A stretch of 64,000 bases of DNA from Natrarchaeobius chitinivorans (GTDB lineage: Archaea; Halobacteriota; Halobacteria; Halobacteriales; Natrialbaceae). Below the pieces are notes generated by a model. The model searched no databases. It saw only the letters and a list, made by a program, of their open reading frames with translations, and was not told the DNA's origin. Positions 1-64,000 of the stretch are shown one piece after another (the stretch's first letter is position 1; the number at the start of each line of letters is the position of its first letter). The stretch spans positions 248,001-312,000 of the forward strand of contig NZ_REGA01000003.1 of NCBI RefSeq assembly GCF_003841505.1, read 5' to 3'. Position numbers and translations under genes: made by a program.

Positions 1-683
1 GGATGATGTTCAACTACCTTCGTCTCGGGGGCGTCGCCTGGGACCTCCCCGAACCCCGCGCGGCGTTCATCGACGACACTCGAGACGTCCTCGAGGACCT
101 CCCCGCGAAGATCGACGAGTACCACGACCTGCTCGTCACGAACGATATCTTCCAACGCCGGTGTGTCGACACCGGCGTCCTCGAACGGGAGGTCGCCAAG
201 AGCTACGGCTGTACGGGCCCCGTCGCCCGCGGGTCGGGAATCGACTACGACCTCCGGCGGGACGACCCCTACGGCTACTACGACCGTCTCGCGTGGGACG
301 TCGTGACCGAATCGGCCGGCGACAACTACGCGCGATTGCTCGTGCGCATGCAGGAACTCGAGGAGTCGGCAAAAATCGTCGAGCAGTGTCTCGACCTGCT
401 CGCGGAGTGGCCCGAAGACGACCGCGAGATCCAGTCGAACGTTCCCCGAACGCTCAAGCCCGACGCCGGATCGGAGATCTACCGCGCGGTCGAGGGTGCG
501 AAGGGAGAACTCGGCATCTACATTCGTGCGGACGGGACCGAGACCCCCGCCCGGTTCAAGATCCGGAGTCCGTGTTTTTCGAACCTCTCCGTCCTCCCCG
601 AGATCACTCGCGGGGAGTACATCCCCGACCTCATCGCGGCTATCGGGAGCCTCGACTGTATCATGGGTGAGGTCGATCGGTAA
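1..683 (+). CDS. nuoD: NADH-quinone oxidoreductase subunit D (NuoD/NuoCD), C-terminal part
   Basis: This is the 3' part of the 49-kDa subunit of respiratory complex I, the subunit lining the quinone site beside the NuoB cluster. About 226 residues are visible; the gene begins upstream of the window. The typical C-terminus is present: GSGIDYDLR, then RDDPYGYYDRL, a segment rich in RMQELEESAKIVEQ, and the ending AAIGSLDCIMGEVDR. In haloarchaea the gene is usually a fused nuoCD followed by nuoH and nuoI. Here nothing of that kind follows, and the next gene is on the other strand. It may be a detached second copy or the end of a split operon. The subunit assignment is secure; fusion to NuoC cannot be seen. 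Confidence 0.9.
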   Translation, partial: MMFNYLRLGGVAWDLPEPRAAFIDDTRDVLEDLPAKIDEYHDLLVTNDIFQRRCVDTGVLEREVAKSYGCTGPVARGSGIDYDLRRDDPYGYYDRLAWDVVTESAGDNYARLLVRMQELEESAKIVEQCLDLLAEWPEDDREIQSNVPRTLKPDAGSEIYRAVEGAKGELGIYIRADGTETPARFKIRSPCFSNLSVLPEITRGEYIPDLIAAIGSLDCIMGEVDR

Positions 684-703
684 CGCGCCGGTTCTCGAGC
701 ACG

Positions 704-865
704 GAGCCGTTCCCGGTACTGGTGCCGTTCCCGGTACTGGAGTCGTGTCCGGTACTGGAGCCGTTCCTGGTACGGAGCGCCACGGGGGGATCGAAAACCG
801 ACTGTCGCGTTCGAAAACCGGTTGGTCGCATTCGAGGACCGACTGTCGCGTTCGAAAACTGGATC
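704..865. repeat. Two adjacent short tandem repeat arrays
   Basis: Positions 704-775 are four imperfect 18-bp units built on GCCGTTCCCGGTACTG. Positions 791-865 are about four 20-21-bp units beginning TCGAAAACCG. The array fills the space between the nuoD stop and the convergent DUF5808 gene. There are no unique spacers, so it is not a CRISPR array. Confidence 0.8.
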
Positions 866-936
866 GGCGGAAGTGACGTCGGCGGCATCGTTCGACCGCG
901 CGCGGCCTCGACGCTAGTCAGTCGCTGTCGCGCTAG

Positions 937-1215
937 TCAGTCGTCGTCGACGATGACTTCGACCGGTTCGTCCTCGCTTTCGTCGTCGCTCGAGGACGAA
1001 CTCTGTTCTTGCTGCCAGAGGAGCGCTCCGGCGACGAGGACGACGACCCACGACCGCCAGTTCGCGAGATTCAGGGTGTAGCCGACGCCGAACGGTTTCT
1101 CGACCAGCATGCCCTCTCCGGGCTGCCAGTACGACGAAATCATACGGCTCAGGCTGGGACGATCGAAGTTGTACGGTACCCCGAGAATCTCACCGGAGGT
1201 CGGCTTGTCTGCCAT
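937..1215 (-). CDS. DUF5808 family small membrane protein
   Basis: This 92-aa haloarchaeal protein of unknown function has the family hallmarks: an N-terminal motif GVPYNFDRPSLSR (about 12-24), then YWQPGEGM, FGVGYTLNLANWRSW (about 42-56), one hydrophobic segment (about 57-67) and an acidic Ser-rich tail. The layout suggests a single-pass membrane protein with an acidic C-terminus. It converges with nuoD across the tandem repeats. Family assignment is from memory of the conserved core and is fairly secure; the function is not known. Confidence 0.8.
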   Translation of the reverse strand: MADKPTSGEILGVPYNFDRPSLSRMISSYWQPGEGMLVEKPFGVGYTLNLANWRSWVVVLVAGALLWQQEQSSSSSDDESEDEPVEVIVDDD

Positions 1216-1309
1216 GCCCGGACGTACGTCCTCACCTGATATGAGTATTGGGTCCTCGTCTCGTCCCGTGAGCCCCTCGAGCGGGGGGCCCGAACGCGTG
1301 CCCGAGCGT

Positions 1310-1549
1310 TCAGAATCGCTCGATGCGGATCTCGTCGTCCGTGATCGATTCGACGTTCTGCTCGTTGAGCCGGTACGTTTCCTCGTCGGAGTCGCCCCAC
1401 CCGAGTTTCGACTTGATCGTGTCCGTCATTCCCGGATCGGGATCGACGTGGGGAATTCCGCCTTCGACCGTCTCGACGATACCGATCTGTTCTCCGTCCG
1501 CGTCGACGACTCGCTTTCCTTCGTCATCGCTGGTGAATTTCGCAACCAT
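1310..1549 (-). CDS. PRC-barrel-like small protein
   Basis: A 79-aa soluble acidic protein. The first half (VAKFTSDDEGKRVVDADGEQ, then IGIVETVEGG) has the pattern of a PRC-barrel: a conserved Gly/Asp turn followed by 'G.V..V.GG..HV.PDPG'. Such proteins are common in haloarchaea and the role is unknown. The stop is close to the start of the DUF5808 gene (95-bp gap), both on the minus strand, so they may be co-transcribed. The fold is inferred from the motif only. Confidence 0.7.
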   Translation of the reverse strand: MVAKFTSDDEGKRVVDADGEQIGIVETVEGGIPHVDPDPGMTDTIKSKLGWGDSDEETYRLNEQNVESITDDEIRIERF

Positions 1550-1621
1550 ACGACGACGTTCGCCGCTCCGCGAGTTAGTGGTGTCACCTACATGTGCCGA
1601 CGGTCCTCTGGACTGATTGGG

Positions 1622-1900
1622 CTACTCGAGTTCGCTCGCGTCGAGTTCCTCGTCGAGATACGCTTCCCCGTCGTCAGTGATCGTGTAGAGGCCAGTAACA
1701 ATCTGCTCGAGTAGCCCGTGGCGAGCCAATTTCTTGCACCTGCGACTAGCGTGGCTGCTGGACGGGCCACCGAACTCCTCGACCGCTGCAGGAGTGAGAT
1801 TTCCATGCTCGCGGAAAATCTCGAGGATCCGGTCGTCAACAGGCTGCATCCACTCCGCAGGTTGTCTGACCACGTTTTCAGTATCTCTGACCGTGCTCAT
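1622..1900 (-). CDS. Winged-helix regulator, PhiH1 repressor-like
   Basis: A small DNA-binding protein of about 92 aa. The core PVDDRILEIFREHGNLTPAA is followed by a recognition-helix region (SSSHASRRCKKLARHGLLEQ) and a wing (GLYTITDDGEAYLDEELD), as in the MarR/PhiH1-repressor-like proteins common in haloarchaea. I start it at MSTVRDTEN (1900); an in-frame ATG lies six codons upstream at 1918. It stands alone beside the accessory TnpB-like patch, and its target cannot be told from the sequence. Confidence 0.8.
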   Translation of the reverse strand: MSTVRDTENVVRQPAEWMQPVDDRILEIFREHGNLTPAAVEEFGGPSSSHASRRCKKLARHGLLEQIVTGLYTITDDGEAYLDEELDASELE

Positions 1901-1984
1901 ATTCTCTACGATGTGCAAGAAGAACTCAACCTATTCTACTACCGAGTCAGTTATATCGTATTGTAACTCAGAGATAGTGAGTAA

Positions 1985-2116
1985 TTTATTTAATGACAGG
2001 GAGTCATGAGTCGCATGGAAGCCAGTCTAGCGGGCATTCGTCGAGAAATGCCCGACGTGTTGCAGCACGTCGGACGCGGCTTCCGACTCCCCTTCAGGGA
2101 ATCTAGAAGCCATGCG
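1985..2116 (+). ncRNA. Structured element, candidate transposon-end or omega-like RNA
   Basis: A TATA-like stretch (about 1985-1993) is followed by nested inverted repeats: 1999-2005 with 2085-2091 (GGGAGTC/GACTCCC), 2017-2023 with 2078-2084 (GGAAGCC/GGCTTCC), hairpin 2031-2038/2047-2054 (CGGGCATT) and hairpin 2052-2059/2066-2073 (CCGACGTG). The last two share a few bases and so may be alternatives. A further pair, 2012-2018 with 2110-2116 (CGCATGG/CCATGCG), crosses the first and could form a pseudoknot. The layout recalls the ends and guide-RNA regions of IS200/IS605 elements. It directly precedes a small ORF and the TnpB-like gene. Transcription is inferred. Confidence 0.5.
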
Positions 2117-2381
2117 AAAAGACAGCCCTCGAGCCCATAACTGTAGGGCTCACGAGCCAGGCGTATCGGCTACCGATCACGAGCAGCACACAACCCCGGA
2201 CGACCAGAAAACGGGCCCGCGCCACACCGCGGCACGGACGGGAAACAGTACACCCTCTGCATCCGTCCAGTTCCCTGCAGAGATACCGACACGCCACACC
2301 ACCACGCAGTACGACGAAATCCTCGTTGCTGGCGAGGACGCAATCCTCTTCGAACTCTCCCCGGGTGGTCACGATGCGTAA
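2112..2381 (+). CDS. Small ORF overlapping the TnpB-like gene start
   Basis: An 89-aa ORF starts inside the 3' arm of the structured element (ATG 2112) and ends with TAA at 2379-2381, so the next gene's ATG (2374) lies inside it. The N-terminus is basic and low-complexity; the end (TTQYDEILVAGEDAILFE) looks protein-like. I recognise no family. The overlap suggests translational coupling, or a regulatory leader ORF, or that this is the frameshifted remnant of the missing N-terminal part of the TnpB. It may not be a real protein. Confidence 0.4.
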   Translation: MRKDSPRAHNCRAHEPGVSATDHEQHTTPDDQKTGPRHTAARTGNSTPSASVQFPAEIPTRHTTTQYDEILVAGEDAILFELSPGGHDA

Positions 2382-3075
2382 CCCCGACCGCACCCCGATC
2401 GGCGTCGACCTCGGCGAGTACAACCTCTACACCGCCTGTCCAGCCACGATGCCGAACTCGAGAGGTGCCTGCACGATCTCCGGCGACGAGATTTGCGCTC
2501 GGCTGGACGAACTCCGCGCACAGGTCGCCGCACTGCTCGCCAGTGTCTACGATCGCGACACGGTCGTCGCGTACGTGAGCCAGTGTCGTAACGAGTTGCT
2601 CGAGGCCCTCGAGGACGCGGCACGAGAACTCTGCGAGTACGCGAGCGCCTACGACCGGCCCGTCCTCGTCACCGAGGACTGCCACTACGAGCCGGACCTG
2701 TGGGCGTGGCTCACCGATCCCGACGCCCACCGCGGGACGGCGTGGCTTCTCGCGATGGCCCACCTGCGCCTTCGGGCGGTCGCCGCCGAGTACGCCCTCG
2801 AGGTCACGGCGGTGCCCGAAGCCTACTCCTCTCAGGAGTGTCACGGCTGCGGCGTCATCGGCGACCGACCGCTGGACAAGACGCTTCGCTGTCCGAACCC
2901 GGACTGTCGCGTCGACGTCGTCCACGCCGACTACAACGCTGCGAAGGTCCTCGCACAGCGCTACTCCTCCGGCCAGCGGTGTGCGTACCGATCCTCACCC
3001 CCGGACACGACGGCCGAGCGTCCAGCACTCGTCGCCGACGGCGGCCCACCACAGTTGCCACAGGACGACGCCTAA
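2374..3075 (+). CDS. Compact TnpB-like RuvC nuclease (IS200/IS605 OrfB C-terminal half)
   Basis: About 233 aa, much shorter than usual TnpB (about 400). It contains the RuvC core: RuvC-I Asp in IGVDLGEYNLYTA (near the N-terminus), RuvC-II Glu in VLVTEDCHYE, a four-Cys zinc finger (CHGCG ... CPNPDC) and RuvC-III Asp in HADYNAAKVLAQ. The wedge and recognition domains that hold the guide RNA in TnpB are missing. All three acidic residues are kept, so it is not an obvious nuclease-dead form. The start at 2374 matches the beginning of the RuvC fold; an alternative in-frame start is 2326. It could be a domesticated nuclease or a 5'-truncated transposon gene. No TnpA is present. Confidence 0.75.
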   Translation: MRNPDRTPIGVDLGEYNLYTACPATMPNSRGACTISGDEICARLDELRAQVAALLASVYDRDTVVAYVSQCRNELLEALEDAARELCEYASAYDRPVLVTEDCHYEPDLWAWLTDPDAHRGTAWLLAMAHLRLRAVAAEYALEVTAVPEAYSSQECHGCGVIGDRPLDKTLRCPNPDCRVDVVHADYNAAKVLAQRYSSGQRCAYRSSPPDTTAERPALVADGGPPQLPQDDA

Positions 3076-3242
3076 CCCCACCAACCCCGGGGCGACGAGC
3101 GCGTCGAGAGCGGGCGGCCTCGAGTCGCCGCCGTGGAACCCACCCATCCCACCGCTCACTCCCGCCGTTCGCCGACGCCCGCGTGATCGCGACGCGGTAG
3201 CTGCATCGCCTTCTCAACGACCCATCCACGGATCCCAAAGTC

Positions 3243-4232
3243 ATGAGCACGAACCCCGAGCCATCCGGACCGAACGAATCGCCCACCCAGACGTTGCCGA
3301 ACGAATCGCCCACCCAGACGTTGCCGAACGAATCGCCCATCCAGACGCTACCGAACGAATCGCCCATCCAGACCCTACTGAACGAACTCGAGTCGCTTCG
3401 CGAGCGAATCGCCACGCTCGAGTCCAGCCTCGAACGGAAAGACGACCGTCTCGACCACCTCGAGTCCAGCCTCGAACGGAAAAACGAGCGTCTCGACCAC
3501 CTCGAGACCGAACTCGAGGGAGAGCCTGCGGCGAACGAGCGTCTCGAGGCGCGGGTCGAGGAACTCGAAGACGCACAGACCCCGATCGAGGCGCGGCTAG
3601 ACGCCCACGAAAAGAAACTCGACGCCAACAAGGATCGCGTCGGCGAACTCCAGGCCCGCGAACTCGAGAAGGGAGCACACCTCCTCGAGGAGAACGTCGA
3701 CGAAAGCGAGATCGACGTCGTCGATGGCCGCCTCGAGCGAGTCAGTAAAGACGACGGTCGGCAGTACTTCCGACTCCCAGCGAGCGACGATCCACTCGAG
3801 CGTGGCGGCGACGTCGCGCTGGCTCACGGCGATCTCCTACCGATTCAGCAACTCGCCAAGATGGACGACGACATGCTCCATGCAACCACGTCGTCGCTCC
3901 CCTCGCGGCTCGCTGCCAAACTCTGGAAGGCGCGTACCGATCCCGGTGTGGGTGACAACCCCTGGGAGAGGGGCAGTACAGGAGTCCGTGAGTACGTCAC
4001 AGCGAGCGATATGAAACACTGGATCCGCCGGCAGGAACGTGGCGTCAGCGACGAGTACGCAAAGAAACTCGTCTCGAGGACGATCGATGCCGTGCTCGAG
4101 CTCTCGAAGAGTCGGCTCGCGGTGCGGAAGAAATCCCAGCGCAAGAACGGGCTCGAGTACACCGAACGACGGGTCCTGCTGATGGCGGATGCCGAGATTC
4201 CCGGTGAATCACTGACTGCCGGGGACACCTGA
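3243..4232 (+). CDS. Coiled-coil protein with conserved basic C-terminal domain
   Basis: A 329-aa protein in three parts. The N-terminus has four copies of a 9-residue repeat (NESPTQTLP; 27-bp DNA repeats at 3270-3377). A long coiled coil follows (about 45-135) with repeated LESSLERK units. The C-terminal domain (about 150-320) contains LPIQQLAKMDDDML, ASDMKHWIRRQERGVSDEYAKK and a basic stretch before EYTERRVLLMAD. I associate this C-terminal domain with haloarchaeal plasmid or provirus proteins but know no function. The repeats suggest recent slippage. Confidence 0.75.
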   Translation: MSTNPEPSGPNESPTQTLPNESPTQTLPNESPIQTLPNESPIQTLLNELESLRERIATLESSLERKDDRLDHLESSLERKNERLDHLETELEGEPAANERLEARVEELEDAQTPIEARLDAHEKKLDANKDRVGELQARELEKGAHLLEENVDESEIDVVDGRLERVSKDDGRQYFRLPASDDPLERGGDVALAHGDLLPIQQLAKMDDDMLHATTSSLPSRLAAKLWKARTDPGVGDNPWERGSTGVREYVTASDMKHWIRRQERGVSDEYAKKLVSRTIDAVLELSKSRLAVRKKSQRKNGLEYTERRVLLMADAEIPGESLTAGDT

Positions 4233-4749
4233 CGTCGTCGGATGCGAGTGTCCCCAGGACGCTCACGACCCCTGTACGGATTGGTGTCGCGTGGTACCGG
4301 TGAACGCCGACCCCGTCCGACCGATCGCCGGTAACGATCGACAACGGCCCGTACGAGACGGGCTGCACTCTCCACGCCACGCCGAAATCCCGAGCGAAGG
4401 CAGCCGTTTGCCCGGTCCGGTTACCTGTCCGTCCGTCACTCGATCGGTCATCGTCGGTCCAGAACGGGTGACCGTGGTGGCGGCGTGTCTGAAGACGTCA
4501 TCTGTCACCAGATCCTGGCTAATTGGTCGCGCTTTCGGCGAGCGGTGCCGATCCGATCGCTCGAACGACTCGAGAGTGATAGCCGGACGACTACGAGAAT
4601 CATCGGCTACGTCGACGGAATCGGCTCTCTCGTAACAGTTTCCCAGTGAGACCGCAGACCGATCGCGGTCCCACCGGGACCAACGACAGGAGTCCGTACG
4701 AGATACCGTAACTAACGTTATCCGCTCGGTCCAACCGTTCGATCGTTCG
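4233..4749. other. Intergenic stretch without a convincing gene
   Basis: About 500 bp between the coiled-coil gene and the hydrolase. Short open frames exist on both strands but none shows recognisable motifs or haloarchaeal acidic composition. I see no tRNA, clear terminator or repeat here. Confidence 0.5.
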
Positions 4750-5568
4750 ATGACCAGCCTGCGATCGGAGCTCTCGACCACCGAGTGTACGCTTTCGGAC
4801 GGCCGAACGCTGGCCTACGCGACCGGCGGCTCCCCCGACGGCCACCCGGTCGTCGTACACCACGGCACGCCCGGCTCGCGGTTACTCGCGGCGCTGTGTT
4901 ACAAGGCGGCCGCCAAGCGGGGGGTTCGAGTGATCGTTCCGGACCGACCCGGTTACGGAAAGTCGACCGCACCGCCGTCCGGTTGGACCTGGCACCACTG
5001 GCGCGACGACCTGTGCGAACTCCTCGAGCACGAGTCGATCGATCGAGCCGCACTCGTCGGGTTCTCCGGCGGCGGACCGTTCGCGCTCGCCGCCGCCACC
5101 GCCGAGCGAACGACGCGGGTTGGCCTGATCAGTAGCGTCGTTCCGCCGATCGAAAACGCCCTCTCGAGGCTCGCGCCGGTTCCGTTCGCGTTGCGACTGT
5201 TCTTCGAACTGTCCGGCCCGGTCGCGCGTCTCCGCGGACCGGACGCGGTCGTCGGACAGTTGACCGACCGCTCGCTCTCGGACGCCCGTGCGACGGCCGT
5301 CGCGGCGGAGTTTCACGAGGCCCTGCGGCAGGGCGCAGGCGCGATCGTCCGCGAGACGCGACTGTTCGCGGCCGACTCGTTCGACGTGACCGTCCCCGAC
5401 GACGTCCCGCTACGCGCCTGGCACGGCACGCGGGACGAGAACGCCCCACTCGAGCCCGTCGAACGGTTCGTCGCCGACGCCGATGCGACGGTGATCACCG
5501 ACGAAACCGATCACCTCGGAACGCTGCTCGACTACCGAATCGACGCCCTCGAGTGGGCCGCCGGGTAG
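4750..5568 (+). CDS. Alpha/beta hydrolase
   Basis: A 272-aa alpha/beta-hydrolase-fold enzyme. Visible motifs are the oxyanion turn HHGTPGS (37-43), VPDRPGYGKS (63-72), the nucleophile elbow GFSGGG with Ser106, a likely acid Asp229 in HGTRDEN and a likely His255 in TDHLG. The N-terminal strand DGRTLAYATGGSPDG is typical of the lipase/esterase and haloperoxidase-like group. The substrate cannot be deduced. It is convergent with the esterase at 5622, with only 53 bp between the stops. Confidence 0.85.
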   Translation: MTSLRSELSTTECTLSDGRTLAYATGGSPDGHPVVVHHGTPGSRLLAALCYKAAAKRGVRVIVPDRPGYGKSTAPPSGWTWHHWRDDLCELLEHESIDRAALVGFSGGGPFALAAATAERTTRVGLISSVVPPIENALSRLAPVPFALRLFFELSGPVARLRGPDAVVGQLTDRSLSDARATAVAAEFHEALRQGAGAIVRETRLFAADSFDVTVPDDVPLRAWHGTRDENAPLEPVERFVADADATVITDETDHLGTLLDYRIDALEWAAG

Positions 5569-5621
5569 GACCGGTATCGAACCGGAACCCGTCACGACGA
5601 CCGTCGCCCGATCGGGATCAG

Positions 5622-6740
5622 TCACCCCTCGAGAGCCGCCTCGAGGTCGGCGACGACGTCGTCATACGCCTCGTGGGCGCGCTCGAAGTTCTGCGGTTCC
5701 GAGATCATCGCGAAGAAGCCGTGGATCACGTCGTCGTAGTTCCGGTAGGTGACGGGGACGCCGTCGGACTCGAGGCGCTCAGCGTACGCGGCCCCGTCGT
5801 CCCGGAGGGGATCGAAGCCGGCCGTGACGATCGTCGCAGGGGGAAGCCCGGAGAGATCGGCGGCCCGCCGCGGGAGCGCGTAGACGTTTCCCTCGTCGAT
5901 GTGGCGTTCGAAGTAGTGACCGCGAAACCATCGTATCTCGTCGGCCGTCAGGAAGTATCCCTGACCGTTTTCCTCGAACGAGTCGGTTCCCTCGACCGGA
6001 CCCGTAACCGGGTAGACCAATAGCTGGTAGGCGACGTCCGGGCCGTCTCGGTCGCGTGCGAGCAGTGCGGTCGCAGCCGCCAGATTGCCGCCGGCGCTGT
6101 CGCCCGCGAGCACGATCCGATCCGGGTCGGCTCCGAGATTCGGGGCGGCGTCGGCGAGCCACTCGAGGGCCGCATAACAGTCCTCGAGCCCGTCGGGAAA
6201 CGGGTGTTCGGGGGCGAGTCCGTACTCGACGCTGACGACCGGATACCCGGAGTCGGCGGCGAGCTTTCGACACGTTTCGTCGTGGGTGTCGATACCGCCG
6301 AGGACCCAGCCGCCACCGTGGAAGTAGAGAACGACCGGGCGTCTCGCTGACGTGTCCGCATCGGGATCCGCGCCGAAGTCGCGCTCGCCTGGATCGACGT
6401 CCTCGTCGGGTTCGTCCGTGTGGACGTCCTTGCCGGGGCCGTCCGTATTGACGTTCTCGCCCGGTCTGTCGGCATCGACATCGTCGCCAGGACCGTCCAT
6501 AACGACGTCCTCGCCGGGATCGTAGATCCGAATCGGAATCTCTCCTCGAGGGCCGTCGATAGTCCGATCGTCGACGGAATCGACGGCGATCGCCGCTCCA
6601 TCACCCGCATACAACGACGCGACCATTCGTCGCGCTTCCGTGGGCGAAACCTCGTCGAACGACGGAACGTCGAGTGAGTCGTACAGCGTCAGAAACTCCT
6701 GGACGTCGGGGTGTGGTTCGTCCGCGCGCGTCGGTGTCAT
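5622..6740 (-). CDS. Hormone-sensitive-lipase family esterase with acidic insert
   Basis: A 372-aa alpha/beta hydrolase of the HSL (family IV) type: HGGGW at 141-145, nucleophile elbow GDSAGG at 213-218 (Ser215), Asp310 in GFDPLRDDG and His340 in VIHGFF. The group hydrolyses short acyl esters. Residues about 78-131 form an unusual acidic repeat insert (GPGDDVDADRPGENVNTD and similar units), placed before the oxyanion strand where relatives have a short loop. The insert is probably a slippage-expanded surface loop. Start at 6740 gives the usual cap-domain N-terminus. Confidence 0.88.
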   Translation of the reverse strand: MTPTRADEPHPDVQEFLTLYDSLDVPSFDEVSPTEARRMVASLYAGDGAAIAVDSVDDRTIDGPRGEIPIRIYDPGEDVVMDGPGDDVDADRPGENVNTDGPGKDVHTDEPDEDVDPGERDFGADPDADTSARRPVVLYFHGGGWVLGGIDTHDETCRKLAADSGYPVVSVEYGLAPEHPFPDGLEDCYAALEWLADAAPNLGADPDRIVLAGDSAGGNLAAATALLARDRDGPDVAYQLLVYPVTGPVEGTDSFEENGQGYFLTADEIRWFRGHYFERHIDEGNVYALPRRAADLSGLPPATIVTAGFDPLRDDGAAYAERLESDGVPVTYRNYDDVIHGFFAMISEPQNFERAHEAYDDVVADLEAALEG

Positions 6741-6796
6741 CGCTCGCGGGTTTGGCGGGGTCGCCTAAAAAAGTGCGTTCGTCGGCGGAATCCGTT

Positions 6797-6880
6797 TCAT
6801 ACTGCCGGCTGTAACTGTGTCAAGACTCTCGCCCCTCCGGAGCGGTGAGAATCTTGAATGACTTACAGCCGGTAGTATCA
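6797..6880. repeat. Family 1 dispersed palindromic repeat, copy A
   Basis: An 84-bp element with 18-bp inverted ends (TCATACTGCCGGCTGTAA and, inverted, TGATACTACCGGCTGTAA) and a second inner inverted repeat around CAAGACTCTC/GAGAATCTTG. It lies between the esterase start and the pyrE promoter. The ends resemble the other family 1 copies at 13792, 28162, 35383, 38645 and 52771, but this copy is the most divergent. Confidence 0.75.
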
Positions 6881-6903
6881 GGACACCACCGGAGTTTCAC
6901 ACC

Positions 6904-6911
6904 GTTTATTT
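6904..6911 (+). promoter_or_regulatory. TATA box of pyrE
   Basis: GTTTATTT lies 25 bp before the pyrE ATG. Archaeal TATA boxes sit about 26 bp upstream of the transcription start, so the transcript is probably leaderless, which is usual in haloarchaea. Confidence 0.55.
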
Positions 6912-6935
6912 CGGTTCGGACCGCTCCTTCGAGCG

Positions 6936-7463
6936 ATGACCAACCAGGACCTCATCGACGCCCTTCGCGCCGCCGACGCCGTCAGATTCGGGGAGTTCGA
7001 ACTCTCCCACGGCGGCACCAGCGAGTATTACGTCGACAAGTACCTCTTCGAGACGGATCCGCGGTGCCTCGAGGCCATCGCCGAGGCCTTCGCCGAGCGC
7101 GTCGACGACGACAAACTCGGCGGCGTCGCCCTCGGCGGGGTCCCACTCGCGGCGGCGACGAGCGTAGCGGCCGGCGTCCCCTACGTCATCGCGCGCAAAC
7201 AGCGCAAGGAGTACGGCACCGGCAACCTGATCGAGGGCCGACTCGAGGACGGCGAAGAGGTCGTCGTGCTCGAGGACATCGTGACGACGGGAACGAGCCT
7301 CGTCGACGCTATCGAAGCGCTGCGCGAGGCGGGCGCGACGGTCGATCGGGCGCTGGTCGTCGTCGACCGCGAGGAAGGCGGCCGTGAGAACGTCGAGGAC
7401 GCGGGCGTCGAGATGGAGGCGCTCGTGACGGCGAGCGAGCTGCTTGCAAACCGGGACGAGTAG
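6936..7463 (+). CDS. pyrE: Orotate phosphoribosyltransferase
   Basis: A 175-aa enzyme converting orotate and PRPP to OMP in de novo pyrimidine synthesis, cytosolic. It has the N-terminal [18 protein letters not shown] (18-35), the conserved [11 protein letters not shown] loop (87-97) and the PRPP-binding motif [13 protein letters not shown] (109-121). Length and motifs are full. It is a single gene with its own TATA box and converges with the aldolase gene. Confidence 0.95.
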
Positions 7464-7484
7464 ACGGGGTCGGCGACGAACGCC

Positions 7485-8126
7485 CTACTGCCCGTACGAC
7501 TCGAACTGCTCGAGCACCGTCTCCAGTTGCTCGTCGGAAAGCGTCGTCGGCTCGAGGCCCGCGGCGCGAGTCTGGAGGTACAGCCGCGCTAAACTCTCGA
7601 CGTGGATCGTGTTCTCGAGTGCGGTCTCGAGGTCGTTCGCCGTCACGACGAGGCCATGGTTCTCGATGAACGACGCGGTCGAGTCGGCCTCGTCCATCGC
7701 CCGGACGATGTTCTCCGCGAGCGCGTCGGTGCCGTACGGTGCGTACTCGGCGACGGGAACCGACGTGCCGACGGCGACGATCATGTAGTGGACCGGCGGC
7801 AGCGGTTCGTGGGCGACCGCCATCGCCGTCGCCCACGGCGAGTGCGTGTGGACGATCGCGCCGACGTCCTCGCGGCGGTAGATCGAGGAGTGCATCGGCA
7901 CCTCGCTGCTGGGTGCCATCCGCCCGTCGCGTTGTTCGCCGTCGACGTCGACCACGGGAACGTCCGCCGCCTCGAAGGCGTCGTAGGGGACGCCAGTCGG
8001 CGTGATCGCGAACGTGTCCCCGTCGCGGCCCTCGCGCACGCTCAAATTCCCGGTCCGACCGGGCGTCAACCCGGCGAGTTCCGACGCGTGCTCGACGACC
8101 GCTCGCCGCTCCGATTCGAGAATCAC
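7485..8126 (-). CDS. Class II aldolase/adducin family protein (fuculose-phosphate aldolase-like)
   Basis: A 213-aa zinc-dependent class II aldolase of the FucA/AraD family. Visible: GRTGNLSVR (23-31) for phosphate binding, Glu75 in PSSEVPMH, metal ligands in VHTHSPWA (His93, His95) and His157 in ENHGLVV. Such enzymes cleave sugar 1-phosphates such as L-fuculose 1-phosphate to DHAP plus lactaldehyde, and in some archaea act in pentose or deoxynucleoside salvage. Its ATG overlaps the stop of the upstream HAD gene by 4 bp, so the two are translationally coupled and probably act on related phosphorylated sugars. Confidence 0.85.
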
Positions 8127-8824
8127 AGCACCACCTCCATCAGCTCCTCGAAGGCGTCTATCCTGTGGTCGGGCTCGCGACGACCCTCGAGCGGTTCGTC
8201 GGGATCCGCATTGAACAACACTGTCTCGAGGCCCACCGCGTTCGCGCCGACGACGTCCGCCTCGACGTCGTCTCCGACCATCACCGCCTCCGACGGCCGG
8301 GACTCCAGTCGCGACAGGGCAAGCGTGAACATGACCGAACCCGGCTTCTCCCGGCCGGTCTCCTCCGAGGTGAGCAGGAGGTCGATGTGACCCTCGAGCC
8401 CGAGCCGGTCGACCTTCGCGAGCTGGATGCGCGTCGTGAGGTTCGTCACGATAGCGACGTCGATCCCCTCCGCTTTGAGCCTGGTCAGCGTCTCCTCGAC
8501 GCCCGGAAACAGTTCCATCTCCGCGACGTACGCCGACCAGAACGCCTCGCCCAGCGCCAGCGCGTCACCGGCTCTGGGCTCGCCAGTGTGCTCCTCGAGC
8601 GCCCGCTTGAAGTACAGGAACCGCTCGTGGGTCGCGGCCGTCCCCGAGAGTTCGCGTTTCACCTCGCGGCGGCCCGACTGGTAGAACGCCTCGAACGCCG
8701 CTCGATCGAAGTCGTATCCCAGTTCTCGAGCCGTTGCTCGCGCTTCGTCGATTCCCGCCCGTTTACACGGGGGGTACGGATAGAGCGTGTCGTCGAGGTC
8801 GAACAACACGGTCGTGGCGGACAT
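8123..8824 (-). CDS. HAD-superfamily phosphatase, pyrimidine 5'-nucleotidase-like
   Basis: A 233-aa HAD hydrolase. Motif I is [12 protein letters not shown] (Asp9 nucleophile, Asp11), motif II lies in IVTNLT (with Thr), the Lys of motif III is in GREKPG and motif IV is MVGDDVEAD. The DDTLYPY opening and helical cap resemble the SDT1/PHM8 pyrimidine 5'-nucleotidase and phosphoglycolate-phosphatase group. The start at MSATTVLFD (8824) places motif I near the N-terminus; the longer open frame is not needed. It overlaps the aldolase by 4 bp and likely forms a two-gene operon. The exact substrate is unknown. Confidence 0.85.
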
Positions 8825-8988
8825 ACGGATCGATGCGCTCCGAATCGCAAAACGAGTACCGGTCGCCGGAGCGGACGGCTCCCTCGAGCGTCCTACACAG
8901 GAGCGTCCCACACAGCGGTGGACCGCAACTACCGAGCCGCGCGCCCATCACAACGCTTTTATCCCGAACCGGTTTATCCGTATCCACG

Positions 8989-9042
8989 ATGGTAGGTGTC
9001 CGCTTTACAGGGGCGTCAGCCCGTTTCTAACCTTCACCTACC
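8989..9042 (+). promoter_or_regulatory. Candidate structured leader and mini-ORF of thrS
   Basis: Upstream of thrS, GGTAGGTG (8991-8998) can pair perfectly with CACCTACC (9035-9042), enclosing a second hairpin GGGC-GTCA-GCCC (9011-9022). The same stretch encodes a 13-codon ORF (ATG 8989, TAA 9028) with one Thr codon. TATA-like TTTATCC boxes lie at about 8957 and 8972. A regulatory role is only inferred. Confidence 0.35.
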
Positions 9043-9135
9043 GTGCGCTGTGTCGAACTCGAATTCCGACGACGATCAGCGGACGGTCCGGGCGACGAAC
9101 TCGGGCGCGGACAGCCACCGAAAACTCTCTCAGCC

Positions 9136-11082
9136 ATGTCAGAATCAGAACCGGAGTCACAGGAGTCGATAACGGTCGTACTGCCGGACGGATCCGAACT
9201 CGAGGTCCCGGAGGACGCGACGGTCGAAGACTGCGCGTACGAAATCGGGCCAGGACTCGGCCGCGACACCGTTGCGGGCAAGCTCGACGGCGAGCTGGTC
9301 GCCAAGGAAGAGCCCGTTTACGACGGCGTCGAACTCGAGATCGTCACCGAGGGCTCCGAGGAGTCCCTCCGGGTGATGCGCCACTCCGCCTCCCACTGTC
9401 TCGCGCAAGCGGTCGAGCGCCACTACGACGACGTCGAGCTCGCGATCGGGCCGCCGACGGACGACGGCTTCTACTACGACTTCGACAATTTGGACGTCGA
9501 CGAGGAGGACCTCGCCGCCCTCGAGGGCGAGATCGAGGAGATCGTCGACGCGGACTACGAGATCGAACGCGAGGACGTCTCGATCGAGGAGGCCGAAGAA
9601 CGCCTCGCCGACGAGCCGTACAAACTCGAACTTCTGGAGGAGTTCGCCGACGAGAACGATACCGTATCGTTCTACAAACAGGGCGAGTGGGAAGACCTCT
9701 GTGCCGGCCCGCACGTCGACTCGACGGGCGAGATTGGCGTCGTCTCCCTGCTCGAGATCGCTGGCGCGTACTGGCGCGGCGACGAGGAGAACACGATGCA
9801 GACGCGCATCTACGGCACCGCCTTCGAGGACGAGAGCGATCTCGAGGAGTTCATAGAGCAACGACGGGAGGCCGCCGAACGCGATCACCGCCGGATCGGC
9901 TCGGAGATGAACCTCTTTTCGATCCAGGACGTCACCGGCCCCGGCCTGCCGCTGTATCACCCGCCGGGCAAGACCGTCCTCAAAGAACTCGAGTCGTTCG
10001 TCGAGACGCTCAACCACGACGCCGGCTACGAGTACGTCGAGACGCCCCACGTCTTCAAGACGGACCTCTGGCACCGGTCGGGCCACTACGAGAACTACGA
10101 GGACGACATGTTCATCTTCGACGTCGGCGACGACGAGTTCGGCCTCAAACCGATGAACTGTCCCGGCCACGCCGCCATCTTCCAGGATCAGTCCTGGTCG
10201 TACCGCGATCTGCCGATTCGCTACGCGGAAAACGGGAAAGTGTATCGCAAGGAACAGCGCGGTGAACTTTCCGGACTCTCGCGGGTCTGGGCGTTTACCA
10301 TCGACGACGGCCACCTGTTCGTCCGCCCGGAGGGGATCGAACGGGAGGTCGAGACCATCATGGACATGATCGTCGACGTCCTCGAGACGTTCGATCTCGA
10401 CTACGAGATGGCGCTCGCGACCCGCCCCGAGAAGAGCGTCGGCAGCGACGAGATCTGGAACCAGGCCGAATCCCAACTCGAGTCCGTCCTCGAGAAACGT
10501 GATCTCGAGTACGACCTCGAGGAGGGCGACGGTGCCTTCTACGGTCCCAAGATCGACTTCGCGTTCGAGGACGCGATCGGGCGAAGCTGGGACGGCCCTA
10601 CGGTCCAACTCGATTTCAACATGCCCGAGCGCTTCGATCTGACCTACGTCGGCGAGGACAACGAGGAACACCGACCGGTGATGATCCACCGGGCGCTGTA
10701 CGGCTCGTACGAGCGCTTCTTCATGATGCTCATCGAGCACTACGAGGGCAACTTCCCGCTGTGGCTCGCACCCGAGCAGGTTCGCGTCCTTCCCATCTCG
10801 GATGCGAACCTCGAGTACGCCTCCGAAATCGCCGACCGGTTCGACGAGTTCCGCGTCGAGGTCGACGACCGCGACTCGACGCTCGAGCGAAAGATCCGCG
10901 CCGCCCACGACGACCGAGTCCCGTATCAGATCATCGTCGGCGACAACGAGCAAGAGGCGGGCAACATCTCCGTCCGTGACCGGTTCGAAGACCAGGAGTA
11001 CGACGTCTCGATCGACGACTTCCAGGACCACCTCGAGGCCGAACGCGACGAGAAGCGGACGGAACCGGACTTCCTACAGTAA
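9136..11082 (+). CDS. thrS: Threonine--tRNA ligase
   Basis: A 648-aa class II aminoacyl-tRNA synthetase charging tRNA-Thr. Domains in order: TGS (about 12-72), editing domain with HSASH (83-87) and later the PHVDSTGE region with its Cys just before (LCAGPH), catalytic core with [10 protein letters not shown] and REQ-like [15 protein letters not shown], then the anticodon-binding domain (from about 530; [12 protein letters not shown]). This is the bacterial-type layout normal for haloarchaea rather than the euryarchaeal D-aminoacyl-editing type. The start at MSESEPES is preferred over a longer basic, atypical N-terminal frame. A long antisense open frame covers the gene and is a composition artefact. 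Confidence 0.96.
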
Positions 11083-11855
11083 CGTCCACCACCTGCCTCG
11101 AGTCTGCGAATTCGGATCACGGTAATTCCATCGGTCGATCCGAGACCACCACGTCCGCGCTCGCGACGGCAGCGGAACCCGTGAACCGCCTCGGGGTCAA
11201 GTGGTTCCAGACGCCGTTGGCGTCTCGTCATCAAGCGAGACCGGCGGTCTCGCGGACCTCGCGGAGCTTCGCTCCGCTCAGTCACGAAAATCTCCGATTT
11301 TCGGACGACCCCGAGGCACTCGGCCTGCTCAGCCTGTAGACACGAGGAGTAGCCACGCCCTCCACAGCCGGTTTCTCCGCACGGCGCTTCGCGCCGTCTG
11401 CTCACGGGCGCGTAGCACCCGTTCGCATGGTTTGCGAGACCGAAGGTCTCGCACTATTCGGATGGTTGGCGGATCCGTCGGTTCCGCACAAACGCTCCCG
11501 CTGGCGCTGTCCGCCGTCAGCGTGGGCGCTGACGAGCCGTCGCTCACGCGTTCGCGACGACCTCGCACGGTTTCGCTGAGTGCCCTCCCTTTCGGTCGGT
11601 TGTTCGACAGCGTGGGCCACCGGTCATGGATGGTCAGATGCACAACGATATCTACACGTGCCAACTGACTGCTGGAACTCCTATCAACCAACGCATCTTT
11701 TCGAAGAGCCGTGACGACTACAGGGCGCGAGTCGGTCACGTAACGTTCTCGATATTGGTATATATGGATTGACAGATGGCCTCGACTGCAACGTGTGGCC
11801 ATCCGAAAAATCGAGGGTGGTGCTTGTCGCTGTAAGCGACGAGTGTGTCTCGGTA
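11083..11855. mobile_element. Palindrome-rich relic, probably an IS200/IS605-type right end
   Basis: No intact gene. The stretch 11160-11600 is packed with short palindromes (GCGGAGCTTCGCTCCGC near 11265, GACGGCGCTTCGCGCC near 11385, GAGACCGAAGGTCTC near 11438). On the minus strand it runs to CTTGACCCCGAGGCGG (about 11193), which I associate with the 3' ends of haloarchaeal tnpB elements. All frames are broken. It is best read as a decayed transposon end. The rest, 11600-11855, is AT-richer and gene-free. Confidence 0.4.
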
Positions 11856-12062
11856 TTACAGCCGGACGACGTTCGTGGCGCGGGGTCCCTTCGGTGAGGA
11901 CTCGATGTCGAACTCGACCTCAGTCCCTTCCGTCAGGTCCTCTCCGCCGACATCCTCCATGTGGAAGAAAACGTCTTCGTCGTCGTCGAGATCGCCGTCG
12001 TCAGTCGAAATGAAACCGTAACCGCCAGTGTCGTTGAAGAAATCAACCTTTCCGTTTGCCAT
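11856..12062 (-). CDS. cspA: Cold-shock domain protein
   Basis: A 68-aa single cold-shock domain that binds single-stranded RNA/DNA. The RNP1-like GGYGFIS (13-19) and RNP2-like DVFFHMEDV are both present, with the usual KVDFFNDTGG start and the SPKGPRATNV end. The acidic loop (DDGDLDDDED) is the haloarchaeal salt adaptation. It is monocistronic, with an AT-rich leader region beyond 12062. Confidence 0.95.
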   Translation of the reverse strand: MANGKVDFFNDTGGYGFISTDDGDLDDDEDVFFHMEDVGGEDLTEGTEVEFDIESSPKGPRATNVVRL

Positions 12063-12238
12063 TACGAACGAATGTACGCACAGAACACGGATAACACTTC
12101 CGCGAGTTGTGGTACCGCGGCTCCTGATTTGAAACGGACGGATGGGTGCGCGTACAGCTCGTTCGGATATCGGCAGTCCGTTCGATTCCGGAGACGCAGG
12201 TATTTACCGGGCGGTCACGAGGTAAGACATGCATCGCC

Positions 12239-12508
12239 ATGAAACCGTGCCAGAACTGCCAGACGGTCATTGACGAGTATCTCCTCGATAAACAACTCGA
12301 ACCTCTGCGCGAATTCACGGCTGACGACTTCAACATCTGTGCGAACTGCGCGACCATCGTCGCGGATGCATGCGTGAAGTGTGGCGGCGCGGTGTACGTT
12401 CCTCGAAACGAATCTATCACCCCTGACTACTGTCCGGCGTGTCGCTCCGATCTCATAGACTGCACTGGCCACGATCCTGGCTGGACTCGTGGCCACATGT
12501 CCACCTGA
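12239..12508 (+). CDS. Small multi-Cys zinc-ribbon protein
   Basis: An 89-aa haloarchaeal protein with four CxxC-type pairs: CQNC (4-7), CANC, CVKC and CPAC, enough for two zinc ribbons. It starts KPCQNCQTVIDEYLLDKQLEP. The start at 12239 places the first pair at the N-terminus; the longer frame upstream is basic and lacks homology to my knowledge. TATTTACC at about 12201 is a possible TATA box. Function unknown. Confidence 0.8.
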   Translation: MKPCQNCQTVIDEYLLDKQLEPLREFTADDFNICANCATIVADACVKCGGAVYVPRNESITPDYCPACRSDLIDCTGHDPGWTRGHMST

Positions 12509-12640
12509 ACGCAAGTCGCTCTCGAACAATATTTTCGTCAAGGTGGTTGCTTGATAGACACGCCTACTGAGCACTGTATTTAGCACGGCTCTCTCAATAT
12601 CTCCATTCTATGACACACCCTTTATTGCCACAATCCCATT

Positions 12641-12692
12641 CATTGATACCATAGATGTCGGACGGGCATTGATACCATAGATGTCGGACGGG
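12641..12692. repeat. 26-bp perfect direct duplication over a start codon
   Basis: CATTGATACCATAGATGTCG plus GACGGG occurs twice in tandem (12641-12666 and 12667-12692). Each copy carries an ATG followed by TCG GAC GGG. The first is closed by TGA after five codons; the second is the start of the membrane protein at 12681. Confidence 0.9.
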
Positions 12693-13004
12693 TATACTAC
12701 GGAGGCGTCGATGTCGACTCGAGGCTGGGCCGTCACCGCGATATCGAGCTCGATCGCCCTCGGATACAGCGTGTGGACGGGAAATGCCGTTCTGGCGTTC
12801 GGGAATGGATTCCTCGCGTTCGCCGGGTTCACCGGCGTCGCCAGCGGACTGTCGCCCGAGTTCGGTCGCTGGGCGGAGCGACACTCCCTGGTCGAGAAAG
12901 TGGCAATCGTGGCCCTCTTCGTCGTACTCGCGTACCTGATCTGGGAGGATGCACAGCCGCCCAGTTCCCCGCCCGGCGCACTCGCTGTGTTCTACTGGTG
13001 GTGA
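12681..13004 (+). CDS. Small membrane protein
   Basis: A 107-aa protein with probably three hydrophobic helices (about 15-32, 36-56 and 73-90) and a Pro-rich C-terminus. No family is recognised. The ATG at 12681 lies in the second copy of a 26-bp direct duplication; MSTRGWAV at 12711 is an alternative start that would leave the first helix intact. It is convergent with msrB across 24 bp. Confidence 0.65.
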   Translation: MSDGYTTEASMSTRGWAVTAISSSIALGYSVWTGNAVLAFGNGFLAFAGFTGVASGLSPEFGRWAERHSLVEKVAIVALFVVLAYLIWEDAQPPSSPPGALAVFYWW

Positions 13005-13028
13005 AGACGTCAGAACGCGGTCGATTGG

Positions 13029-13436
13029 TCACTCGTCGTCGAACTCGAGTGCGACCGAGTTGATGCAGTAGCGTTTGCCGGTCGGTTCGGGGCCGTCGTC
13101 GAAGACGTGTCCGAGGTGTCCCCCGCAGTTCGCACAGAGCACCTCAGTACGGCGCATCCCGTTGCTGGTGTCGAGTCTCGTTTCGATCCGGTCGTCGTCG
13201 GTGTCGTAGAAACTGGGCCACCCGCAGCCGGAGTCGAATTTCGTGTCGGAGTCGAACAGTTCGGCTCCACAGCCGGCACAGGCGTAACTGCCGTCGGCCT
13301 TGTGATCTACGTACTCGCCGCTGAACGGCGCTTCGGTGCCCGCCTCGCGAAGAATTCGATACTCCTCGTCGGTGAGCTTCGATCGCCACTCCTCGTCGGA
13401 CGCCGTTTCCCCCTGTCGAGCGGAGTCGTCTCCCAT
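13029..13436 (-). CDS. msrB: Peptide-methionine (R)-S-oxide reductase
   Basis: A 135-aa MsrB, reducing the R epimer of methionine sulfoxide in oxidised proteins. Both zinc CxxC pairs are present (CAGC and CANC), as are the substrate-binding GCGWPSFYD and the catalytic Cys in RYCINSVAL near the C-terminus. The start MGDDSARQ (13436) is chosen because the longer frame adds only MVLTTLATG. Single gene, full length. Confidence 0.95.
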
Positions 13437-13512
13437 ACCCGTGGCTAGCGTCGTGAGGACCAAGAGTCTGTCTCCGGGCCGACTCGGAGATCGTCCGGTA
13501 GCGATCGGCGAC

Positions 13513-13674
13513 TCACCGATGTGTCATGACGTCGGTGCTCTCGCAGTTCGGACACTGGGTCATCCGCCCCAGCTTCGGAACGTCGATCCGGAGCCACTCG
13601 TCGGCACCGCCCGGTGCTTCGAAGCCACAGTTTCGACACCGCGATCGATCGGCTGTAACTGGCTCGCTGGGCAT
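13513..13674 (-). CDS. Small zinc-finger protein
   Basis: A 53-aa protein with a CRNCGF pair near residue 13 and CPNCEST near residue 42, making one four-Cys zinc ribbon. The middle ([19 protein letters not shown]) resembles haloarchaeal small zinc-finger proteins with a conserved W and basic patch. The start MPSEPVT (13674) fits better than the upstream hydrophobic frame. Function unknown. Confidence 0.65.
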
Positions 13675-13791
13675 AGCCGTCTGTATGTCACAAAGTACCA
13701 TATAGGTTCGCACGGGGGTGACGTCGGGACCGAAAACGGAACCGTCGAGACCGAGCGTGTGACGGCCGGTGCTCGCGGGTATGACAGGTGT

Positions 13792-13877
13792 TCATACGGT
13801 TTACTGTAAGTCATTTCCGGCGCAACCGCCGCCCGGGTCGCGGTTGCGCCGGTAAATCGTTACAGCAATCCGTATCA
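13792..13877. repeat. Family 1 dispersed palindromic repeat, copy B
   Basis: An 86-bp element from TCATACGGTTTACTGTAAG to AATCCGTATCA. The centre is a perfect 12-bp stem, CCGGCGCAACCG (13817-13828) with CGGTTGCGCCGG (13841-13852). The last three bases, TCA at 13875-13877, are the complement of the stop codon of the minus-strand gene that follows. Confidence 0.9.
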
Positions 13878-14450
13878 GTCCGAATCGGGCGACGGGAGCT
13901 CCGGGGACGGCCTCGAGCGGTTCGTTTTCGCTCCGGTTTGCTCGGAGATCACGCCATCAGTTCGCCGTTCGTCGCCGAACTCGAGAACGGAATCGTCCCG
14001 GTACCGGCGCTCGAGTTCGTCGAATCGATCGAAGACGTCGACCGTTCGGTCGCCGTCGAGACAGGGAGCGACGTGAACGATGTCGCCGTCTTCGAACTCG
14101 GCGAGCGCGACCGTCGGGAGTCGATGGACGTCGTGGCGTTCGCCCGCGATCGTCGACTCGCCGTGACACCGGCGGAAAAACGGCTCGAGCCGACGACCCG
14201 TTCGCGTCGCCCACGCCTCGAACGAATCGAGGCGCTCCTGGATCCGCCTGAGCTGTGGAATTCGTCGGGACCGTTCCGTCCGTTCGACTTTCGGACCCCA
14301 GATTCTGACCTCGGTCGCCTCGATGCCGGACGTGGACTCGACGTTCTCGAGCCGTTCGAGCGCACGCTCCTGTGTCGGCCCGGTCGTCGCGGGCGCGAAC
14401 GATCGGATCCACAACTCGACGGTTCGTGGTGACGGGGATGCGTCTTTCAC
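13875..14450 (-). CDS. Conserved haloarchaeal protein of unknown function
   Basis: A 191-aa protein. The core is RTVELWIRSFAP near the N-terminus, EATEVRIWGPKV, then ESFEAW-like DSFEAWATRTGRRLEPFF and PTVALAEFEDGDIVHVAPC. I recognise this as a recurrent haloarchaeal family without a solved role. It is divergent from bat. The C-terminal 40 residues are Arg/Ser/Pro-rich and probably disordered, and the stop codon is supplied by the repeat copy B. The C-terminus may therefore have been altered by the repeat. Confidence 0.75.
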   Translation of the reverse strand: MKDASPSPRTVELWIRSFAPATTGPTQERALERLENVESTSGIEATEVRIWGPKVERTERSRRIPQLRRIQERLDSFEAWATRTGRRLEPFFRRCHGESTIAGERHDVHRLPTVALAEFEDGDIVHVAPCLDGDRTVDVFDRFDELERRYRDDSVLEFGDERRTDGVISEQTGAKTNRSRPSPELPSPDSD

Positions 14451-14640
14451 GTGTGACCTCCGTCGGGGCTGTCCACGACTGTGGGTATAAGTATTTCCCG
14501 ACCCAACAGTCTACGAAACTGATGCAACACCCGTTCGTGGCCGCTCTGTCGGTCGAACGGCGTCTCGGAACCGGCCCGATACACTCGTCCGAGGCCGACT
14601 GACTTTTGCTGATGTAGACCGGAGTTGGGTGCTGAATCCG

Positions 14641-16257
14641 ATGGTCAACCGGGACGACATCGCCAAATCGGCCCTCGAAACGCTTCCGATTACGGTCGCC
14701 GTTATCGACCACGACGGAGAAATACTGCTGACGAACGAAGCCTGGCGCGAGTTCGGTCCCGGAGAACCCGACGACCACGTCGGCACCGACTACCTCGCGA
14801 CAGCTACGGTCGAGGACGAACACGCCCGACGCGCAGTCGAAGGGCTCGAGGACGTCCTCGACGGCCGCCGCGAGACGTTCGCGATGGAGTACCCCTGTCA
14901 CACGCCCGACCGAAAGCAGTGGTTTCTGATGCGGGCGAATCGCTTTCGCGTCGACGGTGACGTCCGAGTCTCCATCGTCCACCTCGAGATCACCGAGCGG
15001 AAGCTGGCCGAAATCGATGCCGCCGAATCGGCCGACCGACTTCGAGAGCAACGACGGGCACTCGAGCACGTTCTCGACCGGGTCGACGGGTTGATTCGGG
15101 ACGTGACCGACGCCGCCGTCGGCGCGGGAACGCGAGACGAGATCGAACGCCGCGTCTGTCGGCGACTCGTCGATACCGATCCCTATTGCCTCGCGTGGAT
15201 CGGCCGTCTCGACGTCACCAGCGGACGAATCGCTCCCAGCGAGTGGGCCGGGCGGGACGACGTCCCACTGGAGGACGACGGACTCCTTCTCGGATCGGAC
15301 GAGCGTCATCCCGCCGTCCGGGCCGTCGAAACCGACGAAGCGACGGTCGTCCAGAACGTCGAGGCGGTCGCCGAGGCGAGTCGGTGGTGGCCCGTCGGCG
15401 TCGATACCGCCGTCGAATCCGTCGCCGCGGTTCCGATCCGGTACAACGACGTCACGTACGGCGTCCTCGTCGTCTTCGCCGACGAGGTCGACGCCTTCGA
15501 CGACCGGGAACTGCTCGTCCTCGAGTCGCTTGCGGGAACGATCGCGACCGCGATGAACGCCATCGAGACGAGGCGGATGCTGACCAGCGAAGGCGTCGTC
15601 GAACTCGAGGTCGCCATCGAGGATTCGTCCCTGTTCCTGACGGCGATCGCGTCGGAACTCGACGCGAGCGTTACGTTTCGCGGACAGACGTACGACGGGG
15701 ACGGGACGCCACTCGTGTTCCTCCACGTCGACCGATCCGCAGGGGTCGTCGAAGCGGTAACTGACCTCGAGAGAATCGCCGACGTGACGACGATCTCCAG
15801 TAGCGACGACGGGACGCTTCTCGAACTGACGCTCGATGACGGTGTCGTCACCGCGCTGGCAGACCACGGAGCCGTCCTCCGTCGGTTCGATACCGACGCC
15901 ACCGTCGCCGACGTCGCCCTCGAGTTGCCGAGCAGCCAGTCGGCTCGATCGGTGTACGACCTACTGGACGACCGGTTCGACCGCGTCGAACTGCGTAGCT
16001 ATCGCGAGACCGAACGACCGACGGAAACCCCCCAGGACCTCGCCGCACGCCTCGAGTCCTCGGTAACTGACCGACAGCTGATGGCGTTGCGAAAGGCGTA
16101 CTTCGCCGGCTACTTCGCGTGGCCCCGCCCCGTCTCGGGCGAAGAACTGGCGGAATCGATGGACATCTCGCGGTCGACGTTTCACCAGCACCTCCGGGCC
16201 GCACAGCGAAAACTGCTCGACGAACTGTTCGACGGCGACCCTACTAGTGAGGGGTAG
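14641..16257 (+). CDS. bat: Bacterio-opsin activator-type regulator (Bat) with PAS, GAF and HTH-10
   Basis: A 538-aa regulator. The N-terminal PAS domain (about 10-120; LPITVAVIDHDGEILLTNEAW) is followed by a linker coiled coil, a GAF domain (about 155-300), a Bat-specific domain (about 310-450) and a C-terminal HTH-10 (SSVTDRQLMALRKAYFAGYF then SGEELAESMDISRSTFHQHL). In Halobacterium, Bat senses oxygen or light and activates bop, brp and crtB1. No bop or brp is visible here, so its evident target is the adjacent crtB. Start 14641 (MVNRDDI) or 14629 are both possible. Its last codons contain the candidate Bat site. Confidence 0.88.
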   Translation: MVNRDDIAKSALETLPITVAVIDHDGEILLTNEAWREFGPGEPDDHVGTDYLATATVEDEHARRAVEGLEDVLDGRRETFAMEYPCHTPDRKQWFLMRANRFRVDGDVRVSIVHLEITERKLAEIDAAESADRLREQRRALEHVLDRVDGLIRDVTDAAVGAGTRDEIERRVCRRLVDTDPYCLAWIGRLDVTSGRIAPSEWAGRDDVPLEDDGLLLGSDERHPAVRAVETDEATVVQNVEAVAEASRWWPVGVDTAVESVAAVPIRYNDVTYGVLVVFADEVDAFDDRELLVLESLAGTIATAMNAIETRRMLTSEGVVELEVAIEDSSLFLTAIASELDASVTFRGQTYDGDGTPLVFLHVDRSAGVVEAVTDLERIADVTTISSSDDGTLLELTLDDGVVTALADHGAVLRRFDTDATVADVALELPSSQSARSVYDLLDDRFDRVELRSYRETERPTETPQDLAARLESSVTDRQLMALRKAYFAGYFAWPRPVSGEELAESMDISRSTFHQHLRAAQRKLLDELFDGDPTSEG

Positions 16258-16267
16258 GTATTTTATA
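16238..16267 (+). promoter_or_regulatory. Candidate Bat upstream activating sequence and TATA box of crtB
   Basis: ACCCTACTAGTGAGG (16238-16252) matches the Halobacterium bop-regulon UAS consensus ACCcnactagTTnGG at all but one defined position. It lies about 6 bp upstream of TATTTTATA (16259-16267), the same UAS-next-to-TATA layout as the bop promoter. The UAS is inside the last codons of bat itself. The consensus is recalled from published work; binding is inferred. Confidence 0.75.
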
Positions 16268-16325
16268 GGAATCTGTTGTAGGAGCTACACCTGACTGCCC
16301 GCTGGTGGAGTCAGCGAGACCGAGA

Positions 16326-17282
16326 ATGCAACAGGAACACATCGACGCGGGGAAGGCGATCCAGAAGCGAACCGGAAAGACGTTTTATCTCGCGACGCGA
16401 TTTCTTCCGGAACGGGTTCGTCACGCCACGCACGTTCTCTACGCGTTCTTTCGAATCGCGGACGAGGTCGTCGACGACGCCGACGGCACTCCCCCGGCCC
16501 AACAGCGGGCCGAACTCGAGGACCTCCGCGCACAGGCGCTCGGCGAGGTCGAACCCACCGATCCCGTCCTCGAGGCGTTCGTCGAACTCAAAGCGCGCTA
16601 CGGCATCGCCGACGAGGAAGTCGAGGAGTTCGTCGACGCGATGGCGACCGATATCACCACGAGTCGGTACGAGACGTACGCCGACCTCGAGGCGTACATG
16701 CGCGGCTCGGCGGCTTCGGTCGGCGTGATGATGACCGCGATCATGGAACCGGAGATGGAAGAAACCGCGCTCCCCCACGCGACCAAACTCGGAGAGGCCT
16801 TCCAGTTGACGAACTTCCTTCGCGACGTTCGGGAAGACGTCGTCGATCGAGATCGGATCTATCTCCCCCAGGAGACGCTGAGCAACCACGACGTCTCGGC
16901 CGAGCAGATCGAATCCCTCGAGTACTCCGAGGGGTTCGCCGGGGCGATGGCCGACGAACTGAAACGGGCCGAACGGCTCTACCGCGACGGTGTCGCCGGC
17001 ATCAGGTACTTGCCGGCCGACTGCCAGCTTCCGGTGTTACTCGCAGCCGTCCTCTACGCCGAACACCACGCCCTGATCCGGAACCAGGAATACGACGTCC
17101 TCGAGTCCGAACCGGCGCTCTCGACGTCGCGAAAACTGTGGTGTCTTGCGAAGACCCGCTGGCACTGGCACTGGAACCGCGACCCCGAGGCGGTGTTCCA
17201 GCGGGTTTCGGCCGTCCCACCGATCGAGGCGGATGCCGACTCGCGTGACTCGAGATTCGGCGGCCACACGCCGACCAGATAG
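16326..17282 (+). CDS. crtB: Phytoene synthase
   Basis: A 318-aa squalene/phytoene synthase family enzyme, condensing two geranylgeranyl diphosphates to phytoene, the first step to bacterioruberin and retinal. The Asp-rich motifs are present: RIADEVVDDAD (43-53) and NFLRDVREDVVDRDR (163-177). YLATRFLP and YAFFR are also typical. ATG at 16326 is preferred over an in-frame GTG at 16305. It follows bat by under 70 bp but has its own TATA box and a Bat-like site, so it can be induced separately. Confidence 0.95.
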   Translation: MQQEHIDAGKAIQKRTGKTFYLATRFLPERVRHATHVLYAFFRIADEVVDDADGTPPAQQRAELEDLRAQALGEVEPTDPVLEAFVELKARYGIADEEVEEFVDAMATDITTSRYETYADLEAYMRGSAASVGVMMTAIMEPEMEETALPHATKLGEAFQLTNFLRDVREDVVDRDRIYLPQETLSNHDVSAEQIESLEYSEGFAGAMADELKRAERLYRDGVAGIRYLPADCQLPVLLAAVLYAEHHALIRNQEYDVLESEPALSTSRKLWCLAKTRWHWHWNRDPEAVFQRVSAVPPIEADADSRDSRFGGHTPTR

Positions 17283-17415
17283 TCCGGCGGACTCATTCTG
17301 ACAAGATAGTTCGGCGGATACAGTCCAGTGCGGGAGCGATCGCGAGAGGTCGGTGGACTCATTCTCGTCTCGGTCGGACACCGGCATCAGTGCTCGTCTC
17401 GGTCGGACACGGGTG

Positions 17416-18342
17416 TCAGTGCTCGTCTCGGCCGGACGCATCGGTGTCAGTACTCGTCTCGGTCGGTTGACTCTGCCAGTTTCCGGGGATCGCCGTGTAG
17501 ACCATGTCGACGTCGTAGCGGTCGGTTCGGAACAGCCCCAGACAGAACAGTCCGGCAACGGCGGCGGCCAGCCAGTTACCGTAGAGAACGTTGATCGTTC
17601 CCCACAGCAACACGAAACTCACCAGATCGTCGAGGACGAACTCACACTCCCGAACGCGGTCGATCAACCGTCGTCGGTCGAACGCGAGGTCGACGAGAAC
17701 GACGGCGACGGTCCCGGAGAGCACCCAGCCGACGTAGTTCGAGACGGGAACGCCGTAGTAGATACCGGGCGGGACGAACTCCCAGAAGCCGATCGCGACC
17801 GCCGCGGGATCGAGCACGAGGTCGACGGCTACGACGGCCGCGATGGCCGTCGGAATCCTGACGAGGAGGTGGTCGCTCGAGTCGCCGAGTATCAACAGGG
17901 TGAGCAGGTAAGCGTTCACCACGAGCGGGATGAAAAACAGCGGCAGGGCGAGTGGAACCTCGCCGAACAGCATCGGACCGAGTTGAATCGTGTACTCGAA
18001 CGCGCCGTACGGCCAGTCCGTCCGGACGCCGACCGTTTCGATCGCGTACGTGTACGCGGTGAGGACCCCGAAGCAGGCGAGGGCCCACGGACCGATCCGC
18101 GGAAGCAATCCGACGACCAGTGGCGATCGCATCACCAGCGTTCCGAACAGTATCAACAGCGGATTGTACGCGAGCGGCTGCGGTAACAGCCCCTCGGCGC
18201 TGGCGACCAGCGTCACCGCACCGACGAACGGGAACACGACCGCGATCGTGAACCGATTCTCCCGGATTACCGCCTCGAGGCGGTGCTGAATCGTCGCTCT
18301 CGCGTCGCCGTCCTCGCCCAGCCCGAGGAGCCGACTATCCAT
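17416..18342 (-). CDS. cruF: Bisanhydrobacterioruberin hydratase
   Basis: A 308-aa integral membrane protein of the CruF (carotenoid 1',2'-hydratase) family with about seven hydrophobic segments. It adds water to the end groups of bisanhydrobacterioruberin to give bacterioruberin. The motif TDWPYGAFEYT (about 108-118), the LFGEVPLALPLFFIPLV helix and ending VYTAIPGNWQ are typical. It is the last gene of crtD-lyeJ-cruF, the same order as reported in Haloarcula japonica, and its start overlaps the lyeJ stop by 8 bp. Confidence 0.92.
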   Translation of the reverse strand: MDSRLLGLGEDGDARATIQHRLEAVIRENRFTIAVVFPFVGAVTLVASAEGLLPQPLAYNPLLILFGTLVMRSPLVVGLLPRIGPWALACFGVLTAYTYAIETVGVRTDWPYGAFEYTIQLGPMLFGEVPLALPLFFIPLVVNAYLLTLLILGDSSDHLLVRIPTAIAAVVAVDLVLDPAAVAIGFWEFVPPGIYYGVPVSNYVGWVLSGTVAVVLVDLAFDRRRLIDRVRECEFVLDDLVSFVLLWGTINVLYGNWLAAAVAGLFCLGLFRTDRYDVDMVYTAIPGNWQSQPTETSTDTDASGRDEH

Positions 18343-19204
18343 ACATCAGCCTCCAGAGCCCGCCCATCGTAATCACCGCCCCGACGCCCGTGTTGATCGC
18401 GGGAAACCACCAGTACGCGCGGTCGACGGCGACGCTCGAGAGCGCAATCGAGACGGCGAGGACCGGATAGACGGCCATCACGGCACCCAGCCGGGGGTCG
18501 AGCGCTGCGAACGCGGCGGCGCTCGCGAGCCAGCACGTACCACAGTAAGCGTACGTCCGGCGTTCGCCCAGCACGGTCGCGGTCGTCTGAATACCGCTTT
18601 CCCGATCGGGCCGAATGTCGGGGATCGCCGAAAACGTGTGCATCCCCATCGCCCACAGCCAGCCGCCGACGACGGCGAGGACGGGTGGGTGGGTTCCGGC
18701 GATGGCGGCGTAGGCGGCCGCCCCCGGCAGGACGTACAGCCCGTTCGAAAGCGAATCCAGCAGCGGGGTCGTCTTGAACCGAAGCGGCGGGGCGCTGTAA
18801 GCGGCCCCGAGAGCGAGAAAGCCGGCGAGCCACGGCCAGGCGGCCCGCGGGACGACCGCCACGACGGCCAGTACGAGCCCGCCACAGAGACCCGTGACGA
18901 CCGGAACGTACCGCTGACCCCGGTAGCGCGCCTCCCGATCGCCTTTTTTCGGATTCTCCGCGTCGACATCGCGGTCGTACACGTCGTTTATCCCGTAGAG
19001 GAAGACGTTCGCCGGGAGGAGAAAGTACCCGAAGAGGACGATCGCCGCGAGCGAAAACAGGGCGTCGGTCGTCCGGGCACCGTAGGTGACGCCCACGAGG
19101 ACGGGGCCAGCGAGGTAGAGCCAAAAGCGCGGACGGGACAGCGTCAACAGGTACGAGACGTCCCCGAGAATCGTCGATCGGTCTCCGATCTCTCGGTTTC
19201 CCAC
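18335..19204 (-). CDS. lyeJ: Lycopene elongase/1,2-hydratase (UbiA family)
   Basis: A 289-aa membrane prenyltransferase of the UbiA superfamily. It adds C5 units to lycopene and hydrates it on the way to C50 bacterioruberin. The first Asp-rich motif is INDVYDRDVDAENPKK (about 70-85) and the second region is AIPDIRPDRESGIQTTA. About nine hydrophobic segments follow. I choose GTG at 19204, five bases after the crtD stop, which gives the usual N-terminus; the longer upstream frame is antisense-like and overlaps crtD. It is coupled to cruF. Confidence 0.92.
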   Translation of the reverse strand: MGNREIGDRSTILGDVSYLLTLSRPRFWLYLAGPVLVGVTYGARTTDALFSLAAIVLFGYFLLPANVFLYGINDVYDRDVDAENPKKGDREARYRGQRYVPVVTGLCGGLVLAVVAVVPRAAWPWLAGFLALGAAYSAPPLRFKTTPLLDSLSNGLYVLPGAAAYAAIAGTHPPVLAVVGGWLWAMGMHTFSAIPDIRPDRESGIQTTATVLGERRTYAYCGTCWLASAAAFAALDPRLGAVMAVYPVLAVSIALSSVAVDRAYWWFPAINTGVGAVITMGGLWRLMYG

Positions 19205-19209
19205 CCGTC

Positions 19210-20805
19210 TCACCTCCGCTCCGGCCCGCCGTAATCTTCGAGGACCGCCTCGGCGGTCAGCTTTCCGCTGATCAGACACATCGGCACCCCGATTCCCGGC
19301 GTCGTATCCCCGCCGACGAAGTAGAGCCCCTCGACCTCGCTCGAGCGGTGGGGCGGGCGGAACAGCGACGTCTGCCGGAGGGTGTGAGCGAGTCCGAGTG
19401 CCGTCCCCTGAAAGCTGTTGTACCGACTGGCGAAGTCGTCGACGCAAAAGCGCTCCTCGAAGACGATTCGGTCCCGGAGGTCGGTTTCCGCGTTCTCGGC
19501 GAGATCCGCGAGAATCGTCTCGCGGAACTCCGCGCGGATTTCCGGCGGATCGTCGAGGCCCGGAGCGATCGGGACGAGGACGAACAGGGCGCTGTGTCCC
19601 TCCGGAGCGACGCTGTCGTCCGTCTTCGAAGGGACACAAACGTAGTAGGCCGGGTCCTCGGGCCACTCGGGGTCCTCGAAGATTCGGTCGAAGTGATCCG
19701 TCCACTCGGCCGGAAGGACGAGCGTGTGGTGGGCGAGTTCGTCGACGTCGCCCTCGACGCCCAGGTAGAGCAAGAACGCGGAGGGGGCGTACGTTCGACT
19801 CTCCCAGTACTCGGCGTCGTATCCCCGACGCTCCGGGGTGAGCAGGTCCATCTCGGTGTGGGCGTAATCGGCGTTGCTCACGACGAGATCCGTCCGGAGC
19901 GGACCGTCTGTCGTCTCGACGAGAAAGGCCCCCTCGCGGCCCTTGATCGCCGTCACCGGCCGCCCCGTCTCGTACTCGACGCCCAGCTCCCGTCCCAGTT
20001 CCTCGAAGGCGTCGATCACGCGGCCGATTCCACCCTGGGGGTACCAGACGCCCAGATTGAAATCGACGTGGCTCATCAGGTTGTACAGCGCCGGCGTGTT
20101 CGTCGGCGACCCGCCCAGAAACACCAGCGTGTACTGCATGATCTGCTGGAGTTTCGGGTGCTCGAAGTAGTCCTCGACGTGACCCTGCATCGAGCCGAGC
20201 AACGACAGGCCTCGAGCCTGCCGAGCAACGTCGAGATCGAGGTAGTCGCGAACCCGCGTGCGGTCCTCGTAGACGAAGTGTTTCATCCCGACCTCGTAGT
20301 TCTTCCGCGACGTTTCGAGGTAGCGCTCGAGGCTCTCGCCCGCCCCTTCCTCGTACTCCTCGAAGACGGCTTTCGTCCGCTCGAGGTCGGGCGTGATGTC
20401 GACCCGATCGCCAGGCACTCTCGCGTCGGCAGACGGGTGAGCCGTCTCGCTCGAACCGGTTTCGCCGCTCCGTGTTGTACCCGAACCGTCAGCGACCGAC
20501 TGCTCTGCCCCTTCTTTGAAGAATATTCGGTAGTGAGGATCGAGCTGAGTCAGCTCGTAGTAATCGCTCGGTGTCCGGTCGAAGTCCGCAAAGAACCGCT
20601 CGAAGACGTCGGGCATCAGGTACCACGACGGCCCCATGTCGAACCGGAACCCGTCCCGTTCGAGCCGACTCGCACGACCGCCGAGCTGGTCGTTTTTCTC
20701 GACGACGCGGACCTCTGCACCTGCATCCGCGAGATAACACGCCGTCGAGAGACCACCGACACCTGCCCCGACCACGACGACGGACTCGCCGGCCAGCGAT
20801 TGCAT
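19210..20805 (-). CDS. crtD: Carotenoid 3,4-desaturase (phytoene desaturase family)
   Basis: A 531-aa FAD-dependent CrtI-family desaturase. The Rossmann dinucleotide motif VVVVGAGVGGLSTACYLADA is at 8-27 with EKND at 36-39, and the C-terminal FAD motif is GLYFVGGDTTPGIGVPMCL. FDMGPSWYLMPD is typical. The gene order with lyeJ and cruF points to CrtD rather than the phytoene desaturase CrtI, but sequence alone does not separate them with certainty. Residues about 100-135 form a low-complexity Ser/Thr/Gly insert. An antisense open frame on the plus strand is an artefact. Confidence 0.9.
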   Translation of the reverse strand: MQSLAGESVVVVGAGVGGLSTACYLADAGAEVRVVEKNDQLGGRASRLERDGFRFDMGPSWYLMPDVFERFFADFDRTPSDYYELTQLDPHYRIFFKEGAEQSVADGSGTTRSGETGSSETAHPSADARVPGDRVDITPDLERTKAVFEEYEEGAGESLERYLETSRKNYEVGMKHFVYEDRTRVRDYLDLDVARQARGLSLLGSMQGHVEDYFEHPKLQQIMQYTLVFLGGSPTNTPALYNLMSHVDFNLGVWYPQGGIGRVIDAFEELGRELGVEYETGRPVTAIKGREGAFLVETTDGPLRTDLVVSNADYAHTEMDLLTPERRGYDAEYWESRTYAPSAFLLYLGVEGDVDELAHHTLVLPAEWTDHFDRIFEDPEWPEDPAYYVCVPSKTDDSVAPEGHSALFVLVPIAPGLDDPPEIRAEFRETILADLAENAETDLRDRIVFEERFCVDDFASRYNSFQGTALGLAHTLRQTSLFRPPHRSSEVEGLYFVGGDTTPGIGVPMCLISGKLTAEAVLEDYGGPERR

Positions 20806-20947
20806 ACTCGAGTTGAGTGTTTTCGGTGTGATAAATCTGTTTCACACATAGGTAGGTTACATCTGGGAATCTCGACAGATGCGAAGTCGTCCGATACCGA
20901 TGCAGCCCACCCGGTTGTTCCTTGTCGGTCGGCGTCGTACACGGGGT

Positions 20948-21652
20948 ATGGACGGACAGACAGCAGTCGTCACCGGCGGAACCCGCGGAATCGGTCGTGC
21001 CGTCGCGGACGCGTTCGCCGCCGAGGGAGCAACCGTCGTCGTCGGGGCTCGAGACGCCGCGGCGGTCGAAACGGTCGTAGAGGATCTCACGGACGCTGGC
21101 GCGACGGCGGCGGGCATCCGGACCGACGTCCGCGACGAGTACGACGTCGAACGGCTCGCCGAGACTGCCTCGAAGGCGGGTGACAGTTCCCATCAGGGAA
21201 TCGACGTCGTCGTCGCCGCTGCGGGCGTCTACCACGGGGATCCGGGTGAGACGCCGATGACGGCGGAGTCGTACACGCTGGTCGACGACCACTGGCGGAC
21301 GAACGCTCGAGGCGTCTTCGCGACGATACGGGAAACGCTCCCGCATCTGAACGACGGCGCACGAGTGCTCGTTCCGACCGGTTCGGTCGCACGGGCCGGC
21401 AAGCCGGGATACGGCTCGTACGCGGTCTCGAAAGCGGCAGCGGAGGCGATCGCTCGAGGATTCGACGCCGACACAGACCACGTCGTGTGGTGTCTCGACC
21501 CCGGACAGGTCGCGACCGAGTTGACGAACGACACCGGTCGCGATCCGGAGTCCGTCGCGGGGATGTTCGTCTGGGCGGCGACCGACGCCGATGCCTCGGA
21601 ACTCGACGGAGCCGTCCTCGATCTCGCCACCTGGAAACGCGCGACCAGATGA
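20948..21652 (+). CDS. Short-chain dehydrogenase/reductase
   Basis: A 234-aa classical SDR with cofactor motif TGGTRGIG (10-17), AGVYH in place of the NNAG strand, Ser in PTGSVARAG and the catalytic YGSYAVSKAAAE. It is probably an NAD(P)-dependent oxidoreductase of unknown substrate. I start at MDGQTAVVTGG (20948) because the longer frame adds a basic tail with no homology. It is divergent from crtD, so a link to carotenoid metabolism is possible but unproved. Confidence 0.88.
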   Translation: MDGQTAVVTGGTRGIGRAVADAFAAEGATVVVGARDAAAVETVVEDLTDAGATAAGIRTDVRDEYDVERLAETASKAGDSSHQGIDVVVAAAGVYHGDPGETPMTAESYTLVDDHWRTNARGVFATIRETLPHLNDGARVLVPTGSVARAGKPGYGSYAVSKAAAEAIARGFDADTDHVVWCLDPGQVATELTNDTGRDPESVAGMFVWAATDADASELDGAVLDLATWKRATR

Positions 21653-21704
21653 TCGACCCTTCACGACAGTCCGGTTGAAACGGATTTGACTAGCGAAACT
21701 ACAC

Positions 21705-23552
21705 CTACTCCTCACGCCGGTCCGGTAACTCGAGGTCGATCTCGAGGTCGCCACGCGATCGGGCGTAGACGTAGGAGGCCGTCAGCAACACGGCTCCGAG
21801 GACGAGAAACGACAGCGTCCGGGCGACCGTATCCAGATCCCTGGTGTCGAAGAGGAACACCTTCGCGGTAGCGAGGCCGAGCACGGTGATCCCCAGCATT
21901 CGGACCCCCCGGACGTCGCTCGCGAGCCCGACTCCGAGCAGGGCGGAGCCGAACAACACCCACGCGACCGAGATTCCCAGACCCGACAACTCGAGGGCGA
22001 GAACGACGGCGCCGAGACCCGTCGCGGCGACGGCGTAGCCCGCGACCGTCGGCGGGGCGAATCGCCGCTCGACGTCGGTCAACGAGTCGGTCCGCTGGAG
22101 CCACCACGAAAGGGCGTAGAACGTCCCGATCGCGATCGCGAACGCGACGGGACGGCCGGTCAGGGTCGCCACTGGATCGGCGGCGTCGAATCCCGAAAGC
22201 CTCGTGGCGTCGACGGCGAGCAGTTTCAGGAGAACGCCGCCAGCGACGACGTGGGCTCCGACTCGGAACCCGGGTGCGTCGGCGATCCTCGAGATCGCCA
22301 CCGCGGCGACGACGACGGCGAGCGCACCGACGGTCGTCGCGAACGGTCCGGCGGCCATCGCGATTCCGATAGCGAGAACGGCGACGGCACTCGCCGCCGC
22401 TGCCCCGTCGCGGCGAACCGGGCCGCGATCCGTCGCGGCGTAGGTCACCGCGAGCGCGAGAGCGACCGCGACCGCGCCGACGCCGTCGATTGCTGTCTCG
22501 GGAAACCCATCTCGTAACGCGATCTCGAGAAACAGCGTCGCGAAGGCGGCGTTCGCGACGGTTACGAGGGCCAACCGGACCCGGTTGAGTCGTCCGGATA
22601 CGCCCTCGGTTCGCAGTTCGACCAGTCGGAGAACGTAGCCACCGATCAGGTAGAGGACGAACGCGAGGCCGCCGGCCGCTCCGATCGCGGCTGCGGGCGG
22701 TTCGACCGCCACGAGCCACAGCAGGAGGACGCCGTAGGTAGCGAACGTGCTGGCGCTTACGAGTCGACTCCACGGTCGGATCGTCGCGATCGCGACGAGT
22801 CCCGCGCCGAGCAGGAGGACGTACGCCGGCGTCAGGACGACCGTCGCGGCGTCGGTGCTCAGCGTGGCGGTCACGTAGCCGAGCAGGAACGCTTCGCCGG
22901 CGACGAGCGGGGCTCCGTCGCGGACCGAAACGATCGCCGCGACCGCGACGAGCGCCGTCAATGCGGCGAGAACTGCCCACAGCGGCGTTCCGATCGCCTC
23001 GCGATAGCTGTCGAAGCCGTAGGCGGCGTAGACGCTGAAGTACGCGATCGCCAGCCCGGTTCCGGCGGCGATGCGTCCCCAGCGAACGTACCCCTGCCGG
23101 GTGGCCGCGAACCGACCTCCCGCGAGCAACCCGACGCCGGCGAGCGCACCGAGCGCGACGCGCCCGGCGGGACCGAGTAACCCGATCTCGATCGCGAGAC
23201 GAACGAAGAAGACGACGCCGACGACGAGCGCGAGCGCGCCGACGAGTCCGAGCCACCGAACCCCGAGCGCGAGTTCCCAGTCCCGGTCGGCTGCCAGCCG
23301 TTCGCTGACCGCACTGCCGCCCGGCGACTCCGTCGACGCAGCGTCCGGCGACTCCGGGGGGTCGTCCGGTTCGTCCCCCGTCGTCGCCACGTCTTCGGCG
23401 GCAGTCGGTTCGTCCGAACCGTCGACGTCGTCGGTTTCGCCGGGTTCGGATTCGGGCGGCGGTTCGGACTCTATCGCCTCGAGTCGACGATGGAGGGCGT
23501 CGACCTCGTCGCGAAGTCGTTCGACCTCGCGACGGAGCTCGTCGTCGTTCAT
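21705..23552 (-). CDS. DUF2339 polytopic membrane protein
   Basis: A 615-aa protein of the DUF2339 family. An N-terminal coiled coil (DELRREVERLRDEVDALHRRL, 3-23) is followed by an acidic linker to about residue 88 and then about 18-20 hydrophobic segments containing LGVRWLGLVGALALVVGVVFF and RVALGALAGVGLLAGG. The family is widespread in bacteria and archaea and its function is not established. The acidic linker is a haloarchaeal addition. Confidence 0.88.
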   Translation of the reverse strand: MNDDELRREVERLRDEVDALHRRLEAIESEPPPESEPGETDDVDGSDEPTAAEDVATTGDEPDDPPESPDAASTESPGGSAVSERLAADRDWELALGVRWLGLVGALALVVGVVFFVRLAIEIGLLGPAGRVALGALAGVGLLAGGRFAATRQGYVRWGRIAAGTGLAIAYFSVYAAYGFDSYREAIGTPLWAVLAALTALVAVAAIVSVRDGAPLVAGEAFLLGYVTATLSTDAATVVLTPAYVLLLGAGLVAIATIRPWSRLVSASTFATYGVLLLWLVAVEPPAAAIGAAGGLAFVLYLIGGYVLRLVELRTEGVSGRLNRVRLALVTVANAAFATLFLEIALRDGFPETAIDGVGAVAVALALAVTYAATDRGPVRRDGAAAASAVAVLAIGIAMAAGPFATTVGALAVVVAAVAISRIADAPGFRVGAHVVAGGVLLKLLAVDATRLSGFDAADPVATLTGRPVAFAIAIGTFYALSWWLQRTDSLTDVERRFAPPTVAGYAVAATGLGAVVLALELSGLGISVAWVLFGSALLGVGLASDVRGVRMLGITVLGLATAKVFLFDTRDLDTVARTLSFLVLGAVLLTASYVYARSRGDLEIDLELPDRREE

Positions 23553-23768
23553 GAGCGGTTACACGTTCTCCGCCGATCGTATAAAATTCGGGGGAGGAAG
23601 TCTGTTCGGCCCGTTTCGACTCCCGTACCGAACCCTCGACTACTGATCGCTACTGTCGATCGAACTATGATTCGATATCGCCGGATAGGATTTATCTGGG
23701 CCGAGTCCACCAATCACTCGCCACAGCGCTGTCGCTAATCGGCGTTGCACTCGAGAGAAGTTGGCGTT

Positions 23769-24053
23769 TCAGTCGATATGACCTTCGCGGCGGAGCTGAT
23801 CGGCGTCCTGGCTGGTGTAGCGCCACTCGATGGTGGCTTTCTCGTCCTGCCAGTCCCAGGGTTCGGCGACGACGATGTCGTCTTGCTCGATCCAGGTGCG
23901 GTACTTCATCCGACCCGGAATTCGGCCCAGGCGCTCTTCGCCGTCCTCACAGCGCAGTTGCACGTGGTTGCCACCAAGGTGTTCGGTTACGACGGCGAAT
24001 ACTTCATCGCTGTTGGGCATACGGAGGTTCCGTCGCCCGGATTCTTCTGTCAC
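23769..24053 (-). CDS. eif1A: Translation initiation factor aIF1A
   Basis: A 94-aa OB-fold initiation factor that binds the A site of the small ribosomal subunit. [40 protein letters not shown] and the [20 protein letters not shown] segment are diagnostic. The length is normal. It is a single gene, with an AT-rich region upstream (24060-24085) that can hold the promoter. Confidence 0.96.
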
Positions 24054-24201
24054 AGACGAATTACGCTCGGCACACGTTTAAATCATTGGAGACGTGCGGT
24101 AGCACTTCACGCAGTAAACGAGCAACCGGCCCCGAGAACCGTTCTGGTCGTTCAGACGAGTGAAATCGTCGTCCACTGGAGCGAATCGTCGGGTCTCTCG
24201 T

Positions 24202-24768
24202 TCAGAGTTCTCGCTCCGAATCCGGATTCTCGAGGTCCCAGAGAACCGCCGGGAGAAACGCCTCGAGGTTGTCCACGACCGTCCGTTCGCTGACGTTCAA
24301 CCCGTCGCAGTGGTCGTGGGCTGATTCGCGAATATCGACGTGGAGGCCGTCCTCCTCGAGCCAGACGGCAAGCGGGAAGACCGAACACCGCGTCGGCTTC
24401 CAGTCGTCCTCGAGGTGAAGCGAACAGAGGCCGTCCTCGCGGAGGAACGCGCAGGCGTGACCGTCTTCGGCGACGTGCGTATCTCGGTCCTTTCGTTCGC
24501 GGGTCACGAACTTCTCGCCGCGAAAATCGGTCGTCGTCTCGGAGAGGTTCGCCCGCTGAGCGAGTTCGATCAGGTCCCGGTCGTAGAGCAAGACACCGTG
24601 GTGACAACACCACGTACAGTCCTCGACGCACTCGAACGTGAGGTCCGGATCGAACTCGACGACGGCTTCACAGCCCGGATACACCTCGACTCGGCGGGAC
24701 TCGGCGCTCACATCCACCGGCACGGGCCGCGGATGGAAGTGCCTTTCCTCTCGAGTGAGACGGACCAA
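24202..24768 (-). CDS. YkgJ-type Cys-cluster protein
   Basis: A 188-aa protein with an N-terminal ECVEDCTWCCHHGVLLYDRD segment, later CAFLREDGLCSLH and RCSVFPLAVW. The spaced cysteines match the YkgJ/Fli-B-like zinc- or iron-sulfur-binding cluster family (CxxxCxxCC ... C ... C ... C). No enzymatic role is established for the family. The start at MVRLTREERHFHP fits, and no operon partner is evident. Confidence 0.82.
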   Translation of the reverse strand: MVRLTREERHFHPRPVPVDVSAESRRVEVYPGCEAVVEFDPDLTFECVEDCTWCCHHGVLLYDRDLIELAQRANLSETTTDFRGEKFVTRERKDRDTHVAEDGHACAFLREDGLCSLHLEDDWKPTRCSVFPLAVWLEEDGLHVDIRESAHDHCDGLNVSERTVVDNLEAFLPAVLWDLENPDSEREL

Positions 24769-24860
24769 AACGGGCCGTCGGTTGGCGGGGATCGGGTGAC
24801 CGGAGATCGGCGGGAATCGGACGATCGGCGATCAGCGGGGGTCGAGTCACCGCCGGTCGC

Positions 24861-25016
24861 TCACTCGATCTCGAGGGCACCGTACATGAAGCCGGCGTGG
24901 GGCGAACAGTAGTAAGGCTGCCTGCCGGTCTCACTGGCCTCCCACTCGAACTCGTCGCCCTCGGCACCGATCGTCGGCGTCGAACTGACCGCGAACGCCG
25001 ATTCCGAAGTGGATCA
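24861..25016 (-). pseudogene. Blue-copper (plastocyanin-like) C-terminal fragment
   Basis: A 50-codon open stretch between stops reads GDEFEWEASETGRQPYYCSP then HAGFMYGALEIE and TGA. The pattern Y-C-x-P-H-x3-M is the type 1 copper-site loop of plastocyanin/halocyanin proteins. There is no start codon and no N-terminal part in frame, so this looks like the tail of a decayed or frameshifted blue-copper gene. The neighbouring frames upstream to 25250 contain nothing convincing. Confidence 0.5.
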
Positions 25017-25253
25017 GCTCGTCGCGATCCGCTTCCGACAGGTCTCCCTCGCCGCCATCCGATGCGTCCCAGCCGGTTTCGTGGTCCTCGCTTCACTCTT
25101 CGGGTGGAGTCAGCACGAACCCGTAAGCGAATGGACCGAGGTCGGCGTGGCCACCCCTTTCCGACCGATTTCCGTCGAGGTGGGCCCCTTTCGACCGACG
25201 CGAACCGTCTCGATCGTCAGCTCCTTCGATGGCCCGCTCGACGAAGTGTACTC

Positions 25254-25976
25254 TCACTCGGTCGGGTTCGCTACCGGGTTCCTGAGGGTTCCGACGCCCT
25301 CGTAGGTAATTTCGACGGTGTCTCCGGGTTTGATCAGCCCCGGGTTCGCGGGGCTCCCGAACGCGACGACGTCGCCCGGTTCGAAGGTGAACCGCCTCGA
25401 GAGGTACGAGACTATTTCGTCCGGGTCGAACAGCATGAGTCCGGTGTGTGCCTCTTGTCGCCGTTCGCCGGATACGTCCGTGTGCATCTCGAGATCGGTC
25501 GGATCGACGTCCGTCTCGAGCCACGGTCCGAGCGGGCCGGATCCGTCGAACGCCTTCCGTGCGGTTCGGCCCTGCTGGTCTAACGCATCGACGTCGTTCA
25601 TGATCGTGTAGCCGCGGACGACCTCGGGTACTTCGGCCTCCGGGACGTCGTGACACCGTTCGTCGATGACCGCAGCCAGTTCCCCTGCGTAAGTCAACTC
25701 GTCGGTAAACGAGGGGTAGGGAATCGGCGCGTCGTGTGCCCACACCGACGCTGGCGGTTTGATGAAGAAGTCGGGCTCGTCCGGTCGCTCGTACTCCATC
25801 TGCTCGAGCGTTTCGGCGTAGTTGCGCCCGACGCAGTACAGCGCCGACGGCTCACAGGGCGGGAGCAACTCGCCGTCGACGCCGACCTCGTAGCTGCCGT
25901 CCTCACCGTGGACGACGCCGTCCTCGTACCGTCCGGCTCTCGGTCCGTCGTCCGTCGAAACCCTCGCGAGTCTCAT
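25254..25976 (-). CDS. Fumarylacetoacetate hydrolase family protein
   Basis: A 240-aa FAH-family (HpaG/Ycg-type) enzyme acting on beta-diketo acids or related oxo acids. YCVGRNYAETLEQM, FIKPPASVWAHDAPI, YAGELAAVIDERCHDV (metal-binding Glu), YTIMNDVDALDQQ and GDVVAFGSPANPG are all family hallmarks. The start at MRLARVST (25976) gives the standard N-terminal domain. The exact substrate cannot be inferred; some members are oxaloacetate decarboxylases or acylpyruvases. Confidence 0.9.
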   Translation of the reverse strand: MRLARVSTDDGPRAGRYEDGVVHGEDGSYEVGVDGELLPPCEPSALYCVGRNYAETLEQMEYERPDEPDFFIKPPASVWAHDAPIPYPSFTDELTYAGELAAVIDERCHDVPEAEVPEVVRGYTIMNDVDALDQQGRTARKAFDGSGPLGPWLETDVDPTDLEMHTDVSGERRQEAHTGLMLFDPDEIVSYLSRRFTFEPGDVVAFGSPANPGLIKPGDTVEITYEGVGTLRNPVANPTE

Positions 25977-26117
25977 TATCGACGAACCCGTCCGCGGAGA
26001 CGTCAGCCTACCGGTTCGATTCGGGGATCGACCACGTCCCAACTACTGGACGACCGAGACGCGCGCTCGGCGTACGCAAGCGAGACGCGTTTGCCCTCGC
26101 TGGTCGTCTCGTGGGAT

Positions 26118-26324
26118 ATGTCCACGACAGGTGCACGCGACCGATCGAATCTGCTGAAAAACGCCGGCGTCGTCACGACGCTCATCGATGCCGTCATGGA
26201 GTTCTCGAAGGGACGTCACAAAAGCGGAGCCCTCCTGCTGGGCGCTGCCGCGGTTTCCTCGCGGATTCCGGGGTTCGGAACGGCCGTCTCCCTCGTCCTT
26301 CGAGCGTACCGCAAACTTCGCTAA
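26118..26324 (+). CDS. Small hydrophobic protein
   Basis: A 68-aa basic/hydrophobic protein starting MSTTGARDRSNLLKNAGVV, with a possible membrane-interacting helix (about 35-60; GALLLGAAAVSSRIPGFGTA). I have seen similar short proteins in haloarchaea, without a known role. It is convergent with the amidohydrolase and is divergent from the FAH gene. Confidence 0.55.
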   Translation: MSTTGARDRSNLLKNAGVVTTLIDAVMEFSKGRHKSGALLLGAAAVSSRIPGFGTAVSLVLRAYRKLR

Positions 26325-26403
26325 CCGGTGAGGCTGCCGATCGGACACCCCTCCACCCCCACGATCGGCACGACCCGAACAGGTTCGGCACGACCCGAAC
26401 ACG

Positions 26404-27471
26404 TCACCGTAACACGCCCTCGAGATTCCGATATCTGAGGTCGGCCCACGCGTCTCGGTCGAGGTCGAACCGATCGAAGAGCTCGAAGTGGCTGATCTCC
26501 TGACCCGGATAGAGGTAGTCCGTTCCGAAGACCAACTGTTCCGAGTGCTCCTCGAGAAACTCCTGTGCGTACTCCTCGTCACGGGTGAGCGCGTTCCAGC
26601 CGGAGAACCCGGAGATGTCGCCGTAGATGTTGTCGTACGCACCGAGTAGTTCGGAGACCCGGCCACCGGGTTCGATCGGACCGTCGGGATACTGTCCCCG
26701 ATCCTCCCAGCTCACGTCCGCGGAGATGTGTGCCCACCACGCGTGGGCGTGTGCGAGGAAGTCGACCGACGGGTACGACGCCAGCACGTCCTCGAGTCGC
26801 GGGAGGCCGACCTCGTCCATCATCGCCTTCTCGTCGGTGTGAAACAGGATGGGGAGATCGTACTCCGCACAGCGTTCATAAAGTGTCTCGAGCCGGGAGT
26901 CGTCGATCGGCAGTCCCGCTTTCAACTCGCCGAATCCGCGAGCGCCCCGTTCGACGTATCGCTCGATAAGGTTCTCGACCGGCTCGTCACCGTACACCAG
27001 CGTCCGGGGATCGACGGTACAGAAGGGGACGAGCCGATCCGGGTGCGCTTCGACCTCCTCGAGTACCCACCAACTCGGTGCCTGAACCGGGTAGCTCTCC
27101 GGCGAGTCGAGCGCGAGAACGACGGCGCGGTCGACGCCGACGTCGTCCATCCACTCGACGAGTTCGTCGCCGCTCAGCGGCGGACGATCCAGCGTCTCCT
27201 CGGGAATCACGTGCGTGTGAGCGTCGAATAGCGGCAGATCCGTCATGGGCTCGAGCGGCGGATCCGTCACGGAATCGTCCTCCCGGTCGGCCGTCGCGGC
27301 GTCCGCTCCGGGCGCTCGATCGGTTTCGCCCGCTGTGGTCGAACCCGCCGCTCCCACGACGCCGATCGACGCGCTAACACTCCGTGCGAGCACTCGTCGC
27401 CGCGTTGCACTCTCACGGCCCGAAACGCGCTGATCGTCATCGTCGCGGGTGTCCTCCGGTGTCCGAGTCAT
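26404..27471 (-). CDS. Tat-exported amidohydrolase family protein
   Basis: About 355 aa. The N-terminus carries a twin-arginine-like signal (ATRRRVLARSVSASIGVVGA). From about residue 75 an amidohydrolase-2 TIM barrel follows: metal ligands in LFDAHTHVIP, ELKAGLPIDD, ILFHTDEKAM, FLAHAHAWWA and the terminal Asp in VFGTDYLYPG. Members are decarboxylases or lactonases. The signal suggests an exported or membrane-attached enzyme. Alternative start at 27486. Confidence 0.82.
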   Translation of the reverse strand: MTRTPEDTRDDDDQRVSGRESATRRRVLARSVSASIGVVGAAGSTTAGETDRAPGADAATADREDDSVTDPPLEPMTDLPLFDAHTHVIPEETLDRPPLSGDELVEWMDDVGVDRAVVLALDSPESYPVQAPSWWVLEEVEAHPDRLVPFCTVDPRTLVYGDEPVENLIERYVERGARGFGELKAGLPIDDSRLETLYERCAEYDLPILFHTDEKAMMDEVGLPRLEDVLASYPSVDFLAHAHAWWAHISADVSWEDRGQYPDGPIEPGGRVSELLGAYDNIYGDISGFSGWNALTRDEEYAQEFLEEHSEQLVFGTDYLYPGQEISHFELFDRFDLDRDAWADLRYRNLEGVLR

Positions 27472-27624
27472 GCCGCTCGCTCCCACGAACGCGGTGAAAA
27501 GTCTGGGGCCGGCAGGGGTTATCGGGGCATCGACTGGACGGATCCGCGACTCGACCCGTATATTTCGCGACGCGCCGATCGTTGGAGCTTAGATTCTGCG
27601 GATCCACGAATTGATCGAGAACGC

Positions 27625-28164
27625 GTGCCGAACAACGCCCTGATCACCGGTCCGCCACGGAGCGGGAAGACGACCGTTCTCGAACGAACCGTCGCCGCAC
27701 TTCGCGAAAGCGGCTGTTCGATCGACGGGCTCTCCTGTCCGGAAATCCGCGACGACGGTGGTCGCGTCGCGTTCGAAATCGTCGCGCTCCAGGCCGACGA
27801 ACGGGCCGTGATGGCCCACGTTCGGTACGAGTCGGGTCCACGGGTTGGGAAATACCAGGTCGACGTGTCGGCCGTCGATCGGCTCTCACGGGTCGCTCTC
27901 GAGACCGCCGTCGATCGGGGCGACTGCGACTGTCTCGTGATCGACGAGATCGCTCCGATGCAACTCGAGAGCGATCGGTTCGTCGAGGCGACCCGATCGG
28001 CGCTCGACGCGCCGGTGCCCGTCCTCGCCGCGATCAAAGACCGCTCGACGGACGGATTTCTCGGCGAGGTCAAAACGAGGGGTGACGTGGAGCGGTTCGC
28101 GGTCGGTCCGGAGACGCGCGACGCGCTCCCCGACCGGTTGTGCGAGTGGGTTCGTACTGGCTGA
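27625..28164 (+). CDS. THEP1-type nucleoside-triphosphatase
   Basis: A 179-aa P-loop NTPase of the NTPase_1/THEP1 family. Walker A is TGPPRSGKTTV (9-18) and Walker B is CLVIDEIAPMQLES. In the family the enzyme hydrolyses NTPs with broad specificity and is thought to act in nucleotide or RNA-related metabolism. The start is GTG at 27625. Its TGA (28162-28164) is the first triplet of a family 1 repeat. Confidence 0.88.
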   Translation: MPNNALITGPPRSGKTTVLERTVAALRESGCSIDGLSCPEIRDDGGRVAFEIVALQADERAVMAHVRYESGPRVGKYQVDVSAVDRLSRVALETAVDRGDCDCLVIDEIAPMQLESDRFVEATRSALDAPVPVLAAIKDRSTDGFLGEVKTRGDVERFAVGPETRDALPDRLCEWVRTG

Positions 28165-28325
28165 GACGGTTAACTGTACGTCATTCCCGGATCGACCGGT
28201 CGTCCTGGGGTCGCTCCGGTTGCTATAGTAACAACTGAAACGATTTACACACCGATCGCGATCAGTCTGGCAATCGGGTGTGCAATGACGTTCAGTAGCT
28301 ACTATAGTTACAGCAGTCCGTATCA
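28162..28325. repeat. Family 1 repeat, copy D, split by a family 2 element
   Basis: The left part starts TGAGACGGTTAACTGTACG at the stop codon of THEP1, and the right part ends TTACAGCAGTCCGTATCA, whose final TCA is the stop codon of the convergent gene. An 85-bp family 2 element (28223-28307) sits inside. With that element removed the remainder is close to the usual family 1 length. Confidence 0.85.
28223..28307. repeat. Family 2 MITE-like repeat, nested copy
   Basis: An 85-bp element beginning CTATAGTAACAACTGAAACG and ending GACGTTCAGTAGCTACTATAG. The ends are inverted repeats (CTATAGTA then a variable ACWACTGAA). It lies within a family 1 copy, so it inserted later. It encodes nothing and is a candidate non-autonomous transposon. 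Confidence 0.85.
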
Positions 28326-28523
28326 CTCCTCGAGCACGAGGTACGTTCGAGCGCCGCGGGTCTCGAGTGAGACGTAATCGGTGTCGACGCTCGATTCGAC
28401 GAACGCTTCGATTCCTCCGGCGTGTAGGTCGGTGACGTCGATTCGCGTCCGTTCCGTCTCCTCGAGGCTGCACTCGTTGTCAGGCGTTTCGTGTGCCGGG
28501 CTTCGGTCGACGATCAGCGACAT
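28323..28523 (-). CDS. Small conserved haloarchaeal protein
   Basis: A 66-aa acidic protein beginning MSLIVDRSPAHETPDN and ending VSLETRGARTYLVLEE. A TDLHAGGIEAFVESSVDTDY segment is in the middle. No family with a known role is recognised. Its TGA is provided by the terminal TCA of the adjacent repeat. Confidence 0.6.
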   Translation of the reverse strand: MSLIVDRSPAHETPDNECSLEETERTRIDVTDLHAGGIEAFVESSVDTDYVSLETRGARTYLVLEE

Positions 28524-28628
28524 ACCTCTCAATTGGACGGACGGTACGTCAATCCGATCCGTGCGAGGTGAAAGTGAAAGTAGTCGAACTGGAACCGGTT
28601 GCGGACGAATTCGAAGCCAGGAGGAACC

Positions 28629-29045
28629 TTATTCGAGCCGCTTGATCTCGACGCGGTGGCGTCCGTCGTCGGTCTCGAGTTCGACTTCGTCGACGATCGC
28701 ATTTCGCGCTCGTACTCGCCACGATTCGATCGCTTCGGCGTGACGGGTTCGGATCGTTTCGGTGTCGACCTGGTCGCCCTCCCCGTGGTCGTCCACGAAC
28801 TCCGGATACGCTGTGGTGGCGTCGTCTTCGATGATCGCATCGGGAGAAACGTGGATCGCATCGGTGAGCTGGGCGTCGTCGATCCGGTAGACGTGGATAC
28901 GCGCGCGCATTCGACCGTGAAACGGCGGCGTCACGCGGAGAACCGCATCGCCCGGGTTCTCCCGGCTGTACGCGTACGCGTCGACGACGTCCTCGGCCGA
29001 CACTGCGAGCGAGCGGATCGACGTCGGATCGTCGTCCTCCGTCAT
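28629..29045 (-). CDS. Conserved haloarchaeal protein of unknown function
   Basis: A 138-aa acidic protein. The core SIRSLAVSAEDVVDAYAYSR, LRVTPPFHGRMRARIHVYR and AIHVSPDAIIED reads as a compact folded domain; the C-terminal half is helical and charged and ends RHRVEIKRLE. Start at MTEDDDP (29045), since the frame upstream is antisense to cbiZ. It lies 55 bp after cbiZ, in the same direction, and may be read through from the cobalamin operon. Function unknown. Confidence 0.72.
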   Translation of the reverse strand: MTEDDDPTSIRSLAVSAEDVVDAYAYSRENPGDAVLRVTPPFHGRMRARIHVYRIDDAQLTDAIHVSPDAIIEDDATTAYPEFVDDHGEGDQVDTETIRTRHAEAIESWRVRARNAIVDEVELETDDGRHRVEIKRLE

Positions 29046-29100
29046 CGGCCGCGGATTGGGCACGCGACGGTTTATACCATCGGTCGGGGGCAGCCTCCCG

Positions 29101-29952
29101 TCATTGCGCTCGATCCTCGCTCTCCTCGAGCGCCGGCTGAAATACCTGTGCCCGGACGTCCGTGGCTGTGCCGTGGTCTGCGTCCGCGACCGAATCCGGA
29201 ATCGATCCGTCGCCGTCGTACCGCGATCGAAGCGATGCACGAACCGTCTCCCGGACGCAGGCCCGCGTCGCCTCGCCAACCGGAGTCGCGCTTCCGGTGA
29301 ACGCGGCGGCCCGGCCCGCCGGATCGTGTCCGACGACGATCGCGTCGGTCGTCGTTCCGGGGAACCCGGTCGTCGCGAGCAGCGTGGCCGCCTTCGCCTC
29401 GGCGGCCACCGCGAGGAGATTCGCAAGCGCTCCGTCTGCAAGCGCCCGCGTCGTCCCGACGACGAGGTTGACGGTTCCCGGATCGGGTCGCGTGTCGGCT
29501 TCGGATCCACGCTCACCTCCCCGACGACCGTCGGACGTCGATCCGAAATCGGAATCGGTCGGGAGCGTTCCACTGTCGGGATCCATCGGCAACGCTGCCG
29601 GATTCGAGATCCCTGCCGTCGCATAGACCGTCACAGAGCCACATCGCGCGCCACGTGCGTGCTCGAGATCGACGCCGGTGAACAGGACGGGCGGCCGGTC
29701 TTCGATCGCATCCCGGAGTCCGTTCTGACTGTGGCGCTCGAGACACTCGAGGTCGGCCCTCTCGAGGCGCTCGTCGGCGTACGCCGCGAGGTCCGTCCGG
29801 CTCCATCCCTCTGGAACCGAGACGTTGTACGCGCAGTCGGTTCGTCGCCGGCCGCCGTTCCAGCCGCTCGAGAGCCACTCGGTTTCGGGTCGGTCGACTC
29901 GAAGCACCCCGTCGCGTCGAATCGCCCGATAGGCTTGCGCTCGTTCGGTCAT
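29101..29952 (-). CDS. cbiZ: Adenosylcobinamide amidohydrolase
   Basis: A 283-aa CbiZ. It cleaves the aminopropanol linker of adenosylcobinamide to adenosylcobyric acid, letting archaea use salvaged cobinamide. Typical segments are SSGWNGG, VFTGVDLEHA-like FTGVDLEHARGA, VTVYATAGISNPA, GTVNLVVGTT and LLATTGFPGTTTDAIVVGHD. A low-complexity linker (about 130-165) interrupts the core. Start ATG 29952 overlaps the cobD stop by 4 bp, so it is the last coupled gene of the cobalamin operon. Confidence 0.93.
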   Translation of the reverse strand: MTERAQAYRAIRRDGVLRVDRPETEWLSSGWNGGRRRTDCAYNVSVPEGWSRTDLAAYADERLERADLECLERHSQNGLRDAIEDRPPVLFTGVDLEHARGARCGSVTVYATAGISNPAALPMDPDSGTLPTDSDFGSTSDGRRGGERGSEADTRPDPGTVNLVVGTTRALADGALANLLAVAAEAKAATLLATTGFPGTTTDAIVVGHDPAGRAAAFTGSATPVGEATRACVRETVRASLRSRYDGDGSIPDSVADADHGTATDVRAQVFQPALEESEDRAQ

Positions 29953-31076
29953 CGCCCCGAGTTGCCACACTCGACTCCGAGTGCGGCCAGCAACCGGTCG
30001 TTTCGTCGACGGTCCTTGATCGCGATTCGGACGTGAGAGTCGAGCCCGCGAAACGTCGTCGCGTCCCGGATTGCGACGCCATCCTCGCGCGCCGATTCGA
30101 TCACGTCCGCGACGTCCCGGTCGCCGATGTCACAGAGGAGATACGGGGCGTCAGACGGATAGACGTCGAATCGGGGCTCGAGACGCGTGCGAACTCGCTC
30201 GCGCTCGCGTTCGACCCGGTCTCGGGTCGCGGCGACGAACGCCGCGTCTTCCAGACAGTGCGTGCCGACCCGCGCGGCCGGCGTTCCGACCGACCACGTC
30301 CGGCGTGCGGCCTCGAGCGCGTCCCGTCGGTCTCCGGAAGCCACGGCGAAACCGGCGCGAAGCCCCGGCAGGCCGAACAGTTTGGTGAGTGATCGGGCGA
30401 CGACGACGTTCTCCCGGTCTAAGCCGGCCACAGACGGCAGGTCGGTGAAGCCGAGAAAGGCCTCGTCGACCAGCAGCGTCGTCCCGGCATCCGCACAGCG
30501 GGCGGCGAACCGCTCCAGCGTCTCGGACGGGATCGCGTCGCCGGTCGGGTTGTTCGGCGTACAGACGACGGCGAGCGCGGCCGTCTCGAGCGCGGCTGAG
30601 CGCAGTTCGGGCAGATCGTCGTATCGAACGAACCGCGGTGACGCTCCTTGGAGGCGAATCTCCCGGGCGTACTCGCCGAAACTCGGGTACGGAACCAGCG
30701 CCTCGTCGCCCGGTTCGAGGGTCGTCTCCACCGCCAGTCGGATCGCCGCCAGCCCGCCCGGCGTGGGAACCACGCGGCCGGGATCGCAGTCGACGAACGC
30801 GGCCGCGGCGGCCCGAAACGCCGGATACTCGTCGTCGGGATACCGCCGCGACTCCTCGAGTGCGTCCTCGTAGACGGTTTCGACGCCCTCGGGCGTCTCC
30901 GGATTGGTGTTCGCCGAGAAGCCGAGGACGTCGGGATCCGTCTCGCCGCCGTGGGGAACCCGACCGACGGTCCGAACGGCGTCAGGATCCACGGGTTCCC
31001 TCCTGAGATCCACGGGTTCCCTCCTGAGATCTACAGCTTCCTTCCTGGCTTCGTCCGGGCGCTGATGTTCCGCCAT
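29949..31076 (-). CDS. cobD: L-threonine-O-3-phosphate decarboxylase
   Basis: A 375-aa PLP-dependent class I/II aminotransferase-fold protein that makes (R)-1-amino-2-propanol O-2-phosphate for cobalamin. FSANTNPETP is typical of CobD (compare FSANxNP), CTPNNPTG and the PLP Lys in SLTKLFGLPGLRAG are present. Start MAEHQRP (31076); a longer frame begins at 31109. The start region overlaps the end of cobT by about 95 bp, across three 21-bp repeats (30986-31048). The histidinol-phosphate aminotransferase HisC is the alternative, but the operon context argues for CobD. Confidence 0.9.
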   Translation of the reverse strand: MAEHQRPDEARKEAVDLRREPVDLRREPVDPDAVRTVGRVPHGGETDPDVLGFSANTNPETPEGVETVYEDALEESRRYPDDEYPAFRAAAAAFVDCDPGRVVPTPGGLAAIRLAVETTLEPGDEALVPYPSFGEYAREIRLQGASPRFVRYDDLPELRSAALETAALAVVCTPNNPTGDAIPSETLERFAARCADAGTTLLVDEAFLGFTDLPSVAGLDRENVVVARSLTKLFGLPGLRAGFAVASGDRRDALEAARRTWSVGTPAARVGTHCLEDAAFVAATRDRVERERERVRTRLEPRFDVYPSDAPYLLCDIGDRDVADVIESAREDGVAIRDATTFRGLDSHVRIAIKDRRRNDRLLAALGVECGNSGR

Positions 31077-32094
31077 CGCCACGACCGGTTCCGGTCGCCG
31101 ACGGTTCACTCGAGTCGATCCCGAGCCGATCGCAGACGGCCACGAACCGCTCTCTCACTGCGGCCATCTTCCCGTCCGGAACGAGCGATAGTACACCGCC
31201 CATCGCGACGCCCTCTTTCGCCTCGCCGGCGCAGTATCGGTCCATCGCGACGTGACCACCCGCCTCGAATCCGGGATCGGTCACGACGAGGTCGCACTCG
31301 AGTCGCTCGCAGGCGTCCTCGAGTCGACGGCCCTGCTCGCCGGCCACGAACGAAGTCGTCGCGATCGAAATCGGATCGTCGACCCCGGCGTGTCGGAGGA
31401 CCGCAGCGACGGCGACCATCTGGGTTCCCCCGCCGAGGATCACGGAGCCGCCGGCGTCGAGAACCCCCGCAGCGAGGCCGGCGACGGTCGGCTGAACCGG
31501 ATCGCCGACGGCCCGGATCGCCGACAGCGGCTCTCCCGCGCAGTCTCCTGGCTCGAGGCCGCTCGCCTCGAGTCCCGCCTCGACGACCCGTTGCTTGCGA
31601 TCGATCGGGTTCTCGGGGAGCGAGGAGGAGACGCTCGCGGGTTCGCCGAGTGCGGTGAGAACGCCGAGTGCCGTCGTCGTCCCGCCCGGGACGGTTTCGC
31701 CGACGACGACCTCCTCGGCCGGAAGGCTCGACCCGAAACTGCGTGCGCGCTCGTAGACTGCCGCCGCGTCCGGAACCGCCTCGGATTCCCGGAGGTCGGT
31801 ACCCGGTTCGACCCCGAGGCCGACCGTCGGCGCACCCGTCGGCCGGGCCAGTCCGGCGTCGATCACCGAGAGATCGACGTCGACGACCGCTCGAACCGCC
31901 CGCGTCACCGCCGCGGGCGTCGGACAGCCCGTCGGACTCACCGGCGTCACGGGTGCGAGAACCGGTTCGCCGTACTCGAGGATTTCGACGTCGGCCGAGG
32001 GCGTGTGTGCCATCAACTCCGGCGATGCACCGGCCGCGCTGATGCCGTCGATCAGCGCCGTTTCGGTCGTACCGGCCGCAAGGAGTAGGTGCAC
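30982..32094 (-). CDS. cobT: CobT-like nicotinate-nucleotide--dimethylbenzimidazole phosphoribosyltransferase
   Basis: A 370-aa protein of the TIGR00303 archaeal CobT family, supplying the activated alpha-ribazole phosphate for the lower ligand. It starts LLLAAGTTETALIDGISAAGA and contains VPGGTTTALGVLTALGE, GGSVILGGGTQM and the ending EAKEGVAMGGVLSLVP. The last 30 residues are SQEG-type repeats read through the cobD start region. Its start is one base after the cobY stop. Confidence 0.9.
   Translation of the reverse strand: MHLLLAAGTTETALIDGISAAGASPELMAHTPSADVEILEYGEPVLAPVTPVSPTGCPTPAAVTRAVRAVVDVDLSVIDAGLARPTGAPTVGLGVEPGTDLRESEAVPDAAAVYERARSFGSSLPAEEVVVGETVPGGTTTALGVLTALGEPASVSSSLPENPIDRKQRVVEAGLEASGLEPGDCAGEPLSAIRAVGDPVQPTVAGLAAGVLDAGGSVILGGGTQMVAVAAVLRHAGVDDPISIATTSFVAGEQGRRLEDACERLECDLVVTDPGFEAGGHVAMDRYCAGEAKEGVAMGGVLSLVPDGKMAAVRERFVAVCDRLGIDSSEPSATGTGRGDGGTSAPGRSQEGSCRSQEGTRGSQEGTRGS
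30986..31048. repeat. Three 21-bp tandem repeats in the cobT/cobD overlap
   Basis: Two identical units GATCCACGGGTTCCCTCCTGA without its last base (30986-31006, 31007-31027) and one diverged unit. Being 21 bp, they keep both frames open: SQEGTRG in cobT and VDLRREP in cobD. Confidence 0.85.
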
Positions 32095-32095
32095 G

Positions 32096-32695
32096 TCACT
32101 CCACCTCCTGTCGAGGGAGTAACTCCGCCGCGAGTCGGGCGTCTTCGATCCTGTTCACGTTGACCGCGAGTCGGACGTCGTAACTGACGTGTGTCATGGA
32201 TGTGCTATCGCTGCCGACGATGTTGACCCCGGCCGGCACGAGGTTCTCGTCTCGGTGCTCGCTCGAGTCGACGCTCGCTCCGAGCCGTCGTTTGAGCGCC
32301 CGCGGAACGCAAACCGTTCGCGAGGCGTCTTCCTCGCCGTGTCTCTCTAGTATTCGATCGACAACGTCGCCCTCGAGCAACGGGAGGTCGGCGGCGACGG
32401 TGAGAACCGGCGTCTCGAGTTCGGGCCGGTCGAGGACCGCCTGGAGATCGGTGACGTAACCGTCTCCGGGGGTTTCGATCGCCTCGAGGCTTCGAACGTC
32501 CGATTCCTCGAGGTGTGTTCGCGTCTCCGGAGCGTTCGGAGACACCGCGGCGAAGATCGTCCCGACGCGTTCTGCAGCCTCGAGTGCGGCCGTCACCCGG
32601 TCGACCATTGGGATGTCGCAGATCGGATACAGCGGCTTCTCGCGGGCGCTCTTGAGGCGCGTCCCCTCTCCACCACACATCACAACAGCGTCCAC
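32096..32695 (-). CDS. cobY: Adenosylcobinamide-phosphate guanylyltransferase
   Basis: A 199-aa nucleotidyltransferase, the archaeal replacement for the guanylyltransferase activity of bacterial CobU: GTP plus AdoCbi-phosphate gives AdoCbi-GDP. The N-terminal MDAVVMCGGEGTRLKSAREKPL is the NTP-binding signature, then IPMVDRVTAAL and a metal Asp in TVAADLPLLEGD. Start overlaps the cobS stop by 16 bp. Confidence 0.93.
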   Translation of the reverse strand: MDAVVMCGGEGTRLKSAREKPLYPICDIPMVDRVTAALEAAERVGTIFAAVSPNAPETRTHLEESDVRSLEAIETPGDGYVTDLQAVLDRPELETPVLTVAADLPLLEGDVVDRILERHGEEDASRTVCVPRALKRRLGASVDSSEHRDENLVPAGVNIVGSDSTSMTHVSYDVRLAVNVNRIEDARLAAELLPRQEVE

Positions 32696-33438
32696 GCGAT
32701 CACCCCCGCGTGGAGACCGACGACGCGTCCGATCTCGTTTGCCGCCCCGAAGACGTCGCCGCTGACGCCGCCCAGGTGGCGGTTCGCCCAGTACCAGACG
32801 AGCCCCGTTCCGCCGATCGCTGCACAGAGGGCGATCGCGGCCGGGTGCGGCCAGACGAACGCTACCACCGCGAATACGATGGCCCCTGGGAGGACGAACC
32901 CGTTGGGGGTCGAGGACGCGGTGAACTGTCGCCCCATCCCGTCGTACCCTGCGGAGCCGAAACAGGCCATCGCCGCCATCCCGAGTTTCGCACCGACCTC
33001 GACCGAGACGGCGACGCCGACCGCGACGACAGGGGACGTTCCGGCGAGCCCGTATCCCCCGAGGGCGACGCCGACGATCACGACCGTCACCGCGAGCAGC
33101 GCGCCGACGCCGGTCGTCGTATCCGTCAGGACCGCCCGTCGGCGTTCGACGTCGCCGTGGACGACGACCGCGTCGCCCACGTCCGCGACGCCGTCGAGGT
33201 GGTTGATCCCGGTCACGAGGTAGACCGCGACGAGGTACCCGAACGCGACGGTCGCCGGTGACAGCTCGCCGGATGCGAGCAACGGAACCGCCGCGGTCGC
33301 TCCTGTGAGGAGACCGACGAGCGGAAACGCGCCCGGCGTCGATCGAAACGCCTCCCAGTGGTCCTCGCGGCTGGCTACCGGAAGACGGGTCAGGAAGGCG
33401 ACGGCACCGCGCGTCGCACGGAGCCAGCGACGAATCAC
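32680..33438 (-). CDS. cobS: Adenosylcobinamide-GDP ribazoletransferase
   Basis: A 252-aa polytopic membrane enzyme that joins AdoCbi-GDP and alpha-ribazole phosphate. RGAVAFLTRLPV near the start, GINHLDGVADVGDAVVVHGD (Asp-rich motif) and GYDGMGRQF are diagnostic. The GTG start overlaps the cbiB TGA as GTGA, indicating translational coupling. About six hydrophobic segments are seen. Confidence 0.93.
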   Translation of the reverse strand: MIRRWLRATRGAVAFLTRLPVASREDHWEAFRSTPGAFPLVGLLTGATAAVPLLASGELSPATVAFGYLVAVYLVTGINHLDGVADVGDAVVVHGDVERRRAVLTDTTTGVGALLAVTVVIVGVALGGYGLAGTSPVVAVGVAVSVEVGAKLGMAAMACFGSAGYDGMGRQFTASSTPNGFVLPGAIVFAVVAFVWPHPAAIALCAAIGGTGLVWYWANRHLGGVSGDVFGAANEIGRVVGLHAGVIAWTLL

Positions 33439-34493
33439 CGTTTCACCTCCGCGGTCCGACGGAGGAACCACTCAGCCGATTCGGCCACGCGAGTCCGGGT
33501 CCGAATCCAGTCGCCGATCCGACCGCGAACGTCGATGGGGTCGAACGCCGCGAACTCGAGGACGACCCCGAACGTGTCGACCACTATCGAACCGACGGCG
33601 GCGATCAGCACCGAAACGACCGCCGCCGTCCCGACGACGGCGAGCGCTCGATCGCCGTCCTCGAGGGTCGGCAACGCAGCGTCGGGGTTCAGATCGTAGC
33701 GTCCCGGTTTCACCAGCCGAATCGAGAGGACGCAGGCCAACGTCGCCATCGGCCAGCCGGAGTTCGGAGAGGCAGGTGCTTTCGCCCACGAACGAGCGCG
33801 ACGGAGCGCCAGCGGATCCCCGGCGACGGCGGCGATCGCGGCCGCCGTAAGCCGGGCGGGAATCCACATCACGACGTCGTCGAGTCGAGCGCTCGCGGTC
33901 CCGATCGGTTTCGAGGGGTAGCCGAGCATCGAGTCCAGCGTGTTGACGGCCTTGACCCAGACGGCGACTGCCCCAGCGAGCGGTAGCGACACCGGCGCGA
34001 GCAGGGCAAACGGCAGAAGCGTCGCAACCAGCCCGTCCGCGAGGTTCTCCGCCGCGCTCTCTATCGCCGCACTCCGGATCTCTTCGGGAGAAAGCGTCGA
34101 GGCGTCCCGGCCGACCAGACCGCGAACTCGCTCGCGGGCCGTCTCGAGGTTGCCGTCGCTGGCGACGACGACCTCGTCGGTGAGTTCCAGCAACGACCGG
34201 AGGCTGATCGAGAGAAAGAGGACGATTCCGGCGAGGATCGCGCCGGCCAGCGGTTGGAACTCGCCGATAAAAAAGACGAGAGCGCCGACGGCCGCGGCCG
34301 GGACGAGCGGGAGGACCAGCGCGATGGCGACGCCGATCCGTCGTTGCCCCCGCTCGTCGTCGCTCCACTCCCGGTCGACCGCGTCGACGAGGCGGCCGAA
34401 CCAGGCGACCGGGTGGAGGGCGTTTCGTGGCTCCCCGACGAGCAGATCGAGGCTGAACGCGAGGGCGATCAGCGCGAGCGTCGTCAGCGCCAC
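33435..34493 (-). CDS. cbiB: Adenosylcobinamide-phosphate synthase
   Basis: A 352-aa membrane protein that attaches aminopropanol phosphate to adenosylcobyric acid. LDLLVGEPRNALHPVAWFGRLV at the N-terminus, RSAAIESAAENLADGL and VKAVNTLDSMLGYPS are hallmark segments. I use GTG at 34493 with GGGGTGA a few bases upstream; the longer open frame (to 34751) is low-complexity and overlaps the HAD gene. It is the first membrane step of the operon. Confidence 0.92.
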   Translation of the reverse strand: MALTTLALIALAFSLDLLVGEPRNALHPVAWFGRLVDAVDREWSDDERGQRRIGVAIALVLPLVPAAAVGALVFFIGEFQPLAGAILAGIVLFLSISLRSLLELTDEVVVASDGNLETARERVRGLVGRDASTLSPEEIRSAAIESAAENLADGLVATLLPFALLAPVSLPLAGAVAVWVKAVNTLDSMLGYPSKPIGTASARLDDVVMWIPARLTAAAIAAVAGDPLALRRARSWAKAPASPNSGWPMATLACVLSIRLVKPGRYDLNPDAALPTLEDGDRALAVVGTAAVVSVLIAAVGSIVVDTFGVVLEFAAFDPIDVRGRIGDWIRTRTRVAESAEWFLRRTAEVKR

Positions 34494-34597
34494 GCTTTCA
34501 CCCCCCAGACGAACGCGTTCGTTTCGCCGTCTCTGGTCCGATCGGCCGTCGGTCCGTCGACCCCGAATCGAACCACCGCCGTTCGACCCGGTCGGCC

Positions 34598-34660
34598 TCG
34601 AGCGGTCATCGATCGGTTTCGAGCGGTCATCGATAGATTTCGAACCGTCATCGGTCGGTC
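34598..34660. repeat. Three 21-bp tandem repeats
   Basis: Units TCGAGCGGTCATCGATCGGT plus one base at 34598, 34619 and 34640, with increasing divergence. They lie between the HAD gene and cbiB; the last unit covers the HAD stop codon. Confidence 0.8.
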
Positions 34661-35286
34661 TCCCCTCCTCGTTCGGCGAACCGATCGGGAACCGTCCGAA
34701 GCGGCGACTCCTCGAGCAACAGCGCCGTCCCGCCGATGCGCTCGATTCCACCGTCGGCCCGCGGGTCGTCGCCGACGTGGAGGAGGTCCTCGACAGCGAT
34801 TTCGAGTTCGTCCGCCGTCGTCTCGAATATCTCCGGGGCGGGTTTTCGCCAGCCGCAATCGACGCTCGTCACGACCGCGTCGAAGTCGTCCCGGTCGAGT
34901 GCGGACTCGGCGAGCGTTCGATCCACGAGGCCGGAGACGCTGCAGTTCGAGCAGACTGCGACTGGTCCCCGACTCCGGGCCGCACTGACCGCCTCGAGCG
35001 CGCCGGCGTTCGTTCGGACCGCCGGCTCGAACGCCGAGACGACCGCACGTCTGACGACGTGTTCCTCGCTTTCGATCCCGCGACTGGCGAGCGCGTCGAG
35101 GACGTGAGTCGTGAGCGGAACCTCTGCACCCGCCGGGACGTCGACGTGTGGCTCGGCGTAGGCTTCGGCCCAGTCGTCGGGAACCGGAACATCGCGGCGC
35201 TCGAGTTCGGTTGCGACGGCTCCGGCGGGGTTTTCGGTCCTGTCCGCGGCGACGAGCGTTCCGAAGAGATCGAACGAGAGTCCCAC
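34648..35286 (-). CDS. HAD-superfamily phosphatase in the cobalamin operon
   Basis: A 212-aa HAD hydrolase. Motif I is LSFDLFGTLVAADR (Asp5, but the second Asp is replaced: DLFGT), motif II is AVCSNCS, motif III Lys in GWRKPAPEIFE and motif IV HVGDDPRADGG. The DxFGT form of motif I is common in the haloacid-dehalogenase/phosphatase subgroup. It is 154 bp upstream of cbiB in the same direction. It could supply the missing alpha-ribazole-phosphate or adenosylcobalamin-phosphate phosphatase step, which no other gene here covers. That role is inference from context. Confidence 0.82.
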   Translation of the reverse strand: MGLSFDLFGTLVAADRTENPAGAVATELERRDVPVPDDWAEAYAEPHVDVPAGAEVPLTTHVLDALASRGIESEEHVVRRAVVSAFEPAVRTNAGALEAVSAARSRGPVAVCSNCSVSGLVDRTLAESALDRDDFDAVVTSVDCGWRKPAPEIFETTADELEIAVEDLLHVGDDPRADGGIERIGGTALLLEESPLRTVPDRFAERGGETDR

Positions 35287-35382
35287 GTTCGCGTAACTAA
35301 CCCAAACTGACTTGAGGTTCGCGGTCCGTCCGACGTCGAGTACGAGGTTCCCAGAAATCGACCGACGATCGGAACTCCCGAT

Positions 35383-35468
35383 TCATACGGTTTACTGTAC
35401 GTCGTTTCCGGAGTGCCCGGGCACCGTGGCGCGGTCGCTCCAGTAAACAGTTACAGCAATCCGTATCA
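35383..35468. repeat. Family 1 dispersed palindromic repeat, copy C
   Basis: 86 bp from TCATACGGTTTACTGTACG to AATCCGTATCA with a weaker central hairpin (GGAGTGCCC/GGTCGCTCC). The final TCA is the stop codon of the minus-strand aIF2-beta gene. Confidence 0.9.
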
Positions 35469-36077
35469 GGCGAGTCGAGCGAACGCGAGGTTGCCCGAGA
35501 TGTTCTTGATGTAGATCTCGACGACGTCTCCTTCGTCCGCGCCGGGGACGAAAATCGTGTAGCTGCCCTTCTCCGCGACGCCGTCGCCTTTTCGCCCGGT
35601 TCCGGTGATCTCGACCGTGTACGTCTTGCCTTCCTCGACCGCTTCGGTCTGTTGTTGTTGCTGTGCGCTCGTCGATCGCTTGGTCACCGGCCGGAACGCC
35701 CCACAGGCGTCACACCGCAGCATCGGCGTTCGGTCCTCGCGGACGAGTCGGGTGTCCGGAAGGCCACACTCCGAGCAAAGCACGTACTCGTCGACGTAGG
35801 CGTCGACCGCCGCGTCGAAGTCCGTCGTCGAGAACGTTCCGTTGTACCGGCCGCGTCCGTCCTCGAACTTTCCACTCGTTCCCATCTCCCGCTGGATGAA
35901 CCGGTGGAGGTGTTCGTCCTCGCGCGAGAGGACGTCGGCGATCTCGCCGAGGTTCGTAAATCGCGTAAACGCCCCGTCCTTCTGGGCCTGTGCGTCGGGG
36001 ATCTGTAGCCGCTGTTCGTCGCCCCCGATGTCGGGAACGTCGTCCATCGCCCGGTCGAGACTCGACTCGTAATCCAT
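35466..36077 (-). CDS. eif2B: Translation initiation factor aIF2 subunit beta with TRAM domain
   Basis: A 203-aa subunit of the initiator-tRNA carrier aIF2. The core (about 1-135) contains FTNLGEIADVLSREDEHLHRFI, GTSGKFEDGRGRYNGTF and the zinc ribbon CSECGLPDTR / CDACGAFRPV. A Gln-rich linker leads to a C-terminal TRAM domain (about 148-203; YTVEITGTGRKGDGVAEKGS). The fusion is normal for haloarchaea. Its stop codon lies in repeat copy C. Confidence 0.95.
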   Translation of the reverse strand: MDYESSLDRAMDDVPDIGGDEQRLQIPDAQAQKDGAFTRFTNLGEIADVLSREDEHLHRFIQREMGTSGKFEDGRGRYNGTFSTTDFDAAVDAYVDEYVLCSECGLPDTRLVREDRTPMLRCDACGAFRPVTKRSTSAQQQQQTEAVEEGKTYTVEITGTGRKGDGVAEKGSYTIFVPGADEGDVVEIYIKNISGNLAFARLA

Positions 36078-36337
36078 ACGCGGTGACAGTGGTCGCTGAC
36101 GTAAATCCGTTCTGCTATCGTATAGCAGTCGTCGAAAGTCGATGCACTTCCGTTCGCGAACTGCCGGTCACACGTTCGGTGCTGGCCGCGCGCGTGCTAA
36201 CGGTGTAACCAACCGCGATAGAGTAGTTCCACCGGCTGCGATAGTCACGGCGGGTCGGCCCAGACACCCAGACCCTACTCGAACAGCCGTCGCGTGAGTA
36301 GTGTGAACCGTCTTAGCAGATGCAGTCTCCGGGATTA

Positions 36338-36423
36338 GATGTACTCCCGGTATCGAGTGTGCGCCGATGTACTCCCAGTATCCAGTGTGCGCCGGGTGTA
36401 CTCCCAGCGTTGAGCGCGCGTGG
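36338..36423. repeat. Three 28-bp tandem repeats
   Basis: Units starting GATGTACTCCCGGTATCGAG at 36338 and 36366, and a diverged third at 36394. They occupy the intergenic space after the DUF5789-like gene. There are no spacers, so this is not a CRISPR array. The rest of 36078-36480 holds no gene I can support. Confidence 0.85.
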
Positions 36424-36480
36424 GACCCCACACGCTCGAGCCCGTCTCGAGAGCCCGTGTACCACTCTCGACGACCCGGT

Positions 36481-36867
36481 TCAGAGCGTATCGCTTCCGC
36501 TCTCGCCGAGATTGCCCTGCTTTTCCTCGTCGAGTCGCGAGAGGTCGCGCTCGGGATTGGCTTCGTGCTGGTCGCCCGCTTCGCCCGTAATCTCGCCGTA
36601 AACAGCCTCGCGAACCTCTTCGGGGTCGTCGTACTGTTCGCCCGCGAGTCGGTCGAACACGCTCCCGAGCGACTCCGTCTCGTTTGGCATGTCGATCGGC
36701 TCGCTGCCGTACTCCGCCGCGATCTCCTCGCTCGTGACCGGATACTCGAGTTCGCCGAGGTGTCGTTCGACGTCCTCGAGGATCGATTCGCTACGATCGG
36801 CTCGACGGGATTTGCGCTGTTCGGATCGGTCCTGTGCACGGTCGCGGTTCGGCCCCTCTTCGGCCAT
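36481..36867 (-). CDS. DUF5789-like acidic protein
   Basis: A 128-aa protein. The start is basic (AEEGPNRDRAQDRSEQRKSR), followed by a folded core LEDVERHLGELEYPVTSEEI, AAEYGSEPIDMPNETESL and EQYDDPEEVREAVYGEI, and a charged tail. The core resembles haloarchaeal DUF5789/DUF2795-type domains. No function is established. The longer frame reaching 37413 is antisense to the UspA gene and not used. Confidence 0.65.
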   Translation of the reverse strand: MAEEGPNRDRAQDRSEQRKSRRADRSESILEDVERHLGELEYPVTSEEIAAEYGSEPIDMPNETESLGSVFDRLAGEQYDDPEEVREAVYGEITGEAGDQHEANPERDLSRLDEEKQGNLGESGSDTL

Positions 36868-36978
36868 ACGTCGATCTACTCTCAGCCGCTGCAAAAGGAA
36901 TCGGCAGGCGCTTGCAGCCGTCGGGTGGGTCGGATCGTCCCGTGTAGATATATGTAACTCCGGGCCTTCCTGCACCGT

Positions 36979-37428
36979 ATGACGATACTTGCTGCAGTCG
37001 GTGAGACTGAACGATCGAAACACGTCATCACGACCGCCTACGATCTCGCAACGGTGTACGACGACACGCTCGTCGCGCTTCACGTCGTTCCGCCGGACGA
37101 GTACGCCTCCCACAGGGATTCCCTCCAGCAAATCCCTGGCTTCGGTGACTTCTCGTTCAGTCAGGAAGAAGAGACCGCAGAGCAGTTCGTCACCGAGTTC
37201 GTTTCGAACACGATCGACGACGTCGACCTCGAGCGGATCGAACCGCGCGGGCGCATCGGGACCGTCACAGACGAAATTCTCGCCGAAGTCGACGCTCTCG
37301 AGCCGCGATATCTCGTCATCGGCGGTCGACGCCAGTCGCCAACGGGAAAAGCCGTCTTCGGGAACGCGACCCAGCAGGTCCTGTTGAACGCGGATTGTCC
37401 CGTCGTCACGCAACTGCGCGACGAGTAG
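36979..37428 (+). CDS. UspA-family universal stress protein
   Basis: A 149-aa single Usp domain. It starts MTILAAVGETERSKHVITTA, with the ATP-site-like motif near the C-terminus VIGGRRQSPTGKAVFGNATQ then QVLLNADCPV (compare G-2x-G-9x-G(S/T)). It is likely nucleotide-binding and stress related. The last codons are duplicated just after the stop (CAACTGCGCGACGAGTA at 37423 and 37431-37447), a small slippage event. Confidence 0.9.
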   Translation: MTILAAVGETERSKHVITTAYDLATVYDDTLVALHVVPPDEYASHRDSLQQIPGFGDFSFSQEEETAEQFVTEFVSNTIDDVDLERIEPRGRIGTVTDEILAEVDALEPRYLVIGGRRQSPTGKAVFGNATQQVLLNADCPVVTQLRDE

Positions 37429-37609
37429 TCAACTGCGCGACGAGTACCGGATTGCTGTCCGGATAGCAGATGCAAATGGGTGTCGAAAAACTCGAGCCCT
37501 CGCTCGGAATTCGTTATGTTCCGGTCGCCAGCCCGTCCGCGGCCAGTTCACTCCGGACTGGTCTCGAGTTCGCCTCTCGCGTGTTCTCACCGGAACAAAC
37601 GCCACACCG

Positions 37610-37861
37610 CTATAGTAACAACTGAAACGAGTTATACACCGATCGCACAGCTCACGGGTCACTGCGTTTCCCGCTCGCCGTTCCGCGGTTCTCGCTCACT
37701 CCGTTCTGCTCACGGGTCACTGCGTTCCCCGCTCGCCGTTCCGCGGTTCTCGCTCACTCCGTTCTGCTCCGAACCGCGTTCGCTCCGAACCGCGTTCGCT
37801 CCGAACCGCGTTCGCTCCGAACCGCGATCGGGTGTGCAGTGACGTTCAGTGGCTACTGTAG
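37610..37861. repeat. Family 2 MITE-like repeat with internal arrays, copy 2
   Basis: A 252-bp element from CTATAGTAACAACTGAAACG to GTTCAGTGGCTACTGTAG. Inside are two long units starting TCACGGGTCACTGCG and four 16-bp units like CCGAACCGCGTTCGCT (37770-37822). It is gene-free and shares all this with the copy at 38853. Confidence 0.85.
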
Positions 37862-37953
37862 TATACCGCCGGTCTCGTTTGGGAGATTTCATATATCTTG
37901 CTGGCACTGACGGAAACATATTTAGTCTTACATTGTGACTGAAAACCAGTCAT

Positions 37954-38628
37954 ATGAACTACGAATTCACACACGATCCGTCCTACACGGTCGTTTCGGC
38001 GACCCTCGATGCCGACGAGCGGATTACGGTCGAAGCCGGCTCCATGATGAGTTACAGCGAACACGTCGAAATGGATACCCACAGCAGTTCCGACGGACTG
38101 TTCTCGTCGGTAAAGAACTCCGTACTCAGCGGTGAAACGCTGTTTCGGAACACGTTTACTGCGACCGCCAACGGACAGACGGTTCGATTCGCACACACGC
38201 AACCGGGAGACGTAACCGGAGTCGGTCTCGATTCGGAATCCGTCTACGTCCAGTCGGGATCGTACGTCGCGAACGAAGCGGGCATTACGACCGATTCGGT
38301 TTCGGGCGGCCTGGACTCGATACTCGGTGGAAAAGGGCTCTTCTTCCTCGAGGCCAGTGGGACGGGAACGCTGTTCGTCGGGAGCTACGGCGGTATCCTC
38401 GAACAGGAGTTAGAACCCGGTGAAACTCTGACCGTAGATGCGGGTCACTCCGTTGCGTGGGACGAGTCGGTCGATTTCAACACACACCGTGTCGGTGGGT
38501 TAAAGAAGACGATGTTGAGCGGTGAGGGTTACGTCATGACGTTTACGGGACCCGGAACCGTCTACCTGCAGACGCGGGATTACGACACGTTCCTCGGAGA
38601 GATCATCTCGCGGGTCAATACCAACTAG
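37954..38628 (+). CDS. TIGR00266/AIM24 family protein
   Basis: A 224-aa all-beta protein of the AIM24/TIGR00266 family. VEAGSMMSYSEHVEM, GGLFS-like DGLFSSVKNSVLSGETLF, FAHTQPGDV and LSGEGYVMTFTGPGTVYLQTR are typical. In yeast AIM24 is a mitochondrial inner-membrane organiser; prokaryotic members have no settled role. AT-rich DNA (37885-37930) just upstream can hold the promoter. The gene is less GC-rich than its neighbours. Confidence 0.92.
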   Translation: MNYEFTHDPSYTVVSATLDADERITVEAGSMMSYSEHVEMDTHSSSDGLFSSVKNSVLSGETLFRNTFTATANGQTVRFAHTQPGDVTGVGLDSESVYVQSGSYVANEAGITTDSVSGGLDSILGGKGLFFLEASGTGTLFVGSYGGILEQELEPGETLTVDAGHSVAWDESVDFNTHRVGGLKKTMLSGEGYVMTFTGPGTVYLQTRDYDTFLGEIISRVNTN

Positions 38629-38644
38629 GGCGTACTACACCGTC

Positions 38645-38729
38645 TCATACGAATTGCTGCAACTGTGTACCGGAGCGATCGCGGGACGACACCTGGTCCT
38701 CCGGTACTGACTTGCAGTAAACCGTATCA
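38645..38729. repeat. Family 1 dispersed palindromic repeat, copy E
   Basis: 85 bp from TCATACGAATTGCTGCAACTG to TTGCAGTAAACCGTATCA, with a central ACCGGAG/CTCCGGT stem. It lies 16 bp after the AIM24-family stop. Confidence 0.85.
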
Positions 38730-38852
38730 ACCCTTAGGAGCGCATGTCGGGACACGTGGTTTAGTCGCAAGGGGGGTGTCGTAGATGCGTTCACAGGATC
38801 CAACCAATGTACACTCGAGGAACCGTACGCAGAATACAACCATTTTCCACCT

Positions 38853-39154
38853 CTCTAGTAACAACTGGAACTATTCACCCACTGATCGCACAGCTCACGG
38901 GTCACTGCATTCCCCGTTCGCATCATCGCGGTTCTCGTTCGTTACACTTGCTCACGGGTCACTTCGTTCCCCGCTCGCCATTCCGCGGTTCTCGCTCGTC
39001 CACTCGCTCACGGGTCACTGCGTTCCCCGTTCGCATCGTCGCGGTTCTCGCTCACTCCGTTCGCTCCGAACCGCGTACGCTCCGAACCGCGCACGCTCCG
39101 AACCGCGCTCTCGTCGTGCGATCAGGTGTGCGGTGACGTCCAGTGGTTGGTATA
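38853..39154. repeat. Family 2 MITE-like repeat with internal arrays, copy 3
   Basis: About 300 bp from TCTAGTAACAACTGGAAC to GGTGACGTCCAGTGGTTGG. It contains three units starting CTCACGGGTCAC and three 16-bp CTCCGAACCGCG-type units. It resembles copy 2 but has diverged and expanded. No gene. Confidence 0.8.
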
Positions 39155-39493
39155 CCTCTGAAGATGGCGGTCGGAGATATCGATGAACTTCGACAGCGAC
39201 CCGAGGAGGAAGCTATCGCGGTTCTTGGGTCGTGTTCGATGGCGAACTAGCGGTCGGCTCAAATGTACTGTCGGCCATTCAATTGCGAGACACTTCGACA
39301 ACGCTCTCCGTTCGGTATTGTCTGTGGGGGTTTATGCACACAACGAGTATCCCTTCACGTAGCGAGATGGAACGATTCCCGACGGATCGGTGGCAGTAGG
39401 GGATGACGATACTGCAGGCGAGACGCGAGGAGTTGGGCTGGCGAGACGAACGAATGAGAACACCGAGAACCGGCAAACGCGACTACAGACAGT
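39155..39493. promoter_or_regulatory. Upstream region of the acidic-protein operon with a shared 33-bp motif
   Basis: No gene is seen. Positions 39308-39340 (CCGTTCGGTATTGTCTGTGG followed by GGGTTTATGCACA) match 28 of 33 positions of 42284-42316 upstream of the third paralogue. The motif is about 150-185 bp before each start. It could be a shared promoter or operator, or the duplicated flank of an ancestral gene. Confidence 0.55.
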
Positions 39494-39940
39494 ATGACAG
39501 AAAACATCCGGGACCAAGCAGGCGACTCGAGGCGAACGTTCATGAAGAAAGGAGGTCTCGCGGCCGCCGCTCTCACCGTCGGTACTGGAGCGACTGTTAC
39601 TATCGCCACGGCGGTCAACGGCGTAGTCGCCGTCCTCCACGGAAGCGATTACTACCCGGGGGCCGATTTCGATATTCTAACTCAGTTCGGGACGAGGACG
39701 CGAAACAACTTCTTACAACAGTACGATGAGGACGAAGCGGAGTTCGACGACCCTGGCGACTGGGAGGTGTTCGTAATCCGGATCGATATCGGCGAGGGTG
39801 AAGGTGAACTGGGACATCTACTCATCGACACCGACGACGATGATCCGGACGTCGAAGCTGGCGATTCGGGTTCAATGGACGACATCGCCTCGTTTCGCAA
39901 TCCCGAACGGAATCTAATCGAAACGGAGGTCGACCTCTAA
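39494..39940 (+). CDS. Exported acidic protein, island paralogue A
   Basis: A 148-aa protein. The twin-arginine signal is DSRRTFMKKGGLAAAALTVG (about 12-31) with no downstream Cys, so it is probably secreted. The mature domain of about 105 residues starts VVAVLHGSDYYPGADFDIL and has QFGTRTRNNFLQQYDEDEAE, GHLLIDTDDDD, GDSGSMDDIASFRNPERNLI. It shares this whole pattern with the proteins at 39943 and 42451. I do not recognise the family. The ATG of paralogue B follows 2 bp after the stop, so A and B form an operon. Confidence 0.75.
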   Translation: MTENIRDQAGDSRRTFMKKGGLAAAALTVGTGATVTIATAVNGVVAVLHGSDYYPGADFDILTQFGTRTRNNFLQQYDEDEAEFDDPGDWEVFVIRIDIGEGEGELGHLLIDTDDDDPDVEAGDSGSMDDIASFRNPERNLIETEVDL

Positions 39941-39942
39941 CC

Positions 39943-40422
39943 ATGACGTCAAATAATCAGGATGGTGCGGACGAATCGACAGGCTTCGGGAAACGAGGGA
40001 CGGCCGGGGCGACTGCGCTCGTGGCTGGTGCTGGCGTGACAGCCACTGCGACCAACGCCACAGCTCAGGATACTCAGGAAGTCATCCTCAAAGCGACCGA
40101 TTACTACCCGAACGAGGAGATCGTGATCTTGTCGGATTTCGAGGAACGGAACAGGAGGGAATTCCTCGAGGAGTACGACGAGGACGAAGACGTGTTCACC
40201 GACCACGACGATTGGGACGTTTACTCGGCGTTAGTCGAGGTCGGTGAACCGGCGGGCAAGCCGGTGATCCTGATGATCGACAACGACGTGGATCCGAATC
40301 CCGGCGATCGGGGAACGGTGGGCGATTCTCCCTCGTTCAAGAACACCGAGTGGGATCTAATCGAGGTCGACGTCACGTTCGAAGACGATGACGAGAATGG
40401 CGATGACGACGGCGGAAACTAA
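39943..40422 (+). CDS. Acidic protein, island paralogue B with degraded Tat signal
   Basis: A 159-aa paralogue of A and C. The mature part reads EVILKATDYYPNEEIVILSD, then ERNRREFLEEYDEDEDVF, DDWDVYSALVEVGE, VILMIDNDVDPNPGDRGTVG and FKNTEWDLIEVDVTFE, plus an Asp/Asn/Gly tail. The N-terminus has FGKRGTAGATALVAGAGV where relatives have SRRxFMKK, so the twin arginine is KR and the signal may be weakened. The Ala-rich core and TAQD cleavage-like site remain. Confidence 0.75.
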   Translation: MTSNNQDGADESTGFGKRGTAGATALVAGAGVTATATNATAQDTQEVILKATDYYPNEEIVILSDFEERNRREFLEEYDEDEDVFTDHDDWDVYSALVEVGEPAGKPVILMIDNDVDPNPGDRGTVGDSPSFKNTEWDLIEVDVTFEDDDENGDDDGGN

Positions 40423-40459
40423 CGTGTTTTTCGACGACGTACTCGGATCTCAAACGCGC

Positions 40460-41104
40460 TCATTGTCTTTTAGAGATCAATTCATACGATATAAACGAGT
40501 CCAATGCGCGTCGCAGGCGCTGGGAAATTGCGCTATCGCTGACTCCTTCTTTCGTTGCTAACTCGGAAAGTGTCGTTCGCCGAGGGACCTTGAAGTACCC
40601 TTCTCGGTGCGCCAGTAAGAGTAATTCACGTTGGTCGGAGGAGAGGACGTCCGTTGTGTCGTCTGGTGACGGCACATAGATCTTTCGGAGTGTAACAGTA
40701 ATACCCAAATTTGTGAGCCGGACATTAAACGAAGATAAATTATCGTGGGAGTGGAATCGGATTTTGAAATCCCATCGTCGTGCGGTACCGGTAGCTTCGA
40801 GAATTTTCGCACGGGTTTCCATGAGTGCTTGAATTAACCCGGTGATCTCTGGATCCCACGTAACTTCGAACAGCGCTCTGTTTCCGATGCGTGTGACGAC
40901 ATCGAAGTTTTCAATTTCGGGTTGATCACGGAGAATAGCCTCTATCTCGCCGGCACTTGCTCCGGAAATCCAGAACAGGGGAGTGATGCCTTCCTCGAGT
41001 GGTACGATACGTTCGAGTTCGATCTCCACCGCTGGAACGTCATCGAGTATACGTCCCAGGACGAACGCATCTACGGGAACGGATATTTCTGCAATAACTG
41101 ACAT
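40460..41104 (-). CDS. HTH-10 (Bat-like) transcriptional regulator
   Basis: A 214-aa regulator. The N-terminal sensor-like domain (about 1-150) begins VIAEISVPVDAFVLGRILDD. The C-terminal HTH-10 is LSSDQRELLLLAHREGYFKV then PRRTTLSELATKEGVSDSAI and SQRLRRALDSFI. It is a paralogue of the gene at 41414, which is divergent from it, and sits amid the acidic-protein genes. Targets are unknown; regulation of the island is a reasonable inference. Confidence 0.85.
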   Translation of the reverse strand: MSVIAEISVPVDAFVLGRILDDVPAVEIELERIVPLEEGITPLFWISGASAGEIEAILRDQPEIENFDVVTRIGNRALFEVTWDPEITGLIQALMETRAKILEATGTARRWDFKIRFHSHDNLSSFNVRLTNLGITVTLRKIYVPSPDDTTDVLSSDQRELLLLAHREGYFKVPRRTTLSELATKEGVSDSAISQRLRRALDSFISYELISKRQ

Positions 41105-41413
41105 GGTTAATTCTATTTATAGACTGAAGAGCTATTCCAGTACGCTGTTGTAATGTATAACCTGGATAGGACTACAGTACCGAAGGTGAAATACTGGGGG
41201 TGTAGTCAGTTCGGTAGCGAACTGTCTATTACGAACCCGGATATCGCGGAGTGAGAAATAGAAGCAAATCTAGTGGAAGATCCGTCTTCATCAATGAAGG
41301 CATGGATTCAAGTGAATAGATAGTGGCGATTCCCTGTTGGACCTGACGAGGGGGTGACGAAGAAATGAACGCCACACCAGAATCTCGAATCCTGGATCGA
41401 AGAGTGTGATACG
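41105..41413. other. Divergent intergenic region between two HTH-10 genes
   Basis: 309 bp, AT-richer than its surroundings, with TATA-like CTATTTATAGAC (about 41112-41123) and TGTATAACC (about 41153). These could serve divergent promoters. No ORF with recognisable motifs and no repeat family copy is present. Confidence 0.45.
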
Positions 41414-42112
41414 ATGGCTGTGATCGCTGAAATAACTGTCCCAGCGGATACGTTTATCCTCGGTCAGATATTTCATACCATCCCTGACGCAGTGATCGAA
41501 TTCGAACCGGTCGTGCCGTTTCGAAGCAAGCACAAACCAAACTGGCCACTAGTGTGGATTTCCCATATCGAACCGGCGGAGGTTCGAACGACGTTGCTCG
41601 AAGAAGAAGATATCGACGCCGTGGACGCAATCACGTCCACCGAAGAGAAAACGCTGTTCGAGATTCAGTGGAACGACGACGATATCGATGGTATCATTCA
41701 ACCATTGATCGAGTACGAAGGTCGAGTTCTCAAAGCAACCGGTACAGCAAACGAATGGGAATTTCACCTCCTTTTCGACTCGCATATGGCGCTGTCCGAA
41801 TTTAATATGGAAGCGACCAACAGGGAGATCCCGGTTACGTTACAAAAGGTGCACAATTCGGGGGTTCCCAACGAAAACACCAGTTCCACAGTCGATAAAA
41901 CCACACTCCAACCCAATTATCGAGATACGCTCCTCCTTGCGTATCGAAACGGATACTACGATACTCCCCGAACGGTTCAGCTATCCGAACTCGCTCAAAA
42001 AGAAGATATCAGCGATAGCGCCCTCTCGAAACGGATCAGGCGAGCCACTGCGACCCTCATCGAACACACACTACTCGCCGACAGTGAACTGGGCGACACG
42101 ACGCTCAGGTAA
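41414..42112 (+). CDS. HTH-10 (Bat-like) transcriptional regulator
   Basis: A 232-aa paralogue of the regulator at 40460. The N-terminus AVIAEITVPADTFILGQIFH aligns with it from the first residue. The HTH-10 is QPNYRDTLLLAYRNGYYDTP then RTVQLSELAQKEDISDSALS and KRIRRATATLIEH. GC is lower than in the core genes, as for the whole island. The two regulators face away from each other, and each points toward a set of acidic exported proteins. Confidence 0.85.
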   Translation: MAVIAEITVPADTFILGQIFHTIPDAVIEFEPVVPFRSKHKPNWPLVWISHIEPAEVRTTLLEEEDIDAVDAITSTEEKTLFEIQWNDDDIDGIIQPLIEYEGRVLKATGTANEWEFHLLFDSHMALSEFNMEATNREIPVTLQKVHNSGVPNENTSSTVDKTTLQPNYRDTLLLAYRNGYYDTPRTVQLSELAQKEDISDSALSKRIRRATATLIEHTLLADSELGDTTLR

Positions 42113-42283
42113 CAATCGACGTTCTGGAGCCGTAATTGTTCCTCCACGGGTGATACGTAACGCACTGTATACGATATTTCTGTATCGTTTGCATTGTTCG
42201 AGAACGAACCTTCGGTAGCGAACCATTGATTTCGCGGGTTCGATTGCTGGCCGTTCACCAGTAAACCAGTCTCAGTACGATTC

Positions 42284-42316
42284 CCGTTCAGTAGTGTCTA
42301 TGGGGGTTTACGTACA
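42284..42316 (+). promoter_or_regulatory. Second copy of the 33-bp upstream motif
   Basis: CCGTTCAGTAGTGTCTATGG followed by GGGTTTACGTACA. It matches 39308-39340 at 28 of 33 positions and lies 135-167 bp before the ATG of paralogue C. Confidence 0.55.
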
Positions 42317-42450
42317 ACTGTGGGGTTCATTTCATCGGATCATCGGAGGTGATGACCAAGAGGATGAGCGACCGACGCATCGAGAGAACAACGCGTTGCG
42401 ATGCAGTTGACGAGAATCGAAACGACCGAACAAATCAAAATCGAAACAAT

Positions 42451-43074
42451 ATGACCGAAAACAACTACGAACCCGTGGGCGACTCGAGACGAGACTTCAT
42501 GAAAAAGGGGACACTCGCTGCCACCGCCCTCGCAGTTGGCGCAGGAGCAGCGAGCACCACTGGTAGCGTCGCTGCTCAAGAGGAGGAAACGGGAGAGGCC
42601 GTCGTTCAAGCACACGATTTCTACCCGGATGCTGAGTTCACTGTGATAGCTCAATTCGAGACTAGCACGCGGAATGACTTCATCGAACACTACGACCCAG
42701 ATGAAGCAGAACTCGATGACGACTACGATGTGTACTCGATCCGGATCGAAACCGGTGGGGAAGGCGGAACGCTGGCGCACCTGATGATCGACAACGGCGC
42801 CGTGGAGGCAAATGTGGGAGATACCGGAACGATGAACGCGACTGCTTCCTTCCTCAACCCTGATTTCAATCTCCTCGAAATTGACGTCACGATGGAGCCC
42901 GAGAACGACGTCGACGACGATGATGAAGTTGACGGTGACATGGACGACGACGAAGTCGATGATGATGATGATGTAGACGACGACATGAACAACGACGAAG
43001 TCAATGATGACATGGACAACGACGAGGTCAACGATAATGAAGAGAACGACAACGATGACGGTCTCTTCGACTGA
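42451..43074 (+). CDS. Exported acidic protein, island paralogue C with Asp-rich tail
   Basis: A 207-aa protein. Tat signal GDSRRDFMKKGTLAATALAV (about 10-29) ends near GSVAAQEEE. The mature domain has VVQAHDFYPDAEFTVIAQFE, TSTRNDFIEHYDPDEAELDD, LAHLMIDNGAVEANVGDTGT and ASFLNPDFNLLEIDVTMEPE. A tail of about 50 residues of D/E/N/V repeats follows. The ATG at 42451 places RR correctly; the longer frame from 42349 is not needed. Function unknown; the tail could bind cations. Confidence 0.78.
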   Translation: MTENNYEPVGDSRRDFMKKGTLAATALAVGAGAASTTGSVAAQEEETGEAVVQAHDFYPDAEFTVIAQFETSTRNDFIEHYDPDEAELDDDYDVYSIRIETGGEGGTLAHLMIDNGAVEANVGDTGTMNATASFLNPDFNLLEIDVTMEPENDVDDDDEVDGDMDDDEVDDDDDVDDDMNNDEVNDDMDNDEVNDNEENDNDDGLFD

Positions 43075-43154
43075 AAGGAGAAGTTAATAATAACTGACAC
43101 AGGAGTCGAACGAACTCCTCTCCCGAAGGAGTGAACTTCGACTCCGAGGTCACT

Positions 43155-43655
43155 ATGACACGAAGAGATCGACACACACGTCGAACGGTATTGAAACTTG
43201 TCGGGGCAACCGGAGCAGTGGCAGTCTTGGCGGGTTGTGCCGACGAGGGTCCTGGCGAAGAGGAAGACGAAAATGACGTAGTAGACGACGAGGAAGACGA
43301 AAATGACGTAGTAGACGACGAGGACGACGATGAAGTGGACGACGAGGACGACGATGAAGTGGACGACGAGGACGACGAAGAAGTGGAAACGTACACACTA
43401 ACGATTGACGTTCAAGACGAGGACGAAGAACCACTCGAGGGTGCCACCGTCCACGTCGATGGAGCGGACGTCGACGAAGAGGATGAAACTGGCGAGGACG
43501 GACAGGTCGAGTTCGCCGATCTCGGGGAAGGGGAGTACACGGTCAGCGTCGAACACGAAGTAGGAGAACACGAGGGCACCGTGGAAATCGACGATGAAGA
43601 CGTTTCGGGAACTGTGACACTCGGCGATAACGATGAAAACGACGATGACGAGTAA
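43155..43655 (+). CDS. Tat lipoprotein with acidic repeats and a carboxypeptidase-regulatory-like domain
   Basis: A 166-aa protein. The signal RRTVLKLVGATGAVAVLAGC has a twin-arginine start and a lipobox (LAGC), so it is probably lipid-anchored outside the cell. Residues about 30-75 are D/E/V repeats encoded by 24- and 18-bp DNA repeats. The C-terminal domain (about 78-160) reads TLTIDVQDEDEEPLEGATVH, then GEDGQVEFADLGEGEYTVSV, the pattern of CarboxypepD_reg/PEGA-like beta-sandwich domains. It follows paralogue C by 80 bp. Confidence 0.75.
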   Translation: MTRRDRHTRRTVLKLVGATGAVAVLAGCADEGPGEEEDENDVVDDEEDENDVVDDEDDDEVDDEDDDEVDDEDDEEVETYTLTIDVQDEDEEPLEGATVHVDGADVDEEDETGEDGQVEFADLGEGEYTVSVEHEVGEHEGTVEIDDEDVSGTVTLGDNDENDDDE

Positions 43656-43957
43656 CGAACGACGTCCTCGTCGACACCGTCGATGCCGACGATGAGAACG
43701 CTGATATTGCCCACGAATAAATCACTCATCCATAATTTTACGAGTTTCTATGTTGCGTTCGTAATCGTTTTCGTGGCCGCGTTGATCGTCCGATCGTGAC
43801 GGCGCCGAAACTCGAGAACCGCCTGGTTGCGACGATCGATCCATCGTGGGAAACGCAGCGAGGCGGCGTCCAAAATCTGCGTGATCTTGACTCGACAGCC
43901 GTTGATGCGGTGTGAGCGTGGTGTACAGAGGCGACCGACCGTACGAGAAACAGAGAG
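43656..43957. other. Intergenic stretch without a convincing gene
   Basis: About 300 bp between convergent genes, with an AT-rich patch (43715-43770). Short frames lack recognisable motifs. I see no repeat family copy. Confidence 0.45.
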
Positions 43958-44416
43958 TCAGGACTCTCCGTCGGCCCCTTCGAACTGTTCTTCGGGGACG
44001 AGTGCCAGGACCTCGTCTATTTCGAGGGCCTCGATTAACGCGGCCGGTTCACCGTCGACGAGGACGAGGCCGCTGCCGGGTGCGGCGTCGACGACGGTTA
44101 CGTGGTCGGTTTCCTCGAGATGAGATTCGACTTCCTCAATCGCTGCTTCGAAGAGCTCGAGTTGACCCTCTTCTAGCTCCTCCTGTGCCTCGTTCTCTTC
44201 GATTTCACCCTCTTCCAGCCGTTCTACGATCTCCGCTTGCATCTCTGTGAGGTCGTCCCTGTCGACGCCCACCGAGATGCCGATGGTGTATTCGTCGTTT
44301 GGATCCGAATCATCTTCGGACTCGTCGTCAGCGTCCGCGGCGGTCCGTCCGGTCAGTGCGAGTGCAGCGGCGGTGCCGCCGAGTTGTATCGCTCGACGGC
44401 GAGGGAAACCCGTCAT
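43958..44416 (-). CDS. Tat-exported acidic protein
   Basis: A 152-aa protein with an N-terminal signal FPRRRAIQLGGTAAALALTG and no lipobox. The mature part begins with an acidic stretch (DDESEDDSDPNDE), then TIGISVGVDRDDLTEMQAEI, a Glu-rich predicted helix (about 75-110) and a small domain HVTVVDAAPGSGLVLVDGEP, LIEALEIDEVLALVPEEQ. The last part has the look of a ligand or interaction domain; no family is recognised. Confidence 0.7.
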   Translation of the reverse strand: MTGFPRRRAIQLGGTAAALALTGRTAADADDESEDDSDPNDEYTIGISVGVDRDDLTEMQAEIVERLEEGEIEENEAQEELEEGQLELFEAAIEEVESHLEETDHVTVVDAAPGSGLVLVDGEPAALIEALEIDEVLALVPEEQFEGADGES

Positions 44417-44781
44417 TCAAGGTTTCGACCTCGACGGGTAGCATGGTTCTTTGCTTTCTTCTGCAGGGTGTTTTCGCCGGCAGACTTCTCGGCGCATCCA
44501 TCAGCAGTCAAGAAATTCGAGGGGGCCTTCGTTGACACGATGGCCGATGTCGGGACCGACTCGAGTCCGGCGGCGGAGCCTCGGCTCAGACGGGTGTAGC
44601 TGTCACAGTCGCCGCAGTGGTGGGCGCGGTTGCGATCGTCACCGAACTCCCGAGCGAACTGGTTGGCAACGTGGGCTCTACAACGGCGGCGGGTGGACGT
44701 CCCGGGCGAGGTCAAGGGTGTGTCACTCCGACCACCCCGTATTTCGACTACAAAAATCGGCACACGGCAGCGACCTCCCAA
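44413..44781 (-). pseudogene. Relic of a small haloarchaeal zinc-finger protein (DUF7563-like)
   Basis: An open frame contains RCRAHVANQFAREFGDDRNR, AHHCGDCDSYTRLSRGSAAG. This pattern resembles a family of haloarchaeal small zinc-finger proteins with CxxCGAHVTDQFxRVFGD and HxCxxCDSYTRLSRGSAAG. Here the first Cys of the first pair is Arg (RRRC), the N-terminal Met is not in place and the frame runs on past the usual end into the upstream region of the Tat gene. It is probably decayed. The family name is from memory. Confidence 0.45.
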
Positions 44782-44905
44782 CTGGTTTCAAGCCCAAATC
44801 CACATTTTCAGCCCGATCATGCGAACGAGAACCTCTGGGGCAGATTGTCTAAAATGGCTGTAAACGCCGTTATACACTCCGACTACAAAACGGCGAGAAA
44901 CTGGA

Positions 44906-44979
44906 TCCGCCCTCCCCGATTTGAACGGGGGACAAGTCGATCTACAGTCGACTGCTCTACCAGTCTGAGCTAAGGGCGG
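44906..44979 (-). tRNA. tRNA-Tyr (GTA)
   Basis: The minus strand folds as a full cloverleaf: acceptor CCGCCCT/AGGGCGG with discriminator A, D arm AGCTCAGACTGGTAGAGCA, anticodon stem GTCGA/TCGAC with loop CTGTAGA (anticodon GTA), and T arm CCCCGTTCAAATCGGGG. No intron is present. A TATA-like CTTATGTT lies about 30 bp upstream on the minus strand (about 45008-45015). Confidence 0.97.
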
Positions 44980-45109
44980 TCGCACGTCAACGTAGACCCG
45001 GAAGCAAACATAAGGGTTATCATTCTCGCCGACAGCGAACGTGTCGGTATCGATGAACGGAAGAATGATTGATATAGGATGGCCCATAACACGGGAGTAA
45101 CCCGAACGC

Positions 45110-45673
45110 ATGAGCAAGATCACGTTCCGCGCGGACGACGACCTCGTCGAGGAACTCGAGGCCCTCGAGACGTCCAAAAGCGAAGCGATGCGCGAGGCGC
45201 TCAGGTCGTACCTCGACGCGCCGTCCGAGAGCGAGCGATCGCCGGAACGTGACTCTCAGGAGACGGCGATCGACGACCTCGTCCGCGAACGCGTCGACGA
45301 TCTGCTCACGGACCGCCTCGAACCAGTCGACAGGACGCGTCGTACACACGCACGCGAGCCACAGGACGTCAACGTCACAATCTCGCTCGAGGGGGTCGAC
45401 GACCGAGCGGTCGAGACGACGAACGAACGCGAACGAGTGCCGCCGTCGGACGGCGACAGACGAGTCGGTACTCCAAACCCCGGCTCCGGCGGAACGCAAT
45501 GCGGCCAGTGCGGGGAACACGTCGACGACGACCACGTGTACTGCCCGAACTGCGGCGAAAAAGCCTCACACCGCCTGTTCTGTGAATGTGGTGACGAACT
45601 CCGATCCGACTGGGCGTTTTGCCCGAGCTGTGGCCGTCGAACGCCCGCTGCGGACGTCCTCGAGTCGGGGTAG
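45110..45673 (+). CDS. cdrL: RHH plus double zinc-ribbon protein, cell division regulator long form
   Basis: A 187-aa protein. The N-terminal ribbon-helix-helix (1-43) is SKITFRADDDLVEELEALET and SEAMREALRSYLD. A charged linker follows, then two zinc ribbons: CGQCGEHVDDDHVYCPNCG and CECGDELRSDWAFCPSCG. Position and architecture match CdrL of the conserved haloarchaeal cdrL-cdrS-ftsZ2 locus. It probably binds DNA through the RHH domain. It is separated from cdrS by 206 bp that hold the GTAAGAC boxes. Confidence 0.85.
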   Translation: MSKITFRADDDLVEELEALETSKSEAMREALRSYLDAPSESERSPERDSQETAIDDLVRERVDDLLTDRLEPVDRTRRTHAREPQDVNVTISLEGVDDRAVETTNERERVPPSDGDRRVGTPNPGSGGTQCGQCGEHVDDDHVYCPNCGEKASHRLFCECGDELRSDWAFCPSCGRRTPAADVLESG

Positions 45674-45691
45674 TACGAATCGACGAGTGTC

Positions 45692-45861
45692 GTAAGACGT
45701 TGAAAGTCACGTCTGACGATAGTTTTATTACCCTTGCCACTATTCCGTTTATTCGCGTAAGACGATTGTCTTACAACGGCGAGGAAATGGCGAAAACGTG
45801 CGAACCAGGTCCTCTCCAGCGTAAGACACGCTGCGTCTGACAGGGGCGCGCGACGTCTTAC
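45692..45861. promoter_or_regulatory. Cluster of GTAAGAC/GTCTTAC boxes in the cdrL-cdrS gap
   Basis: Box positions are GTAAGAC 45692-45698, GTCTGAC 45711-45717, the perfect palindrome GTAAGACGATTGTCTTAC 45757-45774, GTAAGAC 45821-45827, GTCTGAC 45835-45841 and GTCTTAC 45855-45861. TTTTATTA (45723-45730) is a TATA box; a start about 26 bp downstream falls at the palindrome, so binding there would block initiation. The likely ligand is CdrS or CdrL (RHH proteins bind such repeats). Binding is inferred. Confidence 0.75.
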
Positions 45862-45879
45862 CCACAGGGGAATACAACA

Positions 45880-46059
45880 ATGGAGCGTGTGACACTGCGA
45901 ATTCCGAAACAGCAGATCGAGGAGGTCGAACAGCTCGTCGATTCGGGTGAGTTCCCGAACCGAAGTGAAGCAATCCGGTCGGCAGTACGCGAGATGATCA
46001 ACGAACAGTACGACGGACAGACCGAGCAGACCGGCAAACGAACGTGGGCCAAGGTGTAA
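45880..46059 (+). CDS. cdrS: Ribbon-helix-helix cell division regulator, short form
   Basis: A 59-aa RHH (CopG-like) DNA-binding protein. The beta strand is [10 protein letters not shown], helix 1 [15 protein letters not shown] and helix 2 [17 protein letters not shown]. The tail ends TGKRTWAKV. In Halobacterium and Haloferax CdrS is a transcription factor controlling ftsZ2 and other division genes. Its stop is 2 bp before the ftsZ2 ATG, so they are co-transcribed. Confidence 0.93.
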
Positions 46060-46061
46060 CG

Positions 46062-47246
46062 ATGCAGGATATCGTTCAGGACGCCCTCGAAAACGCAGAA
46101 CAGGAGGCCCGCGAGATGGACGCCGAACTCGACGACGACGAGTTCGGTGATCCACGAATCGTCATCGTCGGCTGTGGCGGTGCCGGGAACAACACGATCA
46201 ATCGTCTGTACAATATCGGCGTCGACGGTGCCGACACCGTGGCGGTCAACACGGACAAACAGCACCTGAAGATGATAGAGGCCGACACGAAGATTCTCGT
46301 CGGCAAGTCGCTGACGAACGGACTCGGTGCGGGTGGCGACCCGTCGATGGGCGAACGCGCCACCGAGATGGCCCAGAGCACGGTCAAGGAGGTCCTTGGG
46401 GATGCGGACCTCGTCTTCGTGACCGCGGGCATGGGTGGCGGTACCGGGACCGGTGCGGCACCGGTCGTCTCGAAGATCGCCAAAGAACAGGGTGCGATCG
46501 TCGTCGGCATGGTCTCGACGCCATTCAACGTCGAGCGTGCCCGGACGGTGAAAGCCGAGGAAGGCCTCGAGAAGCTGCGCGAGCAGGCCGACTCGATCAT
46601 CGTCCTCGACAACAACCGGCTGCTCGATTACGTCCCGAACCTCCCGATCGGCAAAGCGTTCTCGGTGATGGACCAGATCATCGCAGAGACCGTCAAAGGT
46701 ATTTCGGAGACGATCACCCAGCCCTCGCTGATCAACCTGGACTACGCGGACATGTCCACGATCATGAACCAGGGCGGCGTTGCGGTGATGCTCGTCGGCG
46801 AAACACAGGACAAGAACAAGACCAACGAGGTCGTCAAGGACGCGATGAACCACCCGCTGTTGGACGTTGACTATCGCGGCGCTTCGGGCGGACTCGTCCA
46901 CATCACTGGCGGTCCCGACCTCACGCTGAAGGAGGCCGAAGGCATCGCCGATAACATCACCGAGCGCCTCGAGGCCTCGGCGAACGTCATCTGGGGCGCG
47001 CGTATCCAGGAGAACTACAAAGGAAAAGTGCGCGTGATGGCGATCATGACGGGGGTCCAGAGCGCACAGGTGCTCGGCCCGACGACGCAGAAACAGGCCG
47101 ACAAGTCGCGTGCGAGCATCGAGGGGCTGAACGAGGCAGACTTCGACGCGAGCAACAACGTCGAGTCGAACTCCGGGTTCGGTGCCCAGAGCGACGGCGG
47201 CCGCGAGGAACTCGAGAAACAGAACGGCGTCGACGTCATCCGATAA
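46062..47246 (+). CDS. ftsZ2: Cell division protein FtsZ2
   Basis: A 394-aa tubulin-like GTPase that assembles in the archaeal division ring. The tubulin signature [12 protein letters not shown], the N-terminal [17 protein letters not shown] and the T-loop regions are intact. The opening [15 protein letters not shown] and the linkage with cdrS identify it as FtsZ2, the paralogue needed for constriction in Haloferax, rather than FtsZ1. The C-terminal tail (from about 340) is variable and acidic. I use ATG 46062 rather than the earlier 46044. Confidence 0.95.
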
Positions 47247-47589
47247 CCCTTCGCCGCGATCGCGTTCGAGGGGAAGTGGACCGACGGACCGATTTATCCG
47301 CGTGACCGCAAGACGGGCTGCGGCCGTGCTGGAACTGACTGCGGGCAGACCGTATGACGACAGGCTGGCGTGATTTTCACGGACTGTCTCGTTCCCAGGA
47401 GTGTCGATGGTGCGTCCGAACACTTCCGTAAACGCACCGCTCGTGCTTTAAGGCGTCCGAATAGCCAATCCATCCTGACATCAGAGAACACATGTGGTAT
47501 CAGTTACACTGCTCCACTATGCGGAGTCGGCGAGGCTGCGCGGTGGGTGACCGATACCGGAGCTGGAGAAAGCGGTGGCCCGCACGCGG
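47247..47589. other. Intergenic stretch with a 27-bp duplication at its end
   Basis: No convincing gene. A 26-27-bp unit GGAGAAAGCGGTGGCCCGCA plus CGCGGA occurs at 47565 and 47592, so it crosses the start of the next gene. AT-rich sequence near 47490-47520 may hold its promoter. Confidence 0.6.
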
Positions 47590-48165
47590 ATGGAGAAAGC
47601 GGTGGCCCGCACGCGGAGGTGGTGGATGGACCTCGTAGCGATTGCCGTCTCGATCGGCGTTCCGATTCTCGTCGTCCTCTTCTATCTCGAGGGGCTGGTC
47701 GTCGGAAAACTGTTGCAGCCGCCGGTCGTCTTCGTCGGGTACGTGACGGTGGCCGACCCCGGTAGTGCGCTAACGCTCGCGGCCGTCGTCGGTTGTGTCG
47801 GCGCGGCGACGGTCGGGCAGTGGACGCTCTATCGGGGGTTCAACGAGGAGTCTTCGGAGTTCTTCGGGCTCCGTCGGACGGTGCCGTACCTCGAGTCGCT
47901 TCCGGAGGTCGTTCAGGGTCGAATCAGCGAGCGCCGCCTCGCGTTCGTCGAACGCCAGTTCGAGTCCTACGGCGGGATGGCCATCTGTGTGACGAACGCT
48001 GTCCCCGGAATTCGGGGGTTGATGACGATCGTTGCGGGGGTGAGCGCCTATCCACTCCGACGGTTCCTCTTCGTTTCCGGAGTCGGCAACTGTCTGTACG
48101 TCGGAGTCTTGCTCGCGACGGCGTGGGGACTGCTCGGGGCCGCCCGTATTGTCGGCATCACCTGA
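47590..48165 (+). CDS. VTT/DedA-type membrane protein
   Basis: About 191 aa. Hydrophobic segments are about 13-35, 42-62, 135-155 and 160-185. The motif FESYGGMAICVTNAVPGIRG, LMTIVAGVSAYPLRRFL matches the DedA/VTT (SNARE-associated) domain, where E-x-x-G-x3-VxxxRxxPGxR is usual. DedA proteins are implicated in lipid scrambling or transport. The N-terminal MEKAVARTR is duplicated upstream as DNA; start at 47590 is the second copy. Confidence 0.82.
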   Translation: MEKAVARTRRWWMDLVAIAVSIGVPILVVLFYLEGLVVGKLLQPPVVFVGYVTVADPGSALTLAAVVGCVGAATVGQWTLYRGFNEESSEFFGLRRTVPYLESLPEVVQGRISERRLAFVERQFESYGGMAICVTNAVPGIRGLMTIVAGVSAYPLRRFLFVSGVGNCLYVGVLLATAWGLLGAARIVGIT

Positions 48166-48640
48166 TGTAAGACACGTCGTACGACGCGAGTACTGGCCGC
48201 AGGTCGGACAGGCGGGCGCTTCGAGCACCGATCACGTCCGCCGGATTTCGCGGCTGTCGAGCCACGCTCGGTCCGCTCCCCGAGGCTTGCACCGTCGTCG
48301 CCGGTGTATTCGTCGGAGGGGATTCCGGCGAACTTTTCGCACCTCGAGCGCACCGAGTAGCGTTCCGGAGTTGGTCTCCTCGAGGCCGGAGCGCAACTAC
48401 TGGGTCTCCCCACGGTAGCCTCAGTCGCGCATGAACGACCACCGTCCCGTTTCTCGCGTTTGGAGAGGGCCGAGATTGGCGTCGATGCAGGTGCCAGCAG
48501 CGAATCGCAGGACCGTGATCGTCTCACGAACGCTGTGGTCGCGTCGTCCGGAAAACGAGCGACAGCGACGAACTCGAGTCATCGGCCTGTCAGGCCGCCA
48601 CAAACGCTAACCACCCCCGGTACGTTGCGTTTTGCAATCA
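48166..48640. other. Intergenic stretch without a convincing gene
   Basis: About 475 bp. Several short frames on both strands lack recognisable domains. A lone GTAAGAC box at about 48174 resembles the cdr boxes but is within chance expectation. No repeat family copy or RNA gene is seen. Confidence 0.45.
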
Positions 48641-50626
48641 ATGACCTCGTCGTCCCGGATCATCTGCGTTGGGACCGACGACCGGACGACCGAGACGCTG
48701 TCGATCGCCCTCGACGAGTACGAGGTTATTCTCGCCGACGATATCGCCGTCGAGGACGCGACGGCCGTCGAATGCGTCGTCGTCGATGCCGGGGGGATGG
48801 CGGCCCTCGAGAAGCGACTATCGTCGATCGGCGGCCGCGATTTCTCCAGCCCGGTCGTGGCGTTTGCGAACCGTGAGTGGTCGCCGGTGGTGCGTGACCT
48901 GTTCGCGGCGGGAGCGACCGACGTCGTCAGACGGGAGCCGACGCCGAACGACGATGACGTCCATCTCCTCGCCCGGCGGGTCAGCCGTGCCGTGAGCGAG
49001 TCCTCTGCCTACAGTGAGCGGGAGACGTCGTCTGGACATTCCGAATGGCTCGAGACCGGTGAACGGCTCGAGCGGCTCCGAAACCTCGGGTCGGAACTCG
49101 GCGACGCCGAGTCCAGAGCCGTCGTGTACGATCTGCTCGTCGAGGGTGCAGACACCGTCTTCTCGTTCGACGCGTGTACGATCGCCGACGGGGACGGCGA
49201 CAGAATAGCGGTACGGGCCGCCCGAGGGACGGACCTGCAACTCGACGCGGAACCGCTCGAGGCGGATGCGGGGATCGTCGGGCGAACGATCGCCGAGGGC
49301 CGGACGATCACGGTCGACGACGTCCGCGAGGTAAACTGGGCTCGACCGACCGTCGATAGCTACCGTGCGGTGCTGTCGGTGCCGCTCGGGGACACCGCCG
49401 CATTCCAGCTCATTTCGACGACGGCTGCGGCCTACGACGAAACCGACACGTGGCTCGCGGAGCTGCTGTGTACCATCGCGGAGCACGCTGTCGGCCGAAC
49501 CGCATCCAAGGCGGTACTCACGGCCGAACGGGATTGGTTCGAGGCACTGTTCGAAAACATCCCCGACGCCGCGATTCAATACGTCGTCGACGAGGACACG
49601 CTCCGCATCAAAGACGCAAACGCTGCGTTCGTCCGACTGTTCGGATACGAGCCGAACGATGCAGTCGGCGAGTCGGTACTCGATCTCATCGTGCCTTCGG
49701 GGGTCGAGGCTCCCGTCGAAGCGTCGCTCGAATCGGCTCGTTCGGCGGAGCGCTTCGAGGAGGAGGTGAGACGGTCGACGGTCGACGGACAGCAGCCGTT
49801 TCTCCTGCGAAGCGTCCCCGTCTCGACCGACGGTGCCGATCGTCGGGGGTATCTAATCTACACCGACATCCGGATCCAGAAGCGGCGTGAGCGGCAACTC
49901 CAGCGGAAGAACGAACGCCTCGACGAGTTCGCCAGCCTCGTCAGTCACGACCTCCGGAACCCCCTGTCGATCGCGATCGGGAACGCCGAACTCGCACTCG
50001 AGCGGGAGTCACTCGAACCGCTCACGATCATCTCCGAAGAACTCGAGCGAATGGAGCGGATGATCGAGGAGCTCCTCTCGCTCGCCCGCCAGGGCGACGT
50101 CGTCGGCGACCCGTCGCCCGTGGACCTCGGCGTTGCGGCCGAGGAAGCCTGGACCCACGTTCAGACGGCGAACGCCAGGCTGCACGTCGGTGACCTCCCG
50201 ACGGTCGACGGCGACCGCTCCCGGATTGAGGAACTGCTCGAGAACTGCTACCGGAACGCCATCGAGCACGGCGGCACGGACGTATCCGTCACCGTCGGAC
50301 CGATCGACCGCGAATCGGTCGGGTCGGACGCGTCACCGCTCGGCGAATCGGGCGGCGTCCCCAGCGACGAGATCGTCGGGTTCGTCGTCGAAGACGACGG
50401 TCCTGGCTTCCCCGCCGGCCACGTCGACGAGGTCCTCGAGTACGGGTTTACGACCGACGACGACGGAACCGGCTTCGGACTGGCGATCGTCGACGAGATC
50501 GCGGCCGCCCACGGCTGGTCGGTCGTTACGGCGAACGGATCCACGGGCGGCGCACGGCTCGAGTTTCAGTTCGGCGGGCACCCGGCCGTCGATCCGGTCG
50601 GTTCCACACAGGAAGGTAGTCGGTGA
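48641..50626 (+). CDS. GAF-PAS sensor histidine kinase
   Basis: A 661-aa soluble kinase. Residues about 5-115 look like a receiver-type domain (SRIICVGTDDRTTETL, VECVVVDAGG). A GAF domain (about 160-290) and PAS (about 305-420; WFEALFENIPDAAIQYVVDE) follow. The HisKA phosphoacceptor is FASLVSHDLRNPLSI, then the HATPase N box NCYRNAIEHGG, G1 VEDDGPGFP and G2 DDGTGFGLAIVDE. No transmembrane segment is seen, so it is cytosolic. It is 93 bp from the CHAT-like gene downstream. The signal and partner regulator are unknown. Alternative start at 48632. Confidence 0.88.
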   Translation: MTSSSRIICVGTDDRTTETLSIALDEYEVILADDIAVEDATAVECVVVDAGGMAALEKRLSSIGGRDFSSPVVAFANREWSPVVRDLFAAGATDVVRREPTPNDDDVHLLARRVSRAVSESSAYSERETSSGHSEWLETGERLERLRNLGSELGDAESRAVVYDLLVEGADTVFSFDACTIADGDGDRIAVRAARGTDLQLDAEPLEADAGIVGRTIAEGRTITVDDVREVNWARPTVDSYRAVLSVPLGDTAAFQLISTTAAAYDETDTWLAELLCTIAEHAVGRTASKAVLTAERDWFEALFENIPDAAIQYVVDEDTLRIKDANAAFVRLFGYEPNDAVGESVLDLIVPSGVEAPVEASLESARSAERFEEEVRRSTVDGQQPFLLRSVPVSTDGADRRGYLIYTDIRIQKRRERQLQRKNERLDEFASLVSHDLRNPLSIAIGNAELALERESLEPLTIISEELERMERMIEELLSLARQGDVVGDPSPVDLGVAAEEAWTHVQTANARLHVGDLPTVDGDRSRIEELLENCYRNAIEHGGTDVSVTVGPIDRESVGSDASPLGESGGVPSDEIVGFVVEDDGPGFPAGHVDEVLEYGFTTDDDGTGFGLAIVDEIAAAHGWSVVTANGSTGGARLEFQFGGHPAVDPVGSTQEGSR

Positions 50627-50719
50627 CCGGTCGCTCGATCGGGTGTTCCGGTACCGAACCGTACCGGGTGGTACTACTGGGCCAATAGACTTTCAGTGTA
50701 TCACGCCCTGAAACCGGTG

Positions 50720-52744
50720 ATGGACCCCATCGACGTCGACGTGTCGGGACCGACCGTTCGGGCAGTCGATCTCTCGGATAGCACCGTCGAGATCGAAACC
50801 ATGGGCTGGGATACCCCGGCCCCGGCGGTCGACCTCGATCCGATTCCCAGACGAATACACGCCTCGGTGAGCGGTCGCGCGTCCGAACTCGTCTTCCCTG
50901 CGGTTCACGCGAACGTCTTCGCGATCGAGGACGACTCGATCGTCCACCTGTTCGACGTCGAAACTGAGCGAGAAACCGTCGAACTGCCCGAACGGTGCTA
51001 CTACTTCTTCCTCCTGTCGAGACCGTTGACGGTGGTCCGCTTCGACGGCACCGCGACCCTGCAGCGGCGATCCGACCAGCGCCTCGGCCTCTCGTTCGAT
51101 CACTCCACGGTCGTCACGCTCGGATTCAGCGACGCCCCGAGCTATCCCAGACACACGATCACTGTCGCACCGACGACTGACGGCCTTGCGACGGCCCTCT
51201 CACACCTCTCGGCACCCCTTGGCGATAGCGGCGTTCAAAACGCGAGTCTCGCTCGCGAGGGACATCCACCGCTGCTCGAGTTCGGCGACGAGACGGTCGT
51301 TCCCGATGCCGTCGCCGGATCGGTTCCAGAAACGGGCATCGAACTGATCGTACCCGACGGGCCGGAGTGGCTGTTCCCCGCCACACCGTTTGCGTACTAC
51401 CTCGGCGCAACCGTCACCACGGCCGATCGGGACCGACCGGTGATCCGTGCCCCTGCAGTCGGATTGACCCACGAGTTCGATCCGCTTCCTGAGTTCCAGA
51501 TCCAGGTGGGGAAGCTCGTTCGCCGGACGTTCCAGCTCGATCTACTGGTCAAGACGCGCTACGACGCTCTGTCTCTCTCCGAGTGGAGCCACTTCTCCGA
51601 GGAGTCGTTAGACGTCGATCGACTCGAGGGCGCGACCAACGCCGAACGCCTCCGAACCTACCTCGAGCTGCCCGAGTCTGCGCTCGAAACCGCTCTCCCC
51701 GAGTGGAAACGTCGCTGGTACGTCGATCCGACGATCGAGAACGCGACGGTGCTTCCGTTTGCATTAAACGACATCGGCCTCGTCCTCCAGCCCGACGTCG
51801 CCGATCGGTTCGGCGACGCACCCGGCCAGAACGAGACCGGCGTCGGTCGCGGTGATCCAGTGGACTTCGAGCCGTTCGTCGGCTGGTTCGCCGATTCGGA
51901 GCCGGATCACGCCTATCAGGGTCGAATACAGGGCTTCGAGAACGAACTCGAGTTCGTGCAGTACCGGGACGCGGACGTCCGTCGGGTCGTGGTCGTAAAC
52001 GACCCTGATCGAGCCTCGGCCGCCGAAGCGACGACCGAAAGCTTTCGAGAGCGGCCGCCCGATCCGTTGCCGGTCGAGGTCCATCGGAACGTCTCCCACG
52101 ACGAACTCGCCGACCTGCTGTCGACGCCAACCGACCTCCTACACTTCGTCGGGGACTGTGATGGCTCGTTCGCGTGTCCGGATGGGACGCTCGATCCAGC
52201 ACACCTCGAGGACGTCGACGCTCGCCTGCTCGTGCTCGACGGCCCGGATTCGGTCGACGTCGGGGAAGCCGTAATCGAGCACGGGAGCGTCGCCGCCGTC
52301 GTTCGACAGCCGGATCGAGAACCGACGCTTTCGTCTGACGTCCGTCGGCTCTTTTTCAACCTGCTCGCTGCGGGGTTTCCCCTGAACTACGCCCGATTGG
52401 TGGCCGAACAGTACGCAGCGGGTCGCTCGGATCTCGGAATCGTCGGCGCTGGCCTGGCCCGAATCGCCGAGAACGACCCTGGTAACTACGGCCATCTACA
52501 CGGTATCGAACCAGCCGGAGACGGTCGCTTCGTCGTCGAGGATTACGCGTACGTCAAGCGTCCGGGCTACTACTGGAATCCGGACTTCCCGGACGCGGAG
52601 TCGACGTTTACGGGAAAAGTCGTCCGGAACACGACCGACGCCGCCGGCATCAAGGCGCTCGTCCGACACACCGACGACCCGATCGTCTACGACGGCCGCA
52701 TCTACTGGCCCGATCCGGACGACCTGTTCTACCCGTTGGCTTGA
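50720..52744 (+). CDS. Large haloarchaeal protein with inactive CHAT-like (caspase-fold) domain
   Basis: About 674 aa, soluble and acidic, without signal peptide. The N-terminal two-thirds contains conserved-looking segments such as LPERCYYFFLLSRPLTVVRF, PFAYYLGATVTTADRDRPVI and PEFQIQVGKLVRRTF but matches nothing I know. From about 455 the region reads DLLSTPTDLLHFVGDCDG, then DVDARLLVLDGPDS, AVIEHGSVAAVVRQPD, LFFNLLAAGFPLNYARLVAE, which follows the CHAT protease order (HF-G-H, LNAC, GA--V, FF--L--G----A). The His of GH is Asp/Cys (GDC) and the Cys is missing (LDGPDS). I infer a pseudo-protease fold. ATG 50720; an earlier GTG at 50696 is possible. Confidence 0.6.
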   Translation: MDPIDVDVSGPTVRAVDLSDSTVEIETMGWDTPAPAVDLDPIPRRIHASVSGRASELVFPAVHANVFAIEDDSIVHLFDVETERETVELPERCYYFFLLSRPLTVVRFDGTATLQRRSDQRLGLSFDHSTVVTLGFSDAPSYPRHTITVAPTTDGLATALSHLSAPLGDSGVQNASLAREGHPPLLEFGDETVVPDAVAGSVPETGIELIVPDGPEWLFPATPFAYYLGATVTTADRDRPVIRAPAVGLTHEFDPLPEFQIQVGKLVRRTFQLDLLVKTRYDALSLSEWSHFSEESLDVDRLEGATNAERLRTYLELPESALETALPEWKRRWYVDPTIENATVLPFALNDIGLVLQPDVADRFGDAPGQNETGVGRGDPVDFEPFVGWFADSEPDHAYQGRIQGFENELEFVQYRDADVRRVVVVNDPDRASAAEATTESFRERPPDPLPVEVHRNVSHDELADLLSTPTDLLHFVGDCDGSFACPDGTLDPAHLEDVDARLLVLDGPDSVDVGEAVIEHGSVAAVVRQPDREPTLSSDVRRLFFNLLAAGFPLNYARLVAEQYAAGRSDLGIVGAGLARIAENDPGNYGHLHGIEPAGDGRFVVEDYAYVKRPGYYWNPDFPDAESTFTGKVVRNTTDAAGIKALVRHTDDPIVYDGRIYWPDPDDLFYPLA

Positions 52745-52770
52745 GTTTCAACGCCGATAACCGGGCCGTC

Positions 52771-52856
52771 TCATACGGTTTACTGTACGTCATTGTCGGC
52801 GCACCCGCGACCCGGGCGGCGGGTGCGCCGGTAAATAGTTACAGTAATCCGTCTCA
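52771..52856. repeat. Family 1 dispersed palindromic repeat, copy F
   Basis: 86 bp from TCATACGGTTTACTGTACG to AATCCGTCTCA. The central stem CGGCGCACCCGC/GCGGGTGCGCCG is perfect and 12 bp. The final TCA is the stop codon of ncsA on the minus strand. Confidence 0.9.
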
Positions 52857-53813
52857 GGCGAGTGACTCGAGCAACGAACACTTTCGACAGACGTCGCGGG
52901 TGGTCGTCGAGCCGCATTCGACGCAGTCCTGAAGCTCGGCCCCGTCGTCGCCGCTAAACTCCTCGGCGGCGATCGAGGCCAGGTCCTCGTAACCGGCGAG
53001 AATCGAGTGGCGCGTCCCGGGGTGGTTCTCCTCGAGGCCGTAGAGGAGTTGTTGGATCTCGCCGCGGTAGGCCTCGCTCGAGTGGGGACACTCCGTGATG
53101 TGGGCGGGGAGGTTCTCGACGTGGGCGTAGAGGGCGACTTCCTTCTCCGGAACGTCCCGAAGCGGCTTTGCGCGCGGGACGAACTCCGATTGCTCCTCGC
53201 GTTCGGAGAGTGGGCCGAGACTGGCGTCGAAGTGTTTCGCGATCTGCTCGACGTCACCCTCGAGGAAGTTCATCATCGCGGTCTGTGCCTCGTCGTCCAG
53301 ATTGTGGCCGGTCAACAGGAGGTCAGCCTCGAGTTCCTCGGCGTACCGCGAGAGGACGTCCCGCCTGAACACCCCGCAGTATGCGCAGGCGGCCATGTTC
53401 TCCGGGTCGTCCTCGACGACGTCGTCCATCCGGATACCGAACTCCTCTTCGTAACTGACGACCTCGTGGCGAATCTCGAGGTCGTTGGCGAGTTCGACAC
53501 AGGCCTCGAGGCTCTCGTCGCGGTAACCCTCGATCCCCTCGTGGATCGTGAGTCCGACGAGTTCGATCCGGGGATCCTCGGCGAACGTGTCGTGGAGGAT
53601 TTGCGTGAGGACGACGCTGTCTTTTCCACCCGAGAGGCCGATCACCCACGTCTGTGGGTCCTCGGGGGTGACGTCGTGGGGGACGAGGTCGTCCCGCCGG
53701 ACCCTGCGCCGGACCCGCTTTACGACCGACTCGCGAAAGTGATCCGGACAGAGGTGAGCCCCGGAGTAGGCGGCGTGCATGATCGCTTCCTCGTCACACC
53801 GGTTGCACTCCAT
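52854..53813 (-). CDS. ncsA: tRNA 2-thiouridine synthesis protein NcsA
   Basis: A 319-aa PP-loop ATPase (TtuA/NcsA/Ctu1 family) that thiolates U34 of tRNA-Lys, -Glu and -Gln, in haloarchaea with the ubiquitin-like SAMP2. It has an N-terminal zinc finger (MECNRCDEEA ... CPDHF), the PP-loop WVIGLSGGKDSVVL, CAYCGVFRRD for the cluster or persulfide, and a C-terminal ribbon CVECGSTTTRDVCRKC. The start at MECNRC (53813) is chosen because it places the finger at the N-terminus. Confidence 0.94.
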   Translation of the reverse strand: MECNRCDEEAIMHAAYSGAHLCPDHFRESVVKRVRRRVRRDDLVPHDVTPEDPQTWVIGLSGGKDSVVLTQILHDTFAEDPRIELVGLTIHEGIEGYRDESLEACVELANDLEIRHEVVSYEEEFGIRMDDVVEDDPENMAACAYCGVFRRDVLSRYAEELEADLLLTGHNLDDEAQTAMMNFLEGDVEQIAKHFDASLGPLSEREEQSEFVPRAKPLRDVPEKEVALYAHVENLPAHITECPHSSEAYRGEIQQLLYGLEENHPGTRHSILAGYEDLASIAAEEFSGDDGAELQDCVECGSTTTRDVCRKCSLLESLA

Positions 53814-53912
53814 CGTCGGACCGTTGTGGGCGGGCACGCATCACGGTTTCGTCTACGCGCGCTCACCGTCGGATCCGCTCACTGCCGTCCGTCCCCGAAC
53901 CGTAGATCCGTA

Positions 53913-54632
53913 TCAGACGGGTATCCGGGCGCGTTCTTCGACGACCGACGCACCCTCCTCGAGCGAATCGAGCAGGAGGTCGGTGTACCGCTCTCGAGTC
54001 GGCGAGGAGAACAGTTCGTGACCGCCGTCGTAGAGGACGACGTGTTCGGCCGGGACGCGCTCGCCGATCGGCCGGTGGTCGATCATCGGGTCGCGAAGCG
54101 AACAGAAGACGACGGCGTCGTGATCGATCGCCAGCATCTCTTGCTGTGCGTGACGGATCTCCCGAACGAACGCGGGCGAGACCCACCGGGGCATCGTCGC
54201 GATCTGGTGGTCGGTCGCCAACTCGCCGAGGGTCGGCTCGTCCATCTCGCCGACCGGGAGACACGGCAGCGTCGTCGGGACTCTGGAGATTGCCTCGAGC
54301 AACTGATCGGGATGTCGTGGGCCGAATCCCCACCAGGGGCTCAGGTAGACGTGGTTGTCCGCGCCGTCTAACGCCTGTCCGACGAGCGCGCCGGCGCTGT
54401 GACCGAGCAACTGGTAGCCCTCGAGGTCGAGGACGTACTCCGCGATCGGCTCGAGCCAGTCGGCTTTGAAGTCGTCGATGTTGGTGGGGAGTTCGAACGC
54501 GTGGACCCGGTAGTCGGCGTCGGTCAGCGTTCCGACGAGCCAGCTGACGTTCTCGTGGGTCCAGCGGTTGCCCCAGCCCATGACGAAGACGAGTTCTTCC
54601 TCGCCGTCCTCGTTGAAGACGCGGTGTCGCAT
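53913..54632 (-). CDS. Alpha/beta hydrolase
   Basis: A 239-aa alpha/beta-hydrolase-fold protein. The oxyanion strand is VFVMGWGNRWTHENVSWLV, the nucleophile elbow LLGHSAGALVG (Ser about 79), and a likely His in YDGGHELFSS near the C-terminus. Asp in SLRDPMIDHRP is a possible acid. The ELVFVMGWGNRW stretch marks a small haloarchaeal group whose substrate is unknown to me. Confidence 0.82.
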   Translation of the reverse strand: MRHRVFNEDGEEELVFVMGWGNRWTHENVSWLVGTLTDADYRVHAFELPTNIDDFKADWLEPIAEYVLDLEGYQLLGHSAGALVGQALDGADNHVYLSPWWGFGPRHPDQLLEAISRVPTTLPCLPVGEMDEPTLGELATDHQIATMPRWVSPAFVREIRHAQQEMLAIDHDAVVFCSLRDPMIDHRPIGERVPAEHVVLYDGGHELFSSPTRERYTDLLLDSLEEGASVVEERARIPV

Positions 54633-54824
54633 GGGTGTTCGTTCACCCGGAACGGATAAAAACCTGCTCTCTTGACAGAACCGGACGGGAAGAGAGACGT
54701 GTCGAATCGGCGTCGGTCACGAGCGGGAACCCACGCTGTCGGGTTCGGACTCGAGTAGTGTGAACCGCCGTCCACTGACGGGGCGTTTGCCAACACTTTC
54801 GAGGCGAGTGGGCGTAGCTGCTCT

Positions 54825-55298
54825 ATGCTCTCGGCCCTGCGTTCCCGGCTCTATCGGATCGGGTTCAATCTCTTTCCCGCGTACCGTCGAACCGGTGGCC
54901 GCGTCACGTACGTCGCTCCCGACTGGCAGGAGGTTCGCATCAAACTCCCCCTGAACTGGCGGACCAGAAACTACGTCGGGACGACCTTCGGCGGCAGTCT
55001 CTACGGTGCCGTCGATCCGTTCTACATGATGATGCTGATGAAAAGCCTCGGGGACGGGTACGTCGTCTGGGACAAGGAAGCTGAAATTCGGTTCAAGAAG
55101 CCGGGTCGAGAGACGTTGTACGCGAAATTCTCGCTCTCCGACGAGGAGATCGCGGCAATCCGAGCCGAACTCGAGGCCGACGGGACGGAGTCGATCGATC
55201 GCCACTACACGGTCGATCTGGTCGACGCGGAGGGAACCGTCCACGCGACGGTCCGGAAGACGGTCTACGTGACGACGGATCGGTCGAAGGCAGCCTGA
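54825..55298 (+). CDS. DUF4442 hotdog-fold thioesterase-like protein
   Basis: A 157-aa hotdog-fold protein of the DUF4442 family. NLFPAYRRTGGRVTYVAPDW, WRTRNYVGTTFGGSLYGAVD and PFYMMMLMKSLGDGYVVWDK are typical; VGT-FGG-Y aligns with the active-site region of acyl-CoA thioesterases. Function in archaea is not known. Its TGA begins TGATACAGTTCGTATGA, a 17-bp palindrome that looks like the fused ends of a family 1 repeat. Confidence 0.88.
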   Translation: MLSALRSRLYRIGFNLFPAYRRTGGRVTYVAPDWQEVRIKLPLNWRTRNYVGTTFGGSLYGAVDPFYMMMLMKSLGDGYVVWDKEAEIRFKKPGRETLYAKFSLSDEEIAAIRAELEADGTESIDRHYTVDLVDAEGTVHATVRKTVYVTTDRSKAA

Positions 55299-55312
55299 TA
55301 CAGTTCGTATGA
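55296..55312. repeat. Minimal family 1 remnant at a stop codon
   Basis: TGATACAGTTCGTATGA is near-palindromic and keeps the TGATAC and GTATGA ends of family 1 without an interior. It starts at the stop codon of the DUF4442 gene. Confidence 0.5.
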
Positions 55313-55349
55313 GAAACGGTTTTGCGCCTCGAGCCCCCATCTCCCGCCG

Positions 55350-56054
55350 ATGAGCGACATTGGTCGCGCTGACGCGGTCGACCGCCTCGAGGAACTCGTC
55401 GACACCGTCGAGAACGAGCGGATGCCGGTCCCGGTTCGCGAGGTGTGGGCGTTCGGCGACGTCGCGCTCGGGCTCGATCCGATCGAACGCCTCGACGTCT
55501 ACCTGACCAAGGACGTTCTCGTTCGCGACGACAGCGCGGCCGTCGACGGGACGGGTGGGAAAGACGGCTCGAGCGAGCGAGAGTCCGATCCCGACGCGGC
55601 GTTTCGCGACTCCCACGGGATCGCCGGCGTCGGCAAGTCGGTCCGGGCCGACTGGGCAGCGGAGTTCCCCGACTATCTGCGAGCCAACGCGAACGGCCAC
55701 GCGGCTCCCGAGAAGTGTCTCGCCGCACACGTACTCGAGGGAGACGAACCGATTCACCTCGAAGTGTGCAACGCCTCCTTCGAAGACAACGTCACGCAGC
55801 GGCTTCGCGGGGCGAAACTACGCGAGGATTACACCCAGTTGCTCGATCCCCGCGGCGTCTGCCTGTGGGTCGACGGCACCCGAAGCGACGAGGCGTTCCG
55901 GAAGCTTCGTGAGAGCGAACTCGCCTTGCCGACGCTCTCCGCCGCCCTCGAGATGCTCGGCATGGACGAGGGGGAGGCGACGGACGCTGCACGAGAACTT
56001 CACACCTGGCGCGAATCACAGGAGGGGGCGACGGTACGCGGGGACGTGGTCTGA
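55350..56054 (+). CDS. Conserved haloarchaeal protein of unknown function
   Basis: A 234-aa acidic protein. The core WAFGDVALGLDPIERLDVYL recalls a small nucleotidyltransferase-like strand (GDV ... D-x-Y/D), then IAGVGKSVRADWAAEFPDYL, KCLAAHVLEGDEPIHLEVCN, and TLSAALEMLGMDEGEATDAA. An acidic low-complexity segment is at about 60-80. I recognise it as a recurrent haloarchaeal protein but know no function. Confidence 0.7.
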   Translation: MSDIGRADAVDRLEELVDTVENERMPVPVREVWAFGDVALGLDPIERLDVYLTKDVLVRDDSAAVDGTGGKDGSSERESDPDAAFRDSHGIAGVGKSVRADWAAEFPDYLRANANGHAAPEKCLAAHVLEGDEPIHLEVCNASFEDNVTQRLRGAKLREDYTQLLDPRGVCLWVDGTRSDEAFRKLRESELALPTLSAALEMLGMDEGEATDAARELHTWRESQEGATVRGDVV

Positions 56055-56122
56055 CCGGCCGTCGTCGCCGGTGGCGAGGGCGGCTTGGTTCCACGAGTGC
56101 CACAGTACTACAGGGAAGTTGT

Positions 56123-56917
56123 CTACGCGCGTCCGACCGTGACGAAAAACGGGACCGCTTCCGTTCGGCGATACTCACCGTCTTCCATCTGGTCGATCAC
56201 GGTACGTCCCATCTGGCGCCACTCACTCCGGAGGTCGTCGTACTCGGCCTCGGTCATCTCGCCCGAGAGCATCGTCTCGCGGTCGTCGGCCAGTCCCGCC
56301 CCGGTCGCTTTGCGGCGGGCCGCGGTCAACGAATGCTCGCTGTAGGGGGGTTCAACGGTCCGGACGTGGTCGTACTGCCTGGTTTCGAGCACGTCGATCC
56401 CGGCCGCCTCGAACGCTTCGCGGGCGTCGGACCCGAGCGCGACGTCGGTTTCGATCCCCTCGAGGTAGGCCGCTCGAGCGCGACGCTCGAGGTCGTTCTC
56501 GGCGTCGACGCTCGAGTCGACGTCGACGGCGGCGTTGTTCGGTTCGACGGCTGCGACCAGTTCGCTCGAAACCCGTGCGAACTCCGCGAGCGCCGCCGCC
56601 GGCTCGGGGAGGTTGATCAACAGCGCCTGACAGACGACGAGGTCGAAACAGTCGTCCGGAAACGGCAGCTGGAAGGCGTCGCCGGCGACGACCGGAACGT
56701 GCTCACCCGCGACCGAGAGCAATCGCCGGTCGACGTCACTGCCGATCACTTCGCCCGAACACTCGGACGCGAGAACCCGACTCAACTCGCCGGTCCCACA
56801 GCCGACGTCGAGGACGCGCTCGCGAGTCTCGAGGTCGAGGGGCTCGAGGGGGACTCGAGAGTCGTCCCACATCCCCTCGCGGGTTCGGCGTAGGTAGGTT
56901 TCGGAGAACTCGCGCAC
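56123..56917 (-). CDS. Class I SAM-dependent methyltransferase
   Basis: A 264-aa Rossmann methyltransferase. Motif I is RVLDVGCGTGELSRVL (about 34-49), then GSDVDRRLLS, VAGDAFQLPFPDD and DLVVCQALLINLPEP. This is the UbiE/Methyltransf_11-like group, with small-molecule substrates not predictable. The C-terminal half is helical and may cover the substrate site. It converges with the preceding plus-strand gene, leaving 68 bp. Confidence 0.88.
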   Translation of the reverse strand: MREFSETYLRRTREGMWDDSRVPLEPLDLETRERVLDVGCGTGELSRVLASECSGEVIGSDVDRRLLSVAGEHVPVVAGDAFQLPFPDDCFDLVVCQALLINLPEPAAALAEFARVSSELVAAVEPNNAAVDVDSSVDAENDLERRARAAYLEGIETDVALGSDAREAFEAAGIDVLETRQYDHVRTVEPPYSEHSLTAARRKATGAGLADDRETMLSGEMTEAEYDDLRSEWRQMGRTVIDQMEDGEYRRTEAVPFFVTVGRA

Positions 56918-56982
56918 GACCGACAGTACGTCCGTCTCGAGTGAAAAGCGGGTCGATTTCGCGACGGAGCCGAGACCGCTCG

Positions 56983-57852
56983 TTACTCCTCGCGAAGCTC
57001 TTTGACCTTCTTTACGTTCCAGGCGAAGCCGCGTCCGTCCTCGGTCGGCGTCTCGAGGGCGAACGGCAGATCCCGAAGGTCGGGGTGGTTGACGATCGCC
57101 TTCATGCCGTCCTCGCCGATGTAGCCCTCACCGATGTGGGCGTGTTCGTCCTTGTGGGTTCCGACGTCGTGTTTCGAGTCGTTGAGGTGGATGTACTCGA
57201 GGTACTCGAGGCCGACCTCGTCGTCGAATCGTCCGACAGTTTCGTCGACCGATTCGGGCGTGGTCAGGTCGTTGCCCGCCACGAGGGTGTGGGCCGTGTC
57301 GATACAGATCCCGATCTCCGTGTCCGTCCGGTCGATGACGCCCGCGAGGTGGGAGAACTCGCCGCCGAGTTTCGTCCCGCTGCCGGCGTCGGATTCGATC
57401 AGGATCTGGACATCGTCGGGAACGTCGAGGTCGTCGATGACGCTCGCGGCGTTGTCGAGACCGCTCTCGACGCCCGCGCCGGTGTGAGCGCCGAGGTGGA
57501 CGTTGACGTACGGGACGCCCAGTTTCTCGGCGGCGTCGAGTTCCGCTTGCATGCTCTCTGTGGACTTCCGCCGCAGGTCCTCTTTCGGCGTACAGAGGTT
57601 GACCAGGTACGAGGTGTGGATCACCCACGGCCCCTCGAGTTTCTCGTCGGTTTTCTCGCGGAACCCGGCGGCAGCGTCGTCGCCGATGTCGGGCTGGGCC
57701 CAGACCTGCGGCGACGTCGTGAAAATCTGCCCGCAGTTGCCGCCGAAGGCGAGTTGCCGCGGGATCGCGTTTCTGATGTCGTCGTACGGTGGCGTTTCGT
57801 CGTCCGATGAGACGCGCGAGCCTGAGATCGAGACGTGTGCGCCGACGTTCAT
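56983..57852 (-). CDS. nfo: Deoxyribonuclease IV (AP endonuclease)
   Basis: A 289-aa EndoIV, a three-zinc TIM-barrel AP endonuclease of base excision repair. It begins [11 protein letters not shown]; metal-binding segments are [64 protein letters not shown] (family pattern HxNDSK...D.H..IG) and [10 protein letters not shown]. Full length, single gene. Confidence 0.95.
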
Positions 57853-58022
57853 AGACGCCAGTCAGTACCGATCCGTGATAGGGATACCGAAGCGTCGTCG
57901 GGGCGTGGCGTGACCGCGTCTACCGTTTCGACCAGTTCGAAACGCGATGTCATCTCCGGGGCCGTCAGGTGAGGCCGCAGACGAATCGCGGTTCCATCGG
58001 CGCGTCGTTACGATACCCCGTC

Positions 58023-58859
58023 TCAGCGTTCGACCGACTCGGGTTCCGAGCGCTCTCTCACCCAGCCATCCGCGCCGAACTTCGCTTCGGCGAGCTCTCT
58101 TGCAGCCTCGAGTTCCGACCGTCGCCAGTCCGAGCTCTCTGCGTCACACCACTCGCCCAGCGATGCGGCGAGGGCGTCGACCGCTTCGTCGCGTTCGATC
58201 CCGGCCTGCTCGCGGACGCTCGTGACCCGATCCAGGAAGGTCGATTCGTCGACGTCACCTTCGAAGACGCCGACGTGGCGGGAGGGCTCGAGGTCGTAAC
58301 TGATCGAGCCGTGCTGAATCACGACGTCGCGCTGGCGGTACTGGGCGTTGCCGCTGATCTTTCCACCCGGTCCGTCCGTGCTTGCGGGGGCCACGATGTC
58401 GTGTGCGGGATTGATGTCTCGAAGGTAACAGGACGGCTTGTAGATCGCGTCCTGCTCGGACGCCGCGAAGTCGGCGTCGACGCCCATCCGATCGAACGCC
58501 TCGAGGATCGGTTCGCAAAACAGTTCGTAACACGCCATCAGGTCGCCGGGGACCTCGGCTGCCGGCGCGACGATGGTGTAGGAGATGTCGGCGTACCGGT
58601 CGTGATAGATCCCGCCGCCACCGGTCTGCCTGCGGGTCACGTCGATTCCCTCCCGTTCGCAGTACTCCCAGTCGACCGTGTCGGCGTCTTGATGGTAGCC
58701 GAGCGAGAGCGTACTCGGTTCCCACGAGTACACTCGAACCGTTCTGAGGTCGTCCGCGAGAGCCGTCTCGGCGGCGATCTCCTCGAGTGCCATCTGCGTG
58801 GCTCCGTCGCGGGGGTCGTCCCGTATCAGTCGCCACTGCTCGTCTGCGAAGTCGGACAT
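58023..58859 (-). CDS. Lipoate--protein ligase A family protein
   Basis: A 278-aa biotin/lipoate ligase-fold protein. TVRVYSWEPSTLSLGYHQDA, VTRRQTGGGGIYHDRYADIS (compare RRxSGGGAVxHD), and GGKISGNAQYRQRDVVIQHG (with the catalytic Lys) are diagnostic. It attaches lipoate or an analogue such as octanoate to 2-oxoacid dehydrogenase or glycine cleavage proteins. A separate C-terminal domain gene, as in some archaea, is not seen. Start MSDFADEQW (58859); the longer frame is ignored. Confidence 0.88.
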   Translation of the reverse strand: MSDFADEQWRLIRDDPRDGATQMALEEIAAETALADDLRTVRVYSWEPSTLSLGYHQDADTVDWEYCEREGIDVTRRQTGGGGIYHDRYADISYTIVAPAAEVPGDLMACYELFCEPILEAFDRMGVDADFAASEQDAIYKPSCYLRDINPAHDIVAPASTDGPGGKISGNAQYRQRDVVIQHGSISYDLEPSRHVGVFEGDVDESTFLDRVTSVREQAGIERDEAVDALAASLGEWCDAESSDWRRSELEAARELAEAKFGADGWVRERSEPESVER

Positions 58860-59294
58860 ACTGGATCGGTCGGAGGCGACCGACTTGAATGTGCGGTCGG
58901 ACCGGCGGCTGGCGAATCGTCCGTGCGGTTGCACTGGCGGCTGAACGACTCCGCCACGGGTTCGCCCATCTCGGTGCTCGAGTCGGCGGATCCCTCCCGA
59001 ACGACGGGATGTCGGAGAGAAGAAATCGATTTCCCCGGCCCCTCGGATTTGATATATCGTTATTTGATTTATCAGTCCTGTTTTGGACGCCCTACCCGCT
59101 CTCCAGTCAAGAAAGCCAGGGTGACACGGGCGGCTGTCCCCCCGGCCAACCGATCGATCACGCGGCGCATCCACGCTATACCCTGCGGGTCCACTGCAAA
59201 CGACTTCGACGGTCCGATCGAGTGGGCCGAACCCCCACGGCGACCGTCGCGGAGCGTCACGACGTTTTTACGTACCCACCGGCTACGTCCGCTC
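58860..59294. other. Divergent intergenic region before rio2
   Basis: About 435 bp. An AT-rich block TTGATATATCGTTATTTGAT (about 59048) may hold promoters for the lipoate-ligase gene or rio2. No frame with recognisable motifs is present and no repeat family copy was seen. Confidence 0.45.
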
Positions 59295-60206
59295 ATGGTG
59301 CGGAACGTAGCCGGGTTACTACCCGAACTCGACGAGCAGGACTTCTATCTCCTCTCCGGGGTCGAACAGGGGATGCGCTTTTCGGAGTGGGTCCAGCGGG
59401 AGAAACTCCCGAAGTTCTCCAGTCTGACCGACGAGGAAGTCGACTACCGCCTCGAGCGCTGTCTCAAACGGGGGTTGATCGAGAAGAAGACGATCCAGTA
59501 CGAGGGGTACACCCTCCAGTTCGAGGGGTACGACGCGCTCGCGTTGCGAGCCTTCGCCGAACGGGAGACGATATCCGAGTTCGGGTCGCCACTCGGCGTT
59601 GGCAAGGAAAGCGACGTGTACGAAGTTCGATCGTACAAACCGCTCGCGCTGAAGTACCACCGCGAGGGGTACACCAACTTCCGGGAGGTCCACAAAGAAC
59701 GCGATTACGCCTCGGACAACGAACACGTCTCCTGGATGTACACCGCACGGAAAGCCGCCGAACGCGAGTACGAGACGCTCGAGGAGCTCTACCCTGACGT
59801 GGCCGTCCCTCAGCCGATCGACCAGAACCGCCACGCGATCGTCATGGAGAAGATGGACGGCGTCGAACTCTCCCGAACCAGACTCGAGGACGATCAGGTT
59901 CTGGGTGTCCTCGATCTGCTGCTGGCCGAGATTACGCGCGCGTACGCGAAGGGGTTCGTCCACGCCGACATGAGCGAGTACAACGTCTTCCTCAGCGAGG
60001 ACGGCGTGAAAATCTTCGATTGGCCCCAGGCCGTCCCGACCGATCACGAGAACGCAGACGAGTTCCTCCGGCGAGACCTCGAGAACACGCTCGGGTATTT
60101 CAGGCGAAAGTATCCCGGACGGGTCCCCGAAAACCTCAGTGTCGAAGCCGTCGCCGAGTCGGTCGCCGGGGATACGTTCGAAACCGTCGCCGAACTCTCT
60201 ATGTAA
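59295..60206 (+). CDS. rio2: RIO2 serine/threonine kinase
   Basis: A 303-aa atypical kinase needed for late small-subunit maturation. The N-terminal winged helix (about 1-90) contains QDFYLLSGVEQGMRFSEWV. The kinase core has GVGKESDVYEV, the Lys in LALKYHREG, catalytic HADMSEYNVF and the metal Asp in VKIFDWPQAV. Full length. ATG 59295 is used; an in-frame extension far upstream is antisense to the ligase gene. Confidence 0.95.
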   Translation: MVRNVAGLLPELDEQDFYLLSGVEQGMRFSEWVQREKLPKFSSLTDEEVDYRLERCLKRGLIEKKTIQYEGYTLQFEGYDALALRAFAERETISEFGSPLGVGKESDVYEVRSYKPLALKYHREGYTNFREVHKERDYASDNEHVSWMYTARKAAEREYETLEELYPDVAVPQPIDQNRHAIVMEKMDGVELSRTRLEDDQVLGVLDLLLAEITRAYAKGFVHADMSEYNVFLSEDGVKIFDWPQAVPTDHENADEFLRRDLENTLGYFRRKYPGRVPENLSVEAVAESVAGDTFETVAELSM

Positions 60207-60446
60207 ACCACATATCGCTATAACGAACTGTGGGGCGTTTTCGAATCGGCTTCTCGAGTCTGACCGGATGACTACTGTGACAAACCGCTCGAGTGCTCAC
60301 TACTGTGGACCGGCGCGGTACTCGAGAACGAACTCGAACGACTGGTCGGTCCCTCCGGTGTACTCTCTGACTGCAGTCAGTGTCACGTCGATACCGGATT
60401 CGTTTCCGTTACCTCGAACAGCTGTCACAGTTGAGCGACCGGTCGG
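60207..60446. other. Intergenic stretch without a gene
   Basis: 240 bp between convergent rio2 and the DUF6775-like gene. AT-richer at its start. No repeat or RNA gene is seen. Confidence 0.4.
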
Positions 60447-61214
60447 TCAGCCGGTACCGTAGAGCTGTGCATGCTCCGTACAGAAGGTGGGGTCGCGCAA
60501 CTGCGCCCCGATCAGGTCCTCGTGATAGTGTGCGTTGAAGAGTCGACACTCCGGCCGGTCACAGAACCCCTCGCCCGTCTCGAGGTAGTGATAGGCCTGA
60601 AGAGCGTACCCTTTCAGGGCGTCGGTCGTCCGCGGATCGTCCTCGATCAGAAACTCCCCGTCGACCTGGTTCTCGAGGACCTCACGCGGCGGGGCGTCGC
60701 CGGACAGTAACGCGTGGCGTTGCTTTTCCTTGTAGTACGATTCGGGCTTTGCAGGTGCCTCGTACAGCCCCGGAACGGAAACCAGCGCCGGCTGTCCGAG
60801 GACGTTCACTCGCTTGTGCCAGCGGCCGTCGTGGTCCCCCCACGTTCCGATTGCCCGATCGAGGACGGCGACGTGAGCCGTCTCGAGGCCGCGCTCGTCG
60901 TCCGGCAGCGCCGCGTTGAGCGCCCGCTGGACCTGCAGACCGTCGTAGAGGACACCTCCCTCTCGTTCGGGGTTGTCCAATGCACGTTCCTCGTAGCGGA
61001 TCGTCCCGAGCATCGTGTTTCCCGTCGACCGGTCGTACGGGGACGTTACGCGCGCCTCCGCGAACTGCTCCGGAAGATCGTCGGTCCGGTGAACGTCGAG
61101 AACGCGATCGCGGACCGTGAGTTCGGCGTCGACGCGGGTCTCGAGCCAGTCGGCGATCTCGTCGACGTCGGCGACGGTCGAGGGGGCGCGATAGAGAGTC
61201 ACTCGATCGACCAT
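60447..61214 (-). CDS. DUF6775-like putative metallopeptidase
   Basis: A 255-aa haloarchaeal protein. GGVLYDGLQVQRALNAALPD is in the first half and FCDRPECRLFNAHYHEDLIG then PTFCTEHAQLYG at the C-terminus; the paired Cys/His resemble the C-terminal zinc motif of archaemetzincins (CDxxxCRxxx...FCxxH). In this sequence I do not see the HExxH motif, so activity is open. Assignment to DUF6775 is from memory. Confidence 0.65.
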   Translation of the reverse strand: MVDRVTLYRAPSTVADVDEIADWLETRVDAELTVRDRVLDVHRTDDLPEQFAEARVTSPYDRSTGNTMLGTIRYEERALDNPEREGGVLYDGLQVQRALNAALPDDERGLETAHVAVLDRAIGTWGDHDGRWHKRVNVLGQPALVSVPGLYEAPAKPESYYKEKQRHALLSGDAPPREVLENQVDGEFLIEDDPRTTDALKGYALQAYHYLETGEGFCDRPECRLFNAHYHEDLIGAQLRDPTFCTEHAQLYGTG

Positions 61215-61234
61215 GTACTACCTAGTCGTACCAC

Positions 61235-61537
61235 CGGGTGAAACCCTTGCGGTCGGCCGTCGATCGAGGGATCAACTACCGATGCTTGCAGTCGTTTCGG
61301 AGACGGCTTCGAGGAGGTGACGTTCGCGCACGCGGTCGCCGGCCTGCATCGCCTTCCGGGCGGCGTTGTCCGCGAGCAACGCGAGGTCGCTCGCGGCGTA
61401 TCCGTCGGTGTACTCGACGACGTCGTCTCAGCGGCAGTTCTCGGCGGCCGGCCGCGGAGGTGGACCTCGAGAATCGCCCTTCGTGCGCCGGGATCCGGCG
61501 GCATCTCGATCCGTTCGTCGAACCGACTTGATCGCAC
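61235..61537 (-). pseudogene. AAA+ ATPase C-terminal fragment
   Basis: The minus strand reads RSSRFDERIEMPPDPGARRA then ILEVHLRGRP, the sensor-2/'R-finger to lid' stretch of CDC48-like AAA ATPases. After that the frame shifts; in other frames TDGYAASDLALLADNAARKA and AGDRVRERHLLEAVSE follow, as expected for the lid. There is no Walker A or B part. This is a frameshifted 3' fragment, bordered on one side by a family 2 end. Confidence 0.65.
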
Positions 61538-61546
61538 GACGGTTGT

Positions 61547-61580
61547 ACGATCAGCGTGTAAATAGTTCCAGTTGTTACTA
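61547..61580. repeat. Solo end of a family 2 element
   Basis: ACGATCAGCGTGTAAATAGT then TCCAGTTGTTACTA, the inverted form of the family 2 left end (TAGTAACAACTGGAACTATT). Only one end is present. Confidence 0.7.
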
Positions 61581-61863
61581 CAATCCAGGCATGCATCGAT
61601 CTCTCACAGCACGTCCGTTCGAGCGAGGGGATCGAGTCCAGCGGAACCGCAAAATCCGAGATACTGGCGCTCGCGGAGTTAGACGTCATCTCGGACGGGA
61701 CGCAGACGCACCTCGAGGAGGCGGTCGGATTTTGGAACGTCCTCGCCCACCAGACGGAACCATCGATCACGACGTCGTCTACCGCGTCCTCCACGACGAT
61801 CTCGAGTGGTTCGAACGGTTTCAGCAGGAAGGCGCGACGTGGCTCAAGAGCCGAAACTCGTGA
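61578..61863 (+). pseudogene. HepT-like toxin remnant truncated by a repeat end
   Basis: In frame from 61580: TIQACIDLSQHVRSSEG, then ALAELDVISDGTQTHLEEAV, GFWNVLAHQTEP; after one frameshift, IDHDVVYRVLHDDLEWFERF and a stop at 61861. This is the HepT (DUF86/HEPN RNase) pattern, where the active site is RxxxxH in GFRNVLAHxY. Here Arg is Trp (GFWNVLAHQ) and the partner Tyr is missing. The N-terminal 25-30 residues are replaced by the family 2 end. No MNT antitoxin gene is beside it. Confidence 0.65.
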
Positions 61864-61903
61864 GACGTCGTGTCGTCCCCCGGATGACGCGCTTGAGACG
61901 ACG

Positions 61904-62833
61904 TCAGTCGTCGGCGGGTTGCGCTCGAGAGGTGAGTTCGACTTCAGGCGCGTCGATCTCGAGTTCGTCGAGCGCGACCTGGGCGGCGCGTTTGCCCGAG
62001 ACGAGCATGGCACCGAAGGTCGGACCCATCCGCGGCAGGCCGTAGGTGGTCGCGGTCGCCATGCCGGTCGCGATCAGCCCCTCGTGGACGAGACCGGTGT
62101 GTTCGACGACGGCGTCTTCTGACTTGCCGACCCACATCGAGTCGTGGCCGGGCGAGTCGTGGCCGGGCGCACCGTAGGTGTCGTCGTCGGTCTGGTCCAT
62201 GACCTTTCCGCGCTCTTTTGCGTCCTGAATACCCGGCGCGTCGAGGACGCCGCGCTCGTCGAGTTTGGTGATTGCCATCGCGTCGTGGCCGGTGGCGTCG
62301 ATGACCAGATCCGCCTCGACCGCGATCGGATCGACGCAGGTGATCTCGCGGGGCAGGGCGTGAACCGGCGTCCAGTTCATGACGATCCCCGAAACCTTGT
62401 GATCCTCGCGGATGACGATATCCGTAAACTCGGTCATGTTCTGCATCTTCGCGCCCGCGTCACAGGCGGCCTTGATCAAGCCGGAACAGGCCTCCGGACC
62501 GTTCGCGACGTACAGTCCCTCGCTGTCCTGGGACTGCTTGTAGGAGACGTCCAGTTCCTCGAGGACCTGCTGGGCGGGATCGCGCACGGTGACCTTGTTC
62601 ATCAGGAAGCCGCCGAGCCAGAAACCGCCACCGAGGTAGTTGTTCTTCTCGACGACCATCACTTTCACGCCGCGCTCGGCGAGTTCTTTCGCGGCCGTCA
62701 GCCCCGATGGCCCGCCGCCGACGACGATCACGTCCGAATCCGAGAAGTCCATGAACTCCTCGGTCCACTCCTGGCCGATCGCTCGTGTGACGTCCGCTTC
62801 GCCGACCTGACTGAACTGCTCGAAGTCGCTCAT
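61904..62833 (-). CDS. thi4: Thiamine thiazole synthase Thi4
   Basis: A 309-aa FAD/NAD-fold enzyme making the ADP-thiazole precursor of thiamine. The dinucleotide motif is [20 protein letters not shown] (35-54), then [17 protein letters not shown] and [15 protein letters not shown] at the C-terminus. Cys166 lies in [12 protein letters not shown], matching the Cys that the Haloferax and yeast enzymes need, so it is the Cys-containing (sulfur-donor) type rather than the His type of many methanogens. Start MSDFEQF (62833). A longer open frame reaching 63592 is antisense to the next gene. Confidence 0.94.
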
Positions 62834-62919
62834 ACAACTAGGTGGTAACAGTCGGTGGTGAAAAGTCTGTCGTGACGGTCGTCCGGATAGACAGCCGTAC
62901 GAGAGGTTCGGACGGGCCG

Positions 62920-63831
62920 TCACTCGTCGATCCGCGGTTCTCGAGCGGCGTCGACGACCTCGAGATCCTCGTCCAGGTGCGCGACGAACGACTCGTCCGC
63001 GAGGTCGATCCTGACGCGAAACCGCCAGGGGTCGGTCTCGAGGACGGTCGTCGCGTCGTCGGTCACCGCCCACGGGAGTTCCCACGCCGGAATCTCGGTG
63101 AGGTCCAGCCCGTGATCGTAGTAGAAGGCGACGGTCGCGGGGTGATAGAGCAGTACCCCTGACACCGGCACGTACTGGAAGCCGGTGCAGTCGGTGCAGT
63201 GGTAGACGACGTACGGCTCGAGGTCTCGGGTGTCGTGGAGCGAGGGGAGCGATCCGTCGCCTTCGTGGATCTCCGGGCTGACTTCCCGCGCACACCACGG
63301 ACACTGGCCTGAAGTCATCGAGTCCAGTATCGTCCGGGTACGCCGGTGAACGGCCTCGAGGATCGCGGTCCGATCGCGGTCGACGAGCCCGTGGGAGGGC
63401 ACGTAGACGTCGGTGTACGTGGCCTCGCAGGAGAAACACCGGACTCGAAAGAGCGTCTCGTAGCGGTAGGCCTCGATCGAGTCGCCACAGCGATGGCAGT
63501 CGGTCCCGACCGCGAAGCGGTCGACGGCCGACCCCGCCTCGTCCGTGAGGTGACCGGCGACGAGCGTCCGGTAGAGTACCAGGCCGGGCCACCGCAGTCG
63601 ATACCCTTCGTCCTCCTTCGCGACGTAGTTACCCACCAGTTTCGTCAGGTGGTAGTTGAATCGCCCGGAGTCTCGGATACCCACTCGAGATTTGAGGTCG
63701 GCGTAGGAAAGCCGCGGAATGCCGGTTTCCGGTGACGCGGTCGCGGAACCGAGTTCCTCGAGGATGCGGACGCGGGTTTCGTCCGCGAGCAGCGAGAACG
63801 CTGCGTCCGTATCGAGAGATTCGTCCGTCAT
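62920..63831 (-). CDS. ArsR-like winged-helix protein with zinc-binding C-terminal region
   Basis: A 303-aa regulator. The N-terminal winged helix (about 8-95) is [40 protein letters not shown] and [12 protein letters not shown]. Three Cys pairs follow: CHRCGDS, CFSCEAT and CPWCAREV, with CTDC later, so it probably binds zinc. The rest forms a conserved haloarchaeal domain ([20 protein letters not shown]). Targets are unknown. It is 86 bp upstream of thi4 in the same direction. Confidence 0.85.
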
Positions 63832-63860
63832 CGATTGGTGTTCGTCATCGATTGGTGTTC
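63827..63860. repeat. 17-bp direct duplication at a start codon
   Basis: GTCATCGATTGGTGTTC occurs at 63827 and 63844, with a third diverged unit after. The first copy holds the complement of the regulator's ATG. Confidence 0.75.
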
Positions 63861-64000
63861 GTCATCGGTGGCATTCGATCGTGGTCCTCCCGGAGATGGA
63901 TCCTCCGGCGACCGCCGTCCCGGACGGCCGGCGTACCGCCGGTATCCTGCTGGGACGACCGTTGTTTCTCTGTATAGTGCACTCGATTACGATGAAACCG

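Follow-up and report, generated by a model that had tools for sequence, protein, structure and literature searches.

A conserved, near-single-copy palindrome and its flanking boxes as putative operator of cdrS-ftsZ2 in Halobacteria

The cdrS-ftsZ2 operon of Natrarchaeobius chitinivorans follows cdrL on the same strand, and the gap between cdrL and cdrS holds a series of short repeated boxes; the question raised by this locus is whether these boxes form an operator of the operon and, if so, which protein reads it. The window considered here is the whole 64-kb stretch of DNA that was analysed. Read directly from the sequence, the gap extends over 45674-45879 (206 bp) and contains seven boxes, namely five exact copies of GTAAGAC/GTCTTAC and two of GTCTGAC, which are arranged as three pairs (spacers of 12, 4, and 7 bp) and one proximal single box (Table 1). 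The initial annotation had counted six boxes; the gap, the box and palindrome coordinates, and the TATA box at 45723 are as it described them, and the 18-bp palindrome it called perfect is exact, with its arms at 45757-45763 (+) and 45768-45774 (-). The GTCTGAC box of the upstream pair is found only in some Natrialbaceae; that of the leader is kept in most Natrialbaceae. The heptamer GTAAGAC/GTCTTAC has 8 copies in the window versus 5.2 expected, and 5 of the 8 lie inside the gap, where ~0.02 would be expected. The palindrome starts ~27 bp past the end of the TATA box and is predicted to overlie the transcription start, as deduced from the position of that box. Short boxes, inverted or tandem, in the promoter region of a gene for a ribbon-helix-helix (RHH) protein mark an RHH operator, and such boxes are present before cdrS; the product of cdrL likewise matches RHH_1, together with CdrL_M and DZR, above the Pfam cut-off.

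Table 1. Genes and sequence elements of the cdrL-cdrS-ftsZ2 locus, in positions of the window
Feature	Position	Strand	Basis
cdrL	45110..45673	+	ORF; RHH domain, CdrL_M middle region, C-terminal double zinc ribbon
Upstream box GTAAGAC	45692..45698	+	sequence
Upstream CdrS-type box GTCTGAC, 12 bp past first box	45711..45717	+	sequence
TATA box TTTTATTA of cdrS-ftsZ2	45723..45730	+	sequence
Putative core operator, exact palindrome GTAAGAC-GATT-GTCTTAC, 18 bp	45757..45774	.	sequence, conservation
Leader box GTAAGAC	45821..45827	+	sequence
Leader CdrS-type box GTCTGAC, 7 bp past preceding box	45835..45841	+	sequence
Proximal box GTCTTAC	45855..45861	-	sequence
cdrS, 59-aa RHH protein	45880..46059	+	ORF; Pfam RHH_1
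ftsZ2, second gene of the operon	46062..47246	+	ORF; FtsZ family match over cut-off

A comparison of the gap across haloarchaea had been suggested by the initial annotation, and for this purpose cdrS-ftsZ2 loci were taken from named haloarchaea and from further genomes within this family and class, while the pattern GTAAGAC-N3..6-GTCTTAC was searched genome-wide in 391 Halobacteria genomes with the same pattern read backwards as the control. Of the 391 genomes, 374 contain the palindrome pattern, with a single copy in 372 and two copies in 2; the reversed pattern matches just 7. Conservation and this control together rule out a chance origin of the boxes. The palindrome precedes cdrS in all inspected loci with an intact upstream region, these being fetched loci from a subset of the 374 genomes, and one copy per genome (372/391) sited upstream of cdrS-ftsZ2 is the distribution by which an operator of CdrL would be recognized. 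In the Natrarchaeobius genome the palindrome is present as a single copy, the next best sites carrying 2 mismatches. A second perfect palindrome is present in only two of the 391 genomes (G304 and G395). Among the 17 genomes without the pattern, 14 have cdrS, and a variant of the element is retained at this gene in every one of the 14. Six of these belong to one family and differ by a 2-bp spacer between intact boxes, and the remaining ones carry changes in one arm. No cdrS was detected in the other three pattern-negative genomes (G082, G297, and G385), which may reflect assembly gaps.

The anatomy of the element is best seen in a non-redundant set of 52 upstream regions that are <75% identical to one another, of which 47 contain the palindrome. 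The box bases are invariant in all 47 and the flanks are variable; the spacer is 4 bp in 38, 5 bp in five, 3 bp in two, and 2 bp in two, a range of 2-5 bp that extends up to 6 bp elsewhere. The 38 palindromes with a 4-bp spacer thus have two 7-bp boxes 11 bp apart, the geometry by which a CdrS site can be recognized. A T/A-rich TATA block is conserved in the 47 regions, 33 to 26 bp ahead of the palindrome; with the usual archaeal spacing it would place the start at or just before the first base of the palindrome, in agreement with the initial annotation, which had placed the palindrome over the expected start. Of the 52 regions, 46 have the proximal GTCTTAC box, which in nearly all relatives sits 19-32 nt ahead of the cdrS start, mostly at 20-28 nt. 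A box upstream of the palindrome is found in 40 of 47 regions, mostly 51-65 bp before the palindrome start and often at 52 bp, which is the promoter edge; a leader box between the palindrome and the proximal box is found in 28 of 47. The initial annotation had taken the box spacing as a sign of cooperative assembly, which for the 7- and 12-bp spacers is unproven; wide conservation is seen only for the 11 bp between the box centres of the palindrome, and in the regions checked this distance too ranges from 9 to 12 bp. The palindrome and its boxes are almost certainly the operator of cdrS-ftsZ2, because they are conserved and the palindrome occurs once per genome in 372 of 391 and is placed over the predicted start; very probably one or both of the neighbouring RHH proteins, CdrL and CdrS, set the level of FtsZ2 through this operator.

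CdrL is reportedly present in all sequenced Halobacteria, and in a divergent haloarchaeon two adjoining CdrL-like open frames lie before cdrS (G142:C81:15720-16626; L349, L352, and L353). The N-terminal strand of CdrS, MERVTLRIP, is identical in 162 of 162 haloarchaeal sequences; the recognition strands carry R3-T5-R7 in CdrS (162/162) and K3-T5-R7 in CdrL (153/153), and are therefore alike, with the main difference at residue 3. From what is known of the RHH fold these residues presumably face the DNA. By sequence, the solved RHH protein nearest to CdrS is NikR (2bj1, E 0.001), which is nickel-responsive and has a metal-binding domain that CdrS is without.

Published binding data bear on both candidate readers. 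ChIP-seq of CdrL-FLAG in Hbt. salinarum yielded one reproducible genomic site, upstream of cdrS-ftsZ2, at a resolution that is region level and not base level; neither of the words motif and palindrome occurs in the main text of that paper (PMC7439475). On this region-level evidence CdrL likely binds the operator. Of the reading first given to this gap, the operator with its RHH-suited geometry stands, and the naming of CdrS as the reader is only partly supported, ChIP pointing to CdrL. In Hfx. volcanii, CdrS-FLAG was located by ChIP-seq at 18 sites, among them ftsZ1 (motif at -50 relative to the start), dacZ (-47), and psmB, with the majority 41-110 nt upstream of the start; Table 1 of that study, which lists the 18 sites, does not include the promoter of cdrS itself (PMC8406309). 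Deletion of cdrS reduces ftsZ2 expression in Hbt. salinarum (PMC7439475), so CdrS acts there as an activator, either directly or indirectly.

Probable sites of CdrS at its ChIP targets can be compared with the palindrome within the same genomes. Upstream regions of ftsZ1, dacZ, and psmB were scored for the best match to GTCWGAC-N4-GTCWGAC (maximum 14) against shuffles. The mean best match is 12.8 of 14 at ftsZ1 promoters versus 9.0 in shuffles (49 regions), and in nearly all cases the site precedes the start codon by 62-66 bp, directly ahead of the promoter; at dacZ the mean is 10.9 versus 8.9 (30 regions), often at -60. The psmB upstream regions of 30 genomes (L295-L324) have no CdrS-type signal (8.9 versus 9.0 in shuffles), so the reconstructed CdrS motif derives from ftsZ1 and dacZ only. 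Since CdrS is ChIP-proven at both ftsZ1 and dacZ and the position fits, GTCWGAC-N4-GTCWGAC probably represents the site of CdrS. None of the 62 CdrS-type sites at ftsZ1 and dacZ contains GTAAGAC/GTCTTAC; the outer left half of the ftsZ1 site reads GTC in 42 of 46, whereas the cdrS palindrome has GTA there and does not match GTCWGAC-N4-GTCWGAC. The same genomes hold two site classes that share a 7-4-7 geometry, GTC-W-GAC at ftsZ1 and dacZ and GTA-A-GAC at cdrS.

An exact-pattern scan of the Natrarchaeobius genome returned just two CdrS-type sites, so the motif is looser than the pattern. An exact CdrS-type site, GTCAGAC-N4-GTCAGAC (L264 1500-1517; G000:C11:38093-38110), is located ~175 bp before a gene for an HtpX-like protease, named by eye from its translation. 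A further exact CdrS-type site, GTCCGAC-N4-GTCAGAC (L263 1502-1519; G000:C2:144910-144927), lies directly before a TATA-like sequence, and the gene that follows resembles methenyl-H4MPT cyclohydrolase (mch), also named by eye.

Outside the haloarchaea, 40 cdrS-ftsZ loci from other families of the phylum, including methanogens, served as an outgroup set, and cdrL was not detected in the ~600 bp upstream of cdrS in these loci. The GTAAGAC class is nearly absent from them (0.08 per 200 bp) and GTCWGAC is frequent (1.9 per 200 bp versus 0.01 in shuffles). Distances between exact GTCWGAC pairs are multiples of 11 bp in 34 of 35 cases in the 28 non-redundant outgroup loci, and looser boxes peak at 11, 22, 33, 44, and 55 bp, where almost none are expected; such a lattice would match the need of an evenly spaced row of RHH dimers, and the RHH protein of the operon is CdrS. 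GTCTTAC occurs in three loci of one outgroup family, and in the one displayed (L211) it is on the lattice with its downstream boxes. Within Halobacteria, a whole-genome search for CdrL gave no convincing match in G146, G356, and G657 (HArc-gm2); around cdrS, the CdrL profile found nothing in G146 and only CdrS itself in HArc-gm2. All three genomes keep the palindrome (L180, L361, and L101), its place beside cdrS having been checked for the G146 and G657 loci, and the site is thus found beyond the genomes in which CdrL is detected. G146 and G356 are 99% complete and belong to one genus, so CdrL was probably lost some time ago. Both the lattice of the outgroup and the CdrL losses speak for CdrS as a reader and against CdrL as the sole reader, and make it plausible that CdrS binds the operator.

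The reading held with moderate confidence is that an ancestral auto-operator of CdrS was retuned in haloarchaea, where CdrL has become a reader and CdrS probably remains one; the like and invariant recognition strands of the two proteins would support such joint use. RHH dimers would occupy the 7-bp boxes, and since the two boxes 11 bp apart lie past the TATA box and over the predicted start, a position that suggests repression, their occupancy would most likely block initiation. The promoter-edge and leader boxes would add further contacts, and the readers would be the adjoining RHH proteins, CdrL and probably also CdrS as the ancestral reader. From the observed sequence, position, conservation, copy number, site classes, and lattice we infer repression, joint use, and which protein takes which box. 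Several results count against this reading: the absence of the cdrS promoter from CdrS ChIP in Hfx. volcanii (PMC8406309), for which occupancy by CdrL might account; the absence of GTAAGAC from all 62 sites at ftsZ1 and dacZ; the region-level resolution of CdrL ChIP; the variable spacer, which is odd for a rigid pair of dimers; and the lowered ftsZ2 expression in the Hbt. salinarum cdrS deletion, which indicates an activator role.

Retention of a perfect palindrome where CdrL is undetected (three genomes, of which two share a genus) and the presence of GTCTTAC at cdrS in methanogens without CdrL make it possible but rather unlikely that CdrL alone reads the GTAAGAC boxes and CdrS acts elsewhere. 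Under such cross-control by the upstream neighbour there would be no CdrS feedback, in keeping with the location of the one reproducible CdrL ChIP site here, the nearly invariable single copy of the palindrome, its outer half-site unlike the CdrS-type sites at ftsZ1 and dacZ, and the omission of the cdrS promoter from the CdrS ChIP sites. A further scenario, itself unlikely, is that an ancient FtsZ operon was self-controlled by CdrS on the lattice and that haloarchaea added CdrL and changed the outer half from GTC to GTA, giving hybrid boxes (GTA-A-GAC) bound by mixed dimers or in competition; if true, these hybrid boxes, through mixed CdrS-CdrL dimers or competition, would separate the control of ftsZ2 from that of ftsZ1. 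The proposal of the initial annotation that CdrS alone reads the boxes and autoregulates the operon is decidedly improbable: the element accompanies cdrS in all genomes examined, the 11-bp box lattice is found at methanogen cdrS, the palindrome is retained without CdrL, and the CdrS recognition strand is invariant, but CdrS ChIP in Hfx. volcanii misses the cdrS promoter, CdrL ChIP finds the region, and the box class is unlike the CdrS-type sites in the same genomes.

The palindrome could also act as RNA: it would form a hairpin at the 5' end of cdrS mRNA, and the leader boxes close to the ribosome site would offer alternative partners for pairing. An earlier study proposed that ftsZ2 is controlled post-transcriptionally (PMC8303175), and the leader folds more stably than its shuffled versions (z -3.3), a score that is however a consequence of box complementarity. 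The arms never co-vary, the boxes being identical in 47 of 47 non-redundant palindromes, several exceptions lose pairing in one arm yet keep a box-like heptamer, and some boxes precede the TATA box and so fall outside a transcript from the cdrS promoter. With no compensatory stem changes in the 47 palindromes and the pattern-negative genomes, a hairpin is rejected as very improbable; a known RNA family for the leader is ruled out by the lack of an Rfam match. An unlinked transcription factor as the reader is hardly credible, for while published CdrL binding resolves the region and not individual boxes, the near-single-copy site adjoins two RHH genes, CdrL ChIP falls at the same region, and the geometry is shared with CdrS-type sites.

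The region bound by CdrL in Hbt. salinarum is the same intergenic region, in the same gene order, as at the Natrarchaeobius locus, and its status as the sole CdrL site (PMC7439475) is in line with the near-single-copy palindrome; the present analysis adds the box sequence, its conservation throughout the class, and the flanking boxes. The CdrS sites of Hfx. volcanii are symmetric and share the 7-4-7 geometry with the motif reconstructed from ftsZ1 and dacZ promoters; they differ from the cdrS palindrome in the outer half (GTC versus GTA) and in being mostly upstream of the start rather than over it (PMC8406309). Among other RHH systems, Omega (ParB of pSM19035) places one RHH dimer per 7-bp box in arrays over its own promoter, in either orientation; however, Omega heptads are contiguous with a 7-bp pitch, whereas the cdrS boxes have an 11-bp pitch and are also scattered (PMC9499535). 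AmrZ is an RHH activator and repressor that represses its own gene by binding its own promoter, but it is a bacterial regulator with another sequence, and the passages cited mention no second RHH partner (PMC3325190).

The CdrS/CdrL system is already known, and a description of the boxes was not found in the searchable literature; the new details appear to be three: an operator kept across the class in near-single copy, the distinction between this operator and the CdrS-type site, and the 11-bp lattice of methanogens. A near-single-copy operator across the class names the exact bases to mutate and predicts the proteins that would bind them. It would also set the switch of FtsZ2 apart from the CdrS sites at ftsZ1, and the methanogen lattice suggests that CdrS feedback on the FtsZ operon predates the haloarchaea.
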